A stretch of DNA of 64,000 nucleotides from Clostridia bacterium (GTDB lineage Bacteria; Bacillota; Clostridia; Oscillospirales; Acutalibacteraceae), in the NCBI GenBank assembly GCA_017415025.1, contig JAFQJH010000017.1:1-64000 (forward strand), given 5' to 3'. The translations under genes were made by a program, and so were the position numbers. Of the stretch, positions 1-64,000 are shown one piece after another. Numbering within the stretch: position 1 is the stretch's first letter; every line of letters starts with the position of its first letter. Under the pieces are notes generated by a model, which had not been told where the DNA came from, did not search any database, and worked only from the letters and a program-made list of their open reading frames with translations.

Positions 1-219
1 GGTCTCGTAAATAATCATGAGTATAAGCACAGTACATTTATTTCTTTCTCTATTGTATTGTCATTTGCATTCGGTGCGATTATGGGCAGTATTTTGATTA
101 GATATTTTGGTGCATTTTCCATTTGCTTTGGTTCCGCTATAATGCTGGTATGTTTTTTCTTAATGTTTGTTACACCTTCAGATAAAAGAAACAATCACAT
201 TAACAATATGCACAATTAA
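1..219 (+). CDS. C-terminal end of a DUF1275 (YoaK-like) membrane protein, partial
   Basis: Frame 1 is open from the left edge to a TAA at 217-219, giving 72 residues; the start lies outside the window. Two hydrophobic segments are visible, around residues 14-34 and 38-60. They are separated by a short Arg-Tyr turn and followed by a polar tail rich in Asn, Lys and His. The pattern of a Gly-rich helix, an RYFGAFS-like loop and a final hydrophobic helix resembles the C-terminus of DUF1275 proteins, which are small integral membrane proteins of unknown function. That family assignment is inference from a short fragment. The next gene starts 40 bp downstream with its own ribosome-binding site. 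Confidence 0.45.
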   Translation, partial: GLVNNHEYKHSTFISFSIVLSFAFGAIMGSILIRYFGAFSICFGSAIMLVCFFLMFVTPSDKRNNHINNMHN

Positions 220-258
220 CCGGTTGGTGAACTGTACCGTAACAAAGGAGGCTTTTTA

Positions 259-987
259 ATGAGAAATTATAAGATTGAATTTGAAAACAGAGTTGCTTTT
301 ATAAAATCTGTTCTCTGTGAGAGCGGCTTAAAAGGAATAGTTTACGGCAATAGTGGCGGTAAGGATTCCGCTTTGGTCGGTATTCTCTGCAAAGCGGCTT
401 GCGAGAACACGGTGGGTATTATCTTGCCGTGTACTTCCAAAAGAAACTACGATGAAGATGCTGCCGATGCCAAGGTGGTTGCCGAAAAATATAATATCGA
501 AACCCGTACCGTTGATCTGACACCCGTAAAAGAAGCAGAACTAAAAGCCCTTGACGGCGTTACTACTTTAAATGCGGCAGCACTTTCCAATATAGCACCG
601 AGACTTCGTATGCTTACCTTATATGCGGTTGCTGCCGCGGAAAACCGACTGGTTGCCGGTACAGGAAATAAAAGCGAAGCTTATGTAGGTTACTTTACCA
701 AGTGGGGCGACGGTGCTCACGATTTTAATCCCGTTGCAGATCTCACCGTTACAGAAATATATGAATTTTTGCGCTATCTCGATGCTCCGAAATGCGTTAT
801 AGAAAAAGCTCCATCCGCAGCACTTTTTGACGGACAGACCGATGAAACGGAAATGGGCGTAACATATGCCGAGCTTGACGCATATCTTTCCGGCAAGGCG
901 ATTGAGGAAGAGAAGAAAAAGATCATAGAGCGTATGCATAAGGCAAGTGAACATAAAAGGACGGGGATTTCAGTTTATACATATTGA
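259..987 (+). CDS. nadE: NAD+ synthetase, ammonia-dependent type, with altered C-terminus
   Basis: This 242-residue protein should convert deamido-NAD+, ATP and ammonia to NAD+, the last step of NAD synthesis in the cytoplasm. The N-type PPi-synthetase loop NSGGKDSA is at residues 31-38 (usually SGGIDS). The downstream motifs AAENRLVAGTGNKSE, GYFTKWGDGAHDFNP and PSAALFDGQTDE are the family's deamido-NAD and ATP contacts. There is no glutaminase domain, so it is the short NH3-dependent form. A strong AAAGGAGG site at 244-251 supports the ATG. Homology stops right after the near-terminal SEHKR motif: the usual Pro-rich last residues are replaced by an unrelated TGISVYTY, because the DNA switches to a lipase remnant in another frame at about 960. 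Activity may survive, as only the extreme end is changed. The gene is clearly more AT-rich than what follows. Confidence 0.88.
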   Translation: MRNYKIEFENRVAFIKSVLCESGLKGIVYGNSGGKDSALVGILCKAACENTVGIILPCTSKRNYDEDAADAKVVAEKYNIETRTVDLTPVKEAELKALDGVTTLNAAALSNIAPRLRMLTLYAVAAAENRLVAGTGNKSEAYVGYFTKWGDGAHDFNPVADLTVTEIYEFLRYLDAPKCVIEKAPSAALFDGQTDETEMGVTYAELDAYLSGKAIEEEKKKIIERMHKASEHKRTGISVYTY

Positions 988-1294
988 AGATAAAATGGAG
1001 GGTCTTTTCGTCTCCAGCAGTGCTGAAATCGGCAAGCTGACAGGCACAACTCCCGGCGGCTACGTTGTCGGCGAAGAATGGCTGGAGAACGACGGCCTTG
1101 TCAACACCTTTTCAGCCCGTGCTCCTCTCTCTGACCCGAGCACCGATTATGATGCAGAAAATGTCAGAAAGGGTATATGGAACGTTATGCCGACATACAA
1201 CGGCGACCATATGTCCCTTCAGGGCGGAATGACAGTTGTTAATAACGTCAAGCCGCTTTATGTCGAGCATCTTTCGATGATTAATTCATTATAA
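961..1294 (+). pseudogene. C-terminal remnant of a secreted-type triacylglycerol lipase
   Basis: The frame open through 1294 encodes the last ~110 residues of an alpha/beta-hydrolase lipase of the Geobacillus/Staphylococcus type. The EEWLENDGLVNTFS motif contains the catalytic Asp. KGIWNVMPTYNGDHM ends with the catalytic His, 39 residues after the Asp; in Geobacillus lipases I recall 41. The half with the Ser nucleophile (GHSxGG) and any signal peptide is absent upstream, where nadE sits in another frame. The only start available is a GTG at 947 inside nadE with no convincing ribosome-binding site. I therefore treat this as a decapitated gene, created by a deletion, insertion or assembly join near 960. 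A strong terminator follows 7 bases after the stop, as expected for a genuine gene end. Confidence 0.7.
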
Positions 1295-1300
1295 ATACTT

Positions 1301-1339
1301 ACCCTCGGATATTTGAAATATCCGAGGGTTAATTTTTTT
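1301..1339 (+). terminator. Rho-independent terminator after the lipase remnant
   Basis: ACCCTCGGATAT pairs with ATATCCGAGGGT around a tight loop (1301-1329), followed by a run of seven T (1333-1339). It terminates whatever transcribes nadE and the lipase remnant. Confidence 0.85.
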
Positions 1340-1349
1340 CAAAAAACTA

Positions 1350-1378
1350 TACCATTCGGGATTTTTATTTGCTATAAT
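1350..1378 (+). promoter_or_regulatory. Probable promoter of the DUF2804 gene
   Basis: A consensus TATAAT -10 box is at 1373-1378, 36 bases before the ATG at 1415. The hexamer 17 bp upstream (TACCAT, 1350-1355) is a poor -35. The ribosome-binding site GGAGG is at 1403-1407. Confidence 0.5.
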
Positions 1379-1414
1379 GAAAATGGAAATTAAATTCAAA
1401 ACGGAGGTATAAAA

Positions 1415-2509
1415 ATGAGCAACGAATTACCGCGCACCTATGTACCCTTTAAGGACTGGAAAAGACCGTCAAAGCAGACGGAATATACAAAAGAAACACC
1501 TCTCCTCTCACCCGACGGCAAGCTTCTTGCAAAGGGTTGGGCGAGACACAACTATTTTACATATAACCGCGACTATGTTAAAACGGGTATAATGAGCCGC
1601 AAGGAATGGGATTTCTACACCATTGACGACGGCAAGATGCAGATTCTTGTAAGCTTTGCAAACATAAACATCGGTGGCTACGTCAGCGCAAAGCTCACCG
1701 ACCTTTCCACAGGTGAGGTTATCGTTGATGCAATTCAGTATTTCATCGGCGCTAACAAGCACGTTCCGCCCGCAAAGGGCGACAGACCCAACAGATACAA
1801 GGATAAAATCGGCAAGGCTGAGTTCGATTTTGACACAAGAGAGACCGAGAGAAAGCTCTGGTACAAAAAGATGCACAAGGGCAAGCTTTGCGAAGTAAAC
1901 GTCAGTATGGATATCCTTCCCGATTCCGAAACAATCACAACCGTCCTCCCCTTTGATGAGGACGAGACAAAGTATTTTATGACCACAAAGCAGATGTGTA
2001 TGCCCTGCGACGTTACCTTTAAATACGGCGACTATGTTTACACGATGACGAAGGACAATGCTTTCTGCGCAATGGACTGGGGACGTGTAAACACCGTTCA
2101 CAAAATGGTATGGTATTGGGGCTGCGGTTCAACCTTCCATTACGATGCCGACGGCACAAAGCACAGCCTCGGCTTTGAAATCACGTGGGCAATCGGCAAC
2201 GAGAGCAACGCGACCGAGACCGCTATTTTCTATGACGGAAAGGCACACAAATTCGGTGCGGTTGACGTTGAAAAATTCCCCAAGGGACGTTTTATGGAGG
2301 AATGGAAATTTATCTCCGAGGACGGCAGATTCAATATGACGATGAAGCCGACCCTCGATAATCACAGCGACGTCAATCTCCTTATCGGCAGAATGAACTG
2401 TCATCAGATTTACGGCATCTGGAACGGCGACGTCACTCTCGATGACGGAACAAAAATCGAAATCAAAGACCTTGTCGCTTTCTGCGAGTATGTTGAGAAC
2501 AGGTGGTAA
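1415..2509 (+). CDS. DUF2804 family protein
   Basis: This 364-residue soluble protein has no signal peptide. It matches DUF2804 along its whole length. The family marks seen are GWARHNYFTYNRDYVK near residue 42, RKEWDFYTIDDGKMQI near 62, CAMDWGRVNTVHKMVWYWGCG near 218-238, a glycine-rich segment after it, and a terminal CEYVENRW. The family is widespread in Clostridia and has no established biochemical role; the repeated beta-strand-like WYWG and DDGT elements suggest a lipocalin- or lyase-like beta fold, which is only an impression. GGAGG sits 7 bases before the ATG. The next gene begins 4 bases after the stop, so the two are co-transcribed and probably translationally coupled. Confidence 0.8.
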   Translation: MSNELPRTYVPFKDWKRPSKQTEYTKETPLLSPDGKLLAKGWARHNYFTYNRDYVKTGIMSRKEWDFYTIDDGKMQILVSFANINIGGYVSAKLTDLSTGEVIVDAIQYFIGANKHVPPAKGDRPNRYKDKIGKAEFDFDTRETERKLWYKKMHKGKLCEVNVSMDILPDSETITTVLPFDEDETKYFMTTKQMCMPCDVTFKYGDYVYTMTKDNAFCAMDWGRVNTVHKMVWYWGCGSTFHYDADGTKHSLGFEITWAIGNESNATETAIFYDGKAHKFGAVDVEKFPKGRFMEEWKFISEDGRFNMTMKPTLDNHSDVNLLIGRMNCHQIYGIWNGDVTLDDGTKIEIKDLVAFCEYVENRW

Positions 2510-2513
2510 ATTT

Positions 2514-3377
2514 ATGAAAACATCTACCGAAATTTGCTCTGCGGCAAGGAAAATCGGTGAAGAGAAAACTATTGAATATCTTGCCAAGGCGGGCTTTGAC
2601 GCCTGGGACTTTTCGATGTTCGATATGTGCAGATACGATTGGGGCAAAAAAATTCTGCTTCCGAACAGCCACCCTCTCGCGGGTGATAATTATCTCGCAT
2701 TTGCACGCAGGCTAAAGCAAATCGGTCTTGATAACGGCATTGTCTGCAACCAGTCGCACGCTCCGTTTCCGACAGCGTGTGCAGAAATCCGTGCCTACTG
2801 CAAGCGCGCAATCGAATGCACCGCGGAGGCAGGCGGACAGATTTGTATTATTCATCCCGATAACAACAAGTCAGCCGAAGAAAACGCTGAAATGTACGCC
2901 GAACTGCTACCCTTCGCCAAGGATTGCGGAGTAAAAATCGCAACGGAGAATATGTGGAACTGGGACGACGAAAAGAACGAGAGCTCCTTTGCCGCCTGCG
3001 CTACGGCAGAGGATTTCGTAAAACACATTGACGTTGTGAATGACGATTTCCTCGTTGCGTGTCTCGACATCGGCCACGCAGAAATGCGCGGCTCGGGCTC
3101 GGGTGCGGTCAATATGATAAAGGCTCTCGGCAACCGCTTGCAGGCTCTGCACATTCACGATAATGACAGGTGGCACGACTCGCATCAGATTCCTTTTTCA
3201 ATGAGCATTGATTTTGACCCGATTGTCAAAGCTCTTAAATGTATAGACTATCAGGGATATTTCACTCTTGAAGCTGACAATTACCTCGGCGATTATACCG
3301 AAGACAATATTTTTGAAGGCATCTGCAATCTTGAAAACAGTGTCCGCAGGCTCGCGGATATGTTCGAAGCATATTAA
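2514..3377 (+). CDS. Sugar phosphate isomerase/epimerase (xylose-isomerase-like TIM barrel)
   Basis: A 287-residue protein of the AP-endonuclease-2/xylose-isomerase-like TIM-barrel family (COG1082). The metal-binding barrel-edge residues are visible: IIHPDN (His), IATENMWNW (Glu), ACLDIGHAEM (Asp and His), LHIHDNDRWHDSHQIPF (His, Asp, His) and the late FTLEADNY (Glu). Members isomerise or epimerise free or phosphorylated sugars or inositols using a divalent metal; the substrate cannot be read from sequence. I place the start at the ATG at 2514, not at upstream in-frame codons that overlap the previous gene, because AGGTGG at 2501-2506 is correctly spaced. The pairing with the DUF2804 gene suggests a shared carbohydrate task, which is inference. 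Confidence 0.8.
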   Translation: MKTSTEICSAARKIGEEKTIEYLAKAGFDAWDFSMFDMCRYDWGKKILLPNSHPLAGDNYLAFARRLKQIGLDNGIVCNQSHAPFPTACAEIRAYCKRAIECTAEAGGQICIIHPDNNKSAEENAEMYAELLPFAKDCGVKIATENMWNWDDEKNESSFAACATAEDFVKHIDVVNDDFLVACLDIGHAEMRGSGSGAVNMIKALGNRLQALHIHDNDRWHDSHQIPFSMSIDFDPIVKALKCIDYQGYFTLEADNYLGDYTEDNIFEGICNLENSVRRLADMFEAY

Positions 3378-3394
3378 TGATACTTAGGATGACG

Positions 3395-3431
3395 GCAAGG
3401 ATTTCGCAAATGAAATCCTTGCAGTTTTTTT
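3395..3431 (+). terminator. Rho-independent terminator
   Basis: GCAAGGATTTC (3395-3405) pairs perfectly with GAAATCCTTGC (3412-3422) around a six-base loop, followed by AGTTTTTTT. It separates the isomerase gene from the ATP synthase operon. Confidence 0.9.
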
Positions 3432-3485
3432 ACAAATTAAAAATATTGTGAAATTATTAATTTTTCGAAAACACGTGCAAATCGC

Positions 3486-3513
3486 TTGATGTTGTAAAAA
3501 ACTGTGATATAAT
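3486..3513 (+). promoter_or_regulatory. Promoter of the ATP synthase operon
   Basis: TTGATG (3486-3491), a 16-bp spacer, and TATAAT (3508-3513) preceded by TGA form an extended -10 sigma-A promoter. No other strong promoter was seen before atpC ends, so it probably drives the whole operon. Confidence 0.75.
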
Positions 3514-3549
3514 ATAATTTGAATTTGTTTAACAAAGGTTGACTGTAAT

Positions 3550-3930
3550 ATGAAAAAAGTCGATTCAACAATCATAAAGGAGACTGTTTACATCCTCGCC
3601 TTCACGCTCATTTTCAGCGTGCTGATGCAGGCAGTTTTTCTTATAATCGGTAAATGGAATTACACCATTCTGCTGGGAAATCTTCTCGGCGGTCTCGCCG
3701 CCGTCGGCAACTTCTTCCTTATGGGACTTTCTGTTCAGTCTGCTCTCGGTAAGGACGAGAAGGATGCAAAAAGCACGATGAAGGTTTCGCAGATGCTTCG
3801 TACTCTGCTGCTTTTCATCGTCGCCGTTGTCGGCCACGTTGCACCGTGCTTCAATCTTCTCGCAGTCGTTATTCCGTACATCTTTCCGCGTATTGCTATC
3901 GCATTACGTCCGCTTTTTGAGAAAAAATAA
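3550..3930 (+). CDS. atpI: ATP synthase subunit I (AtpI-like)
   Basis: A 126-residue polytopic protein with about four membrane helices (near residues 12-34, 38-58, 80-100 and 100-118) and a lysine-rich polar loop GKDEKDAKST. Its size, topology and first place in an F-type ATPase operon fit AtpI, which assists c-ring assembly and is not part of the finished enzyme. Sequence conservation in AtpI is low, so the call rests mainly on context. The gene lies 36 bp after the operon promoter; only a weak AAAGG-like ribosome-binding site precedes the ATG. The next gene follows after 33 bp. Confidence 0.75.
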   Translation: MKKVDSTIIKETVYILAFTLIFSVLMQAVFLIIGKWNYTILLGNLLGGLAAVGNFFLMGLSVQSALGKDEKDAKSTMKVSQMLRTLLLFIVAVVGHVAPCFNLLAVVIPYIFPRIAIALRPLFEKK

Positions 3931-3963
3931 TTTTTTGGCAAATAATAAAAGAGGTGAATTTTA

Positions 3964-5186
<1,223 letters not shown>

Positions 5187-5219
5187 TCCTTGTTTCACAC
5201 AAAATCGGAGTGAAAATTT

Positions 5220-5732
5220 ATGCAGACTTTAGACGTTATTTCAGTCAATATATGGCAGATGCTTGCATCTCTTGCAAACCTTATTCTGCTGTTTTTGGCG
5301 GTTAAAAAGTTTTTATACAAGCCTGTTATGAAGATGCTTGACGCAAGGCGCAATACTATCCAAAAGGACTACGATGATGCGGCCGCCGCAAAGGATAAGG
5401 CTGTTTCTGACCAAAAGGCATACGAAGAAAAGCTCAGAGGTGCAAAGGAAGAGTCAGACAAAATCATCAAGACTGCCGTCGGTATTGCCAACGACCGCGA
5501 AAAGGAAATCCTCGCCGAGGCAAAGCTGAAGGCAGACGGAATCGTGCGTCAGGCAGAAAACGATGCAATCCTTGAACGCAAAAAGGCGGAAGACGGTATC
5601 AGAAAGGAAATCGTTGAGGTTTCCGCTCTTCTTACCGAAAAAATGCTCGAGCGCGAGGTTTCGGCAGACGATCACAAGCGTTTCATTGATTCATTTATCG
5701 AAAGCATAGGTGACGAAAATGACGCAGACTGA
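5220..5732 (+). CDS. atpF: F-type ATP synthase subunit b
   Basis: The 170-residue peripheral-stalk subunit has one N-terminal membrane helix (about residues 8-28). A long charged, alanine- and lysine-rich helix follows from about 35 to 150, predicted to form the b-b coiled coil. The KFLYKPVMKMLDARR motif after the membrane segment is typical. GGAGTG lies about 9 bases before the ATG. Its stop overlaps the start of atpH, giving translational coupling. Only one b-type gene is present, so the stalk should be a homodimer. Confidence 0.93.
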   Translation: MQTLDVISVNIWQMLASLANLILLFLAVKKFLYKPVMKMLDARRNTIQKDYDDAAAAKDKAVSDQKAYEEKLRGAKEESDKIIKTAVGIANDREKEILAEAKLKADGIVRQAENDAILERKKAEDGIRKEIVEVSALLTEKMLEREVSADDHKRFIDSFIESIGDENDAD

Positions 5733-6249
5733 ACGTGAATATGCCGTGGCATTGTTCGCACTTGCTGTTGAGGAAGACAGCGTTGAGGAGTATAATTCTG
5801 CCCTCTCGCTTGTAGGCTCGGTCATTGCGGAAAATCCCGAATACATCGACCTTCTCGCCTCGCCCGCAATCGTGCTTGAAGAAAGAATACAGGCTATTGA
5901 TGAAGCATTCGGTGCGCATATTCCCGAAAACGTAGCTTCGTTTCTGAAAATACTTTGCGAAAATTCGCATATACGCATTCTTGAAGCTTGCATTGAAGAG
6001 TACCGCAAGCTTGCAATGGTATTTTCAAAAACAGCAGTTGCCGAAATTTTCTCTGCCGTCGAGTTAAGCGATGAACAGAAAAAAGGCATCTGCGTGAAGC
6101 TTGAAAAGCTCACGGGTAAAAGCATTGATGCGACTTATATAATTGACGAATCTTTAATTGGCGGCGTTAAAATTGAAGTCGAGGGCAAGACCTTTGACGG
6201 CACTGTTAAACACCGTCTCAGTCAGGTTAAGGATGTGATTATCGGATGA
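5719..6249 (+). CDS. atpH: F-type ATP synthase subunit delta
   Basis: The 176-residue OSCP/delta subunit joins the peripheral stalk to the top of F1. The N-terminal helical domain begins [15 protein letters not shown]. The C-terminal part has the family signature [20 protein letters not shown] followed by a short helix. Two starts are possible, a GTG at 5710 and an ATG at 5719; AGG at 5708-5710 is better spaced for the ATG. Its start overlaps the end of atpF, and its stop overlaps the atpA start as ATGA. Confidence 0.92.
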
Positions 6250-7736
6250 ACAGACCCGAAGAAATCAGCAATATAATCAAAAATCAGATAAAGAATTACA
6301 ATGCGAAGATTGATATGACCGAGACGGGCAAGGTTATCCTTGTCGGTGACGGCATTGCACGTGTTTACGGTCTTCGCAACTGTATGGCAAACGAGCTGCT
6401 TGAATTTGACGGCGGCAGCTTCGGTGTTGCACAGAATCTTGAAGAGGAGACGGTTTCCGTCGCAGTTCTTTCCGACAAAAACGATATCTGTGAGGGCACA
6501 TCCGTTCACAGAACAGGCAAGGTTCTTTCCGTTCCCGTCGGCGAAAAGCTCCTCGGCAGAGTTGTCAACGCTCTCGGCGAGCCTATCGACGGCAAAGGCC
6601 CTGTTGATTACAGCGGTACCCGTCCCCTTGAATCCGAGGCACCGGGTATTATTGAGCGTGAAAGCGTCAACGTGCCGTTACAGACAGGTATCAAGGCTAT
6701 CGACAGTATGATTCCCATCGGCCGCGGTCAGCGTGAGCTTATCATCGGTGACAGACAGACGGGTAAAACCGAAATTGCAATTGATACAATTATCAATCAG
6801 AAGGATACGGGCGTTATCTGTATCTACGTTGCAATCGGTCAGAAGAGCACCTCCGTTGCACAGCTTGCAAGTGAGCTTCTTCGTAACGGCGCAATGGAAA
6901 ACACAATTATCGTATGTGCAAGTGCATCAGAGAGTGCACCGCTTCAGTACATCGCACCGTACAGCGGCTGTGCAATGGCTGAATACTTCCGTGAGCAGGG
7001 CAAGGACGTTCTTATCATCTACGACGACCTGAGCAAGCACGCTGTTGCTTACCGTGCACTGTCGCTTCTTATCCGCCGTCCTCCCGGACGTGAGGCTTAC
7101 CCCGGCGACGTTTTCTATCTTCACTCAAGACTTCTCGAACGTGCGGCTTGCGTTGCACCCGAATACGGCGGAGGCTCAATTACAGCATTGCCGATTATCG
7201 AAACGCAGGCAGGCGACGTTTCAGCATATATTCCGACAAACGTTATATCCATCACAGACGGACAGATTTTCCTTGAAACCGAGCTTTTCCACTCGGGAAT
7301 TATGCCCGCTATCAACCCCGGTATTTCCGTCAGCCGTGTCGGCGGTTCGGCACAGCTCAAGGCTATGAAAAAGGTTTCAGGTGAGCTCAAGCTTCTCTAT
7401 TCACAGTACCGTGAGCTTCAGTCCTTTGCACAGTTCGGCAGTGACCTTGATGCAGACACAAAGGCTCGTCTTGCACTCGGTGAAAGAATTGTTGAAGTAC
7501 TCAAGCAGGGCAGAAACGCACCTGTCCGTGTCGGATGTCAGGTTGCAATAGTTTATGCCGTTACAAAGGGCTTCCTCGACAGCGTTGCCGTTAAGGATGT
7601 TCACGAATACGAGGCAAGACTTTTTGCAAAGCTCGAAAACGAGCACGGCGAGTGGCTTGCGCGAATCGAAGCAGGCTTCTATGAAAAGGAAGACGAAGAG
7701 GCACTCAAATCAATTCTTGCTGAAATGCAGGTGTAA
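6246..7736 (+). CDS. atpA: F-type ATP synthase subunit alpha
   Basis: A 496-residue non-catalytic nucleotide-binding subunit of F1. The Walker A loop GDRQTGKT is at residues 168-175, Walker B lies in [13 protein letters not shown], and the family signature [14 protein letters not shown] follows. The N-terminal beta-barrel motif [11 protein letters not shown] is intact. Length and motifs are normal. The start overlaps the delta stop (ATGA at 6246-6249), and gamma begins 6 bases after its stop, using a ribosome-binding site inside the end of this gene. Confidence 0.97.
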
Positions 7737-7742
7737 AGCATT

Positions 7743-9960
<2,218 letters not shown>

Positions 9961-9963
9961 GAT

Positions 9964-10227
9964 ATGAATACTTTTAAGCTTACAGTCGCTTCTCCCGACG
10001 GCAATAAGTTCAGCGGAGAAATCGTCAAGCTCGACGTCAGAGGAACTGAAGGCGAGCTTGCAATTATGGCAGGTCACATCCCCTTTGTAACGAGCATCGT
10101 CAAGGGTGCCTGCGCCGTGTGGACGGACGAGGAAACAAAAAAGACAGCGACAACAGACGGAGGTCTGCTCACTGTCGGAAAAGACGAAGTCACCCTTCTT
10201 GCAGGGTCATTTAAATTTGATGAATAA
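9964..10227 (+). CDS. atpC: F-type ATP synthase subunit epsilon, lacking the C-terminal domain
   Basis: Only 87 residues, against the usual 130-140. The N-terminal beta-sandwich is complete: FKLTVASPDGNKFSGEIVKLDV, then GTEGELAIMAGHIPFVTSIVKG with the conserved GxxGxxxxxxxHxP, then GGLLTVGKDEVTLLA. The protein ends at KFDE, where the two-helix C-terminal domain would begin. That domain gives epsilon its ATP-hydrolysis inhibition and ATP sensing in bacilli and E. coli. The stop is followed at once by the operon terminator, and I see no frameshifted helix-coding remainder, so the short form looks natural. Coupling of gamma to the c ring should still work. Confidence 0.9.
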   Translation: MNTFKLTVASPDGNKFSGEIVKLDVRGTEGELAIMAGHIPFVTSIVKGACAVWTDEETKKTATTDGGLLTVGKDEVTLLAGSFKFDE

Positions 10228-10235
10228 ATGAATTA

Positions 10236-10265
10236 ACGGAGTGCCGAGGCACTCCGTTTGTTTTT
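10236..10265 (+). terminator. Convergent terminator ending the atp operon
   Basis: ACGGAGTGCC pairs with GGCACTCCGT around a tiny loop, followed by TTGTTTTT. The gene on the opposite strand ends inside it at 10264, so it may act on both strands. Confidence 0.85.
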
Positions 10266-11124
10266 AAAATTCAAATGTATATGAATCTATAATCTTACCC
10301 TTTTCGGTTGCGCTGAGATACCAATCCGCCTCATAATGCTCAAGGTCCATATCAATCTCAAACGGCATATCAATTTCAAGATACTCGAGATAACCGTCAG
10401 CATTGATAATTGCGTTTAACGTTGTTCCTGCGTAATATGCAGAAGAATCCGTAACGAAATAATCCTCAAGACCGCTGAATGTGCAGTCAGTATAGTTTGC
10501 GGCATAAGTAACATTGTAATACGGCATCGGCTCGTCATAGGTTGCGCCCTCTGCAACAAGAGTAATAGTTACGCGGTATTTGCCGTCAACAAGCTCAATT
10601 TTCGCATCAGCAACCGCCGCTTCCTCAATCCACGGATACGGACAGTAATCAAATGCAACCATATCGTATTCTTCATTATAACCGTTTTCAAAATATGCCA
10701 CATCATTGAACGGCTCGTAAAAATCAACGTAATCTGCCTCGTCATAATCGTTTACAAGACGTGACGTGTATTCTGAAGTGTATGTAATCTCCGAGGTTTC
10801 AAGACAGGACGTTGTCATCGCATCCGAATAGAACTTGAGCAACTCCTTCTTTCCGTAGGTCAGCGGGTTATCGTTTTCGACAGCAATCATAAGAATACGC
10901 AGAGCGTCTGTTGAATTGATTGCATAGTCACCGTTGACGTCGTAGGTATACTCGTTGAAAACCTCATCCTCAAGTCCGACAGCATAGCGCAGAATGAGAA
11001 GCGCATCAACAGAATTGACACTGCCGTCAAGGTTGGCGTCACCTCTGACAGAAGCGGCAAAGGCAAACGGCATTACGCTGACACAAATTACAAGAGCCAG
11101 AATAACAGATAAAAACTTTTTCAT
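10264..11124 (-). CDS. Secreted protein with N-terminal type I dockerin
   Basis: A 286-residue exported protein. A signal peptide covers residues 1-23 (MKKFLSVILA, then a hydrophobic core ending AFA). A dockerin follows at about 26-85, with two calcium-loop repeats: GDANLDGSVNSVDALLIL (Asp29, Asn31, Asp33, Asp40) and DVNGDYAINSTDALRIL (Asp62, Asn64, Asp66, Asp73). The remaining ~195 residues are acidic, rich in Tyr and Asp, and beta-like, with no catalytic motif I recognise. Dockerins bind cohesins on scaffoldins or the cell wall. An N-terminal dockerin with no evident enzyme is unusual; in many gut Firmicutes such domains occur on non-cellulosomal surface proteins. A strong AAGGAGGA site and a clear promoter lie upstream. 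Confidence 0.75.
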   Translation of the reverse strand: MKKFLSVILALVICVSVMPFAFAASVRGDANLDGSVNSVDALLILRYAVGLEDEVFNEYTYDVNGDYAINSTDALRILMIAVENDNPLTYGKKELLKFYSDAMTTSCLETSEITYTSEYTSRLVNDYDEADYVDFYEPFNDVAYFENGYNEEYDMVAFDYCPYPWIEEAAVADAKIELVDGKYRVTITLVAEGATYDEPMPYYNVTYAANYTDCTFSGLEDYFVTDSSAYYAGTTLNAIINADGYLEYLEIDMPFEIDMDLEHYEADWYLSATEKGKIIDSYTFEF

Positions 11125-11161
11125 TTTTCTTCCTCCTTTTTACGGAATATCCGTTAGTTTT

Positions 11162-11190
11162 ATTATATTATCTATATTCGGATTTTTCAA
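11162..11190 (-). promoter_or_regulatory. Promoter of the dockerin gene
   Basis: On the minus strand, TTGAAA (11185-11190) and TATAAT (11162-11167) are separated by exactly 17 bp. The -35 box overlaps the last codons of the upstream gene. A short palindrome ACGGAATATCCGT lies between the -10 box and the ribosome-binding site and could be an operator. Confidence 0.75.
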
Positions 11191-12185
11191 GTTAAAAACA
11201 GTTTTTGTAAAACTTTTCCTGTCATTTCGCCCTTATTTTGCTTTATCGGAATTTTATCAAGCTCGCTGTCGCAGTATTCAACCGTTTCCAATGAAGAAAA
11301 CACCTCCTGCATCAGCCGTTTATACGCCTTAAAGCTGAAATCCATCCGATTTTTATTCTCCGCACCGTCAACCATAAATCTACCGGCAAAGGTTTTTCGG
11401 CACGGCTGAATGTCGGCTTTGTGATAGTATTTATTGACAAAAATCCCGTAATGCAAATCCGGGATAATAATATGCTCCGCTCCGCCTTCAACGTTCATAG
11501 GACAAAGACAGGAAATCACATCATAACCCGCACTCAGAGCGTAGCGCCGCACTCTGTCCGTCACAAGTCTTGCGCACGCGCCCGTTCTGTCGGAAATCAC
11601 CGTCACTCTCTCGCAAGCATCAAAAGCCCGAGTGTTGACTTCAATACCGTCCGAGGTGATGCAGGTGATAAAACGCTTGTGCTCCGTACCTACATTTCCC
11701 TTCAGCTTTCCTCCCGTCTGCGACCACAGCCGTGACGAGTAGCGGTTGATTTTTGCAATGTCAATACCGGGCACATCAAGACGTGACATATCGTTATTGA
11801 TGCACTTGCAGGCGGCAAGAAAACGCACCGCGCGCTGAACAGCCGCTTTACGTTTTTCAATAAGCTCATCTGACCCGTCAAAATCGTCAAAGCATATTTC
11901 CTCGAACACATTTTTATCAAAATCGCAATATGTACCGTCGATTATGCGAAAATCCGCACGTTTACTGTAAATTCCGCCACTTCCGCAATCGGTACGGAAG
12001 TCCGTAAAATCGTATTCTCTGCATCTGAGCTCTTTTTTTATTTCATCAAAAAGCTTCTGCTTAACTGACGGGCGGTATTCCTTCACCGCATAGTTTTTCC
12101 CCGACGAAAAACAAGTCTTTGTCGCCAGAGAAAGATATCCCTTTGGTGTATAAGTCCCGTAATAAAAGCAGTCAGCCGTCATCAT
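11187..12185 (-). CDS. Duplicated P-loop-like protein (PRK06851-type) with degenerate Walker motifs
   Basis: A 332-residue soluble protein that I can place only tentatively. Two halves share an order of motifs. The N-half has YTPKGYLSL, then a dyad ending DCGSGG and FRIIDGTYCD. The C-half (from about 168) has KRFITCITSDGIEV, VISDRTGACARL, GYDVISCLCPMN and EHIIIPDLHYGIFVN. This resembles the clostridial PRK06851 family, whose halves each carry GGPGTGKSS followed by a cysteine-containing strand and a 'viIPelkiaivDGTaPH' segment. Here the first P-loop is missing and the second has become SDRTGACAR, with no GK[ST]. If the homology is right, ATPase activity is unlikely. A GGGAGGATC ribosome-binding site precedes ATGATG. 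Confidence 0.45.
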   Translation of the reverse strand: MMTADCFYYGTYTPKGYLSLATKTCFSSGKNYAVKEYRPSVKQKLFDEIKKELRCREYDFTDFRTDCGSGGIYSKRADFRIIDGTYCDFDKNVFEEICFDDFDGSDELIEKRKAAVQRAVRFLAACKCINNDMSRLDVPGIDIAKINRYSSRLWSQTGGKLKGNVGTEHKRFITCITSDGIEVNTRAFDACERVTVISDRTGACARLVTDRVRRYALSAGYDVISCLCPMNVEGGAEHIIIPDLHYGIFVNKYYHKADIQPCRKTFAGRFMVDGAENKNRMDFSFKAYKRLMQEVFSSLETVEYCDSELDKIPIKQNKGEMTGKVLQKLFLT

Positions 12186-12204
12186 CTGATCCTCCCGAAA
12201 GAAT

Positions 12205-12232
12205 ATAATATATTTTATTCAAAAATTTACAA
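12205..12232 (-). promoter_or_regulatory. Candidate promoter of the duplicated P-loop-like gene
   Basis: Minus-strand TTGTAA (12227-12232), a 16-bp spacer and TATTAT (12205-12210) lie just upstream of the ribosome-binding site. The region is very AT-rich, so chance matches are possible. Confidence 0.4.
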
Positions 12233-12240
12233 TCTCGTGC

Positions 12241-12269
12241 TTGTATGGTAAATAAGTTTGTGGTAATAT
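12241..12269 (+). promoter_or_regulatory. Candidate promoter of birA
   Basis: TTGTAT (12241-12246), a 17-bp spacer, and TAATAT (12264-12269) preceded by TGG, placed 33 bp before the birA start. It is arranged back to back with the minus-strand promoter. Confidence 0.5.
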
Positions 12270-12301
12270 ATTGCTAATAAGATAACTATCAGGGTGAAAA
12301 A

Positions 12302-13048
12302 ATGCTTGACCGCGAAAAAATAACCGCAAAGCTTAAAGATAAAACCGCCGAGGTGCTTGTTTTTGATACCGTTGGCTCAACCAATGATGTTGCAAAAAAG
12401 CTTTGTGAAGACGGTAAAGCATATCTCGTTGTCGCAAATTCGCAGACAAACGGACGAGGCAGACAGGGTAAAAGCTTCTTTTCCCCTGCTGACAGCGGAC
12501 TTTATTTTTCACTCACCGTCAACACGGACAAGCCTGATTTCAGCTTTACGGGTGTAACCTGTGCGGTATCGGTTGCTGTTACGCGTGCGATTGAAAAGCT
12601 CACCGACCTTCAGCCAAAAATCAAGTGGGTCAACGATATTTATATTGATAACAAAAAGGTCTGCGGTATCCTCGTACAAGCAGTTACCGAAAACGGCAGA
12701 ATTTCACGGCTGATTATCGGTGTGGGCATCAATATCAGCACCGCAGATTTTCCCGAGGAAATCAAAGGAATCGCAGGCGCGCTGAACAAAAACATTGACC
12801 GCAGTATTTTAACCGCAGAAATCGTCAATAATATCCGTGAGCTTATTAAAGAAAAACCGTGCAATTATCTTGACGAATACAAAGCAAAATCAAACGTTCT
12901 CGGCAAAGACATTATCTATTTTAAAGATAATATCCCCCACTCCGCAACCGCTGTTGACATTGACAGCACGGGAGGTCTTGTAGTAGAGGAAAGCGGAGAA
13001 AAAATAACGCTTACAAGCGGTGAAATCTCGTTAAGATTTCCGCTTTAA
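12302..13048 (+). CDS. birA: Biotin-[acetyl-CoA-carboxylase] ligase, monofunctional
   Basis: A 248-residue enzyme that activates biotin with ATP and attaches it to carrier-protein lysines. The biotin/ATP loop GRGRQGKSFFSP is at residues 51-62. The substrate strand KIKWVNDIYIDNKKVCGIL and the GVGINIS turn are typical. The C-terminal SH3-like domain (about 200-248) is present. The N-terminal winged helix of repressor-type BirA is missing, so it should not bind DNA. AGGGTGA precedes the ATG. Rubrerythrin follows 25 bp downstream on the same strand without a visible terminator. Confidence 0.92.
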   Translation: MLDREKITAKLKDKTAEVLVFDTVGSTNDVAKKLCEDGKAYLVVANSQTNGRGRQGKSFFSPADSGLYFSLTVNTDKPDFSFTGVTCAVSVAVTRAIEKLTDLQPKIKWVNDIYIDNKKVCGILVQAVTENGRISRLIIGVGINISTADFPEEIKGIAGALNKNIDRSILTAEIVNNIRELIKEKPCNYLDEYKAKSNVLGKDIIYFKDNIPHSATAVDIDSTGGLVVEESGEKITLTSGEISLRFPL

Positions 13049-13073
13049 ATAAAATCGAAAAGGAGAATTAATT

Positions 13074-13604
13074 ATGTACAAGGGCACAAAAACTGAAAAA
13101 AATCTTATGGAAGCTTTCGCAGGCGAATCGCAGGCAAGAAATAAGTACACATACTTTGCAAGCGTAGCAAAGAAGGAAGGCTACCAGCAGATCGCTGCTA
13201 TCTTTGAGCAGACAGCTAACAACGAAAAGGAGCACGCAAAGCTCTGGTTCAAGGCTCTCGGTGAGCTCGGCAACACTGCCGAAAATCTTGCAGCCGCTGC
13301 TGCAGGCGAAAACTACGAGTGGACAGATATGTATGACCGCTTTGCAAAGGACGCTGATGAGGAAGGCTTTACAGAGCTTGCTGCACAGTTCAGAGCAGTT
13401 GCCGCTATTGAAAAGACTCACGAGGAGCGTTACCGCGCACTCCTTAACAACGTTGAGATGAAGGCTGTTTTTGAGAAGGCAGAAGAGACAATGTGGGAAT
13501 GCCGCAACTGCGGTCACCTCGTTATGGGCAAGAAGGCTCCCGAGCTTTGCCCCGTATGTAAGCATCCGCAGAGTTACTTCGAGGTAAGAAAAGAGAATTA
13601 TTGA
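13074..13604 (+). CDS. rbr: Rubrerythrin
   Basis: A 176-residue peroxide-reducing enzyme of anaerobes. The N-terminal ferritin-like four-helix domain carries the diiron ligands: Glu in [21 protein letters not shown], and later ExxH in [13 protein letters not shown]. The C-terminal rubredoxin-like domain (about 138-176) binds one iron through CRNCG and CPVCK. It takes electrons from rubredoxin or NADH-linked donors to reduce H2O2. AAAGGAGA is well spaced before the ATG. The codons are strongly biased, consistent with abundant protein. It may be made by readthrough from birA or from a promoter inside birA. Confidence 0.95.
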
Positions 13605-13628
13605 TATTAAGCAATATGCAAAAAAAAA

Positions 13629-13653
13629 GCGACTCGGTTTCGAGTCGCTTTTT
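13629..13653 (+). terminator. Bidirectional terminator between rubrerythrin and a membrane-protein gene
   Basis: GCGACTCG-GTTT-CGAGTCGC is flanked by an A-run on its left and TTTTTG on its right, so it can stop transcription from both converging units. Confidence 0.9.
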
Positions 13654-13662
13654 GTTATGCTT

Positions 13663-14352
13663 TTATTTTGCTTTCTTTTCCTTCTTCGGCTTTGCCTCTG
13701 ACGGCAAGGTGATAAAATATGCAAAAGTCCAGAGAACAACTGCAATAAAGAGGATTGCCATTGTTATTGCCGCATTGCCGAGCTGAAGCACGTCAACGTC
13801 GACTGCACCTGACATAAACATCGAGCCTATCGAAGAGACGATCTTGTTATCCCCGAGAAGTGTTTCGCCGAGGAAAGCACCGATATCAATATCACCCGCA
13901 ACGAAGGGAGCCGCAAATTTTGCAAAACAGGATATCGCACCGAAGCAGCATGCCGCACCGCCGACACCTAAGCCCATAACCGTCTTATGTGCCTGTGCAA
14001 AAAGGGCACAGCCCATTATCGTAAGTGCGATAAGAAGCGCGAGCGCGAGCAGAACAGCCGTTGCGATAAGCCAATTTTTTGTTGCAAGCATTTCTGCGGG
14101 CAGCTTATCAAAGTTGATATTAATTCCCTCAAAAGAGAACGAGCCGTCACGGATATAACCAAAAAGATCCTTTATGCTGACAGTGATTTCAAGACCGTTA
14201 TCAATGGTGTTTTCCATAAATCCCGAAAGAAGCGTATACGCGGTAGAGTCCTTCGCAACGGAAACGATAGCTCTCAGAAGCACTCTTGTAATTATACTCG
14301 GAAAAACTGCCGCCGCCAAAATAAAGGTAACAATTCTGTTAAGAATTTTCAT
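13663..14352 (-). CDS. Hypothetical membrane protein with four helices
   Basis: A 229-residue protein I do not recognise. The first hydrophobic segment is at about 5-28. A periplasmic-like region (about 35-95) follows, with SIKDLFGYIRDGSFSFEGI. Two adjacent helices are at about 95-120 and 125-150, a second outer loop ends at about 195, and there is a final helix at 197-220. The tail is KPKKEKKAK. It is the last gene of the gltX-glnS operon, 37 bp after glnS. Positive charges at both ends suggest cytoplasmic termini. No enzymatic motif was seen. Confidence 0.7.
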   Translation of the reverse strand: MKILNRIVTFILAAAVFPSIITRVLLRAIVSVAKDSTAYTLLSGFMENTIDNGLEITVSIKDLFGYIRDGSFSFEGININFDKLPAEMLATKNWLIATAVLLALALLIALTIMGCALFAQAHKTVMGLGVGGAACCFGAISCFAKFAAPFVAGDIDIGAFLGETLLGDNKIVSSIGSMFMSGAVDVDVLQLGNAAITMAILFIAVVLWTFAYFITLPSEAKPKKEKKAK

Positions 14353-14389
14353 ATCAAAACTCCTTTAAATAAGAGGTTTTCAGTAACAC

Positions 14390-16042
14390 TTATTTACCCC
14401 ACGATGAATTGAGGGCAACAGTGCGGTTGAACACAAGCTTGTCATCCGTGCTGTCCTTATCCACGCAGAAATAACCGTTACGCATAAACTGGAACACATC
14501 GCCCGCCTTGACGTTGCCGAAGCCGCCTTCAAGAAGGCAATCGTCAACAACCGTAAGTGAATTGGGGTTGAGGTCTTCCTCGTAGTCGTGCTCCTTGCCC
14601 GGCTCCTCTGCGCTGAAGAGTCTGTCATAAAGACGAGCCTCGCACTTGATGCAATCGTTAGCATTAACCCAATGAATTGTGCCCTTGACCTTTCTGCCGT
14701 CAGGTGAATTACCGCCACGGCTCTCGGGGTCGTAGGTGCAGTGCAGACAGGTAACGTTGCCGTCCTCATCAGTTTCATAAGAGTTACATTTTACAAAATA
14801 TGCACTCTTGAAGCGTACCTCATTACCGGGGAAGAGACGGAAATACTTTTTGACAGGCTCTGCCATAAAGTCATCCTGCTCAACGTAAAGCTCACGCGAG
14901 AAGGTAACCTTTCTTGTGCCCATTTCGGGATGATCGGGATGAAGCTCAACCTCAAATTCCTCTGTCTGTCCCTCGGGATAGTTGTCGATAATAACCTTAA
15001 GCGGCTTGAGAACAGCCATTGCGCGCGGTGCATTGAGGTTAAGATTATCTCTTACACAAGCCTCGATAAGACCGTAGTCAACTGTGCTGTCAGCCTTTGA
15101 AACGCCGATTCTGTTTATAAAATCACGAACGGCAGCCGCAGGATAGCCGCGGCGGCGCATACCGCAGAGTGTAATCATTCTCGGGTCATCCCAGCCTGCA
15201 ACTATACCCTTGTTGACCATTTCAAGAAGCTTACGCTTACTTGTTACGCAGTAGTTGATGTTAAGACGGGCAAACTCAATCTGTCGCGGCGGCTCGTCAA
15301 AGCCAATCTGCTCAATAAACCAATTATAAAGCGGACGGTGGTTTTCGAACTCGAGTGAGCAGAGAGAATATGTTACTCTCTCTCTTGCATCAGAAAGAGG
15401 ATGAGCAAAGTCATACATCGGATAAACGCACCACTTGTCACCCGTCTGATGATGTGAAACGTGAGAAATTCTGTAAATAACGGGGTCGCGCATATTGAGA
15501 TTCGGCGAAGACATATCAATCTTTGCGCGAAGCACCTTTTCGCCGTTGCCGAATTCGCCGTCTGTCATACGCTTGAAGAGATCCATATTCTCCTCAACGG
15601 AGCGGTTTCTGTATGGGCTTTCCTTACCCGGCTCGGTGAGTGTTCCTCTGTATTCGCGGATTTCGTCAGCGGAGAGGTCATCAACATAAGCCTTGCCGTC
15701 CTGAATGAGCTTTAATGCGCACTCGTAAACAAAATCAAAATAGCCCGAAGCGTAGTAAATGTTCTCCCACTTGAAGCCTAGCCACTGAATGTCCTCTTTG
15801 ATAGCCTCAATGTATTCAACATCCTCACGTGACGGGTTAGTATCGTCAAAACGGAGGTTGCAGATACCGTTATACTTTTCTGCAGTGCTGAAGTCGATGC
15901 AAAGAGCCTTTGCGTGGCCGATGTGGAGATAGCCGTTCGGCTCGGGCGGAAAACGTGTCTGAACGCGGGTGTTGACGCCGTTCTCCAGGTCTTCATCTAT
16001 AAAGTCGTGAATAAAATTGGAAACCTTGATTTCTTCTTCCAT
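14390..16042 (-). CDS. glnS: Glutaminyl-tRNA synthetase
   Basis: A 550-residue class I aminoacyl-tRNA synthetase. [15 protein letters not shown] contains the HIGH motif (residues 40-43). [12 protein letters not shown] is the KMSKS counterpart, and RFDDTNP with a following WLGFKWE block is typical of bacterial GlnRS. The C-terminal anticodon-binding beta-barrels are complete, ending in the EFNRTV-like segment [23 protein letters not shown] ribosome-binding site precedes the ATG. A dedicated GlnRS means Gln-tRNA(Gln) need not be made by GatCAB transamidation, and the neighbouring GltX should then be discriminating; that last point is inference. Confidence 0.95.
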
Positions 16043-16054
16043 TTTTCTTCCCCC

Positions 16055-17716
16055 TTATTTATATTCGTTGAGTGTGCTTTCAAGTCTCGCCTTAATCTCA
16101 TCGTTGCCGAGAAGAGCAATGATTGAATGAAGGTCGGGAGTGTTACGGCGCGATGTTATTGCAACGCGGATAACCGTTGAAACGTCGCCGACGTGACCCT
16201 TGAATGCCTCGGGATTTTTCTTGTATTCCTTAACGTTCGGAGTGAAGCCGAGAGGCTCGCAAAGCTCCTTTATCTTATTGAACCAGGTGTCCTTATCATC
16301 GTTTGCATCGAACACCTTGAGGTAAGCCTCGAGAATTGCCGCCGCATCTTCCTTTGAAATGTTTTCGGGAAGAGTGTGGTCGGGAGTGTAAATCGAATTA
16401 TAGAAATAAGAAACGTAATCCTTGATTTCGTCCCATTTTGCAATATCCTTACGAGGCTTTGCGGTTCCTCTGTCGATTGAGAGGATGCCCTTTGCAAACT
16501 CCTCGTCAGCGTACATAAGGTTGTAAAGCTCCTCATCGTAAGCCTTTGCCCACTTGAGTGACTTTTCGTAAACCTCGTCAGCCGTCATAAGAGAAATAAC
16601 GTTTTTGCTGACGTCATTGAGCTTGACAAGGTCAAACAGCGCACCGCTGCCGCTCATCTTTTTAAGATTGAACGGGAAAGCCGACTGCGGAGCATCCTTG
16701 TTGGTCTTTCTCCAATCCTCAAAGTTTGAGTTAGCAATTGTGAGAAGGTACTCGATAACGCTCTCCTTCGGATAGCCGCTCTCGGTATAGAACGAAACGG
16801 AAGCCTCGGGATCCTTTCTCTTTGAAAGCTTACGCTTACCGCCGTTATCCTCCTTCATAATCGGAGAAATGTGAGCAAACTTCGGCACTCTGTATCCGCA
16901 AGCCTTAAAAAGCTGGATATGAAGCGGTACGGAAGAAATCCATTCATCACCGCGAACAACGTGAGTTGTTCTCATAAAGTGGTCGTCAACCGCGTGTGCA
17001 AAGTGGTATGTAGGAATACCGTCAGTTTTAAGAAGAACAACGTCCTGAATATTCTCGGGCATTTCAATCTTGCCCTTGATAAGGTCTTCAAACTTTATTC
17101 TGTTGTCGGGATTGCCGGGTGAGCGAAGGCGGAGTGTAAACGGCATACCGGCCTCGATATTAGCCTTCTGCTGTTCAAAAGTAAGTTCACGGCACTTTGC
17201 CCATTCGCCGAAGTAGCCCTGAATGAGAGTGCCTGCCTTTTCCTGCTCGGCACGAAGAGCTGTCAGCTCATCCTCGGAGCAGAAGCACGGGTAAGCAAGA
17301 CCCTGCTTTACAAGCGACTTTGAGATAGTCTGATAAATCTCTTTTCTGTGGCTCTGCTGATACGGGCCGTAGCTGCCGCTTTCCTCGTTAAAGCCCATAA
17401 CACCCTCGTCGGGCTGCATACCGAAATCGGTAAGACCCGTGATAATTGCGGAAACGCCGTCCTCAATCTCACGCTTTTTGTCCGTATCCTCAATGCGAAG
17501 GAAGAACACGCCGTCGTCGGTTGTTCTCGTATTAAGGCGCGCAATCATAGCCGCAAAAAGACCGCCGAGGTGGAGGAAGCCTGTCGGGCTGGGTGCAAAA
17601 CGGGAAACACGTGCGCCCTCCGATAAGCCTCGCTCGGGATATATTTTTTCATAATCCTCGGGAGTTTTTGTAATTTCGGGATACAATAACTCCGCAAGCT
17701 TTTCGTAATCTGTCAT
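16055..17716 (-). CDS. gltX: Glutamyl-tRNA synthetase
   Basis: A 553-residue class I synthetase charging tRNA(Glu). RFAPSPTGFLHLGG carries the HIGH-like HLGG at residues 49-52, and GGKRKLSKRKDPE is the KMSKS-like loop. A helical C-terminal anticodon-binding domain is present, and the protein is longer than the common ~485-residue form, like other long clostridial GltX. It is first in an operon with glnS (12 bp apart) and a membrane protein. GGAG lies 8 bases before the ATG, and a well-formed promoter sits about 50 bp upstream. Confidence 0.95.
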   Translation of the reverse strand: MTDYEKLAELLYPEITKTPEDYEKIYPERGLSEGARVSRFAPSPTGFLHLGGLFAAMIARLNTRTTDDGVFFLRIEDTDKKREIEDGVSAIITGLTDFGMQPDEGVMGFNEESGSYGPYQQSHRKEIYQTISKSLVKQGLAYPCFCSEDELTALRAEQEKAGTLIQGYFGEWAKCRELTFEQQKANIEAGMPFTLRLRSPGNPDNRIKFEDLIKGKIEMPENIQDVVLLKTDGIPTYHFAHAVDDHFMRTTHVVRGDEWISSVPLHIQLFKACGYRVPKFAHISPIMKEDNGGKRKLSKRKDPEASVSFYTESGYPKESVIEYLLTIANSNFEDWRKTNKDAPQSAFPFNLKKMSGSGALFDLVKLNDVSKNVISLMTADEVYEKSLKWAKAYDEELYNLMYADEEFAKGILSIDRGTAKPRKDIAKWDEIKDYVSYFYNSIYTPDHTLPENISKEDAAAILEAYLKVFDANDDKDTWFNKIKELCEPLGFTPNVKEYKKNPEAFKGHVGDVSTVIRVAITSRRNTPDLHSIIALLGNDEIKARLESTLNEYK

Positions 17717-17768
17717 AGATGATACTCCTTAAACGCAGGTTAAGTCTGCCTATAAATATACATATTAT

Positions 17769-17797
17769 ATTATCGCAGAAAATGAAGCAAGTATCAA
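17769..17797 (-). promoter_or_regulatory. Promoter of the gltX-glnS operon
   Basis: Minus-strand TTGATA (17792-17797) and GATAAT (17769-17774) are separated by 17 bp. The leader is only about 50 nt and has no T-box signature, so no tRNA-sensing leader is evident. Confidence 0.7.
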
Positions 17798-17830
17798 GAG
17801 TTAATTGCGAATTTTCTTGATTTTTTGCAC

Positions 17831-17867
17831 AAAAAAACACTCTGAAACTTTTGTTCCAGAGTGTTTA
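17831..17867 (-). terminator. Terminator after smc
   Basis: Reading the minus strand, AAACACTCTGGAAC pairs with GTTTCAGAGTGTTT (one mismatch) and a run of seven T follows. It lies 9 bases after the smc stop and ends the long maintenance operon. Confidence 0.85.
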
Positions 17868-17875
17868 ATACTATA

Positions 17876-20800
17876 TCAGGTAATACCAAGCTTTTTTGCC
17901 ATTTCTGCAGTCTGGAGCTCGAGCATTTTTGAAACGCCTTCCTCCTGCATCGTGATGCCGTAAAGCACGTCGGCCTCTTCCATTGTTCCTCGTCTGTGAG
18001 TGATGAGAATGAACTGAGTGTTCTGTGTCATACGTCGGACATACTGTGCGTAACGCGTAACATTGACGTCGTCAAGCGCCGCCTCAACCTCGTCAAAGAT
18101 ACAGAACGGCGACGGAGAAACCTTGAGGATTGAGAAGAGAAGTGCAATAGCCGCAAGTCCCTTTTCGCCGCCCGAAAGAAGGTCGATGTTCTGCACGTTC
18201 TTGCCCGGGGGCTGTACCTTGATTTCGATGTTGCATTCGAGCACATCGTTGAGGTTTTCAAGAATAAGCTCTGCCTTACCGCCGCCGAAGAGCTCGACAA
18301 ACGTTTCGCCGAAGTAGCTGTTGATACGCACAAACTGCTCCTTGAACTGCTCCGCCATTTTACCCGTAAGGTCGCCGATAAGACGCGTGAGCTCCTCGCG
18401 TGAACGCTCGATATCGTCAAGCTGTTCCTTCATAAACGCGTAACGCTCGGAAACCTCGGCATATTCCTCGATAGCACCGACGTTGACACTGCCGAGTGCG
18501 CGGATTTTGCCCTTGACCTCCTGCAAAGTGCGGTGAGCCTTCTGATAATCGTCAATGACAATATTCATTGCCTCTGCTTCGGATTTAGTGAGCTGATATT
18601 CGTCAAAGAGCTTGTTAATTGCATCCTCGAGCTGTTTATTCATCGTTTCCTTACGCTCTTCAAGACGCGCAAGCTCGCCGCTGATTTTTTCGCGCTCGTC
18701 CATTTTTGTTCTTTCTTCCGAACGAAGCTGTGCACTTCTTGCGTCACATTCCGTTCTCTCTTTTACAAGAGCTTCAACATCGCCCTTGGACTGTGCGCCC
18801 ATTGAACGAAGCTCTGCGGCTTTCTTTTCAAGCTCAATAATCTTATTTTCAATTTCTTTATTTGCGCTTTCGATAACCGCGATTTCACCGTTAAGGTCGT
18901 CAAGCTTACCCTCGTGGCTTGCCATACGGCGGTGGAGTAAATCAACAGCCTCACGGCGAGCCTGAATATCCTTTTCAAAAGCAAGAATTTCAAGGTTGAT
19001 TTTTGCTTCAAGCTGTGCGAGATTTTCGCGCTTTTCTTCGAGCTGTTCTCTGCCGTGAGTTACAACGTCAAGGTCAGCCTGAAGACCGCCCATCTCCTTG
19101 TTAAGCTCGTCAATTTCCGCCTGAGCCTTGGATTTCAGCTCTTCAAGGTCGGATATACGAAGGCTTGCGTTATGCTTTTCACGGCGGAGGTCTTCAAGTG
19201 CGGCATTCGCGGTATCAAGCTTACCCTCGATGAGCGAAAGCTCACTTTCCTTACGGATAACGTCCTCCTGCGTGCGCTTGAGGTCAGCCTGCGAAGCATC
19301 AAGGTCAGCCTTGATGAGCGAAAGCTCCTCGCTTAATTTTTTATATTCTTCCTGACTTATCTGCTGCTGTGCGGTAAGCTCCTGAACCTGTGCCTTAAGC
19401 TTATCCATCTCGTTACCGCGGCTGAGGATACCTGCATTGTGTCCGCGTGAACCGCCCGTCATTGAGCCGCCCGCATTGACAACCTGTCCGTCAAGGGTAA
19501 CGATTTTGAAGCGGTAGTCATATTTCTTTGCGATTGCGATTGCGCTGTCAAGATCCTCTGCAACGGCTGTTCTGCCGAGAAGCGAGCGGATAATCTCCGC
19601 ATACTGTGCCTCATATTCAAGAAGCTCGTCCGCCATATCAATAAAGCCGTAGCAATCATCAAGACCTTTTTCCGTGAACGGCTTTGATTTGACCGATGTC
19701 AGCGGAAGGAATGTTGCGCGGCCGCCCTTCTTCTCTTTAAGGAAATTAATAGCGCGCTTTGCGTCATTTTCACTGTCGGTAACAATATTCTGAATTGCCG
19801 CGCCGAGTGCGGTTTCAACCGCAACGGCATATCTGTCGCTTACGTTGATAAGCTGTGAAAGCGGACCGTGAATACCGCGCAGAAGGCCGCCCTTTGCCTC
19901 ACGGACAATGGACTTAACCGCGCCCGAATAGCCCTCCATATTCTTTTCCATATCGTCAAGAATACGAATTTTATCCTTTTTCTGCAGGATATCAAGACCG
20001 CGTGCATCAATTTCTCCCTTGAGCTTTTCAGCCTTTTCCTCACGCGACTGAACACGCAGGCTGTAGCCCGAAACGGCATTCATAATGGTTGTCGCTTCTT
20101 CGTTCATCTTGTCAAGCTCTGCCTGACACTCGTCACGCTTGCCCTCAAGCTCGGTGATGTAACCGTTTCTTGTTGAAAGAACGCCGTCAATGTTGCTGAC
20201 ACGGCCCATAATCTCTTCGATTGATGAATTAGCCGTTGTCTCTTCTATACGCTTGTCAGCAATCTGCGTTGTGATTGCTGTAATCTTCTGTGAAAGGTCG
20301 GCAATTTTATCTGAAAACTCGCTGTTTTCCGTCTTTGCCTGTGCAATATCCGTTGCCGCAAGGTCAAGCTCACGTTTCTTTGACGCTATTTCTTCGAGCA
20401 AGCCGTCGATTTCCTTTTTAGCCTCGGCAATCTCTTCGCCGAGACCCTTTTCGCTGTCAGCAGCATCGCTCATATCACGGCGGATACGCTCGATTGTCTG
20501 ATTGTTGTGAAGGATTGTATTTTTCTCAACAGAAATTTCACCGTCGATATGCACCGCCTGCTCCTCGTAAGAGGTAGCGTTCTGGCGAAGATTGTCAATA
20601 CGGACGGTAATCTCCTGACTTTTTGTGAAGATCTCTTCCGTCTCCTGCTCAATGACGTTGAGAGCGGCTTCAATTCCGTCATACTGTGCCTGTGCGATAG
20701 AGAGCTTGTCCTCCTGCTCGCGGAGCTTTGTTTTTGACGTTTCGATTGTGTGAAGCCAGAGACCGATTTCGAGCTCCTTTTTCTCGGCGGCAAGGACGAG

Positions 20801-21448
20801 GAATTTCTGCGCCTTTTCGCTCTGAATTTTCAAGGGACCGACACGGCTTTCAAGCTCTGCAAGAATGTCACGCAAGCGGACAAGATTTTCCTCCGCCTGT
20901 GTAAGCTTTCTGTTGGCATCGTTACGGCGGTAACGGAAATGAGAAATTCCTGCCGCCTCCTCGAGCATTTCACGGCGCTGACCCGATTTTGAAGAAATAA
21001 GGTCGGCGATTCTGCCTTGGCTGACGAGAGAATAACCGTCACGGCCGAGACCCGTATCCATAAACAGCTCGTGAATATCACGAAGACGGACAACCGCACC
21101 GTTGAGCATATAATCACTTTCGCCCGAGCGGTAGTAACGGCGGGTTACGGCAACCTCATCCTTGTCGCAGTTGTTGAGAGTGCGGTCGGAGTTATCAAGC
21201 TTGAGCGTAACCTCCGCAAAACCGAGAGCCTTACGGATTTTTGTGCCGCCGAAAATAACGTCCTCCATCTTCGAGCCGCGAAGATTTTTGGTTGACTGCT
21301 CACCGAGAACCCAACGAACGGCATCGGCAATGTTACTCTTACCCGAGCCGTTAGGACCGACAACAGCCGTCATTCCGTGATTAAAATTAAAAACCGTTTT
21401 GTCAGGGAAGGATTTGAAGCCCTGCATTTCGAGTGCTTTTAATCTCAT
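17876..21448 (-). CDS. smc: Chromosome partition protein SMC
   Basis: The 1190-residue SMC ATPase compacts and segregates chromosomes with ScpA/ScpB. The N-terminal head carries Walker A GPNGSGKS at residues 31-38. Long coiled-coil arms (about 165-500 and 660-1000) flank a globular hinge at about 510-640 containing KGGLLRGIHGPLSQLI and a Gly-rich MTGGSRGHN turn near 650. The C-terminal head has the ABC signature LLSGGEKGLAA and Walker B PFCIFDEVEAALDD. Length is normal. It is the last gene of the operon, and its start overlaps the radical-SAM stop by four bases. The frequently adjacent ftsY is absent here. Confidence 0.97.
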   Translation of the reverse strand: MRLKALEMQGFKSFPDKTVFNFNHGMTAVVGPNGSGKSNIADAVRWVLGEQSTKNLRGSKMEDVIFGGTKIRKALGFAEVTLKLDNSDRTLNNCDKDEVAVTRRYYRSGESDYMLNGAVVRLRDIHELFMDTGLGRDGYSLVSQGRIADLISSKSGQRREMLEEAAGISHFRYRRNDANRKLTQAEENLVRLRDILAELESRVGPLKIQSEKAQKFLVLAAEKKELEIGLWLHTIETSKTKLREQEDKLSIAQAQYDGIEAALNVIEQETEEIFTKSQEITVRIDNLRQNATSYEEQAVHIDGEISVEKNTILHNNQTIERIRRDMSDAADSEKGLGEEIAEAKKEIDGLLEEIASKKRELDLAATDIAQAKTENSEFSDKIADLSQKITAITTQIADKRIEETTANSSIEEIMGRVSNIDGVLSTRNGYITELEGKRDECQAELDKMNEEATTIMNAVSGYSLRVQSREEKAEKLKGEIDARGLDILQKKDKIRILDDMEKNMEGYSGAVKSIVREAKGGLLRGIHGPLSQLINVSDRYAVAVETALGAAIQNIVTDSENDAKRAINFLKEKKGGRATFLPLTSVKSKPFTEKGLDDCYGFIDMADELLEYEAQYAEIIRSLLGRTAVAEDLDSAIAIAKKYDYRFKIVTLDGQVVNAGGSMTGGSRGHNAGILSRGNEMDKLKAQVQELTAQQQISQEEYKKLSEELSLIKADLDASQADLKRTQEDVIRKESELSLIEGKLDTANAALEDLRREKHNASLRISDLEELKSKAQAEIDELNKEMGGLQADLDVVTHGREQLEEKRENLAQLEAKINLEILAFEKDIQARREAVDLLHRRMASHEGKLDDLNGEIAVIESANKEIENKIIELEKKAAELRSMGAQSKGDVEALVKERTECDARSAQLRSEERTKMDEREKISGELARLEERKETMNKQLEDAINKLFDEYQLTKSEAEAMNIVIDDYQKAHRTLQEVKGKIRALGSVNVGAIEEYAEVSERYAFMKEQLDDIERSREELTRLIGDLTGKMAEQFKEQFVRINSYFGETFVELFGGGKAELILENLNDVLECNIEIKVQPPGKNVQNIDLLSGGEKGLAAIALLFSILKVSPSPFCIFDEVEAALDDVNVTRYAQYVRRMTQNTQFILITHRRGTMEEADVLYGITMQEEGVSKMLELQTAEMAKKLGIT

Positions 21449-22452
21449 AATCTTTCATTCCTTAATATGTAAAGTTTGTACTTTTCTACCTGTTCATCCG
21501 CTGTGATTTTTGCTTCGTATCCGAGCTCCTTAAGAGCAAGGATATTTGCTTTTTTCTGCCCCGTCATCGGTGAAACCGCCTTCGGGCTGACGCAGATTTC
21601 AATTCTGCCCTGCGGAATGTTGTTTGCTTTTATAAATTCGAGTGCTTTTCTCAGGTAAATCTTACTTTCACAGATTTCCTTGAATGCGGGATGATATGCA
21701 CCCGCGACAAACTCGCCCTCAACGTCTCCGCCCGAATGAAGTCCCGTGCGGATGACCTTTATCCCTGCTTCGCTGAACATTTCAAGAAGCGTTGCGCAAA
21801 GGGCTGCGGCACCTTCAACCGTCTGCGGAGTGTACTTCCCGCTTTTATAAAGCTCGCAAAGATGAGTGTTTTCGAGCACAACCGTAGGATAAATCCTGAC
21901 GGTATCGGGACGAAGAGCTATAATCTTCCTTGCCGTTTCGATGCTGTCGGCATCCTCCGAGCCGTAAAGTCCCGTCATCATCTGTAAGCCTGTTTCAAAG
22001 CCTGCAGATTTAAGTAAATTGGTTGCTTTCTCAACGTCCTTTGCCGTATGTCCTCTGCGGTTGAGCGCGAGAACATTATCATCAAGGCTCTGCGCTCCGA
22101 GTTCAACTGCCGTAACGCCGTAGCGTTTTAATATACCGCAGATTTCCCCGTCAATTGCATCGGGACGGGTGGAAACGCGTATACCCCTGAAGCTGCCGTC
22201 GGCTATAAACTTATAAGCCGAGTCGAGAAGCGCGATCATCGTCTCTCTTTCGATTGCCGTAAAGCTTCCGCCGAAGAAAGCGATTTCTCCGCCCTTGCTG
22301 TCGGGATTGCCGAGTGCAATCTGCACAGCTTTTTCGACGTCATCGGGCGTTACCTGTGTCCTCTTGCCCGAGATTGCACGCTGATTGCAGAACGAGCATT
22401 GATTAGGGCAACCGACGTGCGGTACAAAGAGGGCAACGTTTACGTGCTTCAC
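21445..22452 (-). CDS. Elp3-like radical SAM protein without acetyltransferase domain
   Basis: A 335-residue radical SAM protein. The Cys triplet CPNQCSFC (residues 15-22) binds the 4Fe-4S cluster that cleaves S-adenosylmethionine. GGEIAFFGGSFTAIE is the SAM-contacting GGE-like strand, and VSTRPDAID with VELGAQSLDDNVL is characteristic of the Elp3/COG1243 branch. True Elp3 has an added GNAT domain, which is missing here. In Clostridia this short form is commonly found between rnc and smc; its reaction is unknown, with tRNA wobble-uridine modification the obvious analogy. Four-base overlaps on both sides show translational coupling. Confidence 0.82.
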   Translation of the reverse strand: MKHVNVALFVPHVGCPNQCSFCNQRAISGKRTQVTPDDVEKAVQIALGNPDSKGGEIAFFGGSFTAIERETMIALLDSAYKFIADGSFRGIRVSTRPDAIDGEICGILKRYGVTAVELGAQSLDDNVLALNRRGHTAKDVEKATNLLKSAGFETGLQMMTGLYGSEDADSIETARKIIALRPDTVRIYPTVVLENTHLCELYKSGKYTPQTVEGAAALCATLLEMFSEAGIKVIRTGLHSGGDVEGEFVAGAYHPAFKEICESKIYLRKALEFIKANNIPQGRIEICVSPKAVSPMTGQKKANILALKELGYEAKITADEQVEKYKLYILRNERL

Positions 22453-23129
22453 AGTCCCATAAGCTCCAAGGCTTCCCTTGCAGCCTCCTGCTCGGCGCGT
22501 TTCTTGCTTTTGCCGATACCCTTGCCGATTACGTTCGAGTTGAGATGAACCTCAACTGCAAAACGTTTATCGTGGTCGGGGCCTGACTCACCGACGAGCA
22601 CATATTCGACGAGCTCGCCCGGATTACGCTGAACAACCTCCTGAAGCATCGTCTTGTAGTCCTTGAACGACTGATGCTGACGGATTGCCTCATCAATATA
22701 TTTAAGCACGAACGGTCTTGCGCTATCCATACCGCCGTCAAGGTAAATTGCCGCGATGATTGCTTCAAACGCATCTGCCTGAATTGACGGTCGGTTTCTT
22801 CCTCCCGTAAGGTTTTCGCCCTTGCCGAGAAGAAGATAGCTTCCGAGGTCAATCTGTTGAGCAAAGCCTGCAAGCGACTTTTCGCAAACCGTTGCGGCAC
22901 GGAGCTTTGTCAGCTCACCTTCGGGAAGCTTTTTATAGTTATTGTAGAAATTCTCCGCGGTGATAAAACCGAGAACCGAGTCGCCGAGAAATTCAAGTCT
23001 TTCGTTAGAATCGCCTGCGGAGTGGTTTTCATTGACGTAGGAAGAATGTGAAAGAGCACGGATAAGCAAGCTTTCATCATTGAAGCTGTAGCCCAGCTTT
23101 TCCTGCAATTCCTTGATATCTGCCTTCAT
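22449..23129 (-). CDS. rnc: Ribonuclease III
   Basis: RNase III cleaves double-stranded RNA in rRNA precursors. The catalytic signature NERLEFLGDSVLG is intact, and the second acidic pair lies in IQADAFEAIIAAIYLDGG. The C-terminal double-stranded RNA-binding domain ends GKGIGKSKKRAEQEAAREAL. About 226 residues is the normal length. Three in-frame starts lie within 9 bases (TTG 23138, GTG 23135, ATG 23129). I choose the ATG because homology begins there, though AAAGGA is spaced best for the GTG. The start region overlaps or abuts the trmFO stop at 23132. Confidence 0.93.
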   Translation of the reverse strand: MKADIKELQEKLGYSFNDESLLIRALSHSSYVNENHSAGDSNERLEFLGDSVLGFITAENFYNNYKKLPEGELTKLRAATVCEKSLAGFAQQIDLGSYLLLGKGENLTGGRNRPSIQADAFEAIIAAIYLDGGMDSARPFVLKYIDEAIRQHQSFKDYKTMLQEVVQRNPGELVEYVLVGESGPDHDKRFAVEVHLNSNVIGKGIGKSKKRAEQEAAREALELMGL

Positions 23130-23131
23130 TC

Positions 23132-24439
23132 TCACCAATCCTTTCCCAATGTATTTTTATAGTAGTCGAGGCTCCTTTGAGAAAGAGCTTCATAACGGAG
23201 TTTTTTATCCTTGATAACCTCGCCGAGCGGCGGTAAAATTCCGAAATTCGCGCCCATCGGCTGAAAGTTTGTAACTGTTTCGTTACTGATATAATTTGAA
23301 AGTGCACCGAGCATCGTGATGTCAGGCAGTTTAATCGGTTCTTCACCCTTGAGACGTCTTGCCATATTAAGACCTGCAAGAATACCTGCCGCCGCAGACT
23401 CCATATATCCTTCAACGCCCGTAATCTGACCCGCAAAGTAAAGTCCGTCCTTGCCCCTGAACGAAAAATCGCTGTTCAGGTGTCGCGGCGAATCAATGAA
23501 GGTATTACGGTGCATAACACCGTAGCGGACAAAATCTGCGTTTTTCAGTGCGGGAATGAGCGAAAACACCCGCTTCTGCTCGCTGAATTTGAGATTAGTC
23601 TGGAAGCCGACAAGGTTATACATCGTGCCGCTCGCGTCCTCGCGTCTCAACTGCAGAACAGCCCACGGTCTGTGACCTGTTCTCGGGTCGCGTAAGCCGA
23701 CGGGCTTGAGCGGTCCGAAGCGCATTGTATCCGCACCGCGTGAAGCCATAACCTCAATCGGCATACAGCCCTCGTAAACACCCTTGCGCTTATCGAAGGA
23801 ATGAAGCTCAGCCGATTCGGCATTGACAAGCTCGTTATAAAACAGCTCGTACTCTTCCTTGTTCATCGGACAGTTGAGGTAATCGTCCTCACCGCCGCGG
23901 TCGTAGCGAGACTGTGAAAAAGCACAGGTTTTGTCGATGCTTTCGTCCGTAACAATCGGCGCCGCCGCATCAAAAAAGCTGAGTGAGCCGCCGCAGAGCT
24001 TTTTGATATCCTCGGCAAGTGCATCCGAAGCAAGCGGTCCTGCCGCAACAATAACGTTGCCGTCGGGGATTTCCGTCACCTCTCTGCACTCGATTTTAAT
24101 AAGCGGATGTGACTTGATTTTCTCCGTAACCATTGCGGAAAACTTATCCCTGTCAACAGCCAGCGCACCGCCCGCGGGAACACTGCAAGCCTTTGCACAT
24201 TCCACGCAGACCGAGCCGAGAAGCTCCATTTCCGCCTTGAGAAGTCCTGCCGCGGAGGCAAGTCGCTGTGCCTTGAGCGAGTTTGAGCAGACAAGCTCCG
24301 CGAGCATATCGCTCTTGTGTGCAGGCGAACGCTTTTCGGGCTTCATTTCTGCGATTGTAACCGATATTCCGTTGTTTGCGAGCGCCCACGCAGCTTCAAC
24401 TCCTGCGAGGCCGCCGCCTATTACAAGAACGTCGTCCAT
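23132..24439 (-). CDS. trmFO: Folate-dependent tRNA (uracil-54-C5)-methyltransferase
   Basis: A 435-residue FAD enzyme that makes m5U54 in the tRNA T-loop using methylene-tetrahydrofolate. The FAD Rossmann motif VIGGGLAGVEAAWALA starts at residue 6. The family blocks HKSDMLAELVCSNSLK, PAGGALAVDRDKF, CPMNKEEYELFYNEL, FVRYGVMHRNTFIDSP and LYFAGQITGVEGYMESAAAG are all present. TrmFO is typical of Firmicutes, where it replaces the SAM-dependent TrmA. The first base of its start codon is shared with the topA stop. Confidence 0.96.
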   Translation of the reverse strand: MDDVLVIGGGLAGVEAAWALANNGISVTIAEMKPEKRSPAHKSDMLAELVCSNSLKAQRLASAAGLLKAEMELLGSVCVECAKACSVPAGGALAVDRDKFSAMVTEKIKSHPLIKIECREVTEIPDGNVIVAAGPLASDALAEDIKKLCGGSLSFFDAAAPIVTDESIDKTCAFSQSRYDRGGEDDYLNCPMNKEEYELFYNELVNAESAELHSFDKRKGVYEGCMPIEVMASRGADTMRFGPLKPVGLRDPRTGHRPWAVLQLRREDASGTMYNLVGFQTNLKFSEQKRVFSLIPALKNADFVRYGVMHRNTFIDSPRHLNSDFSFRGKDGLYFAGQITGVEGYMESAAAGILAGLNMARRLKGEEPIKLPDITMLGALSNYISNETVTNFQPMGANFGILPPLGEVIKDKKLRYEALSQRSLDYYKNTLGKDW

Positions 24440-26556
24440 TATTCTTCCTCTGCTTTTTTTCTTGATTTTCTTTCTGCTTTCTTTTCGTAGCCGCAGCTTT
24501 CGTCAAGGCAGACAGTAAGACCGCCCTTGCGCTTGAAGAGTGACTTTCCGCACTGCGGACACTTGTCATCCGTCGGCTTATCCCAGGTCATAAAGTCGCA
24601 GTTCGGCCAGTTGCCGCAACCGTAGAAGGTATAACCGCGCTTTGACTTTTTCTCGATAACCTCGCCGCCGCACTTCGGACACTTTGCACTCGTCTGGAGA
24701 ACAAGCGGTTTTGCATTCTTACATTCGGGATAGCCGGGGCAGGCAAGGAATTTGCCGTATCTGCCCGTTTTGATGACCATCATACGACCGCACTTTTCGC
24801 ACGGGATGTCCGTCATATCCTCCTCGAGCTGAATTTTGACATCCTTCATCTCGTCCTTTGCCTTCTGGAGAGTCTTGTCAAAATCGTCGTAGAACTCGTG
24901 AAGCATTGCGATGTAATCCGTATTACCCTCGCCGACCTCGTCGAGCTTTGTTTCCATACCTGCGGTGAATTTTGTATTAACAATCTTGGGGAATTTTTCG
25001 TTAAGAAGGCTTGTGATAGCCTCGCCGAGCTCCGTCGGGTGAAGAAGCTTCTGCTGACGCTTGATGTATTCGCGCTTTACAATCGTTGTGATGATTGTTG
25101 CGTATGTGCTCGGTCTGCCGATGCCGTTTTCTTCAAGAGCCTTGATGAGCGATGCCTCGGTAAATCTTGCGGGAGGCTGTGTAAAATGCTGATTGCCTGC
25201 AAGCTCCTTGAGCTTCAGCTTATCGCCCTCATTGAGCTCGGGAAGCTTGGAGTTATCCTCCTCGTCATCATCTGTACCCTCTTCGTAAAGAACGGTATAG
25301 CCGTCAAATTTAACGCTGTAACCTGCGGCGGTAAATGTGCAGTAGCCGTCCTTGCCTTCCGTCACAGCCTGAATTTCAGCCTTGACCGTGTTCTGCACAC
25401 AGCTTGCCATAAGACTTGCGATAAAACGCTTCCAGATGAGTGTATAGAGCTTATACTGGTCTGAGGTAAGGCTGCCCTTTACGCGCTCGGGAGTGAGCAT
25501 CGGATTTGTCGGGCGGATAGCCTCGTGACCGTCCTGCGCATTGCTTCTGGACTTATAGTATCTCGGCTTTTCGGGAAGATATTTTGCGCCGTAGGTGTCG
25601 CCGATGAACTGATTTGCCATCGCTCTTGCTTCTTCTGAAATTCTCAAAGAGTCCGTTCTCATATACGTGATAAGACCCGTTGTGCCGATGCCCGAGACGT
25701 CAACACCTTCGTAAAGCTCCTGAGCCGCACGCATTGTACGCTGAGCCTGGAAGCCCATACGGCGTGAAGCCTCCTGCTGAAGAGTTGATGTGATGAACGG
25801 CGGTGCGGGATTCTTCTTTCTCGTACCCTTTTTAAGAGAAGTTACGCTGTACCTTGCACCGTCAAGACGAGCAAGATAAGCATCTGCCTGCTCCTTGTTT
25901 GTGATTTTAACCTTGCCCGTTTCGTCGCCGTAGAAGGATGCCGAAAAGCTCTTTCTGCACGGTGCGGTGAATTTCGCATCAAGTGTCCAATACTCCTCGG
26001 GAACAAAGGCACGGATTTCGTTTTCTCTGTCCACAATAAGCTTTACCGCAACGGACTGAACACGGCCTGCGGAAAGTCCGCGGCGGATTTTCTGCGAAAT
26101 GAACGGGCTGAGCTTATAGCCTACGAGACGGTCAAGAATACGTCTTGCCTGCTGTGCATTGACAAGATCCATATCAATTGAACGGGGTGCTTTCATTCCG
26201 TTTTCAACACCCGTTTTTGTAATTTCGTTGAATGTAATTCTGTTCGCCTTGTTCATATCAAGGTCGAGCAGAGTTGCAAGATGCCACGAAATTGCCTCTC
26301 CCTCACGGTCGGGGTCGGTTGCGAGAAAGACCTCGTCGCTCTCGGCAACCTTTGCCTTGAGCTCCTTGACGAGCTTTTCCTTTCCCTTGATAACAGCGTA
26401 TTTCGGCATAAAATCCTTTTTGATATCTACGCTGAGCTTTGCGGCAGGAAGGTCGCGGACGTGTCCCATTGATGCGGTAACGTCAAACTCCTTGCCGAGA
26501 TATTTTTTAATTGTCTTAACCTTTGTGGGTGACTCCACGATAATAAGCTTTGACAT
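24439..26556 (-). CDS. topA: DNA topoisomerase I
   Basis: A 705-residue type IA topoisomerase that relaxes negative supercoils. The N-terminal Toprim domain begins KLIIVESPTKVKTIKKYLG and has the metal site LATDPDREGEAI. The active-site Tyr lies in GLITYMRTDSLRIS (about residue 295). The C-terminal region has three zinc-ribbon units: CEKCG...CPGYPEC, CPKCG...CGNWPNC and CPQCG...CLDESCG. The tail is lysine-rich. Length and order are standard. AGGATG lies about 10 bases before the ATG, and it follows dprA by 14 bp, a common Firmicutes pairing. Confidence 0.96.
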   Translation of the reverse strand: MSKLIIVESPTKVKTIKKYLGKEFDVTASMGHVRDLPAAKLSVDIKKDFMPKYAVIKGKEKLVKELKAKVAESDEVFLATDPDREGEAISWHLATLLDLDMNKANRITFNEITKTGVENGMKAPRSIDMDLVNAQQARRILDRLVGYKLSPFISQKIRRGLSAGRVQSVAVKLIVDRENEIRAFVPEEYWTLDAKFTAPCRKSFSASFYGDETGKVKITNKEQADAYLARLDGARYSVTSLKKGTRKKNPAPPFITSTLQQEASRRMGFQAQRTMRAAQELYEGVDVSGIGTTGLITYMRTDSLRISEEARAMANQFIGDTYGAKYLPEKPRYYKSRSNAQDGHEAIRPTNPMLTPERVKGSLTSDQYKLYTLIWKRFIASLMASCVQNTVKAEIQAVTEGKDGYCTFTAAGYSVKFDGYTVLYEEGTDDDEEDNSKLPELNEGDKLKLKELAGNQHFTQPPARFTEASLIKALEENGIGRPSTYATIITTIVKREYIKRQQKLLHPTELGEAITSLLNEKFPKIVNTKFTAGMETKLDEVGEGNTDYIAMLHEFYDDFDKTLQKAKDEMKDVKIQLEEDMTDIPCEKCGRMMVIKTGRYGKFLACPGYPECKNAKPLVLQTSAKCPKCGGEVIEKKSKRGYTFYGCGNWPNCDFMTWDKPTDDKCPQCGKSLFKRKGGLTVCLDESCGYEKKAERKSRKKAEEE

Positions 26557-26570
26557 ATTGATCTATCATC

Positions 26571-27767
26571 CTATTTCAATTTATAGTTTTTACCCGCCTG
26601 AAGCTCAACGAGGTCGAAGAGTTCAAGCTCAGTCATTGCGCCCGAAAATTCACTTGCGCCGAGACCCGTTTTCAAGATAAGCTCATCAGCCTGCATCTCT
26701 GACCTTTCAAACGCGCGGTAAACCTTTTTCGCATTTTCACTCAGAAGCGGCGGTTCAGCCTGTCTGATAAATTTAACCTCACCCTTTTCGGTACGCGGCG
26801 GGTTGTCGTCTGCCTTTGACCTTGACGGCGGGTCGCCGTAATTTTTAAGGGTAAGAGTTTTTTCGATATTGTCGGAATTGATTTTTTCGGGGTAGGTCAT
26901 CGAAAATCCCCCGAGCACGTCCCAAGCGCTGAAAACAGGCTTTGCTCCGTCACGGATAAGACGGTTTGCGCCCGTAAATTCGCTCGAAAGCAAATCTCCC
27001 GGAACAGCAAAGACGTCTCTGCCCTGCTCAAGAGCGTGGTTTGCGGTGATAAGTGAACCGCTTCTCTCGCCTGCTTCAATAACAACAGTTCCATAGGACA
27101 AACCCGAAATAATCCTGTTTCTTATGGGAAAATTTCTTGCAATTGCAGGTGTTTCGGGCGGAAATTCGGTGATGAGTGCACCGCTTTGTGCGATTTGTCG
27201 GCGCATAGCCTCATTCGCCACGGGATAATTGAAATTAAAGCCGCAGCCGAGCACTGCTACGGTTTTGCCGTTTTCGTCAAGCGCGCCCCAATGCGCCGCC
27301 GCATCAATGCCCAGGGCACCGCCGCTGACAACAACCGCACCCGAACGCACGATTGATGACGACAAAGCACGCGCGACAGTTGCGCTGTTGCGTGAAGGCT
27401 CACGCGTACCGACTATTGCGACAGAAATCTTGTTTTTCAAACAGTCCAAATCTCCGTTGACATAAAGAACGAGCGGAAAATTAGGCAGCTTGAAAAGCAT
27501 AGACGGATAGTTTTCATCGTCTGGAGTGATAACCTGCCATCCGTTTCTGACGCACGACGCGAATATTCCCTGCGCCTTTTTAAGGTCGTTCTGCTCAAGC
27601 TTCGAGACCTGACGCGGAGTAAATATTCCCGATATAATTCTCTCCTGCTCGGATGCAAAATAAACATTTTTCGCTGTGCGGAAATAGCTTATAATTTCAT
27701 CCGTTCTGATGCTCGTCGCAATTCCGAGCACCTGCTGGAGCCATATCCAATAAACCTTGTCACTCAT
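26571..27767 (-). CDS. dprA: DNA processing protein DprA
   Basis: A 398-residue protein that protects incoming single-stranded DNA and loads RecA during natural transformation. The Rossmann-like DprA core is clear: VAIVGTREPSRNSATVA, SGGALGIDAAAHWGAL, GFNFNYPVANEAM, FPIRNRIISGLS and VIEAGERSGSLITANHALEQGRDVF. An N-terminal helical extension (1-70) and a C-terminal winged-helix-like DprA_C domain (about 335-398) flank it. It overlaps the upstream SpoU gene by four bases. DprA is nearly universal, so its presence alone does not prove competence. Confidence 0.94.
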   Translation of the reverse strand: MSDKVYWIWLQQVLGIATSIRTDEIISYFRTAKNVYFASEQERIISGIFTPRQVSKLEQNDLKKAQGIFASCVRNGWQVITPDDENYPSMLFKLPNFPLVLYVNGDLDCLKNKISVAIVGTREPSRNSATVARALSSSIVRSGAVVVSGGALGIDAAAHWGALDENGKTVAVLGCGFNFNYPVANEAMRRQIAQSGALITEFPPETPAIARNFPIRNRIISGLSYGTVVIEAGERSGSLITANHALEQGRDVFAVPGDLLSSEFTGANRLIRDGAKPVFSAWDVLGGFSMTYPEKINSDNIEKTLTLKNYGDPPSRSKADDNPPRTEKGEVKFIRQAEPPLLSENAKKVYRAFERSEMQADELILKTGLGASEFSGAMTELELFDLVELQAGKNYKLK

Positions 27768-28552
27768 TTTCTCATCATCTCCCAGATAAGAATAGCCGCC
27801 GCAGTTGAGGCATTGAGTGACTCTGCCCTGCCTAACATCGGGATTGTAACCCTGTGCTTGCAGGCAGACATTGTCTCTTGTGTAACACCGTTGCCTTCGT
27901 TGCCGACCACGCAGACAACGCCCGAGGTCATATTAATTTCGGTTATCGGCAGTGCACCGCTGTCGGGAGTTGAGGCGAGTGTGAGCATACCCTTTTCGTT
28001 GAACTGACGGATAAAACCGACCGCATCCGCACAGGTCATAATCGTAAGACGAAGCGCCGAGCCCATTGAAGCGCGCAACGCCTTCGGATTGTAGATATCA
28101 CAACCGCCGCAGACAATCATACCGTCAACGCCGATTGCCTCCGCAGTACGGCAGACCGCGCCGAGATTTGACGGGTCCTGAACATTCTCAAGAAAAATAT
28201 ATTTTCCCTGCGGATTTATTTGCTGTGCAACGGCTGTATTTTCCTGCGTTCTGCAAAGACAGAATATGCCCTGGGTGCTCTGTGTGTCCGAAAGCTTTGC
28301 GGCAACATCAGCCGAAATAACATAGCCTTCATCCGCTTTTGAAAGGATTTCCGATACCTGAACGCTGTACTTTTCCATAGCGGTATCGGTAACAAATGCT
28401 CTGAAAATGCGGACGTTATTTACCGCTGCATCTCCGCACAGACGTGCACCCTCAAGAAAGAAAAGTCCCGTTTCGCGGCGCACCCTTGCGCTGTCACGGA
28501 CGCTGACAGCGTGCTTGATTTTCTCATTTTGTTTTGCAGTCAGACGTTCCAT
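27764..28552 (-). CDS. SpoU/TrmH-family RNA 2'-O-methyltransferase
   Basis: A 262-residue rRNA or tRNA ribose methyltransferase of the SPOUT class. The N-terminal substrate-binding domain (1-100) begins LTAKQNEKIKHAVSVRD and includes GLFFLEGARL. The knotted SAM domain has the three motifs ENVQDPSNLGAVCRTAEA, VVGNEGNGV and IPMLGRAESLNASTAAAILI. It resembles the YsgA/TrmH group more than RlmB, and the methylated nucleotide is unknown. First gene of the operon running to smc. No convincing promoter was found directly upstream, so readthrough past the rplT terminators may contribute. Confidence 0.9.
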   Translation of the reverse strand: MERLTAKQNEKIKHAVSVRDSARVRRETGLFFLEGARLCGDAAVNNVRIFRAFVTDTAMEKYSVQVSEILSKADEGYVISADVAAKLSDTQSTQGIFCLCRTQENTAVAQQINPQGKYIFLENVQDPSNLGAVCRTAEAIGVDGMIVCGGCDIYNPKALRASMGSALRLTIMTCADAVGFIRQFNEKGMLTLASTPDSGALPITEINMTSGVVCVVGNEGNGVTQETMSACKHRVTIPMLGRAESLNASTAAAILIWEMMRK

Positions 28553-28582
28553 TCAGAGCACTCCTTTTTCAAAAATCAGTAC

Positions 28583-28602
28583 AAAAACACCCTTCGAGTG
28601 TT
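28583..28602 (-). terminator. Small hairpin terminator or attenuator before the SpoU gene
   Basis: On the minus strand a 7-bp stem (AACACTC/GGGTGTT) with a three-base loop is followed by TTTTTG. It is the second of two tandem hairpins after rplT and lies upstream of the SpoU-to-smc operon. Confidence 0.55.
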
Positions 28603-28620
28603 ACTTATAAAAAGACAAAT

Positions 28621-28646
28621 TCACGCCCCCGCGTATAGGGGCGTGA
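28621..28646 (-). terminator. Terminator after rplT
   Basis: TCACGCCCC (28621-28629) pairs with GGGGCGTGA (28638-28646). On the minus strand a weak T-rich stretch (ATTTGTCTTTTT) follows, so termination may be partial. Confidence 0.6.
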
Positions 28647-28656
28647 TATAAGATTA

Positions 28657-29013
28657 TTATTTAAGAGCTGCCTTAGCCTTCTCTGTGAGAGCTGTGAATG
28701 CAGCGGGATCAGCGATTGCAATCTCTGAAAGCATCTTACGGTTAAGTGTGATGCCTGCCTTGTTGAGGCCGTTCATAAATGTTGAGTAGTTCATACCGTT
28801 CATCTTGCAAGCTGCTGAAATTCTTGTGATCCAGAGACGACGGAAATCACGCTTCTTCTGCTTACGTCCGATGTATGCATACTGACCTGATTTCATAACT
28901 GCCTGCTTAGCAGTTCTGAAAAGACTTGACTTTGAGCCATAGTAGCCCTTAGCCATTTTTAATACTTTATTTCTTCTCTTACGAGTCATGGTAGCGCCTT
29001 TAATACGAGCCAT
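28657..29013 (-). CDS. rplT: 50S ribosomal protein L20
   Basis: This 118-residue protein has full family length. The basic N-terminal tail that threads 23S rRNA ([20 protein letters not shown] region) and the globular part ending [15 protein letters not shown] are intact. L20 is needed for early 50S assembly and in Firmicutes represses its own operon by binding the leader RNA upstream of infC. It is third in infC-rpmI-rplT, 57 bp after rpmI. Confidence 0.97.
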
Positions 29014-29070
29014 GGTAAGTTACCTCCAATTTAAAATTTAGTTCTGGTTGCTGCCGAAGACAGCGTGTTC

Positions 29071-29268
29071 TTATTTGTAAGGAATCAAACGCTTGATCTG
29101 CTTAACGTTTGTTGTGTCAGCAACAACTGTCTGACGAAGACCTCTCTTACGCTTTGTTGTCTTCTTGTTAAGGATGTGTGACTTGTTAGCGTGGCCGCGG
29201 ATGGGCTTACCGTTCTTAGAGAGCTTAAAGCGCTTCTTAGCACCGCTGTGAGTTTTAATTTTAGGCAT
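29071..29268 (-). CDS. rpmI: 50S ribosomal protein L35
   Basis: A 65-residue basic protein, [20 protein letters not shown] onward, with [16 protein letters not shown] and ending IKRLIPYK, matching L35 exactly in length and layout. It sits between infC (23 bp away) and rplT, with a GGAGG-type site before its ATG. Confidence 0.97.
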
Positions 29269-29291
29269 GGTTTTTTCCTCCTTATTAATTC

Positions 29292-29810
29292 TTACTTAGA
29301 TGATTTGGCTGCTAAAAACATCAGCATTGAACGACCTTCAAGCTTTGCCGGTTTTTCGACCGTACCGAACTCGCTGCAGGCATCTGCAAACTTGCTCATT
29401 GTAACCAGACCGTTTTCCGGATGAGCCATTTCACGGCCGCGGAATCTGATTGAAACCTTAACTCTGTTGCCGCTCTTCAAAAACTTGACAGCGTGGCCAA
29501 CCTTTGTTTCGAAGTCGTGAGTGTCAATATTGAGCGACAGACGGACTTCCTTGATTTCAATAACTCTTTGGTTTTTCTTGGCTTCCTTTTCACGCTTTGC
29601 CTGTTCAAAGCGGTACTTGCCGTAATCCATAATCTTGCAGACAGGCGGTTTTGCCTGAGGCGCAATTTTAACAAGGTCGGTATTTTTTTCTTCAGCAAGA
29701 CGAAGAGCCTCTTCAATCGGCATAATGCCGAGCTGATTACCGTCGGAATCAATTACTCTGACTTCCTTGTCTCGGATTTCCTCATTGATCTGAGTTTCTT
29801 TCGTAGCGAT
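29292..29810 (-). CDS. infC: Translation initiation factor IF-3, probable ATC start
   Basis: IF-3 binds the 30S subunit and rejects non-standard start codons. [39 protein letters not shown], the linker, and the C-terminal [21 protein letters not shown] domain are all present. I set the start at ATC (29808-29810). GGAGG at 29820-29824 then has a 9-nt spacing, and the first 13 residues match B. subtilis IF-3 in length. The alternatives fit worse: a TTG at 29814-29816 would be only 3 nt from GGAGG, and a longer frame would begin upstream of the ribosome-binding site. Non-AUG infC starts (AUU in E. coli) let IF-3 repress itself. Confidence 0.92.
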
Positions 29811-29824
29811 GTTCAAGCACCTCC

Positions 29825-29968
29825 AAATGCTTAATAATAAAATCAAAGCACGGATGGAACATACCCCACCCGTGCAAAATCACATAATACAAGACGGAAA
29901 ACCGCCGTTGAATATTGACCGCACGGACGAGACCGTTAAGGTGGGAACGAACCATTCCACTTTGTTGT
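29825..29968 (-). ncRNA. L20 leader (autoregulatory 5' UTR of infC-rpmI-rplT)
   Basis: The approximately 145-nt transcribed leader lies between the promoter and the infC ribosome-binding site. It is built of several pairable blocks, such as the GGAATGG/CCATTCC-like arm near 29950 and ACGGCGG/CCGCCGT-like repeats near 29905. It ends in a terminator hairpin. Position, operon and size fit the Firmicutes L20 leader, in which L20 binding favours premature termination. I could not fold it computationally; the detailed structure is inferred. Confidence 0.65.
29840..29875 (-). terminator. Attenuator hairpin of the L20 leader
   Basis: On the minus strand GCACGGGTGG pairs with CCATCCGTGC (one G-U pair) across an eight-base loop, followed by TTTGATTTTATT. 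It lies directly before the infC ribosome-binding site, so it must be read through for infC expression. Confidence 0.75.
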
Positions 29969-29974
29969 GCAGAT

Positions 29975-30003
29975 ATTCTACCACCATATCCGCGCTTTGT
30001 CAA
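29975..30003 (-). promoter_or_regulatory. Promoter of infC-rpmI-rplT
   Basis: On the minus strand a consensus TTGACA (29998-30003), a 17-bp spacer and TAGAAT (29975-29980). It is one of the strongest sigma-A promoters in the window, as expected for ribosomal genes. Confidence 0.85.
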
Positions 30004-30016
30004 TAGTTTTTTTTAT

Positions 30017-32782
30017 TTATTTTGAGCATGAAATTTTTGTCACTCCGATAAACGCCGCCGAAACAAGCACCTGAAGCAAAATAACAAACACCGCGGGAAG
30101 ATCGGCAACAACGTTGAGCACGGAAAGAATGAGCACAATCGCAAAGCTCATCAGTATTCCGCCGAGCATCATCGTGTTCGCAATTTTGAAAACATTGCGA
30201 AGCGTTGCGGCGGTGCAAAGGCTTCTCGCAAAGGTGTATGTTGTTCCGTCGTGGATTGCGATTGCCCTTGAATTAACCTTCGGGCGCGACTTGTATTTCT
30301 TGAAAACTCTGCCTGCCGCAGAATTGAGAATTCTAATGTTATCAAGACGCATATCATAGCATTCCGAAATCATTCTGTCCGTAACGTTCGGGTCGCAGTT
30401 TCTTACGAGAACCGTAACGCCGCTGTCGCGCAGCTTTTTAAGATACGGAATAAGCTTCTTGTTCGGCGCATAGTCAACAACCATCATCGCCGCAAGCTTG
30501 TGCGCAATCGCAAGATAGATAACCTCGTGACCCGAAATAAGATATTTATCCTCATCAATGCTTTCGGGAACGTCGATATTGTGATTGAGCATCATCGTCC
30601 TGTTGCCGAGGATGACCTTCTGATTGTTTATCCAGCCCGAAACACCGAGTCTTTCCTCATAGCTGAAGGATTTGACGGTCGGAAGAATATCTCGGCGGTT
30701 GACAACCATCTGGTCAAAAACTCCCATCAGCGGGCCGCCCGAACGGATAACCATTGCCGCGGCATAGAGCATCGCATCGTCTACGCGGACATTTTTAAAA
30801 TCCTTGAAGCCGTGCATTACGCACATATTCTGGTCAAACAAATCCTTGCTGTCGAGGATAATTGCATTCGTTCGGCAAAGCTCGCTTACCGCCTCCTGAC
30901 AGGAAATCATACCGCCCGTCTTGTTGAACTTCTTATTGACCCAACGAAGCGGAAGCTGAACAAGCAAAGCCGCGTAAGCAGGCATAGCGAGGGAAAACGT
31001 TACTGTAAAAGCAGCAAAGCCGACCGCAAAGTGACGGTTGACCGCCCACGCAATAATCATATTGACAAGGCTGAGTACCGCGATAATAAGCGCGATAAAT
31101 CGCATATTCTTATCCGTTGACGTCTCACTTGTGCAAAGCTCAATGAGATGTGACGGAAAACGTGTTTTGCCTGAATAGCGGATTCGCGGACTTGATGAGC
31201 GGACGTTTTTGCCGAGCTCGGTCGCATCCTTATCATCCGTAATGCCCTCAATGCTGTAAAGCTTATCCTTATTAGTGCCCGTGCAAAGCTCGAGTGCATC
31301 CGCCGTTCTGCAGAACGTGATGTAGGAATTGAGCTCACTCATAAGAAGAAGACCGACACCCGCACCCGCAAACACACTGACAATATTCTTCTTGAAGAAA
31401 TACAGCACAAGCATCAGCAAGGTCTGCACAAAGCAGAGCACGGATGCAACGGAAACGGCTGAATTTATGTTAAACTTTTTCTTTTTTAACTGTTCGACAG
31501 AACCTGCAATCATCTGATTGCTCGTAATCAGTGAAGCTCCGATAACAATGAGATTTGAGAAAATCGTCAGGAATTTATCACCGCCGATTGTCGTTACCGA
31601 TGCCGCCATAATACTGACAGCCAGCGCACAGAAAAGCAACACGGACTGAATTATTACACGGTGAAAGCTCTTTTTCTTCTGCAAAAGAAGATATCTGCGG
31701 ACTCTTCGCGCATCCTTCACCTGTGAATATTCAACACCCACAAATTCGGGCTCTTCAACACGGCGCGGACGCTCCTCGTGGGTGTCGAACAGGTCGCCGA
31801 GCTTTTCCTTTTCGCCGTCAACACCGTAGGGGTCGTTTTCATTCTCATCGCCGAAAAGCACAAAGCTGTCAATTTTAGCCTTCCTTCTCTTGAAAAGCTC
31901 CTTTTCAGCCTCGCTCTCCTCGATTTTTTCAGGCTTATCCTCGCTCGGAATATCCGAAAATCCGGGCATTGCAAGCTGACCGCTTTCCTCCTCCTGACGG
32001 ATTTTTGAATTAAACTCGTCACTCGGTTCGGCTTTACCCGCCTCTTCCTCAAGCGAAATTATGGTCGGTGCACCTTCAAGGTCGGAATCCTCACTGGCAA
32101 CACCCTTCTTTATTACCATTCCCGGTTTTTCGAGGTAAACGTGCTTGGTTTTGCCCGCTTCCTCTTCCTCGAGAAAATCATCATCAATCTCATCGCTGAC
32201 GGGCTCGGCGATTCTGATATCCTCATCACCGTCGGCAACCTCGAAATCATCATCGTCAAAATCGTCGTCCTCGTCAAGAAAATACCTTTCCTCGTTATTG
32301 CCGTCGCCGCTTTTAAGGTTGCTGATGAACGATTTACCCTTTGAAACCAATCCCGACATAAAGGACGAAGCCTTACCTGTTACGGATTTTAATGATGCCG
32401 CACAATCCACGCTCTTCTGCGACTTCGCTTCATCATTCATTATTGACTTTATGCGGTCATCGGGAGTATGCACGTTTTCTTCGGCAATATCTGTCTTTTC
32501 GATAGAAAACGCAACGGTCGCCTGTGTCGGCACAGGCTCTTCCTCTTCTTCAATAACGATACTTTCAAAGGACTCCTCCGCCGTATAAATGCTTTCGGGC
32601 ACTTCCTCGGCATTTTCATTCTTCATCTTATTCGCAATTCCGAGCAAACGGTCGATATCCTCGTTTGTCCAGATTTTTGCGGGCTCGCCGTTTTCGTCAA
32701 GACCTTCCTGACGGCGTTTTTCGCGTATATCCTCAATCAGAGCCAGAAGCTCCTCTCTGTTGATTTCAGACAAGGTTTTCAC
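30017..32782 (-). CDS. Degenerate P-type ATPase-like membrane protein
   Basis: A 921-residue protein. Residues 1-375 are acidic and low-complexity (DDDDFEVADGDED, many Glu-rich stretches), probably cytoplasmic and disordered. From about 380 the layout is that of a P1B-like P-type ATPase: paired helices, an actuator-like loop, a helix pair containing SLAMPAYAALLV in place of the CPx motif, a large cytoplasmic loop, and two final helices. The catalytic motifs are ruined. DKTGT is DSKDL at 644-648 (Asp kept), TGDN is NCDPN near 795-799, and GDGxND is missing. The N-domain strand LGVSGWINNQKVILGNR persists. I infer a pumping-dead pseudoenzyme, perhaps a sensor or scaffold. Its start overlaps the rlmB stop by four bases. 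Confidence 0.7.
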   Translation of the reverse strand: MKTLSEINREELLALIEDIREKRRQEGLDENGEPAKIWTNEDIDRLLGIANKMKNENAEEVPESIYTAEESFESIVIEEEEEPVPTQATVAFSIEKTDIAEENVHTPDDRIKSIMNDEAKSQKSVDCAASLKSVTGKASSFMSGLVSKGKSFISNLKSGDGNNEERYFLDEDDDFDDDDFEVADGDEDIRIAEPVSDEIDDDFLEEEEAGKTKHVYLEKPGMVIKKGVASEDSDLEGAPTIISLEEEAGKAEPSDEFNSKIRQEEESGQLAMPGFSDIPSEDKPEKIEESEAEKELFKRRKAKIDSFVLFGDENENDPYGVDGEKEKLGDLFDTHEERPRRVEEPEFVGVEYSQVKDARRVRRYLLLQKKKSFHRVIIQSVLLFCALAVSIMAASVTTIGGDKFLTIFSNLIVIGASLITSNQMIAGSVEQLKKKKFNINSAVSVASVLCFVQTLLMLVLYFFKKNIVSVFAGAGVGLLLMSELNSYITFCRTADALELCTGTNKDKLYSIEGITDDKDATELGKNVRSSSPRIRYSGKTRFPSHLIELCTSETSTDKNMRFIALIIAVLSLVNMIIAWAVNRHFAVGFAAFTVTFSLAMPAYAALLVQLPLRWVNKKFNKTGGMISCQEAVSELCRTNAIILDSKDLFDQNMCVMHGFKDFKNVRVDDAMLYAAAMVIRSGGPLMGVFDQMVVNRRDILPTVKSFSYEERLGVSGWINNQKVILGNRTMMLNHNIDVPESIDEDKYLISGHEVIYLAIAHKLAAMMVVDYAPNKKLIPYLKKLRDSGVTVLVRNCDPNVTDRMISECYDMRLDNIRILNSAAGRVFKKYKSRPKVNSRAIAIHDGTTYTFARSLCTAATLRNVFKIANTMMLGGILMSFAIVLILSVLNVVADLPAVFVILLQVLVSAAFIGVTKISCSK

Positions 32783-33549
32783 CCCTTTGCTTTAATTCCT
32801 GCTCTCTGCCTTGCGACCTCGTACATCAGCACACCTGCCGCAACGGAAGCGTTGAGCGAATTTATCCTGCCCTTCATAGGCATTGAAACAATGAAATCGC
32901 ATTTTTCGCGGACAAGACGGCTGACACCTCTGCCCTCCGAGCCGATAACAAGACCGACCGCACCGTCGTAATCCACGCTGCACCAATTCTCGCCGTCCAT
33001 ATCGGCGGCATAGAACCAAACTCCGCGCTCCTTGAGCTCGTCAATCGTCTGTGCAATATTCGCAACACGTGCAACGGGGACGTATTCCACCGCACCCGCA
33101 CTCGCCTTGCCCACAACGTAGCTCAGAGAAGCATTCCTGCGCTTCGGAATAATAACACCGTGAGCGCCCGTAGCCTCTGCAGTACGAAGCACCGCACCGA
33201 GATTATGCGGGTCTTCAAGCTCGTCACATATAATAACGAAAGGCTTTTCGCCGCGCTCCTCGGCAAGAGCGAAAATATCCTCCACGCTCGAATATTCGTG
33301 TGATGCCGCATAAGCCGCAACACCCTGATGCACCGCGCCGCCGCACATAAGGTCAAGCTTTTTGCGGTCAACCTCCTTGATAACAACACCCTTGTCACGG
33401 CACTCCGCAATAATTCTGCCGATTGAGCCGTTACGCTCACCGCGCGAAACGAGCAGAGTGTCAATAGCTCTACCGCTTCGAAGAGCCTCGCTGACGGCAT
33501 TTCTGCCGATTATCAAATCTTCTCTGGGAGAAGTCATTTCCTTTTCCAT
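32779..33549 (-). CDS. rlmB: 23S rRNA (guanosine-2'-O)-methyltransferase, RlmB type
   Basis: A 256-residue SPOUT methyltransferase, equivalent to the enzyme modifying G2251 of 23S rRNA. The N-terminal RNA-binding domain reads IIGRNAVSEALRSG, then CGGAVHQGVAAY. The SAM knot has DELEDPHNLGAVLRTAEA, IGSEGRGVSRLV and IPMK-like MPMKGRINSLNASVAAGVLMYE. I choose the ATG at 33549 (GGTGA six bases upstream) over an in-frame TTG at 33567. It is translationally coupled to the P-type-ATPase-like gene. Confidence 0.92.
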   Translation of the reverse strand: MEKEMTSPREDLIIGRNAVSEALRSGRAIDTLLVSRGERNGSIGRIIAECRDKGVVIKEVDRKKLDLMCGGAVHQGVAAYAASHEYSSVEDIFALAEERGEKPFVIICDELEDPHNLGAVLRTAEATGAHGVIIPKRRNASLSYVVGKASAGAVEYVPVARVANIAQTIDELKERGVWFYAADMDGENWCSVDYDGAVGLVIGSEGRGVSRLVREKCDFIVSMPMKGRINSLNASVAAGVLMYEVARQRAGIKAKG

Positions 33550-33585
33550 AATTTTCACCAATCTCAAAAAATATTAAATCAATAT

Positions 33586-33615
33586 ATTATATCACGATAA
33601 TACAGTAAATTACAA
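33586..33615 (-). promoter_or_regulatory. Promoter of rlmB
   Basis: Minus-strand TTGTAA (33610-33615), an 18-bp spacer, and TATAAT (33586-33591) preceded by TGA, an extended -10 box. Confidence 0.6.
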
Positions 33616-33671
33616 TATGTTTTTTATGACAAGTATTTTTGATAAATTATCCTTTTTGTCGGCAATCGTTT

Positions 33672-33704
33672 CTGACATATTTTGCCCGTCCGCAGATATA
33701 AAAT
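33672..33704 (+). promoter_or_regulatory. Candidate Spo0A-activated promoter of spoIIE
   Basis: CTGACA (33672-33677) and TAAAAT (33699-33704) are separated by 21 bp, the unusual spacing known for Spo0A-dependent sigma-A promoters such as B. subtilis spoIIE and spoIIG. TTTTGTCGGCAA at 33654-33665, just upstream of the -35, resembles an 0A box (TGTCGAA). A normal-spacing alternative, TATAAA at 33697, has a 19-bp spacer. Confidence 0.4.
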
Positions 33705-33734
33705 AGATAAAAAACCTCTGAAAGGAAAATTCCG

Positions 33735-36062
33735 ATGGAAATAACAAAAATAAAGGAAACTCTGGTTAAAACAAGTGCACATCTGCAAAAAAAAGCCGAG
33801 CTTACACCTGTGATAAAAAGCATCACCGCGTTTATCGGCTCGTTTTTGCTGATGAATCCCTTTGTTTCGGGGATTTTTTCTCCGTTTGCAGTTTCGCTGA
33901 CCGCCTGCTCGGGACTTGCCGACTCCTTCTGGTCAGGCGCAGGTGCGATTATCGGTGCTTTTTTCTTTTTCGACGGCACGGATTGTGTCCGCTACTGCGC
34001 CGCTGTGCTTCTTTGTCTTTTGTGTAAAGGGCTTTACCTTCGCTACATAACCCGCGAGCTTCACGACACGGCGATGCTTCTCAACTCCTTCGCGAGCCTT
34101 TTTCTGACAGGGACGGCAATCGTCTGCGCGACAGGCTTTGATTTTGAAACGGTTTTATGCGTTTTTTACGAGAGTATACTTTGCTGTGCAGGTACGTATC
34201 TTTTCAAGAAATCGGGCGAATTGATATGGGGCAAAAAGGATTTTTCGCGTTTCACCACTCTCGACATAATAACCGTTCTCTCGACCTGTGCAATTCTTCT
34301 TATGCCCTTTTATAAATATAAGCTGTTCGCTTTTTCTCCCGTGACGATGCTGTTTTCCGCCTGTATTCTGCTTTTTGCAAGACTGCGGAATTTGAGCGGA
34401 GGCGCTCTTTGCGGGATTTGTCTCGGCGCAGTCGCAGGTCTGAGCTCACAGGTAGGCTTCATCAGCGTGGGCTACGCCCTCGGCGGACTTCTCGGCGGTG
34501 AGCTTGCACGTAAAGGCAAGGTGTGGTGCATCGCAGGATTTCTTGCGCCGATTACAATCTGTGCCTTTGCCGACGGCACTCTCGTTTCGTATATGGCGAT
34601 TTTCGAGAGCATTGTCGCAAGTGCGGTTTTCTTTGCCGTGCCCGACAGATTTTTTGACTCTCTCTGCGCAAAAACAAACGCACCCGTCACAACCTGCATA
34701 CAAAGCGAAAACGGCCGTCTTCTCGCACACAGGTTAAGTGAGGCTTCGGGCGCAATAAAGGAGGTCTCGACCTGCGTTGACACCGTGCAAAATACACTTA
34801 ATCCGCTGACACAGACTCAGCTTAACGAGGTGCTGAGAAATGCGTGGTGCAAGGTGTGCAACGAATGCGACCTCAGGGATAGCTGCAGACCGGAAATCAA
34901 AAATCCGACAGACGGCGATATTGAAAAAATCGTACAGACCTTACAAAGCCGTGCCGAGCTTGACGAAACGCGCTTTCCGAAGGGCTTTTACTCCGCGTGC
35001 TATTCCTTTACGGAGATGCGCACAGAGCTTTATAACCGCTACCTCTCGTTTGTCGCATCCCTCGGTGCTCAGGGAAAGGTCAGCCAGATTCAGGGGCTTA
35101 TGTGTGACCAGTTCCGAAGTATGGCAGAAATTCTGAACGAGCTCGCCTGCGACTTTGACGAACAGCTCAACACAGATACTGACCTTGCCGAATGTTGCAC
35201 CTACGAGGCTCATCAGGCAGGACTTAATGTTCTGAAATGCGATTGCAGCCTTGACAAATTCGGCAGGACGACACTCACTCTGGACATCACCGAGCCTCGC
35301 TCCGATTTTGATATAACTCAATTCACCAAAAATCTTTCAACCGTGACGGGAACAAAGCTTGACCTCCCCGACCTCACCGAAAGCGAAAGCGACGGCGGAT
35401 GCACGCTCGTTTTTAAGCAGAAAATGGATTTCCGCGTTTCAATCGGAGCTGTCAGCCGTCCTACCGATGACGAGGACATCTGCGGCGACTACTATCGCAG
35501 CTTCCGCGACAACGACGGCAGATACATTATTATATTAAGCGACGGAATGGGCACGGGAAGCCGCGCAGCTGTCGATTCGGCAATGGCGGCGGAGCTTTTT
35601 TCAAAGCTCGTCAAATCAGGTCTCGGCTTCGATTCCGCTCTCCGAATTGCAAACTCCGCCCTGCTTGTCAAAAGCTCTGACGAATCCCTCGCAACGCTCG
35701 ATGTTGTATGCCTCGACCTTTACACGGGCAAAACCGATTTTATGAAGGCGGGCGCGGCGGCAACCTTCGTCCGCCACAAGGACAGCGTCGCACAGCTTGA
35801 ACAGGCAAGTCTGCCGATAGGCATCCTGCGTGATATCAGCTTTTCAAAGGCAACGGCACAGCTTAATAAGGGTGACGTTATTCTTATGGTTTCCGACGGT
35901 ATCCTCGGCGACTGCAATAACTGGATTCAGCACGAGCTTAAACAATGGAGCACTGAAAAATCCCCCGATGACCTTGCGCATTTTATTCTCAACTCCGCCT
36001 GTGAAAGAAAAATGGGCAAGCACCTCGACGATATGACCGTGATTGCGGTTTATGTGGAGTAA
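33735..36062 (+). CDS. spoIIE: Stage II sporulation protein E (serine phosphatase)
   Basis: A 775-residue integral membrane phosphatase that dephosphorylates SpoIIAA to release sigma-F in the forespore. The N-terminal ~300 residues hold about ten membrane helices. A central regulatory region (about 320-560) includes the conserved cysteines of CNECDLRDSC. The C-terminal PP2C domain keeps its metal ligands: DICGDYYRSF, LSDGMGTGSRAA, LDVVCLDLYTG, LMVSDGIL and a final DDMTVIAV. Length and domains are normal for SpoIIE, so the organism is a spore former or a recent descendant of one. GAAAGGAAA precedes the ATG. Confidence 0.95.
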   Translation: MEITKIKETLVKTSAHLQKKAELTPVIKSITAFIGSFLLMNPFVSGIFSPFAVSLTACSGLADSFWSGAGAIIGAFFFFDGTDCVRYCAAVLLCLLCKGLYLRYITRELHDTAMLLNSFASLFLTGTAIVCATGFDFETVLCVFYESILCCAGTYLFKKSGELIWGKKDFSRFTTLDIITVLSTCAILLMPFYKYKLFAFSPVTMLFSACILLFARLRNLSGGALCGICLGAVAGLSSQVGFISVGYALGGLLGGELARKGKVWCIAGFLAPITICAFADGTLVSYMAIFESIVASAVFFAVPDRFFDSLCAKTNAPVTTCIQSENGRLLAHRLSEASGAIKEVSTCVDTVQNTLNPLTQTQLNEVLRNAWCKVCNECDLRDSCRPEIKNPTDGDIEKIVQTLQSRAELDETRFPKGFYSACYSFTEMRTELYNRYLSFVASLGAQGKVSQIQGLMCDQFRSMAEILNELACDFDEQLNTDTDLAECCTYEAHQAGLNVLKCDCSLDKFGRTTLTLDITEPRSDFDITQFTKNLSTVTGTKLDLPDLTESESDGGCTLVFKQKMDFRVSIGAVSRPTDDEDICGDYYRSFRDNDGRYIIILSDGMGTGSRAAVDSAMAAELFSKLVKSGLGFDSALRIANSALLVKSSDESLATLDVVCLDLYTGKTDFMKAGAAATFVRHKDSVAQLEQASLPIGILRDISFSKATAQLNKGDVILMVSDGILGDCNNWIQHELKQWSTEKSPDDLAHFILNSACERKMGKHLDDMTVIAVYVE

Positions 36063-36069
36063 AAAGCTC

Positions 36070-36098
36070 TTGCTTTAAACGCGCAACTCCTATATAAT
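36070..36098 (+). promoter_or_regulatory. Promoter of the eutH-like gene
   Basis: TTGCTT (36070-36075), 17 bp, TATAAT (36093-36098). ATGTAAAAAG is directly repeated at 36097-36106 and 36119-36128 around the palindrome GTATTTTAATAC, a possible operator. Confidence 0.65.
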
Positions 36099-36148
36099 GT
36101 AAAAAGTATTTTAATACGATGTAAAAAGCAAAAAACGGATGTGATATT

Positions 36149-37225
36149 TTGGCACAGGTACTTGCCGCTGTTATGGCGGTTTTTGCCGTAATCGGCGCGC
36201 TCGATAAGGTTTTCGGCAACCGATTAAAGCTCGGCGACGAATTTGAAAAAGGAATAATGACTCTCGGCCCGCTGTCGCTCTCGATGCTCGGTATGATGAC
36301 GGTTGCGCCCGTACTCGCCGATCTGCTCGTACCCGTAATAACACCCGTGGCTGACTTTTTCGGCTTTGACCCTTCCGCGCTTGCGGGAATACTGATTGCA
36401 AACGATATGGGCGGTGCTTCGCTCGCACAGTCAATTGCGCAGGATGAGCTGCTCGGAGCCTTCCACGGTCTTTGCGTTGCCGCAATGCTCGGTGCAACCA
36501 TATCCTTCACAATTCCTGTCGCTCTTCGTTCAAGTAAAAAAGAAAACCACGACGACGTTCTTCTCGGACTTCTCTGCGGTATAAGCACAATCCCCGTCGG
36601 TTGCTTTGTTTCGGGTATCGTAATGGGTATCGCACCTCTCACCGTGCTTCTGAACCTTGCACCTGCAATCCTTATTTCCGTTATCATTATCATCGGTCTT
36701 CTCAAATTCCCGAATGTGACAATCAAGATTTTCTCCGTTTTCGGAAAAATCATTTCAATACTTATTACCTGCGGTCTTGCAGTCGGAATTTTTCAGGAGC
36801 TGACAGGCAAGGTTATTCTTAAAAACACCGCACCGATAATGGAAAGCGCCGCAACTGTTTTCACAATATGCATAACCCTCGCGGGTACGTTCCCCCTGAT
36901 TGCAATTATTTCGAAGCTTCTTAAAAAGCCTCTTTCCGCACTCGGCAAAAAGCTCGAGCTCGATGACACCTCCGTTGTCGGACTTATCGCAACACTCGCA
37001 AACTCAATTGCCACAATGGAAAGTGCCGATAAAATGAACAGAAAGGGCAGAGTTATGAACCTCGCCTTTGCCGTATCGGCGGCATTCGTTTTCGGTGACC
37101 ACCTCGCGTTTACGCTCTCCTTCAACGAAGCACATATCCTCGCCGTCATTGTCGGTAAGCTCGTTGCAGGTGTATCCGCCCTTGCCGTTGCTGTCGTACT
37201 TGAGAAAAAGACAAGAAAAAAATGA
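36149..37225 (+). CDS. eutH: Ethanolamine permease EutH
   Basis: A 358-residue transporter with about ten to eleven membrane helices. It matches EutH: FEKGIMTLGPLSLSMLGM, LAPVLADLL-like, AGILIANDMGGASLA, STIPVGCFVSG, VVGLIATLANSIATM and FAVSAAFVFGDHLAFT. EutH imports (protonated) ethanolamine. No eut catabolic genes lie nearby, so in this window it is an orphan that could supply ethanolamine for lipids or for a distant eut locus. The start I use is TTG at 36149, about 5 bases after GGATGTG; an ATG at 36173 is the alternative. Confidence 0.87.
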   Translation: MAQVLAAVMAVFAVIGALDKVFGNRLKLGDEFEKGIMTLGPLSLSMLGMMTVAPVLADLLVPVITPVADFFGFDPSALAGILIANDMGGASLAQSIAQDELLGAFHGLCVAAMLGATISFTIPVALRSSKKENHDDVLLGLLCGISTIPVGCFVSGIVMGIAPLTVLLNLAPAILISVIIIIGLLKFPNVTIKIFSVFGKIISILITCGLAVGIFQELTGKVILKNTAPIMESAATVFTICITLAGTFPLIAIISKLLKKPLSALGKKLELDDTSVVGLIATLANSIATMESADKMNRKGRVMNLAFAVSAAFVFGDHLAFTLSFNEAHILAVIVGKLVAGVSALAVAVVLEKKTRKK

Positions 37226-37232
37226 ATATACG

Positions 37233-37265
37233 TAAAAAGGAGTCGCCTCACCGAGACAACTCCTT
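37233..37265 (-). terminator. Terminator after the XRE regulator gene
   Basis: AAGGAGT (37259-37265 read on minus) pairs with ACTCCTT (37237-37243) and TTTTT follows on the minus strand. The loop is long (15 bases). On the plus strand no T-run follows. Confidence 0.55.
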
Positions 37266-37278
37266 AATTAATTGTGTA

Positions 37279-37533
37279 TTATTCGCGCCCTAACAGCCAT
37301 TCAACAGAAACGCAGAGGATATCCGCGAGAGCATTGAGCTCTATATCGGAAACGGGACGCTTCTGCCCCTCGAGCAAGGACAGTGCAGGCGTGCTCATTT
37401 CGATACCCGCAAGCTGCAGCTTTGTGAGCAACTCAATCTGCTTCATCCCTTGTGCTTTTCTTGCCTGCGTTACACGCGCACCGATAATATTTTTGTTCCC
37501 AAGTTCAAGCTTTCTCGGTTTGATGTTGCTCAC
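37279..37533 (-). CDS. XRE-family helix-turn-helix regulator
   Basis: An 84-residue DNA-binding protein. The HTH_3 fold spans about residues 16-80: ARVTQARKAQGMKQIELLTK for helices 1-2, a recognition-helix region STPALSLLEGQKRPVS, and LADILCVSVEWLLG at the end. No extra ligand or dimer domain is present. The start is a GTG at 37533, but GGGGG lies almost against it, so spacing is poor and expression may be low. It is divergent from a small acidic gene. Two 17-bp palindromes between them are its likely operators, and one sits at the -35 region of its own promoter, which points to autorepression. Confidence 0.85.
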   Translation of the reverse strand: MSNIKPRKLELGNKNIIGARVTQARKAQGMKQIELLTKLQLAGIEMSTPALSLLEGQKRPVSDIELNALADILCVSVEWLLGRE

Positions 37534-37548
37534 CCCCTTAACAACGTT

Positions 37549-37577
37549 ATTATATGTTCAAAAAGGGGTTGATTTAT
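37549..37577 (-). promoter_or_regulatory. Candidate promoter of the XRE gene
   Basis: Minus-strand TATAAT is at 37549-37554. The hexamer 17 bp upstream (37572-37577, ATAAAT) is weak and overlaps the edge of the left palindromic operator. Confidence 0.4.
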
Positions 37578-37597
37578 TTGGTAATACCAAATATAAT
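37569..37597 (+). promoter_or_regulatory. Promoter of the 58-residue protein gene
   Basis: TTGATT (37569-37574), 17 bp, TATAAT (37592-37597). The left 17-bp operator occupies the spacer exactly and the right one lies just downstream of the -10 box, so a bound repressor would block polymerase. Confidence 0.75.
37576..37592. promoter_or_regulatory. Palindromic operator, left copy
   Basis: ATTTGGTAATACCAAAT is a perfect inverted repeat with 7-bp arms and a 3-bp centre. It is nearly identical to the right copy 28 bp away, about 2.7 helical turns. Confidence 0.75.
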
Positions 37598-37603
37598 ATA
37601 TTT

Positions 37604-37620
37604 ATTTGGTAACGCCAAAT
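37604..37620. promoter_or_regulatory. Palindromic operator, right copy
   Basis: ATTTGGTAACGCCAAAT has the same 6-bp outer arms as the left copy, differing only in the centre. It lies between the -10 box and the ribosome-binding site of the downstream gene. Confidence 0.75.
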
Positions 37621-37635
37621 AAAAGGAGAGCTAAT

Positions 37636-37812
37636 ATGACTTTAGAGGAAATTTTAAATGATCCCAAATTGAAGGAAGAAGTACAACTCGAAGATGATGA
37701 AAAGTTTTTACAAGAAATAGAAGCAGCAAATAAAGATGAACGATTTAATCGTTGTGATTTTCAAGATTTTCTTGATTATTTAAATAAACTTGAGGCAAGC
37801 GAGAAAAGATAA
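37636..37812 (+). CDS. Small acidic protein divergent from XRE regulator
   Basis: A 58-residue protein I do not recognise. It is predicted to be nearly all helix and highly charged (many Glu, Asp and Lys), with EEILNDPKLKEEVQLEDDEK, a single Cys in RCDFQDFLDYL and a basic end. AAGGAGAG sits well before the ATG at 37636. An in-frame GTG at 37606 would start inside the operator and lacks a ribosome-binding site. The paired repressor and twin operators suggest tight control, as in antitoxin or phage-type switches. No toxin-like partner is seen. Confidence 0.6.
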   Translation: MTLEEILNDPKLKEEVQLEDDEKFLQEIEAANKDERFNRCDFQDFLDYLNKLEASEKR

Positions 37813-37864
37813 TTTTTGTTCAGACTTAATATTAAAAATAATTTATATTTTTTTCAAAAAAGTG

Positions 37865-37893
37865 TTGACAAAACCATATTGAATGTGTATAAT
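37865..37893 (+). promoter_or_regulatory. Promoter of tRNA-Gln
   Basis: A perfect TTGACA (37865-37870), 17 bp, and TATAAT (37888-37893) with upstream TGTG. Transcription should begin around 37900. Confidence 0.9.
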
Positions 37894-37907
37894 AAGGAAC
37901 GTTCTTT

Positions 37908-37981
37908 AGCGGAATTGTGTAACGGTAGCACGACAGACTCTGACTCTGTTTGTTGGGGTTCGAATCCCTATTCCGCTGCCA
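37908..37981 (+). tRNA. tRNA-Gln (anticodon CUG)
   Basis: The acceptor arms AGCGGAA (37908-37914) and TTCCGCT (37971-37977) pair fully, followed by discriminator G and an encoded CCA. The anticodon stem ACAGA/TCTGT encloses the loop CTCTGAC with anticodon CTG at 37940-37942. The T-arm reads GGGGTTCGAATCCC and the D-arm contains AACGGTAG. It is a single, complete gene with its own promoter and terminator, and would be charged by the GlnRS encoded at 14390-16042. Confidence 0.95.
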
Positions 37982-38013
37982 AAAAGCAGGTCATAGACCT
38001 GCTTTTATTTTTT
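37982..38013 (+). terminator. Terminator after tRNA-Gln
   Basis: AAAGCAGGTC and GACCTGCTTT pair around ATA, followed by TATTTTTT. It starts directly after the CCA end. Confidence 0.9.
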
Positions 38014-38060
38014 GTGTATATTCTTAATTAAACGGTTAAATATGCCACGGAGGTGAAAAT

Positions 38061-39368
38061 ATGCTCGAGGTTACTGTTCTTGTTTTATTTGTCGGTGCGC
38101 TGTTCGCGTGTGTTGCGCTGGATGCTTCAATACTATTTGCACTCGTATTCGGCTTTTTTCTTCTCTTCTTTTACGGTATTTATAAAAAGCACAGTGTCCG
38201 CGAGATGCTTACCCTCTCCTTTTCAGGCATAAAGACCGTCCGTAATATTCTTTTTAATTTTGTGCTTATCGGTATCATCACCGCCGTGTGGCGCGCAGGC
38301 GGAACAATCCCCTATATCGTCTACCACGCAACAAGCTTCTGCAATCCGCACGCAATGGTACTCATCTGCTTTCTGCTTTGCGCTCTTATCTCGTTCCTCA
38401 CGGGTACGGCTTTCGGCACTTCCGCAACAATGGGCGTTATCTGCATTACGATTGCAAACAGTATGGGAATTCCTATTCTCATTTCGGGCGGAGCGGTGCT
38501 GTCGGGTGCATTCTGGGGTGACAGATGCTCTCCGATGAGCACAAGTGCTCTGCTTATCAGCTCGCTGACAAAAACAAATCTTTTCAAAAACATCGCAATG
38601 ATGTTCCGCACAGCGGCTGTACCGTTTGTGATAACCTGCGTCGTTTATGCACTCCTCGGTCTGGGCTTTGAATCCGATTTCGATATCAGTACTACTCAAA
38701 GAATTTTTACCGATAATTTCAACCTTCATCCCGTTACGATTATCCCCGCCGCGGTGATTATTCTGTTTTCTCTGTTTAAGGTTAATGTAAAAATCACGAT
38801 GAGCATAAGTATTATCTGCGGTATACTTATCTGCGCCTTTGTGCAGGATATTCCGTTTGCTGAAATTATGCGTATGACCGTTTTCGGCTACGCTCCCGAA
38901 GCCCCCGAGGTTTCCGCTTTGCTTTCGGGCGGAGGTATGGTCTCTATGGCAAACGCGTTTTGTATTGTACTGATTTCCGCGTGCTATTCGGGTATGTTTG
39001 AGGGTACGGGACTTCTCCGTTCCGTCCACGATATTCTGATGAAAATCAGCCGCAAATTAACACCCTTCGGCGGTGTTTTTGTAACATCAATACTCTCAAG
39101 CCTTGTCTCCTGTAACCAGACGCTTGCGATTATGCTTGCACATCAGCTTTGCGGTGATATTGAAAAGGATAACAAAAAAATGGCATACTGCCTTGAAAAC
39201 ACTGCCGTCGTTATGGCACCGCTTGTTCCGTGGTCAATCGCGGCTACCGTTCCCCTTTCGTCCATTGATGCGCCGTCTGCGTGTATACTGACCGCGTGCT
39301 ATCTCTACCTTATTCCGCTTTATAATCTGGCATTGAATTTATTGCGGAAAAGACACAAAAATAGTTAA
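38061..39368 (+). CDS. NhaC-family Na+/H+ antiporter
   Basis: A 435-residue transporter with about eleven to twelve helices. The family core GTAFGTSATMGVICITIANSMG, then GAVLSGAFWGDRCSPMSTSAL, is unmistakable for NhaC. SCNQTLAIMLAHQLC with a following PLVPWSIAA is the second conserved half. It exchanges Na+ (or, in some members, malate and lactate) for protons. The ribosome-binding site GGAGGTG lies close before the ATG, with no obvious promoter between the tRNA terminator and the gene. In a cell with a Na+-type ATP synthase it could link proton and sodium gradients. Confidence 0.9.
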   Translation: MLEVTVLVLFVGALFACVALDASILFALVFGFFLLFFYGIYKKHSVREMLTLSFSGIKTVRNILFNFVLIGIITAVWRAGGTIPYIVYHATSFCNPHAMVLICFLLCALISFLTGTAFGTSATMGVICITIANSMGIPILISGGAVLSGAFWGDRCSPMSTSALLISSLTKTNLFKNIAMMFRTAAVPFVITCVVYALLGLGFESDFDISTTQRIFTDNFNLHPVTIIPAAVIILFSLFKVNVKITMSISIICGILICAFVQDIPFAEIMRMTVFGYAPEAPEVSALLSGGGMVSMANAFCIVLISACYSGMFEGTGLLRSVHDILMKISRKLTPFGGVFVTSILSSLVSCNQTLAIMLAHQLCGDIEKDNKKMAYCLENTAVVMAPLVPWSIAATVPLSSIDAPSACILTACYLYLIPLYNLALNLLRKRHKNS

Positions 39369-39395
39369 TTAATTGACAAACTTTTACATAACCGA

Positions 39396-39424
39396 TTGAC
39401 ATTGAGCAAGATTTATTCTATTAT
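39396..39424 (+). promoter_or_regulatory. Promoter of the enoate-reductase-like gene
   Basis: TTGACA (39396-39401), 17 bp, TATTAT (39419-39424). The expected transcript start near 39431 falls on the first in-frame ATG (39433), which supports the downstream ATG at 39469 as the real start. Confidence 0.8.
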
Positions 39425-39468
39425 ATTTATGTATGAAATTTTACACTAATGAAAAGGAAGTGTTTGAA

Positions 39469-41532
39469 ATGGATAAGCAGTACGAAGCTTTATTCACCCC
39501 CTGGAAGATAGGTAACGTGGAAATCAAAAACCGTATCGTTATGTGTCCCATGGGTGGTACATCTTTGTTCGGCTGGTTCGAGCTCGGCGGTTGTCACTTT
39601 GACAAGGAGGCTGCAAAGCTTTTCCTTGAAAGAGCTAACAACAACGTTGGTCTCATCATCCCCGGTATCGCACCTCTTCGCGACACATTCTGGGGCAAGT
39701 GGCTCTGGCAGAACCCGAAGATGTTTGAGGATCTTAAGGAGTTTATGGACGAAATCCATAAGACAGGTGCAAAGCTGTTCGTTCAGTTGACTGCAGGTAT
39801 GGGCAGAAGCTGGGCTATCACAGAGCTTATCGCTCCTCTCCACAAGAACAAGTTTACCCGTACACTTATTAAGCCCATTATTGATACATCACACGAGCTT
39901 GCATCTCCCAGTGAGCAGCCCTCACGTTGGGCACACGATATCATCTGTCCCGAGATGACAAAGCATCAGATTCACGAAATTATCGAGGCTTTTGCAAAAA
40001 CTGCAAAGCTCTGCCGCGATGCAGGCGTTGACGGTGTTGAGGTTCACGCTGTTCACGAGGGTTACCTTCTTGACCAGTTTGCAATTGAATTCTTTAATAA
40101 GCGTACTGACGAATACGGCGGAAGCTTCGAGAACAGATACCGTTTCGCAGTTGAAGTTGTTAAGGCTATCAAGGAGGCTTGCGGTAAGGATTACCCCGTT
40201 TCTCTTCGTTACTCCGTTGAGTCAAAGATGAAGGGCTTCTGCGAAGGCGCAATGCCCGGTGAAGAGTACACAGAGGTCGGCCGTGCAATGCCCGAATCCG
40301 AGAAGGCTGCAAAGTATCTTCAGGATGCAGGCTACGATATGCTTAACGCTGACAACGGTACTTATGACTCCTGGTACTGGGCTCATCCCCCGATGTATAT
40401 GCCTCAGAACTGTAACCTTGACGACGTTGCTCACATTAAGAAGTTCGTTGATATCCCTGTTGTTTGTGCAGGTAGAATGGAGCCTGATGTCGGTGCAAAG
40501 GCTGTTGCTGAAGGCAAAATCGACGGTGTCGGCGTTGCACGTCAGTTCCTTGCTGACCCCGAGTGGATCACAAAGCTCATTGAAGACAGAGTAGAGGACA
40601 TCAAGCCCTGTATCTGCTGTCACGCAGGCTGCTTCAACTTCTCATCCTCAAAGGGTCACGCTAATACACAGGATCTCTTTGATACAATGGGTCTTTCACG
40701 TTGTGCTATCAACCCGAAGACAATGCAGTCCAAGAAGTACAAGATTATCCCCGCAAAGAAGCAGAAGAAGATTGCTGTTATCGGCGGCGGTATCGGCGGT
40801 ATGGAGGCTGCTATCGTTTGTGCACAGCGCGGTCATAAGGTTGACCTTTACGAAAAGAGCGACAAGCTCGGCGGTGTATTCATTGCTGCAGCCGCTCCGT
40901 CATACAAGGAGAAGGACCGTGACCTTATCGCTTGGTACAACCGTGAGGTTAAGCGTTACGATGCTATCAAAATCCATATGAACACAGAGGTTAAGGATAT
41001 CGCTTCTCTCGGCGCTGACGAGGTTATCGTTGCAACAGGTTCAGTTGCAAACAAGATTCCCGTTAAGGGCGCTGAAAAGGCAATCGAAGCTGTTGACTTC
41101 CTTCTCGGCAACAAGACAGTAGGCGACAACGTTGTTGTTGTCGGCGGCGGTCTTACAGGCTGTGAAATCGCTTACGAGCTTTATCTTCAGGGCAAGAACC
41201 CGACAATCATCGAGATGCAGGATGACCTTATCACAACTCCCGGTGTTGCTCTTGCCAATACAAGCTATCTCCGTGACTTCTTCAAAACAAACAAGGTTCC
41301 CGTTTACCTTGAAACAAAGACAACAGAAATCACAGACACAAGCGTTTCTGTTATGACAAAGGACGGCAAGACAATCACAATTCCGACGGATAACGTTATT
41401 CTTTCAGTCGGATACAAGCCCGCTCCCGTTGCAGAAAAAGCAAAGCACGTTCACGTTATCGGTGACGCACAGAAGGTCGGTAACCTTCGTACAGTTATCT
41501 GGGGCGCATGGGACGTTGCAATGAAGCTCTGA
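39469..41532 (+). CDS. NADH:flavin oxidoreductase, enoate-reductase/BaiCD-like
   Basis: A 687-residue three-domain flavoenzyme. An old-yellow-enzyme FMN barrel (about 1-360) starts LFTPWKIGNVEIKNRIVMCP and includes DGVEVHAVHEGYLLDQF and GVARQFLADPEW. A 4Fe-4S motif CICCHAGC with a later RCAINP follows. FAD (AVIGGGIGGMEAAIVCA) and NAD(P)H (VVVGGGLTGCEIAYEL) dinucleotide folds complete it. Relatives reduce C=C bonds next to carbonyls: enoates, 2,4-dienoyl-CoA, or 3-oxo-delta4 bile acids and steroids. The substrate here is unknown. Codon use is very uniform, suggesting high expression. GGAAG at about 39455 serves the ATG at 39469. A transporter gene follows. Confidence 0.87.
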   Translation: MDKQYEALFTPWKIGNVEIKNRIVMCPMGGTSLFGWFELGGCHFDKEAAKLFLERANNNVGLIIPGIAPLRDTFWGKWLWQNPKMFEDLKEFMDEIHKTGAKLFVQLTAGMGRSWAITELIAPLHKNKFTRTLIKPIIDTSHELASPSEQPSRWAHDIICPEMTKHQIHEIIEAFAKTAKLCRDAGVDGVEVHAVHEGYLLDQFAIEFFNKRTDEYGGSFENRYRFAVEVVKAIKEACGKDYPVSLRYSVESKMKGFCEGAMPGEEYTEVGRAMPESEKAAKYLQDAGYDMLNADNGTYDSWYWAHPPMYMPQNCNLDDVAHIKKFVDIPVVCAGRMEPDVGAKAVAEGKIDGVGVARQFLADPEWITKLIEDRVEDIKPCICCHAGCFNFSSSKGHANTQDLFDTMGLSRCAINPKTMQSKKYKIIPAKKQKKIAVIGGGIGGMEAAIVCAQRGHKVDLYEKSDKLGGVFIAAAAPSYKEKDRDLIAWYNREVKRYDAIKIHMNTEVKDIASLGADEVIVATGSVANKIPVKGAEKAIEAVDFLLGNKTVGDNVVVVGGGLTGCEIAYELYLQGKNPTIIEMQDDLITTPGVALANTSYLRDFFKTNKVPVYLETKTTEITDTSVSVMTKDGKTITIPTDNVILSVGYKPAPVAEKAKHVHVIGDAQKVGNLRTVIWGAWDVAMKL

Positions 41533-41548
41533 TAAATTACATAAACCT

Positions 41549-41582
41549 TACGGCTCGGAAAATTCCGGGCCGTATTTATTTA
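41549..41582 (+). terminator. Terminator after the flavin oxidoreductase
   Basis: TACGGCTCGGAA pairs with TTCCGGGCCGTA (one mismatch), followed by a T-rich TTTATTT. Confidence 0.75.
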
Positions 41583-41600
41583 AAGAAATATCAATTATAG

Positions 41601-41630
41601 TTGCAACCGCAACGATTATTGTGGTACAAT
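41601..41630 (+). promoter_or_regulatory. Promoter of the MFS transporter gene
   Basis: TTGCAA (41601-41606), 18 bp, TACAAT (41625-41630) with TGG just before it. GGAGAGG lies about 10 bases before the ATG at 41668. Confidence 0.55.
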
Positions 41631-41667
41631 TAATCTGTAAAACACTTTCAGGAGAGGGGCTTGAGTA

Positions 41668-43830
41668 ATGGCAAAGGTCAAAGCAATCAGCAAGGCTAAA
41701 GACTTTTTCAACACCGCCAAAGAATATTGGACTACTCCGCCGAAAGGCAGTTACATTCCCTATAAGGAGGTTGCGGCACTCAGCGGTGCAGGCTTCGGCG
41801 TAAACTGGGTAACCCTGCTTGCCTATGCAATCGCGCTTAACGCTTCTAACTTCCTTGTCGGAGCAAGCATCGGTCTTAAGCCTATGGATTTGCAGATTAT
41901 GCTCAACGTTGCAAATCTTATCGGTATGCCGCTCGGTATTTTCCGCGGCTGGTATTATGACAATCATCACCTGAAGGGCGGTAAGTTCCTTCCGTTTTTG
42001 CGGCACACCGCCGTACCGACCGCGCTCATTTCCCTGATTTTTGTCTGGCTGCCTTATGAAAATTGGGAATACATAACTAAAGCGATCGTCGTTGAAATTA
42101 TGTATCTTCTGCTCAACGTATTCCTTTGCTTCTATAACGAGAGCTATACGTATTTCCAGCAGATTATCAGCCCCGATGCGCAGGAACGCGCTACGGTTAT
42201 GAGCATTTCGCAGGTAATTTATTCTCTTGCACCGTCCATAACCAACCTTTTCATCCCGTTGATAGCGGGTCTGACCTGGGGTCTGAATAACATCTGGACT
42301 TACAGAATAATCTATCCGATATTCACAGTTATCGGCTTGATTTTCAGTATCGTCTTTTTCCGAAAGGTTAAAGAGAGGCTTATCCTTCCCAAAAAGAATC
42401 CCGAGCCCGTAAGAATGCTTGACGCTATCCGCGAGGTTGCAAAAAACAAGTACTATTGGATTATTCAGGCGGCCGCCTGGGTCGTTTTCCTTGAATCAGG
42501 CTACGGTGTTGTTCTCGGCTGGTCTTTTGTCTACGGTTACGGCGGTCAATACCAGGAAACGCTCGGTCTTGCCAACACAATCATCGGTAACGCCGGCCTC
42601 TGGTCAATGCTTGCCGCACCGTTCGTCATCAAATGGATGGGTAAGCGTAACCTGCTTATAACTGCAAACACAATCAACATTTTTATACTGATAATTCTCT
42701 ATTTTGTCTACGAAAACCTCGTTATGATATGCGTGCTGTGGTATTTCAACACCTTTATCAATACCTTCTGGAACATCGTTCAGCACAACATCAGCGCAGA
42801 TATGCGAGATTATCACCAATGGAAAACGGGAGTCCGAGTTGACGGTCTTTTCGGACCTCTTGGTATGATTGGTACTTTCATCGGATTTTTCACCGGTATG
42901 TTCTACCCTGCCGTATATGAAAAAATGGGACTTCAGGAGGACTATGACATCCTCTATAACGATGCTGTCCGCAACAATCTTTTTGAGGTTCTTATCATCT
43001 GTTCGGCAATCGGCGCCTTGCTCAATCTTATCCCATTCTGCTTCTATGACCTGACCGAAAACAAGCACAAGGCTTATGTCAGCGTGCTTAAAATCCGCGC
43101 TATGTTTGAAAACCACGTTCTCGGCGTTCTTGAGGACGGAGAATTGACGGATGCTATGGAGCTGATTCTTGAAGCGAAGAGACTTTACGGCAAAGAAAAA
43201 ACACTCGTTGACAAAACAGAGTTGAAGGCCGCACGAAAGCTACCGAAAAAGACCGAGGAAGAAAAGGAAATCCGTGCACAGGCAATCAGAAAAGCGAAGG
43301 ATGAAATCCACAGAATCAAGGAAGAAAACCTTGCAATTGAACGTGCGCCTATCATTATGGAGGACCTCAATAAATTCGCAGGACAAGCCGCACAAGTCAA
43401 AGCATCACAAATGCTCAATGACGTCGCTTTGGGTGAAGTGCACTTCTACGAAAACGCAAAGCAAGAGCTTCGCGCCGCCAGAAAGCTGCCGAAAAAAACA
43501 GCAGATGAAAAGGCAATCCGCTCCGATGCAATCAAATGCGCTCGCGTCAAAAAGGAATCCGCTTCACTCTTCCGCAAGCTCGGCGCAGACAATATCACTC
43601 CGCCCGACGAGGCTTACAAGGAAGCTCTGCTCAACAGGAGCAGTAACGGCTTTATCGACTCCTTGAGAACGAAGCAAGAGCTTCGCAGATATCTCAAAAA
43701 GGAGTCAATGTACAGACGTATAACAAAGCCCTACACTGACGCACAAAACTACCTCGAGCAGAAAAACTACTACACCCATTACAATGAGCTTGAAGCCAGA
43801 TATCACGAGCTTGTTGCAGTTGAACAGTAA
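41668..43830 (+). CDS. MFS transporter (GPH-like) with long charged repeat tail
   Basis: A 720-residue protein. Residues about 30-470 hold roughly twelve membrane helices of the MFS_2/glycoside-pentoside-hexuronide symporter type; NESYTYFQQIISPDAQERAT and DMRDYHQWKTGVRVDGL are family-like loops. Residues about 480-720 form an unusual cytoplasmic extension, rich in Lys, Glu and Ala and predicted to be coiled. It carries the repeats LKAARKLPKKT (from 519) and LRAARKLPKKT (from 601), 82 residues apart, and a weaker QELRRYLKK at 671-679. Typical family members lack this tail. The neighbouring flavoenzyme suggests it moves that enzyme's substrate or product, which is inference. Confidence 0.8.
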   Translation: MAKVKAISKAKDFFNTAKEYWTTPPKGSYIPYKEVAALSGAGFGVNWVTLLAYAIALNASNFLVGASIGLKPMDLQIMLNVANLIGMPLGIFRGWYYDNHHLKGGKFLPFLRHTAVPTALISLIFVWLPYENWEYITKAIVVEIMYLLLNVFLCFYNESYTYFQQIISPDAQERATVMSISQVIYSLAPSITNLFIPLIAGLTWGLNNIWTYRIIYPIFTVIGLIFSIVFFRKVKERLILPKKNPEPVRMLDAIREVAKNKYYWIIQAAAWVVFLESGYGVVLGWSFVYGYGGQYQETLGLANTIIGNAGLWSMLAAPFVIKWMGKRNLLITANTINIFILIILYFVYENLVMICVLWYFNTFINTFWNIVQHNISADMRDYHQWKTGVRVDGLFGPLGMIGTFIGFFTGMFYPAVYEKMGLQEDYDILYNDAVRNNLFEVLIICSAIGALLNLIPFCFYDLTENKHKAYVSVLKIRAMFENHVLGVLEDGELTDAMELILEAKRLYGKEKTLVDKTELKAARKLPKKTEEEKEIRAQAIRKAKDEIHRIKEENLAIERAPIIMEDLNKFAGQAAQVKASQMLNDVALGEVHFYENAKQELRAARKLPKKTADEKAIRSDAIKCARVKKESASLFRKLGADNITPPDEAYKEALLNRSSNGFIDSLRTKQELRRYLKKESMYRRITKPYTDAQNYLEQKNYYTHYNELEARYHELVAVEQ
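43219..43545 (+). repeat. Two 82-residue-spaced repeats in the MFS tail
   Basis: The coding segments at about 43219-43299 and 43465-43545 encode near-identical peptides (L[KR]AARKLPKKT followed by EK-IR--AI). The DNA copies differ at many third positions, so the repeat is old and kept at protein level. Confidence 0.75.
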
Positions 43831-43837
43831 AAAAATA

Positions 43838-43874
43838 ATCCGCTGAAGCAATTAAGCTTCAGCGGATATTTTTT
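43838..43874 (+). terminator. Bidirectional terminator between the MFS gene and the glycan locus
   Basis: A perfect 12-bp stem ATCCGCTGAAGC/GCTTCAGCGGAT with a six-base loop is flanked by ATTTTTTATTT on the right and an A-run on the left, so it can terminate both converging transcripts. Confidence 0.92.
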
Positions 43875-45054
43875 ATTTAAAAAGTCCGAGGTCAATACCG
43901 TCAGCTACAATCTGACCGCCCTTTTTGTTCGGGTGGAGCATATCTCTTCCGAGATATTCCTTCTTCGAGCAATTCGGTTTTTCGGGGTTAATGCACAGGC
44001 TCGCCTGATCATAAACTGCGTGGAATTTATCCTTATTCTCCTCAAGCAGTCGGTTGTATTCCTTAACAAGCTCCTCTTTTTCGGGACGCGAATCAACACA
44101 TTCGCCAAAATTAAGAACATTGAAAACAATCAGCTTTTTGCCCTTCTCGCGGAGCTTTTCCGATATACCGATAACCGCATCAAGCGCTTGCTTTGCAGTA
44201 GGCTTTTCGGACTTAGGTGCGGAAATTGTACCGTACTGCAAAAAGTCATTCGTGCCCAAGGCGAACACAACGTATTCCGTATCATCATAGTCGAGGACAT
44301 CACGCTGAAGTCGGTTAAGACCGCTGATTCCGAAAAGTCCCTTTGCAATAAAACGCTTGCCGAAATCAAGTCGGATTCGGTTACCCATTATCGACTTGTT
44401 GATAACCGAATATCTGCCCTTGTATTCCTTTCTGATTCGCTCGGCAAATGCGTTTGTCCAATAGCCCTGCTGACTGATTGAGTCGCCGAAAACAGTAATC
44501 GCGCCGGCACCCGTTTCGTTAAGAAGCTCGACGGATTGAAACAGCGGAATCGGCTTGTGAAAATACATTCCGAGCACCTTCGAGGCAACCTCGCGCACAC
44601 CGTCGCGCGTACGTCTTTCGTTCGTTACGCTCTTTTGCGCCGTAACGTCGCCCTTGACGGTAATCAGCTCAACGTTATCAATCAGATTTCCGCTTCGCAG
44701 AGCACCCTGTTCAACATAGACACTGACGCAGAAATACCCGTCAACCTCAACAGAAAAATCCACGGGATCAGTTTTCACGATCCCGCCCTTTTTTATCACA
44801 AAGGAAGACTGACCGTTGACGGTTACGGTTTTATATGTATCAAGGAAGCTGCCGTTTTTATCGCAATTTGCAACGGTTACGGCACCGACCTTTATATCGT
44901 TTTTAGCATATTCATTGGAAAGCTCAAGACGTACAGCCTTACCCGAAATCGCCGAGTTAATCACCATACGGTAGGTTTTCGGACAAGACGGATAATAGAA
45001 AAACGACAGCGCCGAATGTGCCTGACCCCAGGTCTGCACCCATTTTTCTGACAT
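43873..45054 (-). CDS. SGNH/GDSL-family hydrolase
   Basis: A 393-residue esterase-like protein without a signal peptide. The N-terminal ~170 residues look like a beta-sandwich (KAVRLELSNEY, YFCVSVYVEQG). The SGNH domain follows: block I ITVFGDSISQQG with the Ser nucleophile, a glycine-containing block II, block III FALGTNDF with Asn, and block V DMLHPNKKGG with Asp and His. The family deacylates carbohydrates or lipids. It is the last gene of the surface-glycan locus, and a role in (de)acetylating a glycan or precursor is plausible but inferred; the lack of an export signal suggests a cytoplasmic substrate. Confidence 0.82.
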   Translation of the reverse strand: MSEKWVQTWGQAHSALSFFYYPSCPKTYRMVINSAISGKAVRLELSNEYAKNDIKVGAVTVANCDKNGSFLDTYKTVTVNGQSSFVIKKGGIVKTDPVDFSVEVDGYFCVSVYVEQGALRSGNLIDNVELITVKGDVTAQKSVTNERRTRDGVREVASKVLGMYFHKPIPLFQSVELLNETGAGAITVFGDSISQQGYWTNAFAERIRKEYKGRYSVINKSIMGNRIRLDFGKRFIAKGLFGISGLNRLQRDVLDYDDTEYVVFALGTNDFLQYGTISAPKSEKPTAKQALDAVIGISEKLREKGKKLIVFNVLNFGECVDSRPEKEELVKEYNRLLEENKDKFHAVYDQASLCINPEKPNCSKKEYLGRDMLHPNKKGGQIVADGIDLGLFK

Positions 45055-45073
45055 AAAAACACCTTCCTCTGCT

Positions 45074-46303
45074 TCAGTTATCCTTTAAAACAAACAGGTT
45101 CAGCTTTTCATACAGCTCTTTTCTTTGTGTCGCTTCGGCGGCAATTTTCTTCGGTTCAATCTTCGGTCTCTTTCCCAAAATTGAACGGATAACATATCTG
45201 CCGAGGAAGAAAAGCCATCCGAACGGCAAAAGCAGTTTAAAACGCTTTGAAGCAGGCCACTTTGCATAAACAACATCATTGACCGAATCAATAAATTGGG
45301 CAACCATTGATTTTCCTTCAATTCCGCCCTTTGATGCGTTTGATATGAGCAGACTCTCGTGAGTTCTCGCGCTCGATTTCTGACCAAAGTTGCCGCCCTT
45401 GAAGATATCCCTGACGACACCCTCTTCAAGCTCGCTGTCATGCTCGCCCGCCCAAGCCTTTTCGGGACAACCCAAAACCAGCGTACAGATACGGGTCATC
45501 AGCTTTGTAAAATCCCACAAGCCGATTGCTTTGAGCTTTTCTTCAAAAATACCGCAGAATTCGTCCTCCGAAAAAGCTTTAATGAAAACCGCCCAATCGC
45601 ACAGATGTCGGAGACCGATTCCCTCTGTTGTCAGGTGGTGCGACATATGCATAAGCATAATCAGACCGTGATGAAAAGCAGACGGAACAACGATTTTACC
45701 GAAAACAGTCTCCTGCTCGCGTGCACATTCAAGAAGGTCTGCCAGATATCCGTGTACGACCGCACCGACCTTGCCGTCAGGAATACCCGCAGGCTCAAAA
45801 TGCATCTCGTATCGGCATCCGTTATATTCATAAACAATATGATAGAAATGACCTCTGTCGCTTCGCACAAAGCCTTTTTCGGTGAGCAGCGCATCCGTCC
45901 TCTCGTAATCCGAGCGATTGATGAGAAAATCGACGTCACCCATTGAACGTACAAAGGCATCGGGATAGTATGCCGCGGAAGCCGCACCCTTGATTATCGT
46001 ATAGGGAATTCCTGCCGACTGCATTACGGAATGAAGAAATATGTGTGCATTGTTAACGGCAATGTTCCGGCTCATCTGCGGTTTGAGATAATTCCTGATG
46101 CCGTTTAGCTCTTCCTCATTGCATGTGTCCTTATTAAGCTTTGAAAAAGCAAGCACTGACACCGTCTGGATGTACGCTTCGTATTTGAGCAAGGTCCAAT
46201 CAACCGTATCAAAATCAATCTTATTCTCCGTCCCGTGCAAAGCATCAGAAATAAGAAAAAGGAGCACCTGTTCAGTTTCCGACAAAAAATCCAATTTACC
46301 CAC
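45074..46303 (-). CDS. Putative nucleotidyltransferase-fold protein (NTP_transf_5 type)
   Basis: A 409-residue cytoplasmic protein. The segment IPYTIIKGAASAAYYPDAF followed by RSMGDVDFLI matches the KG..YP....R...DiDlLv pattern of the NTP_transf_5 group of minimal nucleotidyltransferases, often found in capsule and bacteriocin clusters. HHGLIMLMHMSHHL and HLCDWAVFI further on are also typical. No substrate is known for the family. The C-terminus is basic, with a hydrophobic stretch LLLPFGWLFFLGRYV that could be membrane-associated. The start is a GTG at 46303, 8 bases after GGAGG. Confidence 0.75.
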   Translation of the reverse strand: MGKLDFLSETEQVLLFLISDALHGTENKIDFDTVDWTLLKYEAYIQTVSVLAFSKLNKDTCNEEELNGIRNYLKPQMSRNIAVNNAHIFLHSVMQSAGIPYTIIKGAASAAYYPDAFVRSMGDVDFLINRSDYERTDALLTEKGFVRSDRGHFYHIVYEYNGCRYEMHFEPAGIPDGKVGAVVHGYLADLLECAREQETVFGKIVVPSAFHHGLIMLMHMSHHLTTEGIGLRHLCDWAVFIKAFSEDEFCGIFEEKLKAIGLWDFTKLMTRICTLVLGCPEKAWAGEHDSELEEGVVRDIFKGGNFGQKSSARTHESLLISNASKGGIEGKSMVAQFIDSVNDVVYAKWPASKRFKLLLPFGWLFFLGRYVIRSILGKRPKIEPKKIAAEATQRKELYEKLNLFVLKDN

Positions 46304-46324
46304 TAAACAAGCCTCCTTTTTATA

Positions 46325-47587
46325 TTATATTCTTTCTATACAGGGTAACACCGCATTACCCCAATCCTTGAACCAGTGTTTGAGTTTCTTGGAATCATCG
46401 CTGTGCTCAATATTGAAGCGTAATGCAGGTGACACACAATCATAAAACATTACCGTACCCGCCTGATCTTCATCGTAAAGATGAAGGTTCACGGTATACT
46501 TACCCGGCACAAAGTAGGAAGTATCAAGTATATACTCTGCAGTATTCAAACCCTTTTTATGACTAAGCTCTCCGCCGAAAATAACACCGACGGGAGTAGT
46601 GTCAATACCTGTTATAATCATCTTCATCAGCAAACGTTCGTCATCATTCTCACTGTTCCACTCAATTCGGAACGGCACAACATCGCCATAACTGAATGTA
46701 TTGGTTTTTGCCTCATAAAGGTGAAGGTTCTGAAGTAAATGGCGTTTGTTGCATTTCGGATGTCGCTTAGCTTCTGAAGTATCAAAGAAGACAGCGTTAT
46801 CCATTTCATCGTTCTGCATATAAACAGCAATCGCTTCCTCTGTCGAACCTTCAAAAATCTTTTTACCGTGACCAAGCACAATACAACGCTGGCAAAGGCT
46901 CTTTACCGTCGCCATATTGTGGCTTACATAAACAACGGTTCTTCCGTCCTCTTCCGCAACCTTTTTCATTCTGTTGATACATTTATTCTGGAAATTTACA
47001 TCACCGACAGCGAGAACCTCATCCATAATAAGAATTTCACTGTCAAGATGCGATGCAACGGAGAAAGCGAGCTTGACCTTCATACCACTTGAATATCTTT
47101 TAACGGGAGTATCTATAAACTGTCCGACTTCGGAAAATTCGACAATCTCATCGAATTTCTTGTCGATTTCCGCCCTGCTCATACCAAGAATCGCACCGTT
47201 AAGGTATACGTTTTCTCTTCCCGTAAGTTCAGGGTGGAATCCTGTTCCTACCTCAAGCATACTCGTAATTCTGCCGTTGAGATAAATATTTCCCTTTGTC
47301 GGCGCAGTAACACGGCAAATCAATTTAAGAATAGTCGATTTGCCCGCGCCGTTGTGACCGAGAATACCTACTGTTTCACCTTTTTTTATATCAAAGGATA
47401 AATCATCCAACGCCAAAAAACGCTCATTTTTTTCGTGTGCCTTTTCGCCGATTTTAAGATTTGGATCTTCCTTATGTAACAGCTTGGCAAGACCCGACTG
47501 TATTTCAGCCTTGAGTGTTGCACCGCCGATTGCACCGAGGCGATACTGTTTTGAAACATTTTCAACTCTTATAGCTAACTCTTCCAT
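46325..47587 (-). CDS. Polysaccharide ABC exporter ATPase with cargo-binding tail (Wzt/TagH type)
   Basis: A 420-residue ATPase. The N-terminal ABC domain (to about 245) has Walker A GHNGAGKS, signature YSSGMKVKLAFS and Walker B ILIMDEVLAVGD, with the hallmark RITSMLEVGTGFHPELTG of polysaccharide exporters. A C-terminal beta-rich domain (about 270-420) resembles Wzt carbohydrate-binding domains that recognise the finished chain end. It pairs with the permease just upstream. I use the ATG at 47587 with AGGTG before it; a GTG at 47599 overlaps the permease stop. Confidence 0.92.
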   Translation of the reverse strand: MEELAIRVENVSKQYRLGAIGGATLKAEIQSGLAKLLHKEDPNLKIGEKAHEKNERFLALDDLSFDIKKGETVGILGHNGAGKSTILKLICRVTAPTKGNIYLNGRITSMLEVGTGFHPELTGRENVYLNGAILGMSRAEIDKKFDEIVEFSEVGQFIDTPVKRYSSGMKVKLAFSVASHLDSEILIMDEVLAVGDVNFQNKCINRMKKVAEEDGRTVVYVSHNMATVKSLCQRCIVLGHGKKIFEGSTEEAIAVYMQNDEMDNAVFFDTSEAKRHPKCNKRHLLQNLHLYEAKTNTFSYGDVVPFRIEWNSENDDERLLMKMIITGIDTTPVGVIFGGELSHKKGLNTAEYILDTSYFVPGKYTVNLHLYDEDQAGTVMFYDCVSPALRFNIEHSDDSKKLKHWFKDWGNAVLPCIERI

Positions 47588-47595
47588 CGCACACC

Positions 47596-48453
47596 TCACA
47601 CTGTATCCATAAATGTCTTTTCAGCTTTGCTGAACATTACAGCACCGATACAAGCAACCGCTACCGTTGTCACACAACTGATTACATAAAACAACCAATC
47701 AATCTCTCCTATACCAAGGAAAGCATATCTGAATATATTAATTGAAGGTGTAACCGGATTAAGCATATAAATCTTGTACAACAAAGTTCCCGGAGCAAGC
47801 TGAGAACGGCTAAACATATCATACGCTACCGGAGAGCAATATGACCACAGGCTGACACCAAAACCAACTACCATTCCAAGATCACGGTATTTTGTTGTTA
47901 AGGAAGTAATTACCATTCCAAAGCCCATTCCCAAAACTGCAAGCTGAATCAATAACACCGGTGTCATAAGCACAAATAGATTCGGTGCAACACCTGCATC
48001 GGTGATCATATAGTAAACAAGGAAACAAAGCATAAATGCAAACTGAATAAAGAAGCCTATAAACTGCGAAATCGCTGTTGAAAGAGGCATAACGAGACGT
48101 GGAAAATAAACCTTTCCCAAAATACCGGCATTACCGGCGAATGTGTTTGAAACCGAAGAAAGACAGCTTGAAAAGAGAGTCCACACTATTGTTCCCGAAA
48201 GATAGAATATAAAATTCGGAACACCCGATGCTCCGAGTCCCGCAATATTTCCGAAAAACACGGAATAAACGACCGTTGTAAAAAACGGCTGGATAATTGC
48301 CCATGCAGGACCAAGAACTGTCTGCTTATACTTTGCAACAAAGGTGCGCCTTACAAACAGCAAGATAAGGTCTTTGCATTTTGTAAGACCTTTTATGTCC
48401 ATATCAAAAAACTTGTTTTCTGATTTTACAATCGTTGTCCATTTTTGTTCCAT
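47596..48453 (-). CDS. Polysaccharide ABC exporter permease (Wzm/TagG type)
   Basis: A 285-residue ABC-2 membrane protein with six helices. The amphipathic N-terminus is followed by LILLFVRRTFVAKYKQTVLGPAWAIIQP, the classical Wzm/TagG/RfbA entry motif. A central NTFAGNAGILGKVYFPRLVMPL segment and the final LNPVTPSINIFRYAFLG loop are family marks. With the ATPase it moves undecaprenyl-linked glycan or teichoic-acid-like polymer across the membrane. Confidence 0.93.
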   Translation of the reverse strand: MEQKWTTIVKSENKFFDMDIKGLTKCKDLILLFVRRTFVAKYKQTVLGPAWAIIQPFFTTVVYSVFFGNIAGLGASGVPNFIFYLSGTIVWTLFSSCLSSVSNTFAGNAGILGKVYFPRLVMPLSTAISQFIGFFIQFAFMLCFLVYYMITDAGVAPNLFVLMTPVLLIQLAVLGMGFGMVITSLTTKYRDLGMVVGFGVSLWSYCSPVAYDMFSRSQLAPGTLLYKIYMLNPVTPSINIFRYAFLGIGEIDWLFYVISCVTTVAVACIGAVMFSKAEKTFMDTV

Positions 48454-48456
48454 AGT

Positions 48457-49371
48457 TTATCTCCTGTGTTTCTTTGGAAGTTCTATCCATTCACCAAGTC
48501 TTGTTTCCCAAGGTTCGTTAAAAGGCAACATACTTCCATGATGAAAAAAAGTTAATTCTCCAACTGCAAGTAAATCCTTCCAAATATTAAAATCCACTCT
48601 TAAAAATGGTAGCCCATCAGATAGTTTTTCTGCTAAAGATATCATTTTTTGAAAATTTTGAGGTTTTTTATATAGAGTCTCTGATGTTTTTTTTTGTAAA
48701 ATACGTATAGGTTGCCAATCAACAGTATAATAATCTTCTTTTAACTCTCCATTGAATCTATCTGCATAAATAGCTATTAACTGTACTTTACCGTTGAAGC
48801 AACAAAATTTATAATCTATAGGCGCTTCCCCTTTTTGGGGCTCCATAAACTTCTCACAAATAATCTTTCTCGGCACATCTTTATACGGCCACTCTCTCAG
48901 CTTTTTGTAATAATCCCGCTTAAGTCTCCCTCTGAGTTCTTCTTTTACTTTCTCAATATCCAATTCACTCTTATCACGGCATATAATAACACCATTATCA
49001 TGATTACACTTAAGCACAAATTCATTGGGCAAAGCATCAAAATCGATTTCATCCGGAGAATCCCATACTCCTAAAAGAGGTACCAGATACTCTTCACCAA
49101 TTTTCTCAGCAATATATTCTCTGGCTTTATACTTATCAACCATTATAGTATACTCAGGTCGACGGTCATACAGTTTTAGCCAATTTTGCTTTTCATTAAA
49201 GGTTTTTGGATTTTTTAAATTCAGTTTTTTTCCAGTTCGTTGCTTATAGAGCATGTTCAGATAAATCTTATCCGGTAAAATACAGGTATAAGTTCCTTCG
49301 GTAGTAAAGTATTTCTTATAGAAATTGATAAGATTCCTTTTCAACCTATAAAGCGATTCAATCAACAGCAT
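48457..49371 (-). CDS. TupA-like ATP-grasp glycosyltransferase-associated protein
   Basis: A 304-residue protein of the ATPgrasp_TupA family found in capsule and teichuronopeptide loci. Seen are NPKTFNEKQNWLKLYDR, MVDKYKAREYIAEKIGEEYLVPLLGVWD, PNEFVLKCNHDNG, ICEKFME and the acidic RVDFNIW near the end, which fit ATP-grasp lysine and Mg-binding positions. TupA of Bacillus links glutamate to glucuronate polymer; here a similar amide link to the HexNAcA sugar would make sense but is inference. The gene is distinctly AT-rich compared with its neighbours. It overlaps the DUF1919 gene by 14 bases. Confidence 0.85.
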   Translation of the reverse strand: MLLIESLYRLKRNLINFYKKYFTTEGTYTCILPDKIYLNMLYKQRTGKKLNLKNPKTFNEKQNWLKLYDRRPEYTIMVDKYKAREYIAEKIGEEYLVPLLGVWDSPDEIDFDALPNEFVLKCNHDNGVIICRDKSELDIEKVKEELRGRLKRDYYKKLREWPYKDVPRKIICEKFMEPQKGEAPIDYKFCCFNGKVQLIAIYADRFNGELKEDYYTVDWQPIRILQKKTSETLYKKPQNFQKMISLAEKLSDGLPFLRVDFNIWKDLLAVGELTFFHHGSMLPFNEPWETRLGEWIELPKKHRR

Positions 49372-50068
49372 TATTCATATCTCCATTGGTTTTTATAATA
49401 TTATACCGTTCCGGTTGTTTTCCTAACAACTTTACCAAGCTTATATTTCCAGGGAAAGGCTCAGTATCTCTATAAATGCCTTCTTCTCGCCAATCCTCTT
49501 TCCAATATACTTCGCTTTTGTATTTCAACGGCAACCGGTTATTCAGAAAAAACTTATTTTTGAAAGGTAGCGAATCAAAACCCTGGATTTCTTTTTCCGT
49601 ACACAGATCCATCCTTGACATTTTAATGATAATATTATTAAAATTCACCCTAGCTTTTCTGCGTTCCCACTTTTCTTTTACCTCGGCTTGTGATTTGTAG
49701 TGCAGAAAAACAATTTCCACATCGCCTAACAAACCTATTGGTTTATCTGTCTGATTTCTTTCTTTTAACACCTCATAATACTTTGATTCTGACGCCTCTA
49801 TGAATTCTAACGGCATTTCGAGATATCTTCGCAAATCCGAAACAAACTTTATATAATCCGGTGCAAAGAAGTACAAGCCAACCGTCGGTGACAAATATGG
49901 CATATCAAGATATTGATATGTTCGTCCCGCCCAGCAGTTGTTGGAAATTATCGTAAATTTCCTGTTTTTCAGAAACAGCTTTGTAAAAAAACGTCTTATT
50001 TCATACGGTCTGTCTTTTAACCAACGGCAAAAATTATTCAGTTTTCTTTTAAGATACACACCTTTCAT
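49358..50068 (-). CDS. DUF1919 family protein (exopolysaccharide locus)
   Basis: A 236-residue protein matching DUF1919: FTIISNNCWAGRTYQYLDM, PYLSPTVGLYFFAPDYIKF, RRYLEMPLEFIEAS, GDVEIVFLHYKSQAEVKEKWERRKARVN and KIMSR-like KMSRMDLC. The family occurs in polysaccharide loci of many bacteria and its activity is not established, though a transferase role is often assumed. It is AT-rich like its partner. GGAGG lies 5 bases before the ATG. Confidence 0.85.
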   Translation of the reverse strand: MKGVYLKRKLNNFCRWLKDRPYEIRRFFTKLFLKNRKFTIISNNCWAGRTYQYLDMPYLSPTVGLYFFAPDYIKFVSDLRRYLEMPLEFIEASESKYYEVLKERNQTDKPIGLLGDVEIVFLHYKSQAEVKEKWERRKARVNFNNIIIKMSRMDLCTEKEIQGFDSLPFKNKFFLNNRLPLKYKSEVYWKEDWREEGIYRDTEPFPGNISLVKLLGKQPERYNIIKTNGDMNNAVD

Positions 50069-50081
50069 AATTCCTCCGTTG

Positions 50082-51296
50082 TCACGTTACACTTTCTATA
50101 TATTCAATCCACTGCTTTGCAATGTTTTCAGCACTTAACAGCTCTCGTATCTTTGCTGCATTCTTTGAGCACCTTTCGCGAAGTTCGTCATCCTCAATCA
50201 TTCTCTTCATCGCAAAATAGAGAGCATCCACATCCTTCATCGGAACAAGCAAACCGTTTTCCTCATAAGAAATCATTTCCCTTGCTCCTCCGCCCAGACA
50301 ATCCGTGCATACACAAGGAAGTCCTATCGCCATAGCTTCAATCATTGAATTTGACAAGCCCTCAAAATCCGAAGAAGAGACAAACACAGTGCAATCACGG
50401 ATCATTCTGTGCACATCCTGCCGAGGAGGCAATATTTTTATATAATCCGCCGCACCAAGCTTCTCTATCACATCAATAAGCTTTTTCCTTATGCTATTTT
50501 CATTTTCCGTAACTGTATTTCCGTATATTTCCAATGAATACTCCGGATATTCTTCGTGCAGTTTTATAAACGCATTTATCATCAACGGAAGGTTTTTTTG
50601 CTCGGCAATTCTACAGAAATTAACAATAACCTTGCGCCTTCCTCCTTTATGCGGCTCCGGCAAATCGGGCTTTACCGGATTTCGGATCACCACTGCATTT
50701 TTGAAAGTGTTTTCGAAAAATTCAAGCTCATCATGAGTTTGTAAAACTGCACCCGAAGCATTTTTCAGTAAATGCAATAATTGCTGCTTTTTTTTCTCAT
50801 CTTTCGGGAAATCAACCTCCGGAGCGTTTCTTTCGGCATATATTACCTTACTGCCGAAAAGCTTAGTCGCACAAAAGGTCATATCAAAATACTCCACACC
50901 AAAGGTTATATATATACTGTCCTGATGCTTCGCTGCATACGGCAGCATAGCCTCACCTTTGCGGATTTCACGAATAGCATTTTCTGCTTTTATATCCTGA
51001 GCAGGAAAGCCTTTCGTAACATATCTCCACTTTTTCAGCAGGCTGATTTTTTTTGCCTGTTTTCTTTTAATTTTGTTGACTTCTGCATCATTCTTACAAA
51101 AGGAAGAAAACTTCTTTAAAGAAACAAGCTTTACACCCTCCGCACGGGTAAAGAACACATCATCTGCTATTTCCCCGGTAACAAGTATGTCGACATCATA
51201 ACCATTTTTCGCAAACTCATTTGCCAGATTTGTTGATCGCATCGGGACTCCGCCGTTTTTATAATTACCGATAACAAATACGATGTGCTTCATCAT
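50082..51296 (-). CDS. Glycosyltransferase family 4 (module 1)
   Basis: A 404-residue GT-B enzyme transferring a sugar from a nucleotide donor with retention. The N-domain opens IVFVIGNYKNGGVPMRSTNLA. The C-domain has VVIRNPVKPDLPEP-like NPVKPDLP, then SSSDFEGLSNSMIEAMAIGLP, which includes the EX7E donor site. It is a close relative of the GT4 genes at 52386 and 55799: all share the N-P-(V/I)-K linker and AMAIG(L/M)P-VCTDC. Its start overlaps the GT2 stop by four bases. The donor and acceptor are unknown. Confidence 0.9.
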   Translation of the reverse strand: MMKHIVFVIGNYKNGGVPMRSTNLANEFAKNGYDVDILVTGEIADDVFFTRAEGVKLVSLKKFSSFCKNDAEVNKIKRKQAKKISLLKKWRYVTKGFPAQDIKAENAIREIRKGEAMLPYAAKHQDSIYITFGVEYFDMTFCATKLFGSKVIYAERNAPEVDFPKDEKKKQQLLHLLKNASGAVLQTHDELEFFENTFKNAVVIRNPVKPDLPEPHKGGRRKVIVNFCRIAEQKNLPLMINAFIKLHEEYPEYSLEIYGNTVTENENSIRKKLIDVIEKLGAADYIKILPPRQDVHRMIRDCTVFVSSSDFEGLSNSMIEAMAIGLPCVCTDCLGGGAREMISYEENGLLVPMKDVDALYFAMKRMIEDDELRERCSKNAAKIRELLSAENIAKQWIEYIESVT

Positions 51297-52393
51297 CTCT
51301 TCCCTCTGAGTGTTCTATAAACAGGATTTTCAGTAAGAACATTAATCACCGGATTAATATATTTTCTTCTGAACTCTGCTTTTTGTTTATATTTTTCGGT
51401 ATAAGAGAGAAATCTTTCTGCTTTCTTTTCAAAAATAAATTCATAATATTTACGGTAAAGCGGACTGAGCTTTTCCGTCGGTATGTGACCCCTAAACCGC
51501 TCGCATATCGGATCGTTAATTATCTCATTAATAATCTCAACACGCTTTTCCCTGTCATTAGGACAAAGCGGCTTCATCTCGTTTTCAATGCAATCAGTCA
51601 CAAAAAAGAATGCACGCAAGTGCATCTGATCCATAAGGTCAAGCTCTTTAAAACGCTCTGTGTCCTTATATAAAATCTCTATAAGGTAAGTATAAAGCTG
51701 CCACATATTTTTTGTGTAACCGCGTGAAAGCGAATCTGCAACAACACGGTTATGATACAACGGCTCAGCAATATAATAATAGTTCTGCGCCGCTAATGTT
51801 GCTTCATACGTAAGCTGTAAATCCTGACTCCTGCGAAGTCTTCGATCGAATTTGATGTTATTTTTTTTCAGGGTTTCGGTTTTGTATATTCGCAAGCAAT
51901 TTGACCATCTTATTGCTCTCTTACTTCCATTTTTACCGACATAAGCCAAGGTTTTCGGCAAAATATCACTCTTGATTCTTTCACGACCATAAGGACCTTG
52001 CGGCACTTCGGGTGTAAAAACATATCCGTTTTCATTCTGCATACAATTGCAAAATACGATATCAGAATCATTGGATTTCGCTGACGTATACATTTTTTCG
52101 TACATATCCTGCTCGACCCAGTCATCGGAATCGACAAAGCCTATATACTCACCCTTTGCAATTTTCATACCGTCATCACGGGTAGCAGCAAGGCCTTCGT
52201 TTTCCTTGCGAAAATAGATAGCTCTCTCATCATCAAGATATTTCTTGCAGATTTCAGCGCTTCTGTCTGTTGAGCCGTCGTCAATGAGTATAATCTCAAT
52301 GTCCTTAAGAGTCTGGTTTACGATGCTGTCGAGGCACTGTTCAAGATATTTTTCCGCATTGTATATAGGAACTATGACACTGACTTTAATCAT
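51293..52393 (-). CDS. Glycosyltransferase family 2 (module 1)
   Basis: A 366-residue GT-A enzyme. The nucleotide-binding start VSVIVPIYNAEKYLEQCLDS and IEIILIDDGSTDRS are standard. GYIGFVDSDDW carries the DXD metal motif (about residues 88-98). The C-terminal ~150 residues are helical and basic (RKYYEFIFEKKAERF), perhaps for membrane contact. It resembles the other GT2 genes at 53564 and 57006. Confidence 0.92.
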   Translation of the reverse strand: MIKVSVIVPIYNAEKYLEQCLDSIVNQTLKDIEIILIDDGSTDRSAEICKKYLDDERAIYFRKENEGLAATRDDGMKIAKGEYIGFVDSDDWVEQDMYEKMYTSAKSNDSDIVFCNCMQNENGYVFTPEVPQGPYGRERIKSDILPKTLAYVGKNGSKRAIRWSNCLRIYKTETLKKNNIKFDRRLRRSQDLQLTYEATLAAQNYYYIAEPLYHNRVVADSLSRGYTKNMWQLYTYLIEILYKDTERFKELDLMDQMHLRAFFFVTDCIENEMKPLCPNDREKRVEIINEIINDPICERFRGHIPTEKLSPLYRKYYEFIFEKKAERFLSYTEKYKQKAEFRRKYINPVINVLTENPVYRTLRGKR

Positions 52394-53567
52394 CTATTAT
52401 TTCCGTCCATTTCTCAATAATCTTGTCCAATGACTGTTCTTCTCTGATTTTAACGGCGTTGCGCGATAATTTTTCTGCAAGGCCTTCTTCTTCGACAATA
52501 CGTTTCATAGCTTTCGCTAATGCTTCGGCGTCCTTAATAGGCACAAGAAGTCCATTCTCACCGTCACGTATAACAGCTCTTGCTCCGCCGGCAGGACAAT
52601 CTGTGCACACGCACGGAAGACCGATTGCCATAGCTTCAAGCATAGAATTTGACATACCTTCATGATTAGAAGATGATACAAACATCGAAAACTCTCTTAT
52701 AAATATATGCACATCTTTTTTTGCCGGAAGGATATGCACATATTCTGAACATTTGTTTTTAATTATACTCTCTTCAATTTTCAGTGAATAATCGTCAAAA
52801 GAATTTCCGATCAAATACAAATCATAATCGTTATAATCGTTATGAAAAATAGTGAATGCTTCCACCAATAATGTAATATTTTTTTCTTCAGAAATCCTGC
52901 AGAAATTAACAATCTTCTTCTGCCTTTCTCCGTTATACGCTTCGGGTAAGTCCGGCTTGACAGGGTTAAATATAACCGTTCCGCTGACGCCGATATTCTG
53001 CTCATACCATTCTTTTACATCAGGAGACTGAAAAACAATCTTGTCTGCATCTTTGAATTTATTTTTCATAAACGCCATTGTCGTCTTGCTCAAAAGTGAC
53101 TGACAGGGATCTCCCCGTTCGGATATTACCACCTTATTATTCTTGCCCGTTGTAAGCAAAGTCATAAAAATCGAATCGTAAAGAAAGGCCACGGCTGTTG
53201 TATTTTTATTTTTTCTGAAATAGTTGCGTAACCATTTCACATGCTTGTAATTTCGGGAACAATATTTCAGAATTGATGATTTTTCTGCGCCGTGTTTAAT
53301 TCTCAGTTTACCGACCAATCTCGCCCAAAGCATAATCAGCTTCGGCTTTTGCGACACTGTAGTACCTTTATTTATTTCGTCAGGCAAAGAAATAACTTCT
53401 ATTCTCTTGTCTACGGCAGAAAGCTCGGCTTCACTGAGAGACTGATGTGTCAGAATCAGTGTCACCCGTTTGCCCGCATCGGCAAAGGCTTTGCTCAAAA
53501 GAGAAACTACTCTCTCCGCACCCCCGCCGTTCATAACTTTTATCAGAAAAACTATTTGTTTTTTCAT
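52386..53567 (-). CDS. Glycosyltransferase family 4 (module 2)
   Basis: A 393-residue GT-B enzyme. The N-terminal VFLIKVMNGGGAERVVSLLS contains the glycine loop typical of GT4. FNPVKPDLPEAY marks the domain link, and SSSNHEGMSNSMLEAMAIGLP holds the EX7E motif. The C-terminal LVPIKDAEALAKAMKRIVEE matches the paralogues. It overlaps its GT2 neighbours on both sides (8 bases with the gene at 51293, 4 with the one at 53564). Confidence 0.92.
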   Translation of the reverse strand: MKKQIVFLIKVMNGGGAERVVSLLSKAFADAGKRVTLILTHQSLSEAELSAVDKRIEVISLPDEINKGTTVSQKPKLIMLWARLVGKLRIKHGAEKSSILKYCSRNYKHVKWLRNYFRKNKNTTAVAFLYDSIFMTLLTTGKNNKVVISERGDPCQSLLSKTTMAFMKNKFKDADKIVFQSPDVKEWYEQNIGVSGTVIFNPVKPDLPEAYNGERQKKIVNFCRISEEKNITLLVEAFTIFHNDYNDYDLYLIGNSFDDYSLKIEESIIKNKCSEYVHILPAKKDVHIFIREFSMFVSSSNHEGMSNSMLEAMAIGLPCVCTDCPAGGARAVIRDGENGLLVPIKDAEALAKAMKRIVEEEGLAEKLSRNAVKIREEQSLDKIIEKWTEIIDD

Positions 53568-54622
53568 TTACCCAGCACCTTTGATTTCAAATCGCGGATC
53601 TTTCTGATTGCTTTTTTCTTTATAAAGAAAAGTATAATTGAAACATATTTTTTGCTTTTTAATTTTTCGAATAAATACCTGTATGATTTATTTTCGTACT
53701 CATTAGGATTGTTTTCCACGCCCTCCGGCAGCATAGATGACCAGTTATAATTCAGAATAATTCTGATATCTTTAACGCTTCCGGCGTTTTCCATATATTT
53801 TGAAAACGTATACATCGTTTCATTAAGCCAGCGAGCCTTAAGCTTTTTGTGGGTTTCTTCGTCATCCATACCCCATGTGGGAAGAAGCTCGGTTAATCTG
53901 TCGTAGACATAAAGTATGTTTTTTTTGTCTATATCTGCCGTTGAAAAGCTTCGGGAAACACTCTGTAAATTAGTTCTGTAATTGTATAACGGCTCATTGA
54001 TGTATACTATTTTTTCTGCCATAGTAATTAGATTGATTGATTGAAACCAATCTTCAGCCATTGTTTTATTATAATAAAAACTATAATTTGTTGTGTCTTG
54101 TCGAAGTCCTTCTGTTTTTATCGCTTTTGTCCATATTGGAGTCGTATTGGTCGAAAAAAGCAAGTTTGAATACAACTCGTTTTTCTTTTCATCTTCATAA
54201 ACTGTTTCAACATCAGATAACCCAGACCTTTTGGGGACTTTGATTTCGTCATTGTAATACCAATATGAATATATAATTATATCAGTATCCAAATTTCTGT
54301 TAAAAGCCCCTTCAACCGTTGACAGAAGATTTGTTTCAACAAAATCGTCTGAATCTATAAACAAACACACCTCACCTGTTGCGTTATCTATTCCGATTTT
54401 TCGCGCAGAGACAACGCCCTCGTTCTTTTTGTGAATAACTTTTACTATTGAAGGGTTCTGTTTGGCATATCTGTCGCAAATGCTCCCCGAGCTGTCCGTT
54501 GAACCGTCATCCACGAGTATAATTTCATATTCGCCGTTATAATCCTGCAAAAGCAATGAATCGACACACTGTTCCAGATATTTTTCAACATTATAAACAG
54601 GAACAAGTATGCTGAATTTCAT
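53564..54622 (-). CDS. Glycosyltransferase family 2 (module 2)
   Basis: A 352-residue GT-A enzyme beginning FSILVPVYNVEKYLEQCVDS, with YEIILVDDGSTDSSGSICD and the metal motif CLFIDSDDF. The C-terminus is lysine-rich (KKKAIRKIRDLKSK). Near-identical N-terminal wording to the GT2 at 57006 (DDGSTDSSGSICD) points to recent common origin. The gene is AT-rich. Confidence 0.92.
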   Translation of the reverse strand: MKFSILVPVYNVEKYLEQCVDSLLLQDYNGEYEIILVDDGSTDSSGSICDRYAKQNPSIVKVIHKKNEGVVSARKIGIDNATGEVCLFIDSDDFVETNLLSTVEGAFNRNLDTDIIIYSYWYYNDEIKVPKRSGLSDVETVYEDEKKNELYSNLLFSTNTTPIWTKAIKTEGLRQDTTNYSFYYNKTMAEDWFQSINLITMAEKIVYINEPLYNYRTNLQSVSRSFSTADIDKKNILYVYDRLTELLPTWGMDDEETHKKLKARWLNETMYTFSKYMENAGSVKDIRIILNYNWSSMLPEGVENNPNEYENKSYRYLFEKLKSKKYVSIILFFIKKKAIRKIRDLKSKVLGK

Positions 54623-54629
54623 AACCTTT

Positions 54630-55799
54630 TCACCCTTCTAATATATTTCGCCACTGTGCTTTAAAATCATAAGCATCTGATACCTTATCACAATTTTTCA
54701 AGTTCTCTGTAATTTTTACACGCAATTCATTGTCAGCAATCAGGTTTTCAACTGACCCGGCAATCGCTTCGGCACTTATTTCACAAATAACACCGTTTTC
54801 ACCGTCAGAAACGAGCTTTCTTCCGCCTACTGTTGCAGTTGTGACAACCGGCTTTAAAAGTTGCTGTGCCTCAACGATTGTCAATCCCCATGACTCCTCA
54901 TACGACGGCTGAACATATATATTACACGCCGCCATATACGGATAAGGATTTTTTTGCATTCCGGTAATAAGTACTCTTTCTTCAAGCCTTCTGTCGGAAA
55001 TCATTTTTTCGAGATGTTGTCTTTCAGGTCCGTCTCCGACAAAATACCACACAAAATCCAAATTATGCTTATTCAGGATTTCGGCGGCCTTTACAGCAAG
55101 GTCAAAGCCTTTTACTGTTGCAAATCTGCCGCAGGAGCACAAACAGAGTTTTTCCATTTTCTTGATTTCAAAAGCCTTGCTTTGCTCGAGTATAAAGCTC
55201 TTATCGGAATAATTCTCCACAATTTTTATTTTGCCGCGTGTTTCGGGATACCAGCTCTCAATCAGCTTCTGCTGTTCACTGTGCAACGCAACCACAGTAT
55301 TGAAGACCGGTAATATCCTTTCGTGCATATCGTGATGGTCATCTGTACTGGTATGAAAAAAAACTATTTTTTTATCTGCTTGTATGTGCTCTGCTACAAA
55401 TGCGGCAGTATACCCCTGAACGTAGGCAACCGCGATATCGTATTTCTCTGAGCGAAAATAGGTGCGCTCCTCATACAGCATCGAATCCTCAACTATTTTC
55501 TCTGCCAAATCTGCTTTTGCTTTTTCAACCTTCTCCTTGTTCTTAAAAAGCTTATACAAAAGTTCCTTCGCCTGCAAAAGAATTGCGTAAGGCTTTCTGT
55601 AATAATGGTGAGGATCCTCATTGATAATAACCTTTACCCTATTATCGATAAATCCGAGAAGATCCGTTCTGTTTTTTCTAAGATACAGCGTTATATCATA
55701 TTTATCATAATCAAGCAACTTCAATGCGCTGATAAGAGACTTCTGAACGCCGCCGACAGTCAGATGATGAGCTACTATCAGAATTTTCTTTTTAGCCAT
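54630..55799 (-). CDS. Glycosyltransferase family 4, divergent
   Basis: A 389-residue GT-B enzyme beginning MAKKKILIVAHHLTVGGVQK. It differs from the three-module GT4s: the linker is KIVENYSDKSF and the EX7E site is PSYEESWGLTIVEAQQL, closer to capsular GT4s such as those adding galactose or N-acetylgalactosamine. I take the ATG at 55799, which overlaps the preceding TAA as TAATG, with GGAG upstream; a longer in-frame start at 55817 would lie inside the previous gene. Confidence 0.9.
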   Translation of the reverse strand: MAKKKILIVAHHLTVGGVQKSLISALKLLDYDKYDITLYLRKNRTDLLGFIDNRVKVIINEDPHHYYRKPYAILLQAKELLYKLFKNKEKVEKAKADLAEKIVEDSMLYEERTYFRSEKYDIAVAYVQGYTAAFVAEHIQADKKIVFFHTSTDDHHDMHERILPVFNTVVALHSEQQKLIESWYPETRGKIKIVENYSDKSFILEQSKAFEIKKMEKLCLCSCGRFATVKGFDLAVKAAEILNKHNLDFVWYFVGDGPERQHLEKMISDRRLEERVLITGMQKNPYPYMAACNIYVQPSYEESWGLTIVEAQQLLKPVVTTATVGGRKLVSDGENGVICEISAEAIAGSVENLIADNELRVKITENLKNCDKVSDAYDFKAQWRNILEG

Positions 55800-57001
55800 T
55801 ACAACAGCTCCATCCATTTCTTTGCTGTATTTTCAAGGGAAAGCTCCTCACGGATTATTGCCGCATTTTCGGAGAGCTTATCCGATAAGGTTTTATTAGT
55901 CACTATTTTTTTGAATGCCTCACACATTTCCTCGCTGTTTCCTACCTGTATCAGAAAACCGTTTTCACCGTTTTTAATAACAGCCTTTGCACCGCCGACA
56001 GGACAGTCTGTACACACAACAGGCATTCCGATTGCCATTGCCTCAAGCATAGCGTTGGACATACCTTCGTGATCCGACGAGCTTGCGTATACTGCATCCT
56101 TTAAGATCATCTGATGAACATTACTGCTAAACGGTATAAAGTCAATCTTATCCTCTATGTCAAGGTTACGGATACATTTTTTAACGTCATCAAGAACCTT
56201 TCTGTCGTCCTCGTTCTGCGCATCACCGATTATTTTAAGTCTGAAATCTTCGTGCTCTTTAGCAAAAATATGGAAGGCCTTAACAAGCATCGGAAGATTT
56301 TTAGGTCTGGATATTCTGCAGAAGGTTGTAATATATTTATCCCTTTCTCCTGTATACGGTAACGGTAAATCATCTTTAATCGGATTGAAGATTACCGTTC
56401 CCTTCGATGCTATTACCGGAGGATATATTTTTTTAGCATCCTGCGTCTGAAAAACTATCGCGTCAGCACGTTTATAGTATTTTTCAACAAACTTATACCC
56501 GTAGCGCTTTTTCATCAGTCTTTCGGGATTTCCTCTTTCCGATACAACAACTCTGTTTACGAGTCCCCGCGATGAAAGTAAAGTCATCGGGATTGACGGC
56601 TGAAGAAAGGAAATCACTGCAGCATCGGGATTGTTTTTGAATATTTTTCTTAACGCTTTTATTTCGCCGCTGTATTCAGAAATAAAGGAAAGATAAGCGA
56701 GCTCTGCAGGTACAGCTTTTTTTAAACCTTCAAACACCTTGCAAACCGCAGATGAAAAAAGCCTTAAGGGTTTGTTCTTTATTTTTTGAAATGTATTGTT
56801 TTTCTTTAATGTATCCTTTAAAACTGTAACGGTAATTTGCGGATTCAGATCACAGTTTATAATATCCTCTTTTTTCATAGAGGTTATAACAAATTCACAA
56901 CCATATCCGCTTTTATAAAATTCATTGAGAAGCAATGAGGCAACTCGTTCAGCCCCTCCGCCCTTCATTACGGGCATTACCATTATCACTTTTTTCTTCA
57001 T
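55799..57001 (-). CDS. Glycosyltransferase family 4 (module 3)
   Basis: A 400-residue GT-B enzyme. VMPVMKGGGAERVASLLL is the N-terminal glycine loop, FNPIKDDLPLPY the domain linker, and SSDHEGMSNAMLEAMAIGMP the EX7E site. It aligns with the GT4s at 50082 and 52386 along the whole length. A TAATG overlap links it to the divergent GT4. Confidence 0.92.
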   Translation of the reverse strand: MKKKVIMVMPVMKGGGAERVASLLLNEFYKSGYGCEFVITSMKKEDIINCDLNPQITVTVLKDTLKKNNTFQKIKNKPLRLFSSAVCKVFEGLKKAVPAELAYLSFISEYSGEIKALRKIFKNNPDAAVISFLQPSIPMTLLSSRGLVNRVVVSERGNPERLMKKRYGYKFVEKYYKRADAIVFQTQDAKKIYPPVIASKGTVIFNPIKDDLPLPYTGERDKYITTFCRISRPKNLPMLVKAFHIFAKEHEDFRLKIIGDAQNEDDRKVLDDVKKCIRNLDIEDKIDFIPFSSNVHQMILKDAVYASSSDHEGMSNAMLEAMAIGMPVVCTDCPVGGAKAVIKNGENGFLIQVGNSEEMCEAFKKIVTNKTLSDKLSENAAIIREELSLENTAKKWMELL

Positions 57002-57005
57002 TCTT

Positions 57006-57992
57006 TTATCTCCGTTTCATAAACGGTATTTCAATCAGCTTATATATTACCCAGAAAATCTTTCCGTAACATCTCATTTGCAAGGCTTTATTTCCGAAAG
57101 CATTATTTTTCAGGATATCATCGGAAATCGCCTTGATTTTTTCCTTGTTTTCTTTTTTATCGTTCTTACTGAGCTTTTCGTAAATATTGAAGCAGTTGAA
57201 TGCACAACGAACAATATACACTTTTGCAAAAGCTTCATCAGCAATACCAAGCAATTCCGAAAAACTTTTTACTTCTTCATAAACTCTTGTAAAGCTTGCA
57301 AAGTGCTTCGGGTTCTTATTTGATGTCATTATGGAGTTTTTACGGTAGCGCCTGTGATAAAAAGCTTCTTTAATTTGCGAAGCAACCCTTGCACAGCAAA
57401 ACACCTGATATGTAAAGAGCATATCCTCGTAATAAATTCCGTCAATAAAATGAATATCGTTTTGCTCAAGCAAATCTTTTTTTATAAAAAGCAGCGGAAC
57501 TGCACTGTGAAACTCATCGTTTTTCTGCATTTCAGAAAAAACAGCTGTTCCCTTACCGGTTTTATAATTATACTTTCTTATATAATTCTGACTGACCTTG
57601 AAGTTATCCTCAACATCAGCAAAAGAAACCGCATCAAAAAAAACAATGTCCGAATTTTCTTTTTCTGCTGTTTCGACAAGCTTTTCTAATGTCTGAGCTT
57701 TTAAATAATCATCGCTGTCAAGAAAATAAATATATTTTCCGTTAGCCTTTTTAAGTCCTTCATTCCTCGCAGATGAAAGCCCTCCGTTTTCTTTATGAAT
57801 CACACTTATTCTGCTGTCGTTAATCGCATAAGAATCACAGATACTTCCGGACGAATCAGTTGAGCCGTCATCTACAAGTATTATTTCGTAAGAGGAATAA
57901 GTCTGCTTCAGTACACTGTCGACACATTCGCAAAGATACTTTTCCACATTGTAAACAGGAATAACAACACTGACCTTTACTGAGTTTTCCAT
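57006..57992 (-). CDS. Glycosyltransferase family 2 (module 3)
   Basis: A 328-residue GT-A enzyme with VSVVIPVYNVEKYLCECVDS, YEIILVDDGSTDSSGSICD and YIYFLDSDDYL (DXD). The C-terminal half contains FYHRRYRKNSIMTS, typical of GT2 acceptor regions, and ends in a basic IEIPFMKRR-like tail. It lies 4 bases upstream of the module 3 GT4. Confidence 0.92.
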   Translation of the reverse strand: MENSVKVSVVIPVYNVEKYLCECVDSVLKQTYSSYEIILVDDGSTDSSGSICDSYAINDSRISVIHKENGGLSSARNEGLKKANGKYIYFLDSDDYLKAQTLEKLVETAEKENSDIVFFDAVSFADVEDNFKVSQNYIRKYNYKTGKGTAVFSEMQKNDEFHSAVPLLFIKKDLLEQNDIHFIDGIYYEDMLFTYQVFCCARVASQIKEAFYHRRYRKNSIMTSNKNPKHFASFTRVYEEVKSFSELLGIADEAFAKVYIVRCAFNCFNIYEKLSKNDKKENKEKIKAISDDILKNNAFGNKALQMRCYGKIFWVIYKLIEIPFMKRR

Positions 57993-57997
57993 TTTAA

Positions 57998-58930
57998 TCA
58001 GCCCTTGACAATTTCTTTTGCAACAATCAATACTGTTGCCGCAAATCTTTTGATATCCGATACAAGTCCGTAAGAATAATGCTTTTTAAAGGTTTTCTGT
58101 ATTTCTGTGTTTAATTTGACAGCTTCAATCTTAGGATGAGCAATTGCTTTAGCCGGATCAACCTTCATTTTTTCGGCATCATCACTCATACTGTGAACAC
58201 CTGACTCATCGCAGCCGATGTTGCTGATGTATGAGTATCGGGGATATACGGTAAGCTGTGCGTTTTTTACAAGATGCGCACCGAATCTTACGGACCACGA
58301 GCTTCCGTTACCCTTTGTCTGTCTGTACAGACGAAGAAACCTGTCACTTCCGTTGGAGTTGAGTCTTTTGATGAGCTTCGGTGATTTATAGAAATCCGCA
58401 ATACTGTAAAGCTCCCAATCTACTCCCTGCCACCTGTCCTTCCACGTTGCCCAAGTCCAGCTGCAGGACCTGTACGCCGTAAAAATATCTTTGTCGTAAT
58501 TCTTCGGGAAATCAATTGCGGGTGTGTAGCCCGAAATCGCTCCGATCGTTTTGTCAGCCTCAAAGTATTCGAGACAGCTGTTCATATATTCAAGGAAATA
58601 CGGTGTTGCAACGCAATCGTCTTCAACAACGATTGCTCTTCCGTATTTTTCAATAACCTGTGTAACGCCGTCAATTACCGACCTTGCAAGTCCTTTGTTT
58701 GCTTCGCTTTCGGTAATCGTAACGCTTTTAAACGCTCCAGCTTTTTTTATCTTCTGTGCCTCCTCGCGTACCTTTCGGACACCTTCGGCAGCACCTTCAT
58801 TTTTTGCGCCGTCTGAAAAAATATAAAGCTCGGTTTCCTTCGCTCCGTGACAATCGGCAAGAGCTTTGCAGGTACTCATAAAATGGTCTGCGCGGTTATA
58901 TACAAATATTATCACCGGTGCATTATTCAT
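57998..58930 (-). CDS. Glycosyltransferase, GNT-I-like GT-A fold
   Basis: A 310-residue enzyme. It begins APVIIFVYNRADHFMSTCKAL and has LYIFSDGAKNEG, NKGLARSVIDGVTQVIEKYGRAIVVEDD (a DXD-like EDD), then FLEYMNSCLEYFEADKTIGAISGY and SCSWTWATWKDRW. This wording is that of the bacterial family related to eukaryotic GNT-I (GT13-like) sugar transferases, common in capsule loci. It overlaps the next GT4 by four bases. Substrates are unknown. Confidence 0.85.
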   Translation of the reverse strand: MNNAPVIIFVYNRADHFMSTCKALADCHGAKETELYIFSDGAKNEGAAEGVRKVREEAQKIKKAGAFKSVTITESEANKGLARSVIDGVTQVIEKYGRAIVVEDDCVATPYFLEYMNSCLEYFEADKTIGAISGYTPAIDFPKNYDKDIFTAYRSCSWTWATWKDRWQGVDWELYSIADFYKSPKLIKRLNSNGSDRFLRLYRQTKGNGSSWSVRFGAHLVKNAQLTVYPRYSYISNIGCDESGVHSMSDDAEKMKVDPAKAIAHPKIEAVKLNTEIQKTFKKHYSYGLVSDIKRFAATVLIVAKEIVKG

Positions 58931-60207
58931 ACCTTTTTCTCCTTTATATTTTCAGACAAAATAGTTTCATAAACCGACAGCAGAGTCTTCGCATTGATTT
59001 CGGGGTTATGCGTAACCGCCGCTCTCTCCCTTCCTTTTTCGGAAAGCTGCAATGCAAGCTCGTCACTGTCAAAAATTCTTTTTATATTCCATGCAAGTAA
59101 TTGCGGATCGTCATTCCTGTAAAAGAGAGCTTCCTTTCCGTCCTCCGCCATATCAGGAACCCCTCCGACATAAGCCGCTACGCACGGTGTTCCGACAAGC
59201 ATCGCTTCACCCAGCGTGTTCGGACTGTTCTCGATAGCAGAGCAAAGAACATAGGCGTTGACGGATGCCAACTTTTTTGCAACCTCTTCAGCTTTTAAAG
59301 GGCCTGTGAATTCAATATGCTCCTGTACCCCCAGATCGCAGATGAGCTTTTTAAGATACGCCGCATAACCCTTTTTAAAGAAAGAACGGCTGTCTTTTTT
59401 CTTGTATGGCTCGTAGCCTGCAACATAAACCTTCATATCGGGGTATTCTCTTATTAACTCAGGCAAAGCCTGTACAACAAAATGAAGTCCCTTCAGCGCA
59501 AAATAACCGTTGCCGACATAAATTGAATGTCTTTGCATACTTTCCGTAGTCCATTTTTCACCGTAAAACGGAGCTCTGAGAACACGGTTGCACGAAAAGT
59601 ACTTTGCATCGGGATTGATCGCATAAGTATGAGCTCTGTCCCAGGTGGTACGTCCGAGAATATACCGTGATTTTTCGATAATTTCCCTCTCGGTCACCAT
59701 TCTCGGCTTATACCATTTTCTTTTTCTCAGGTGCAATATCAATGCCGCAAACATCTGCGTAAGCGAGCCCGACAACAGCATATCATCCATCTGAAGCTGA
59801 CCGCACTGATATGTGTACTGACCGTTAAGAATTCCTTGCATAGAGCTTACCGCGGGTATTCCTGCTTTTTCCGCCGCGCAAAGCATTGCTCTTGCATGAA
59901 GAAATTCCGTTCCCTCTATGTGAATTACATCGGGCTTAAAAGCTTTGATAATCTGCTCGCACCTGAGCGTCAGCTCCTCCAGACCCGTCCCCGATGAATA
60001 GGAAAGGCTGTAGTAACGGACAGAATTCACTTTTTTGTTAAAATCCGTACCTTTCTCACACTTGCAGGCTATTGCAAGCTCAACCTCCGGCTTTGCTCTC
60101 AGCTGTGAAGTCATCGCTTCTACCCAACCGCCCAGAACCTCAGGCTTCATATTAAGTTCAAGTGCCATATCCATAGGTATGAGGTTTACCGCCCAGAGTA
60201 CTCTCAT
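58927..60207 (-). CDS. Glycosyltransferase family 4
   Basis: A 426-residue GT-B enzyme beginning VLWAVNLIPMDMALELN. It has an IHIEGTEFLHARAM acceptor-domain strand, the core YVGNGYFALKGLHFVVQALPEL, and YVLCSAIENSPNTLGEAMLVG with the EX7E site. It is unlike the module GT4s and may act earlier or on another sugar. Its start overlaps the polymerase stop by four bases. Confidence 0.9.
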   Translation of the reverse strand: MRVLWAVNLIPMDMALELNMKPEVLGGWVEAMTSQLRAKPEVELAIACKCEKGTDFNKKVNSVRYYSLSYSSGTGLEELTLRCEQIIKAFKPDVIHIEGTEFLHARAMLCAAEKAGIPAVSSMQGILNGQYTYQCGQLQMDDMLLSGSLTQMFAALILHLRKRKWYKPRMVTEREIIEKSRYILGRTTWDRAHTYAINPDAKYFSCNRVLRAPFYGEKWTTESMQRHSIYVGNGYFALKGLHFVVQALPELIREYPDMKVYVAGYEPYKKKDSRSFFKKGYAAYLKKLICDLGVQEHIEFTGPLKAEEVAKKLASVNAYVLCSAIENSPNTLGEAMLVGTPCVAAYVGGVPDMAEDGKEALFYRNDDPQLLAWNIKRIFDSDELALQLSEKGRERAAVTHNPEINAKTLLSVYETILSENIKEKKV

Positions 60208-61418
60208 TCTTCAACACCCGTCCATTTGATAACATCTTCAAAAAGCATAGGTAAAACTATCAATATCATACACACAAACGCGTACGAAAAAGAGTCCAAC
60301 AACGAAATAAATAGTAAAGAAACCAACGAGGAATTTGCCATTGATACAATAAATCTGTTACCGTATTTTTTCTTATAGCAACGCGGAACCGTATAAAACA
60401 TCATCGCAAACATTCCGGCTCCGAAAACACCGTACTTCGCCATAATATCCAGGAAAGCCGAATGTCCTCCGCCGCTGCCTCTCCAAAGTGCACCTATCAA
60501 AGGGTACGAAATAATTGTATCTATACTTCCCTGATATGCAACCATTCTGTCCTGAATTGAGCCCTCGGCAGCACCGCTGTCTCCTGTTGCGACAAGGTCG
60601 TTTATCTTTTTAGCTACAGCTGTTCCGTCAAAAATCTCAAGAAGAAAGCTTCTGAAATCATGCAGATAGAGTATTGCCATCATCGAGCCCGCAAAAACGG
60701 CAAGTGCAACCAGAAAAGCGCTCATACCGCTTTTTCCCCTGTAAAACAGTAACAGTAACGCTCCTGCTGCTGCTGTGAAGATTGCCAGCGAATATCCCGC
60801 TTTTGAAATCAACATAACAAACGAAACCGCCCACACGGCACCAACGGCAAATTTAAGCCAGTTTTTTCGGAAAGCCTTTATTGTCCATGCGAGTGCCGCA
60901 GACGCAACACAGACCTGAGGATAAACAAGGCTGTAACCGCCGATTCCCTGCCGTAGATATACGTAGGTACTCTCATCATCGCGCACAAGCTTTCTTGCAA
61001 TCGTAAGATCCTCAGCGAGTGCTGAATAGGTCTTAAAATTATAAACAATAAGCAAAATGAAAACTACCACCAATATTCCCGAAAGCTCGTCCCACTTATC
61101 CTTATAGAAGTAATTCATAATAAAACAGATTACCAGCATAAAAACACCTATCTGTTTTAAAACATCCTCAAAGCTCTCGGACTGAATAAAAATAACAAGA
61201 ATAACCGCCAGCATAAAAAAGAGTGCCGCTACCTGCTCTTTTCCGAGCACCACGGGGTTTTCCCTAATAAGTAATACCGCAAACCATACGGCTGCTGCTG
61301 CAAGCGCGAGCAATCTGTAAGTCAGATCAACTTCAAGCGGAGGAGAGATTGTCCATATAACCAGATACAGCACAGCAAGCATCTGCACTGTTCCGTATGT
61401 AAAACCTCTTCTCAGCAT
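60204..61418 (-). CDS. O-antigen polymerase/ligase-like membrane protein (Wzy type)
   Basis: A 404-residue protein with about eleven hydrophobic segments and one large extracytoplasmic loop (about 225-300) containing DFRSFLLEIFDGTAVAKKIND and RMVAYQGSIDTIISYPLIGALWRGSGGGHSAFLDIMAKYG. The G...GxH-F-D pattern is the hallmark of the Wzy/WaaL superfamily. It would join lipid-linked repeat units. Its presence beside an ABC exporter is unusual, as Wzy normally works with a Wzx flippase. It could alternatively act as a ligase. Confidence 0.85.
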   Translation of the reverse strand: MLRRGFTYGTVQMLAVLYLVIWTISPPLEVDLTYRLLALAAAAVWFAVLLIRENPVVLGKEQVAALFFMLAVILVIFIQSESFEDVLKQIGVFMLVICFIMNYFYKDKWDELSGILVVVFILLIVYNFKTYSALAEDLTIARKLVRDDESTYVYLRQGIGGYSLVYPQVCVASAALAWTIKAFRKNWLKFAVGAVWAVSFVMLISKAGYSLAIFTAAAGALLLLFYRGKSGMSAFLVALAVFAGSMMAILYLHDFRSFLLEIFDGTAVAKKINDLVATGDSGAAEGSIQDRMVAYQGSIDTIISYPLIGALWRGSGGGHSAFLDIMAKYGVFGAGMFAMMFYTVPRCYKKKYGNRFIVSMANSSLVSLLFISLLDSFSYAFVCMILIVLPMLFEDVIKWTGVEE

Positions 61419-61427
61419 GACCTTCTC

Positions 61428-62558
61428 CTATCTGTTTATCCAATCTCTGCAGCTTTTCTGATATGTTCTGTAATCAAATACTGTTCTTACTTCTGTTTTT
61501 TTGCGGCAGCCTTTCTTGATTGCATCGAGCATTGCCGCTCTTATCGTCTGTATCTGCGGATTTTCAAGAAGCTGTCCGCATTTTTCTTCCTTCATATATT
61601 CACCGACGTCACTGACTGCCGTAGTGATAATCGGAACATTGCACGTAAATGCTTCCGCAAATTTTGTCGGGAAGCCCGCATTGTTTCTCCTGTCCGATTC
61701 TCTGAAACACACACAGCAATCGCAACCAAGGAGATGTTTTATAACCTGCTTATGCGGTAACATACCCATAAAAACTATTTTTTTCTCGGTCTCGGGAGTA
61801 AGAGCTGTTTTGGGATATAACGTCCTGAATTCTTCTTCAGTAACTCCTATTATCCGCAACTGGGCATTTTCCTCATTAATACTTCTGAAGGCTTCGACCA
61901 CCTTGCCCAGGCTTTCTTTTTTTCCGTCAGGCACTCCCGCAAAGCAGAATTCAAAAAATCCGTTATGCTCCTCGGGCGTCTGATGCCAGATTTCGTCATC
62001 CGTATCGACCAAGGGAGGTAATCTCAAAACTTTTTTTGCCTCACGGTAATTTCCTTCCATCATCGTACTGATAACTATCATTCTGTCGGCAATTCTGTGT
62101 GCAAGCTTGCGAACGGCAATCTCGTCAATATATTTAAAAGCTTTTTTCACAAAAGAACCCGATGTCGTGTTTGTCCATTCGGTACAATCATATGCTACCT
62201 CAATATTCCGTCTTTTCAGAGCTCTTTTTATAAGACAAAGCGTTATGACAGGCAAATTATAGAGGACAACCATTTTAACGTCGTCAAACTTTTCAACAAG
62301 GGTGAGAATCTCTTTTGTACTGAGCGTGTGTCGGATCCACTGCACGGCAGTTTCGGGATGTGCCTGCTCATACATTTCATTATGTCCGTAAATCGGTCTT
62401 ATTGAGTCAAAGCTCTCTGCCGAAGCCGATGCGCCGAGAAAAACCGTTCTGTATCCGAGTGAGTTAAACAGCTTTCCGTTCGACACCACTCTGTTTGCCG
62501 CGGCACCCTTATCGGGCAGGACAAATTCACCTACATAAATAATTGTTCCGCGGCTCAC
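61428..62558 (-). CDS. Glycosyltransferase, GT4-like
   Basis: A 376-residue GT-B-like protein. IIYVGEFVLPDKGAAANRVVSNGKLF is the N-terminal loop. EVAYDCTEWTNTT and DRMIVISTMMEGNY mark the domain middle, and NAGFPTKFAEAFTCNVPIITT holds the donor-site Glu. It resembles GT4 enzymes of capsule loci with a PTKFAEA motif. The start is a GTG at 62558, which overlaps the epimerase TGA; AGGGAGA lies 8 bases upstream. An upstream TTG at 62579 would overlap more and has no good site. Confidence 0.85.
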   Translation of the reverse strand: MSRGTIIYVGEFVLPDKGAAANRVVSNGKLFNSLGYRTVFLGASASAESFDSIRPIYGHNEMYEQAHPETAVQWIRHTLSTKEILTLVEKFDDVKMVVLYNLPVITLCLIKRALKRRNIEVAYDCTEWTNTTSGSFVKKAFKYIDEIAVRKLAHRIADRMIVISTMMEGNYREAKKVLRLPPLVDTDDEIWHQTPEEHNGFFEFCFAGVPDGKKESLGKVVEAFRSINEENAQLRIIGVTEEEFRTLYPKTALTPETEKKIVFMGMLPHKQVIKHLLGCDCCVCFRESDRRNNAGFPTKFAEAFTCNVPIITTAVSDVGEYMKEEKCGQLLENPQIQTIRAAMLDAIKKGCRKKTEVRTVFDYRTYQKSCRDWINR

Positions 62559-63532
62559 GCTAAATTCTCCCTGTACCAATCAATAGCCGCCCTGATGCCT
62601 CTTTCGAAGCTCCACTCGGGATCGTAGCCCAGAAGCTCCTTTGCCTTTGAGATATCAGCATTACTGTGCTTGATATCTCCAGGTCTGTCAGGTCCGAAAT
62701 TGGGCTGAATATCCACACCGAGAGCCTCGGTAAGACCGTTATATATATCAATAAGATACTCTCTTCCGCCGTAAGCGATGTTGAAAGCCTCGCCTGCCGC
62801 CTCGTGCGGTGCTGCGCAAGCCTTGAGGTTAGCCTCAATTACATTTTCTATATAAGTAAAGTCACGGCTTTGTCTGCCGTCACCGTTGATTGTCGGAGTC
62901 TCGCCCTTGAGAAGCAGCTTGATAAACTTCGGAATAACTGCCGCGTAGGCTCCGTCGGGACTCTGTCTTCTGCCGAAAACGTTGAAATAACGCAAACCAT
63001 AGGTATCAAGCCCGTAATGCTTTGTATACTGCTTCGCCCATTCCTCGTCGCATCTCTTCGTCAGAGCGTAGGGAGAAAGAAGATTACCTTCCCTGCCCTC
63101 TTTTTTCGGAAGATTCGGTTCATCTCCGTAAACCGATGAGCTGGAAGCATATACAAACTTCTTTACATTATTCTGTCTTGCGGCCTCAAGCATATTGAGT
63201 GTGCCCTGAATATTATTTGCACAATAAAACAGCGGCATTTCTATACTTCTCGGTACACTGCCCCATGCAGCCTGATTGAGAACATAATCAACACCCTCAC
63301 AAGCCTTAAGGCAGGTATCAAAATCCTTTATATCGCCCTTTATAAACTCATAATTTTCGTCATTTATCAGCAAATCAACGTTTTCCTGCTTACCCGTTGA
63401 AAGGTCGTCAAGACAACGCACTCTGTAGCCGAGATTGAGAATAGCTTCGCACAGATTTGTTCCGATAAAGCCCGCTCCTCCCGTTACGAGAAAAAGTGAA
63501 TTATCTGGAAACTTCAAATCCTTATAGCCCAT
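62555..63532 (-). CDS. UDP-HexNAc(A) 4-epimerase (TviC/WbpP-like SDR)
   Basis: A 325-residue extended short-chain dehydrogenase. NAD binding: LFLVTGGAGFIGTNLCE (about residues 13-29). YASSSSVYGDEP carries the catalytic Ser and PYALTKRCDE the Tyr-Lys pair. The N-terminal extension MGYKDLKFPDNS and RCLDDLSTGKQENVDLL are typical of the WbpP/TviC group, which interconverts UDP-GlcNAc and UDP-GalNAc or their uronic acids. The ATG at 63532 has GGAGG 8 bases upstream, inside the end of the dehydrogenase gene. The pair mirrors the TviB-TviC order of Vi antigen synthesis. Confidence 0.88.
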   Translation of the reverse strand: MGYKDLKFPDNSLFLVTGGAGFIGTNLCEAILNLGYRVRCLDDLSTGKQENVDLLINDENYEFIKGDIKDFDTCLKACEGVDYVLNQAAWGSVPRSIEMPLFYCANNIQGTLNMLEAARQNNVKKFVYASSSSVYGDEPNLPKKEGREGNLLSPYALTKRCDEEWAKQYTKHYGLDTYGLRYFNVFGRRQSPDGAYAAVIPKFIKLLLKGETPTINGDGRQSRDFTYIENVIEANLKACAAPHEAAGEAFNIAYGGREYLIDIYNGLTEALGVDIQPNFGPDRPGDIKHSNADISKAKELLGYDPEWSFERGIRAAIDWYRENLA

Positions 63533-63534
63533 TC

Positions 63535-64000
63535 TTATAACCTCCAATAAATATAGCCTGCATCCTCATATTCCTTACGGTCAAGGATTCCCTTGATGTC
63601 GAGAAGAACCTTGTTGCCGCTTATCATAGAATTCATATCGTCAATTGTTATATCCTTAAACTCCTCGTGAGCAACAGCAAGCACAACTGCATCCATATCC
63701 TTAATTTCGGACATATCGGCAAATTCAATTCCGTATATTGCAAGTGCCTCTTCGGCATCGGCCTGCGGGTCCGCGATTACGGGAGAAATTCCGTATTCCT
63801 TCAGCTCATTTATAATATCAATAACTCTTGTATTTCTAGTGTCGGGGCAATTCTCCTTAAACGTAAAGCCGAGAATTGCAACCCTTGCATTTTTAACCTG
63901 CTTGTCTGCGGCAATAAGATTTTTAACCACATTTTCCGCAACATATCTGCCCATATCATCGTTGATACGGCGACCTGCAAGAATAACCTGGCTGTGGTAG
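63535..64000 (-). CDS. UDP-N-acetylhexosamine 6-dehydrogenase, C-terminal part (TviB/WbpA-like)
   Basis: The frame is open to the right edge, so the start is outside. The 154 codons visible give the C-terminal domain of a nucleotide-sugar dehydrogenase: YHSQVILAGRRINDDMGRYVA (Arg of the substrate-binding loop), then VAILGFTFKENCPDTRNTRVIDI and DAVVLAVAHEEF. The missing part would hold the NAD fold and catalytic Cys. GFTFKENCPDTRN is characteristic of the UDP-GlcNAc/GalNAc to uronate group (TviB, WbpA/WbpO). It lies 2 bases upstream of the epimerase. Confidence 0.88.
   Translation of the reverse strand, partial: YHSQVILAGRRINDDMGRYVAENVVKNLIAADKQVKNARVAILGFTFKENCPDTRNTRVIDIINELKEYGISPVIADPQADAEEALAIYGIEFADMSEIKDMDAVVLAVAHEEFKDITIDDMNSMISGNKVLLDIKGILDRKEYEDAGYIYWRL

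Follow-up and report, generated by a model that had tools for sequence, protein, structure and literature searches.

The window analysed here, a stretch of 64,000 nucleotides from a Clostridia bacterium, encodes a protein of 921 residues that almost certainly belongs to an order-wide family of pseudo-ATPases derived from P1B (CopA-like) ATPases. We have coined the label PSA for this family, of which the window copy is one member. Judging from sequence comparisons, we lean towards reading PSA as a membrane scaffold or receptor that does not transport, found throughout the order and co-expressed with the rRNA methyltransferase RlmB. The features of the gene, its protein and its upstream partner are as follows.

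30017..32782 (-): PSA gene, GTG start, encoding a predicted 921-residue P1B-derived pseudo-ATPase
31667..32782 (-): N-terminal tail, residues 1–372, acidic and less conserved (from charge, dN/dS and variable length)
32636..32677 (-): short tail motif KIWTNEDIDRLLGI, residues 36–49, the own-genus form of FSLDDILxE
31493..31678 (-): predicted helices MA and MB, residues 369–430 (family-mean hydrophobic peaks 376–392 and 404–420)
31319..31468 (-): predicted helices M1 and M2, residues 439–488 (peaks 443–459 and 468–484)
31115..31318 (-): actuator region, shrunken and with the TGE loop lost, residues 489–556
30944..31114 (-): predicted helices M3 and M4, residues 557–613 (Pro601 and Pro611 kept, CPx cysteines lost)
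30836..30853 (-): DSKDLF in place of DKTGTL, residues 644–649
30602..30661 (-): N-domain core, residues 708–727 (G713 and G726 in 58 of 58 members)
30386..30400 (-): NCDPN in place of TGDN, residues 795–799
30026..30196 (-): predicted helices M5 and M6, residues 863–919 (peaks 873–889 and 898–914)
32779..33567 (-): rlmB, TrmH-family rRNA methyltransferase, upstream partner overlapping PSA
33586..33615 (-): promoter-like site upstream of rlmB (consensus match only)

The frame is open over all 921 codons with no internal stop, in agreement with the original prediction of a long and undamaged gene. A Pfam search with the window protein gave no family up to an E value of 10 and no HMA domain. The NCBIfam CopA model matched residues 570–806 with a score that falls far short of the model's own cut-off (E value of 1.2e-9), the closest curated model thereby being that of a copper exporter, and a search of the PDB gave Legionella CopA (PDB code 3rfu) with an E value of 2.7e-8. 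A family profile (A2) of 58 rows, comprising the window and 57 of 80 fetched loci, matched 3rfu with an E value of 9e-40; the score was carried by the M3–M4–P–N stretch, with only 13 bits from MA–M2 and nothing from M5–M6. Comparison of the family profile with an alignment (A3) of 15 intact P1B ATPases containing DKTGT and CPC, using hhalign, gave a probability of 100 and an E value of 4.6e-40 over 565 columns extending from MA to M6 (13% identity), and helices M1 and M2 were aligned with those of P1B in this profile–profile comparison. The expectation that P1B-like topology and domain order had been kept was thus borne out. At an E value of 1e-3 or better, the CopA model was matched by 48 of the 58 members and the heavy-metal ATPase model by 41, while Pfam (E value of 0.01 or better) recognized PF00702 in five members and PF00122 in one.

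Family-mean hydropathy over the 58 members displays eight peaks of 1.58 or above with P1B spacing, indicating eight helices including MA and MB, a count taken from hydropathy only. Five weaker peaks (1.20–1.42) are also present, one of which (753–769) lies inside the head, and the window protein by itself has fewer separate hydrophobic segments than the family mean. AlphaFold run from three sequences gave a mean pLDDT of 36 for residues 345–921 and 31 for the head.

P-type ATPases are textbook ion pumps in which DKTGT serves phosphorylation, TGE dephosphorylation, the HP histidine adenine binding and CPx metal binding. PSA shares with Legionella CopA (3rfu) the layout of the M, P and N domains, the prolines of M4 and the conserved glycines of the N domain, but differs from it in the absence of DKTGT, TGE, GDGxND and the HP histidine, in the nearly universal loss of the CPx cysteines, in the remaking of TGDN as xxDPN and in the addition of the long tail. 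DKTGT was found by regular expression in none of the 58 members, nor was it found in the PSA of 79 fetched loci, which upholds the proposal that the protein is catalytically dead. The individual substitutions described for the window were likewise recovered: DSKDL and NCDPN are present, GDGxND is gone and CPx is replaced, M4 reading MPA at residues 600–602. The suggestion that Asp644 might be conserved fared less well, since the phospho-Asp position is D in only 26 of 58 members and otherwise S, T, R, E, N, K or another residue. The TGE loop is deleted in the profile alignment (the pattern occurs in 2/58 members), and the distance between the M2 and M3 anchors is about 74 residues compared with about 136 in intact ATPases. 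The GDGxND stretch is also deleted (pattern in 1/58), and the histidine of SEHPL, which binds the adenine of ATP, is found in 0/58. An aligned cysteine occurs at position 600 in four members and at position 602 in one, with a loose [CST]P[CHS] pattern in 6/58. An HDG sequence at residues 844–846 was considered as a relic of GDGxND and dropped, because the profile alignment deletes the GDGxND stretch and places HDG after it. Loss of the motifs for phosphorylation, dephosphorylation and the binding of Mg, adenine and metal means, from established P-type chemistry, that no transport cycle is to be expected; PSA should have neither an ATP cycle nor a copper path.

Other positions are kept or have become newly fixed. 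The M4 prolines are retained (P601 in 48/58, P611 in 42/58), position 647 is D or E in 51/58 and F649 is present in 48/58, as are D797 (56/58), N799 (48/58) and Y771 (56/58); G713 and G726 are invariant. Position 907 is W in 41/58 members and V in the window. Many of these positions fall within the N domain or the loops that once formed the active site, which looks repurposed instead of decaying.

Of 98 relatives, all within one order of Clostridia, 91 yielded a PSA homologue. A search with the window protein gave matches in 90 of the 98, the G091 match being a canonical, intact ATPase; for the remaining 89 the best match in the fetched loci lacks DKTGT, with the exception of G007, in which the contig ends at the site (L018). 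A profile search added G074 and G093, bringing the total to 91. PSA was not found in G022, G050 and G058, which belong to the same family as the window genome, or in G063, G083, G085 and G091 (55, 77, 90 and 76% complete, respectively). With G379, there are four same-family genomes without PSA (92–99% complete), and PSA is therefore not indispensable. In a sample of the class, 14 of 15 order genomes matched over the full length with 384 bits or more, and some order genomes are inside the profile by construction; of the nine outside it, eight match and G379 does not. None of the 278 class genomes from other orders gave a full-length match, their scores reaching at most 147 bits, over the head region in the rows listed, and the best 16 of these matches, when fetched, all carried DKTGT. 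In a phylum sample, 3/3 order genomes matched (all three in the profile) and 0/246 others did so over the full length (reported to 1e-30; best other score 136 bits), at least six of the 246 also being in the class sample. These absences apply to full-length relatives only, at first-pass search depth, and the counts within the order include loci of one family that are not independent and many incomplete genomes. The original prediction had allowed that close homologues with intact DKTGT might reveal a merely decaying copy; none was found, the intact ATPases encountered (L113, for example) being distant. As far as titles and the opening lines of abstracts in open PubMed Central tell, no report of a bacterial P-type pseudo-ATPase or of a P-type ATPase tied to rlmB was found; the nearest papers, on a fungal lipid flippase, P5A-ATPases and mouse Atp11b with gut flora, are off-subject.

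The PSA frames are open in the fetched loci, and in G041, except for L084 (G081) and L110 (G070). These two are single PSA copies with an internal stop or a split frame, as if gene loss were under way or the assembly faulty.

In the window the start of PSA overlaps by 4 nt the end of an upstream gene which we take from its sequence to be rlmB; the genes downstream of PSA are, presumably and on the same basis, infC, rpmI and rplT. The site upstream of rlmB is one of 12 promoter-like consensus sites in the stretch, compared with 4.9 expected. Clustering of the neighbours in 80 loci (the window and L034–L112) gave an RlmB-type methyltransferase in 64, a cluster that includes a second methyltransferase gene in some loci, and no other cluster above nine; the other neighbours shuffle between loci. 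In a direct search of 79 loci, two of which are truncated immediately upstream where the contig stops, rlmB was directly upstream of PSA in 74 of the 77 testable loci, a stronger linkage than could be foreseen from the window. In 73 of the 77 it is on the same strand with its stop −246 to +144 nt from the PSA start, measured to the start of the open frame rather than to a called start codon; the 74th locus, L084, is linked through a separate N-terminal piece of its broken PSA gene. The exceptions are L051 and L075, in which about 4.2 kb separate the two genes, and L112, in which no rlmB lies within 5 kb upstream.

The spoIIE neighbourhood, which had also been put forward as possibly conserved, is not general: the gene is near PSA in nine of 80 loci (the window, seven loci of the same genus and L058). 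In the window it occupies 33735–36062 on the (+) strand, divergent from the rlmB–PSA pair, and the arrangement is alike in most loci of the genus. A sporulation role for PSA was considered and rejected, as profile matches to SpoIIE and SpoIVA do not track the presence of PSA. PSA occurs without a SpoIVA match in G032, G039, G084, G086 and G097, of which G032, G086 and G097 have some match to the SpoIIE model, and SpoIVA occurs without PSA in G050 and G058; no SpoIVA match was found in the window's own assembly (84% complete). Replacement of Rae1/YacP was also discarded: NYN_YacP is present in only 18 of 98 relatives and says nothing about PSA function. In these 18, the domain is always inside a frame of 780–1229 residues and never forms a small stand-alone gene.

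Selection was assessed by Nei–Gojobori dN/dS in nine chosen, non-independent pairs among eleven own-genus copies, in which dS frequently exceeds 1 and becomes infinite in four instances (three for domains and one for the whole gene). In 9/9 pairs the P/N head has the smallest proportion of nonsynonymous differences (pN). The dN/dS of the head is 0.019–0.052 in eight pairs and 0.108 for L005–L004; of the eight pairs for which the domains can be compared, seven have their lowest value in the head. Where defined, the values are 0.055–0.113 for the membrane and actuator part, 0.077–0.177 for the tail and 0.064–0.116 for the whole gene, which agrees with the earlier view that the gene is being maintained. 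These codon comparisons show PSA to be under purifying selection, strongest in the dead head, despite the lost catalytic residues; a gene under such strong selection most likely does a job other than pumping.

The acidic N-terminal region, originally estimated at about 375 residues, measures 373 in the window, with a net charge of −50 and 27% D/E. Over 89 rows the tail ranges from 28 residues (L099; 29 in L108) to 1077, the two still shorter rows being cut copies, and 76 of the 85 tails of 80 residues or more carry net negative charge. A position-weight search identified a shared short motif whose score exceeds the 99th percentile of shuffled sequences in 50 of these 85 rows, and in 48 in a leave-one-out check, although genome G002 is counted twice, the own-genus rows are alike and the weights derive from the same data. 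Its forms include FSLDDILAEF in several families, WSMDEIDALL in the window's family and KIWTNEDIDRLLGI in the window itself. Four of the 782 other genes in the loci also pass the motif search; the best-scoring of them is the detached start of PSA in L084. When a 20-column model of the motif was applied to 12 genomes, it matched PSA in nine, all in the training rows, and not in the other three; outside PSA it gave a single match with an E value below 1e-3, to another P1B-like protein (in G094), which carries NKTGT. Because the same motif sits on another disabled pump, albeit in one case, it hints that the tail and the dead core may work together.

This second pseudo-P1B protein is encoded at L231:1–1581 (-), which is the same gene as L240 (G094:C9:39843–41423), adjacent to a gene for class II fructose-bisphosphate aldolase. 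It resembles PSA in the N-terminal motif and in the absence by regular expression of DKTGT, TGE, CPx and GDGxND, but retains NKTGT (Asp to Asn), SDHPL and TGDN. It was not found in the other 97 relatives, the next best match having 31% identity. The window's own genome contains a single PF00122 match, L001 (G000:C26), a canonical ATPase with DKTGT and without CPC.

Among 28 rlmB loci of other orders, the profile found PSA behind rlmB in none and an intact copA in one (L183), where copA denotes an ATPase with CPC that we take to be copper-type. In the small order to which L183 belongs, copA lies directly behind rlmB in five of 14 genomes with readable context (L186, L187 and L217–L219, family f40). 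The f40 gene resembles PSA in being a P1B-ATPase gene directly behind rlmB, but differs in that DKTGT, TGE, CPC and GDGxND are intact in all five loci. Descent of PSA in place from such an rlmB-linked copA is an attractive possibility that neither of two trees decides. In the ATPase tree, the PSA rows come together as a single clade (support 100/100) with a long stem, not nested with f40 copA, the tree containing the 12 of 58 PSA rows that score best to intact ATPases and its long branches being flagged; in the RlmB tree, f40 groups with L181 of a third lineage (93/82) rather than with the order of the window genome, the deep forks being weak.

The reading of PSA as a scaffold or receptor, towards which we incline, draws on the profile match over the whole core, the loss of motifs throughout the family and the presence of the gene across the order, together with the slow-changing head, the residues conserved in the N domain and where the active site used to be, the rlmB pairing and the tail motif. 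The long, mostly acidic tail would extend into the cytoplasm, where its N-terminal motif would dock a partner; the head may use its rebuilt pocket to bind a second ligand or partner and hold the complex at the membrane, and co-expression with RlmB would tie the level of PSA to ribosome production and growth. Against this stand the 35 of 85 tail rows in which the motif is missing and the nine of 85 tails that are not negative, and rlmB adjacency could be a regulatory habit rather than a sign of shared function. Alternatively, a nucleotide, an ion or another small ligand might bind in the rebuilt pocket (D/E647, D797, N799 and Y771), and PSA might signal the presence of this ligand through the membrane helices or the tail. 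The location of the most conserved residues in the old active-site loops and N domain would suit such a sensor, as would the polar residues retained in the membrane helices (H/Q453 in 43/58, Q904 in 35/58), but the missing adenine-binding histidine and the deleted GDGxND stretch do not, and we regard it as unlikely. A working partnership with RlmB or with ribosome maturation, in which PSA would serve as a membrane recruiter of RlmB or late 50S particles, is suggested by the persistence of rlmB directly upstream while other neighbours shuffle and by the 4 nt overlap; it appears doubtful, given that an RlmB match is present in 57/57 genomes of other orders and that the class sample gave no PSA beyond the order, and given the three loci in which the genes are apart or rlmB is not nearby.

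A passive channel or carrier reusing the P1B membrane path without ATP would account for the preserved membrane layout and the two M4 prolines; we think this very unlikely, as the CPx cysteines are lost in nearly all members, the actuator part has shrunk and the slowest-changing part is the head rather than the membrane part. Pseudoenzymes often regulate active relatives, and intact P1B-type ATPases with DKTGT do occur in several genomes of the order (L113, L146–L149 and L151), yet a role as regulatory subunit of an intact P-type ATPase has still smaller prospects, the one PF00122 match in the window's own genome (84% complete) being without CPC. Hardly any credence is left for a decaying pseudogene, to which the lost catalytic motifs and the broken or split frames in G081 and G070 might point, in view of the open frames in the other fetched loci and dN/dS values well below 1 within the genus.

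A more far-reaching form of the scaffold or receptor reading, which we offer as speculation with little expectation that it holds in full, is that a P-type ATPase fold was turned, at the root of the order, into a membrane receptor for ribosome maturation or growth control, with the tail docking a cytoplasmic factor, the pocket of the head reading a ligand and the rlmB–PSA operon coupling both to 23S rRNA modification. As the nearest curated model describes a copper exporter, PSA-type genes would also become candidates for re-annotation. For these Clostridia, PSA would represent a near-core gene for which the rlmB pair, the tail motif and the fixed residue set provide handles, and a lineage selected across an order without pump chemistry would show that the P-type fold is able to take on scaffold or receptor duties.
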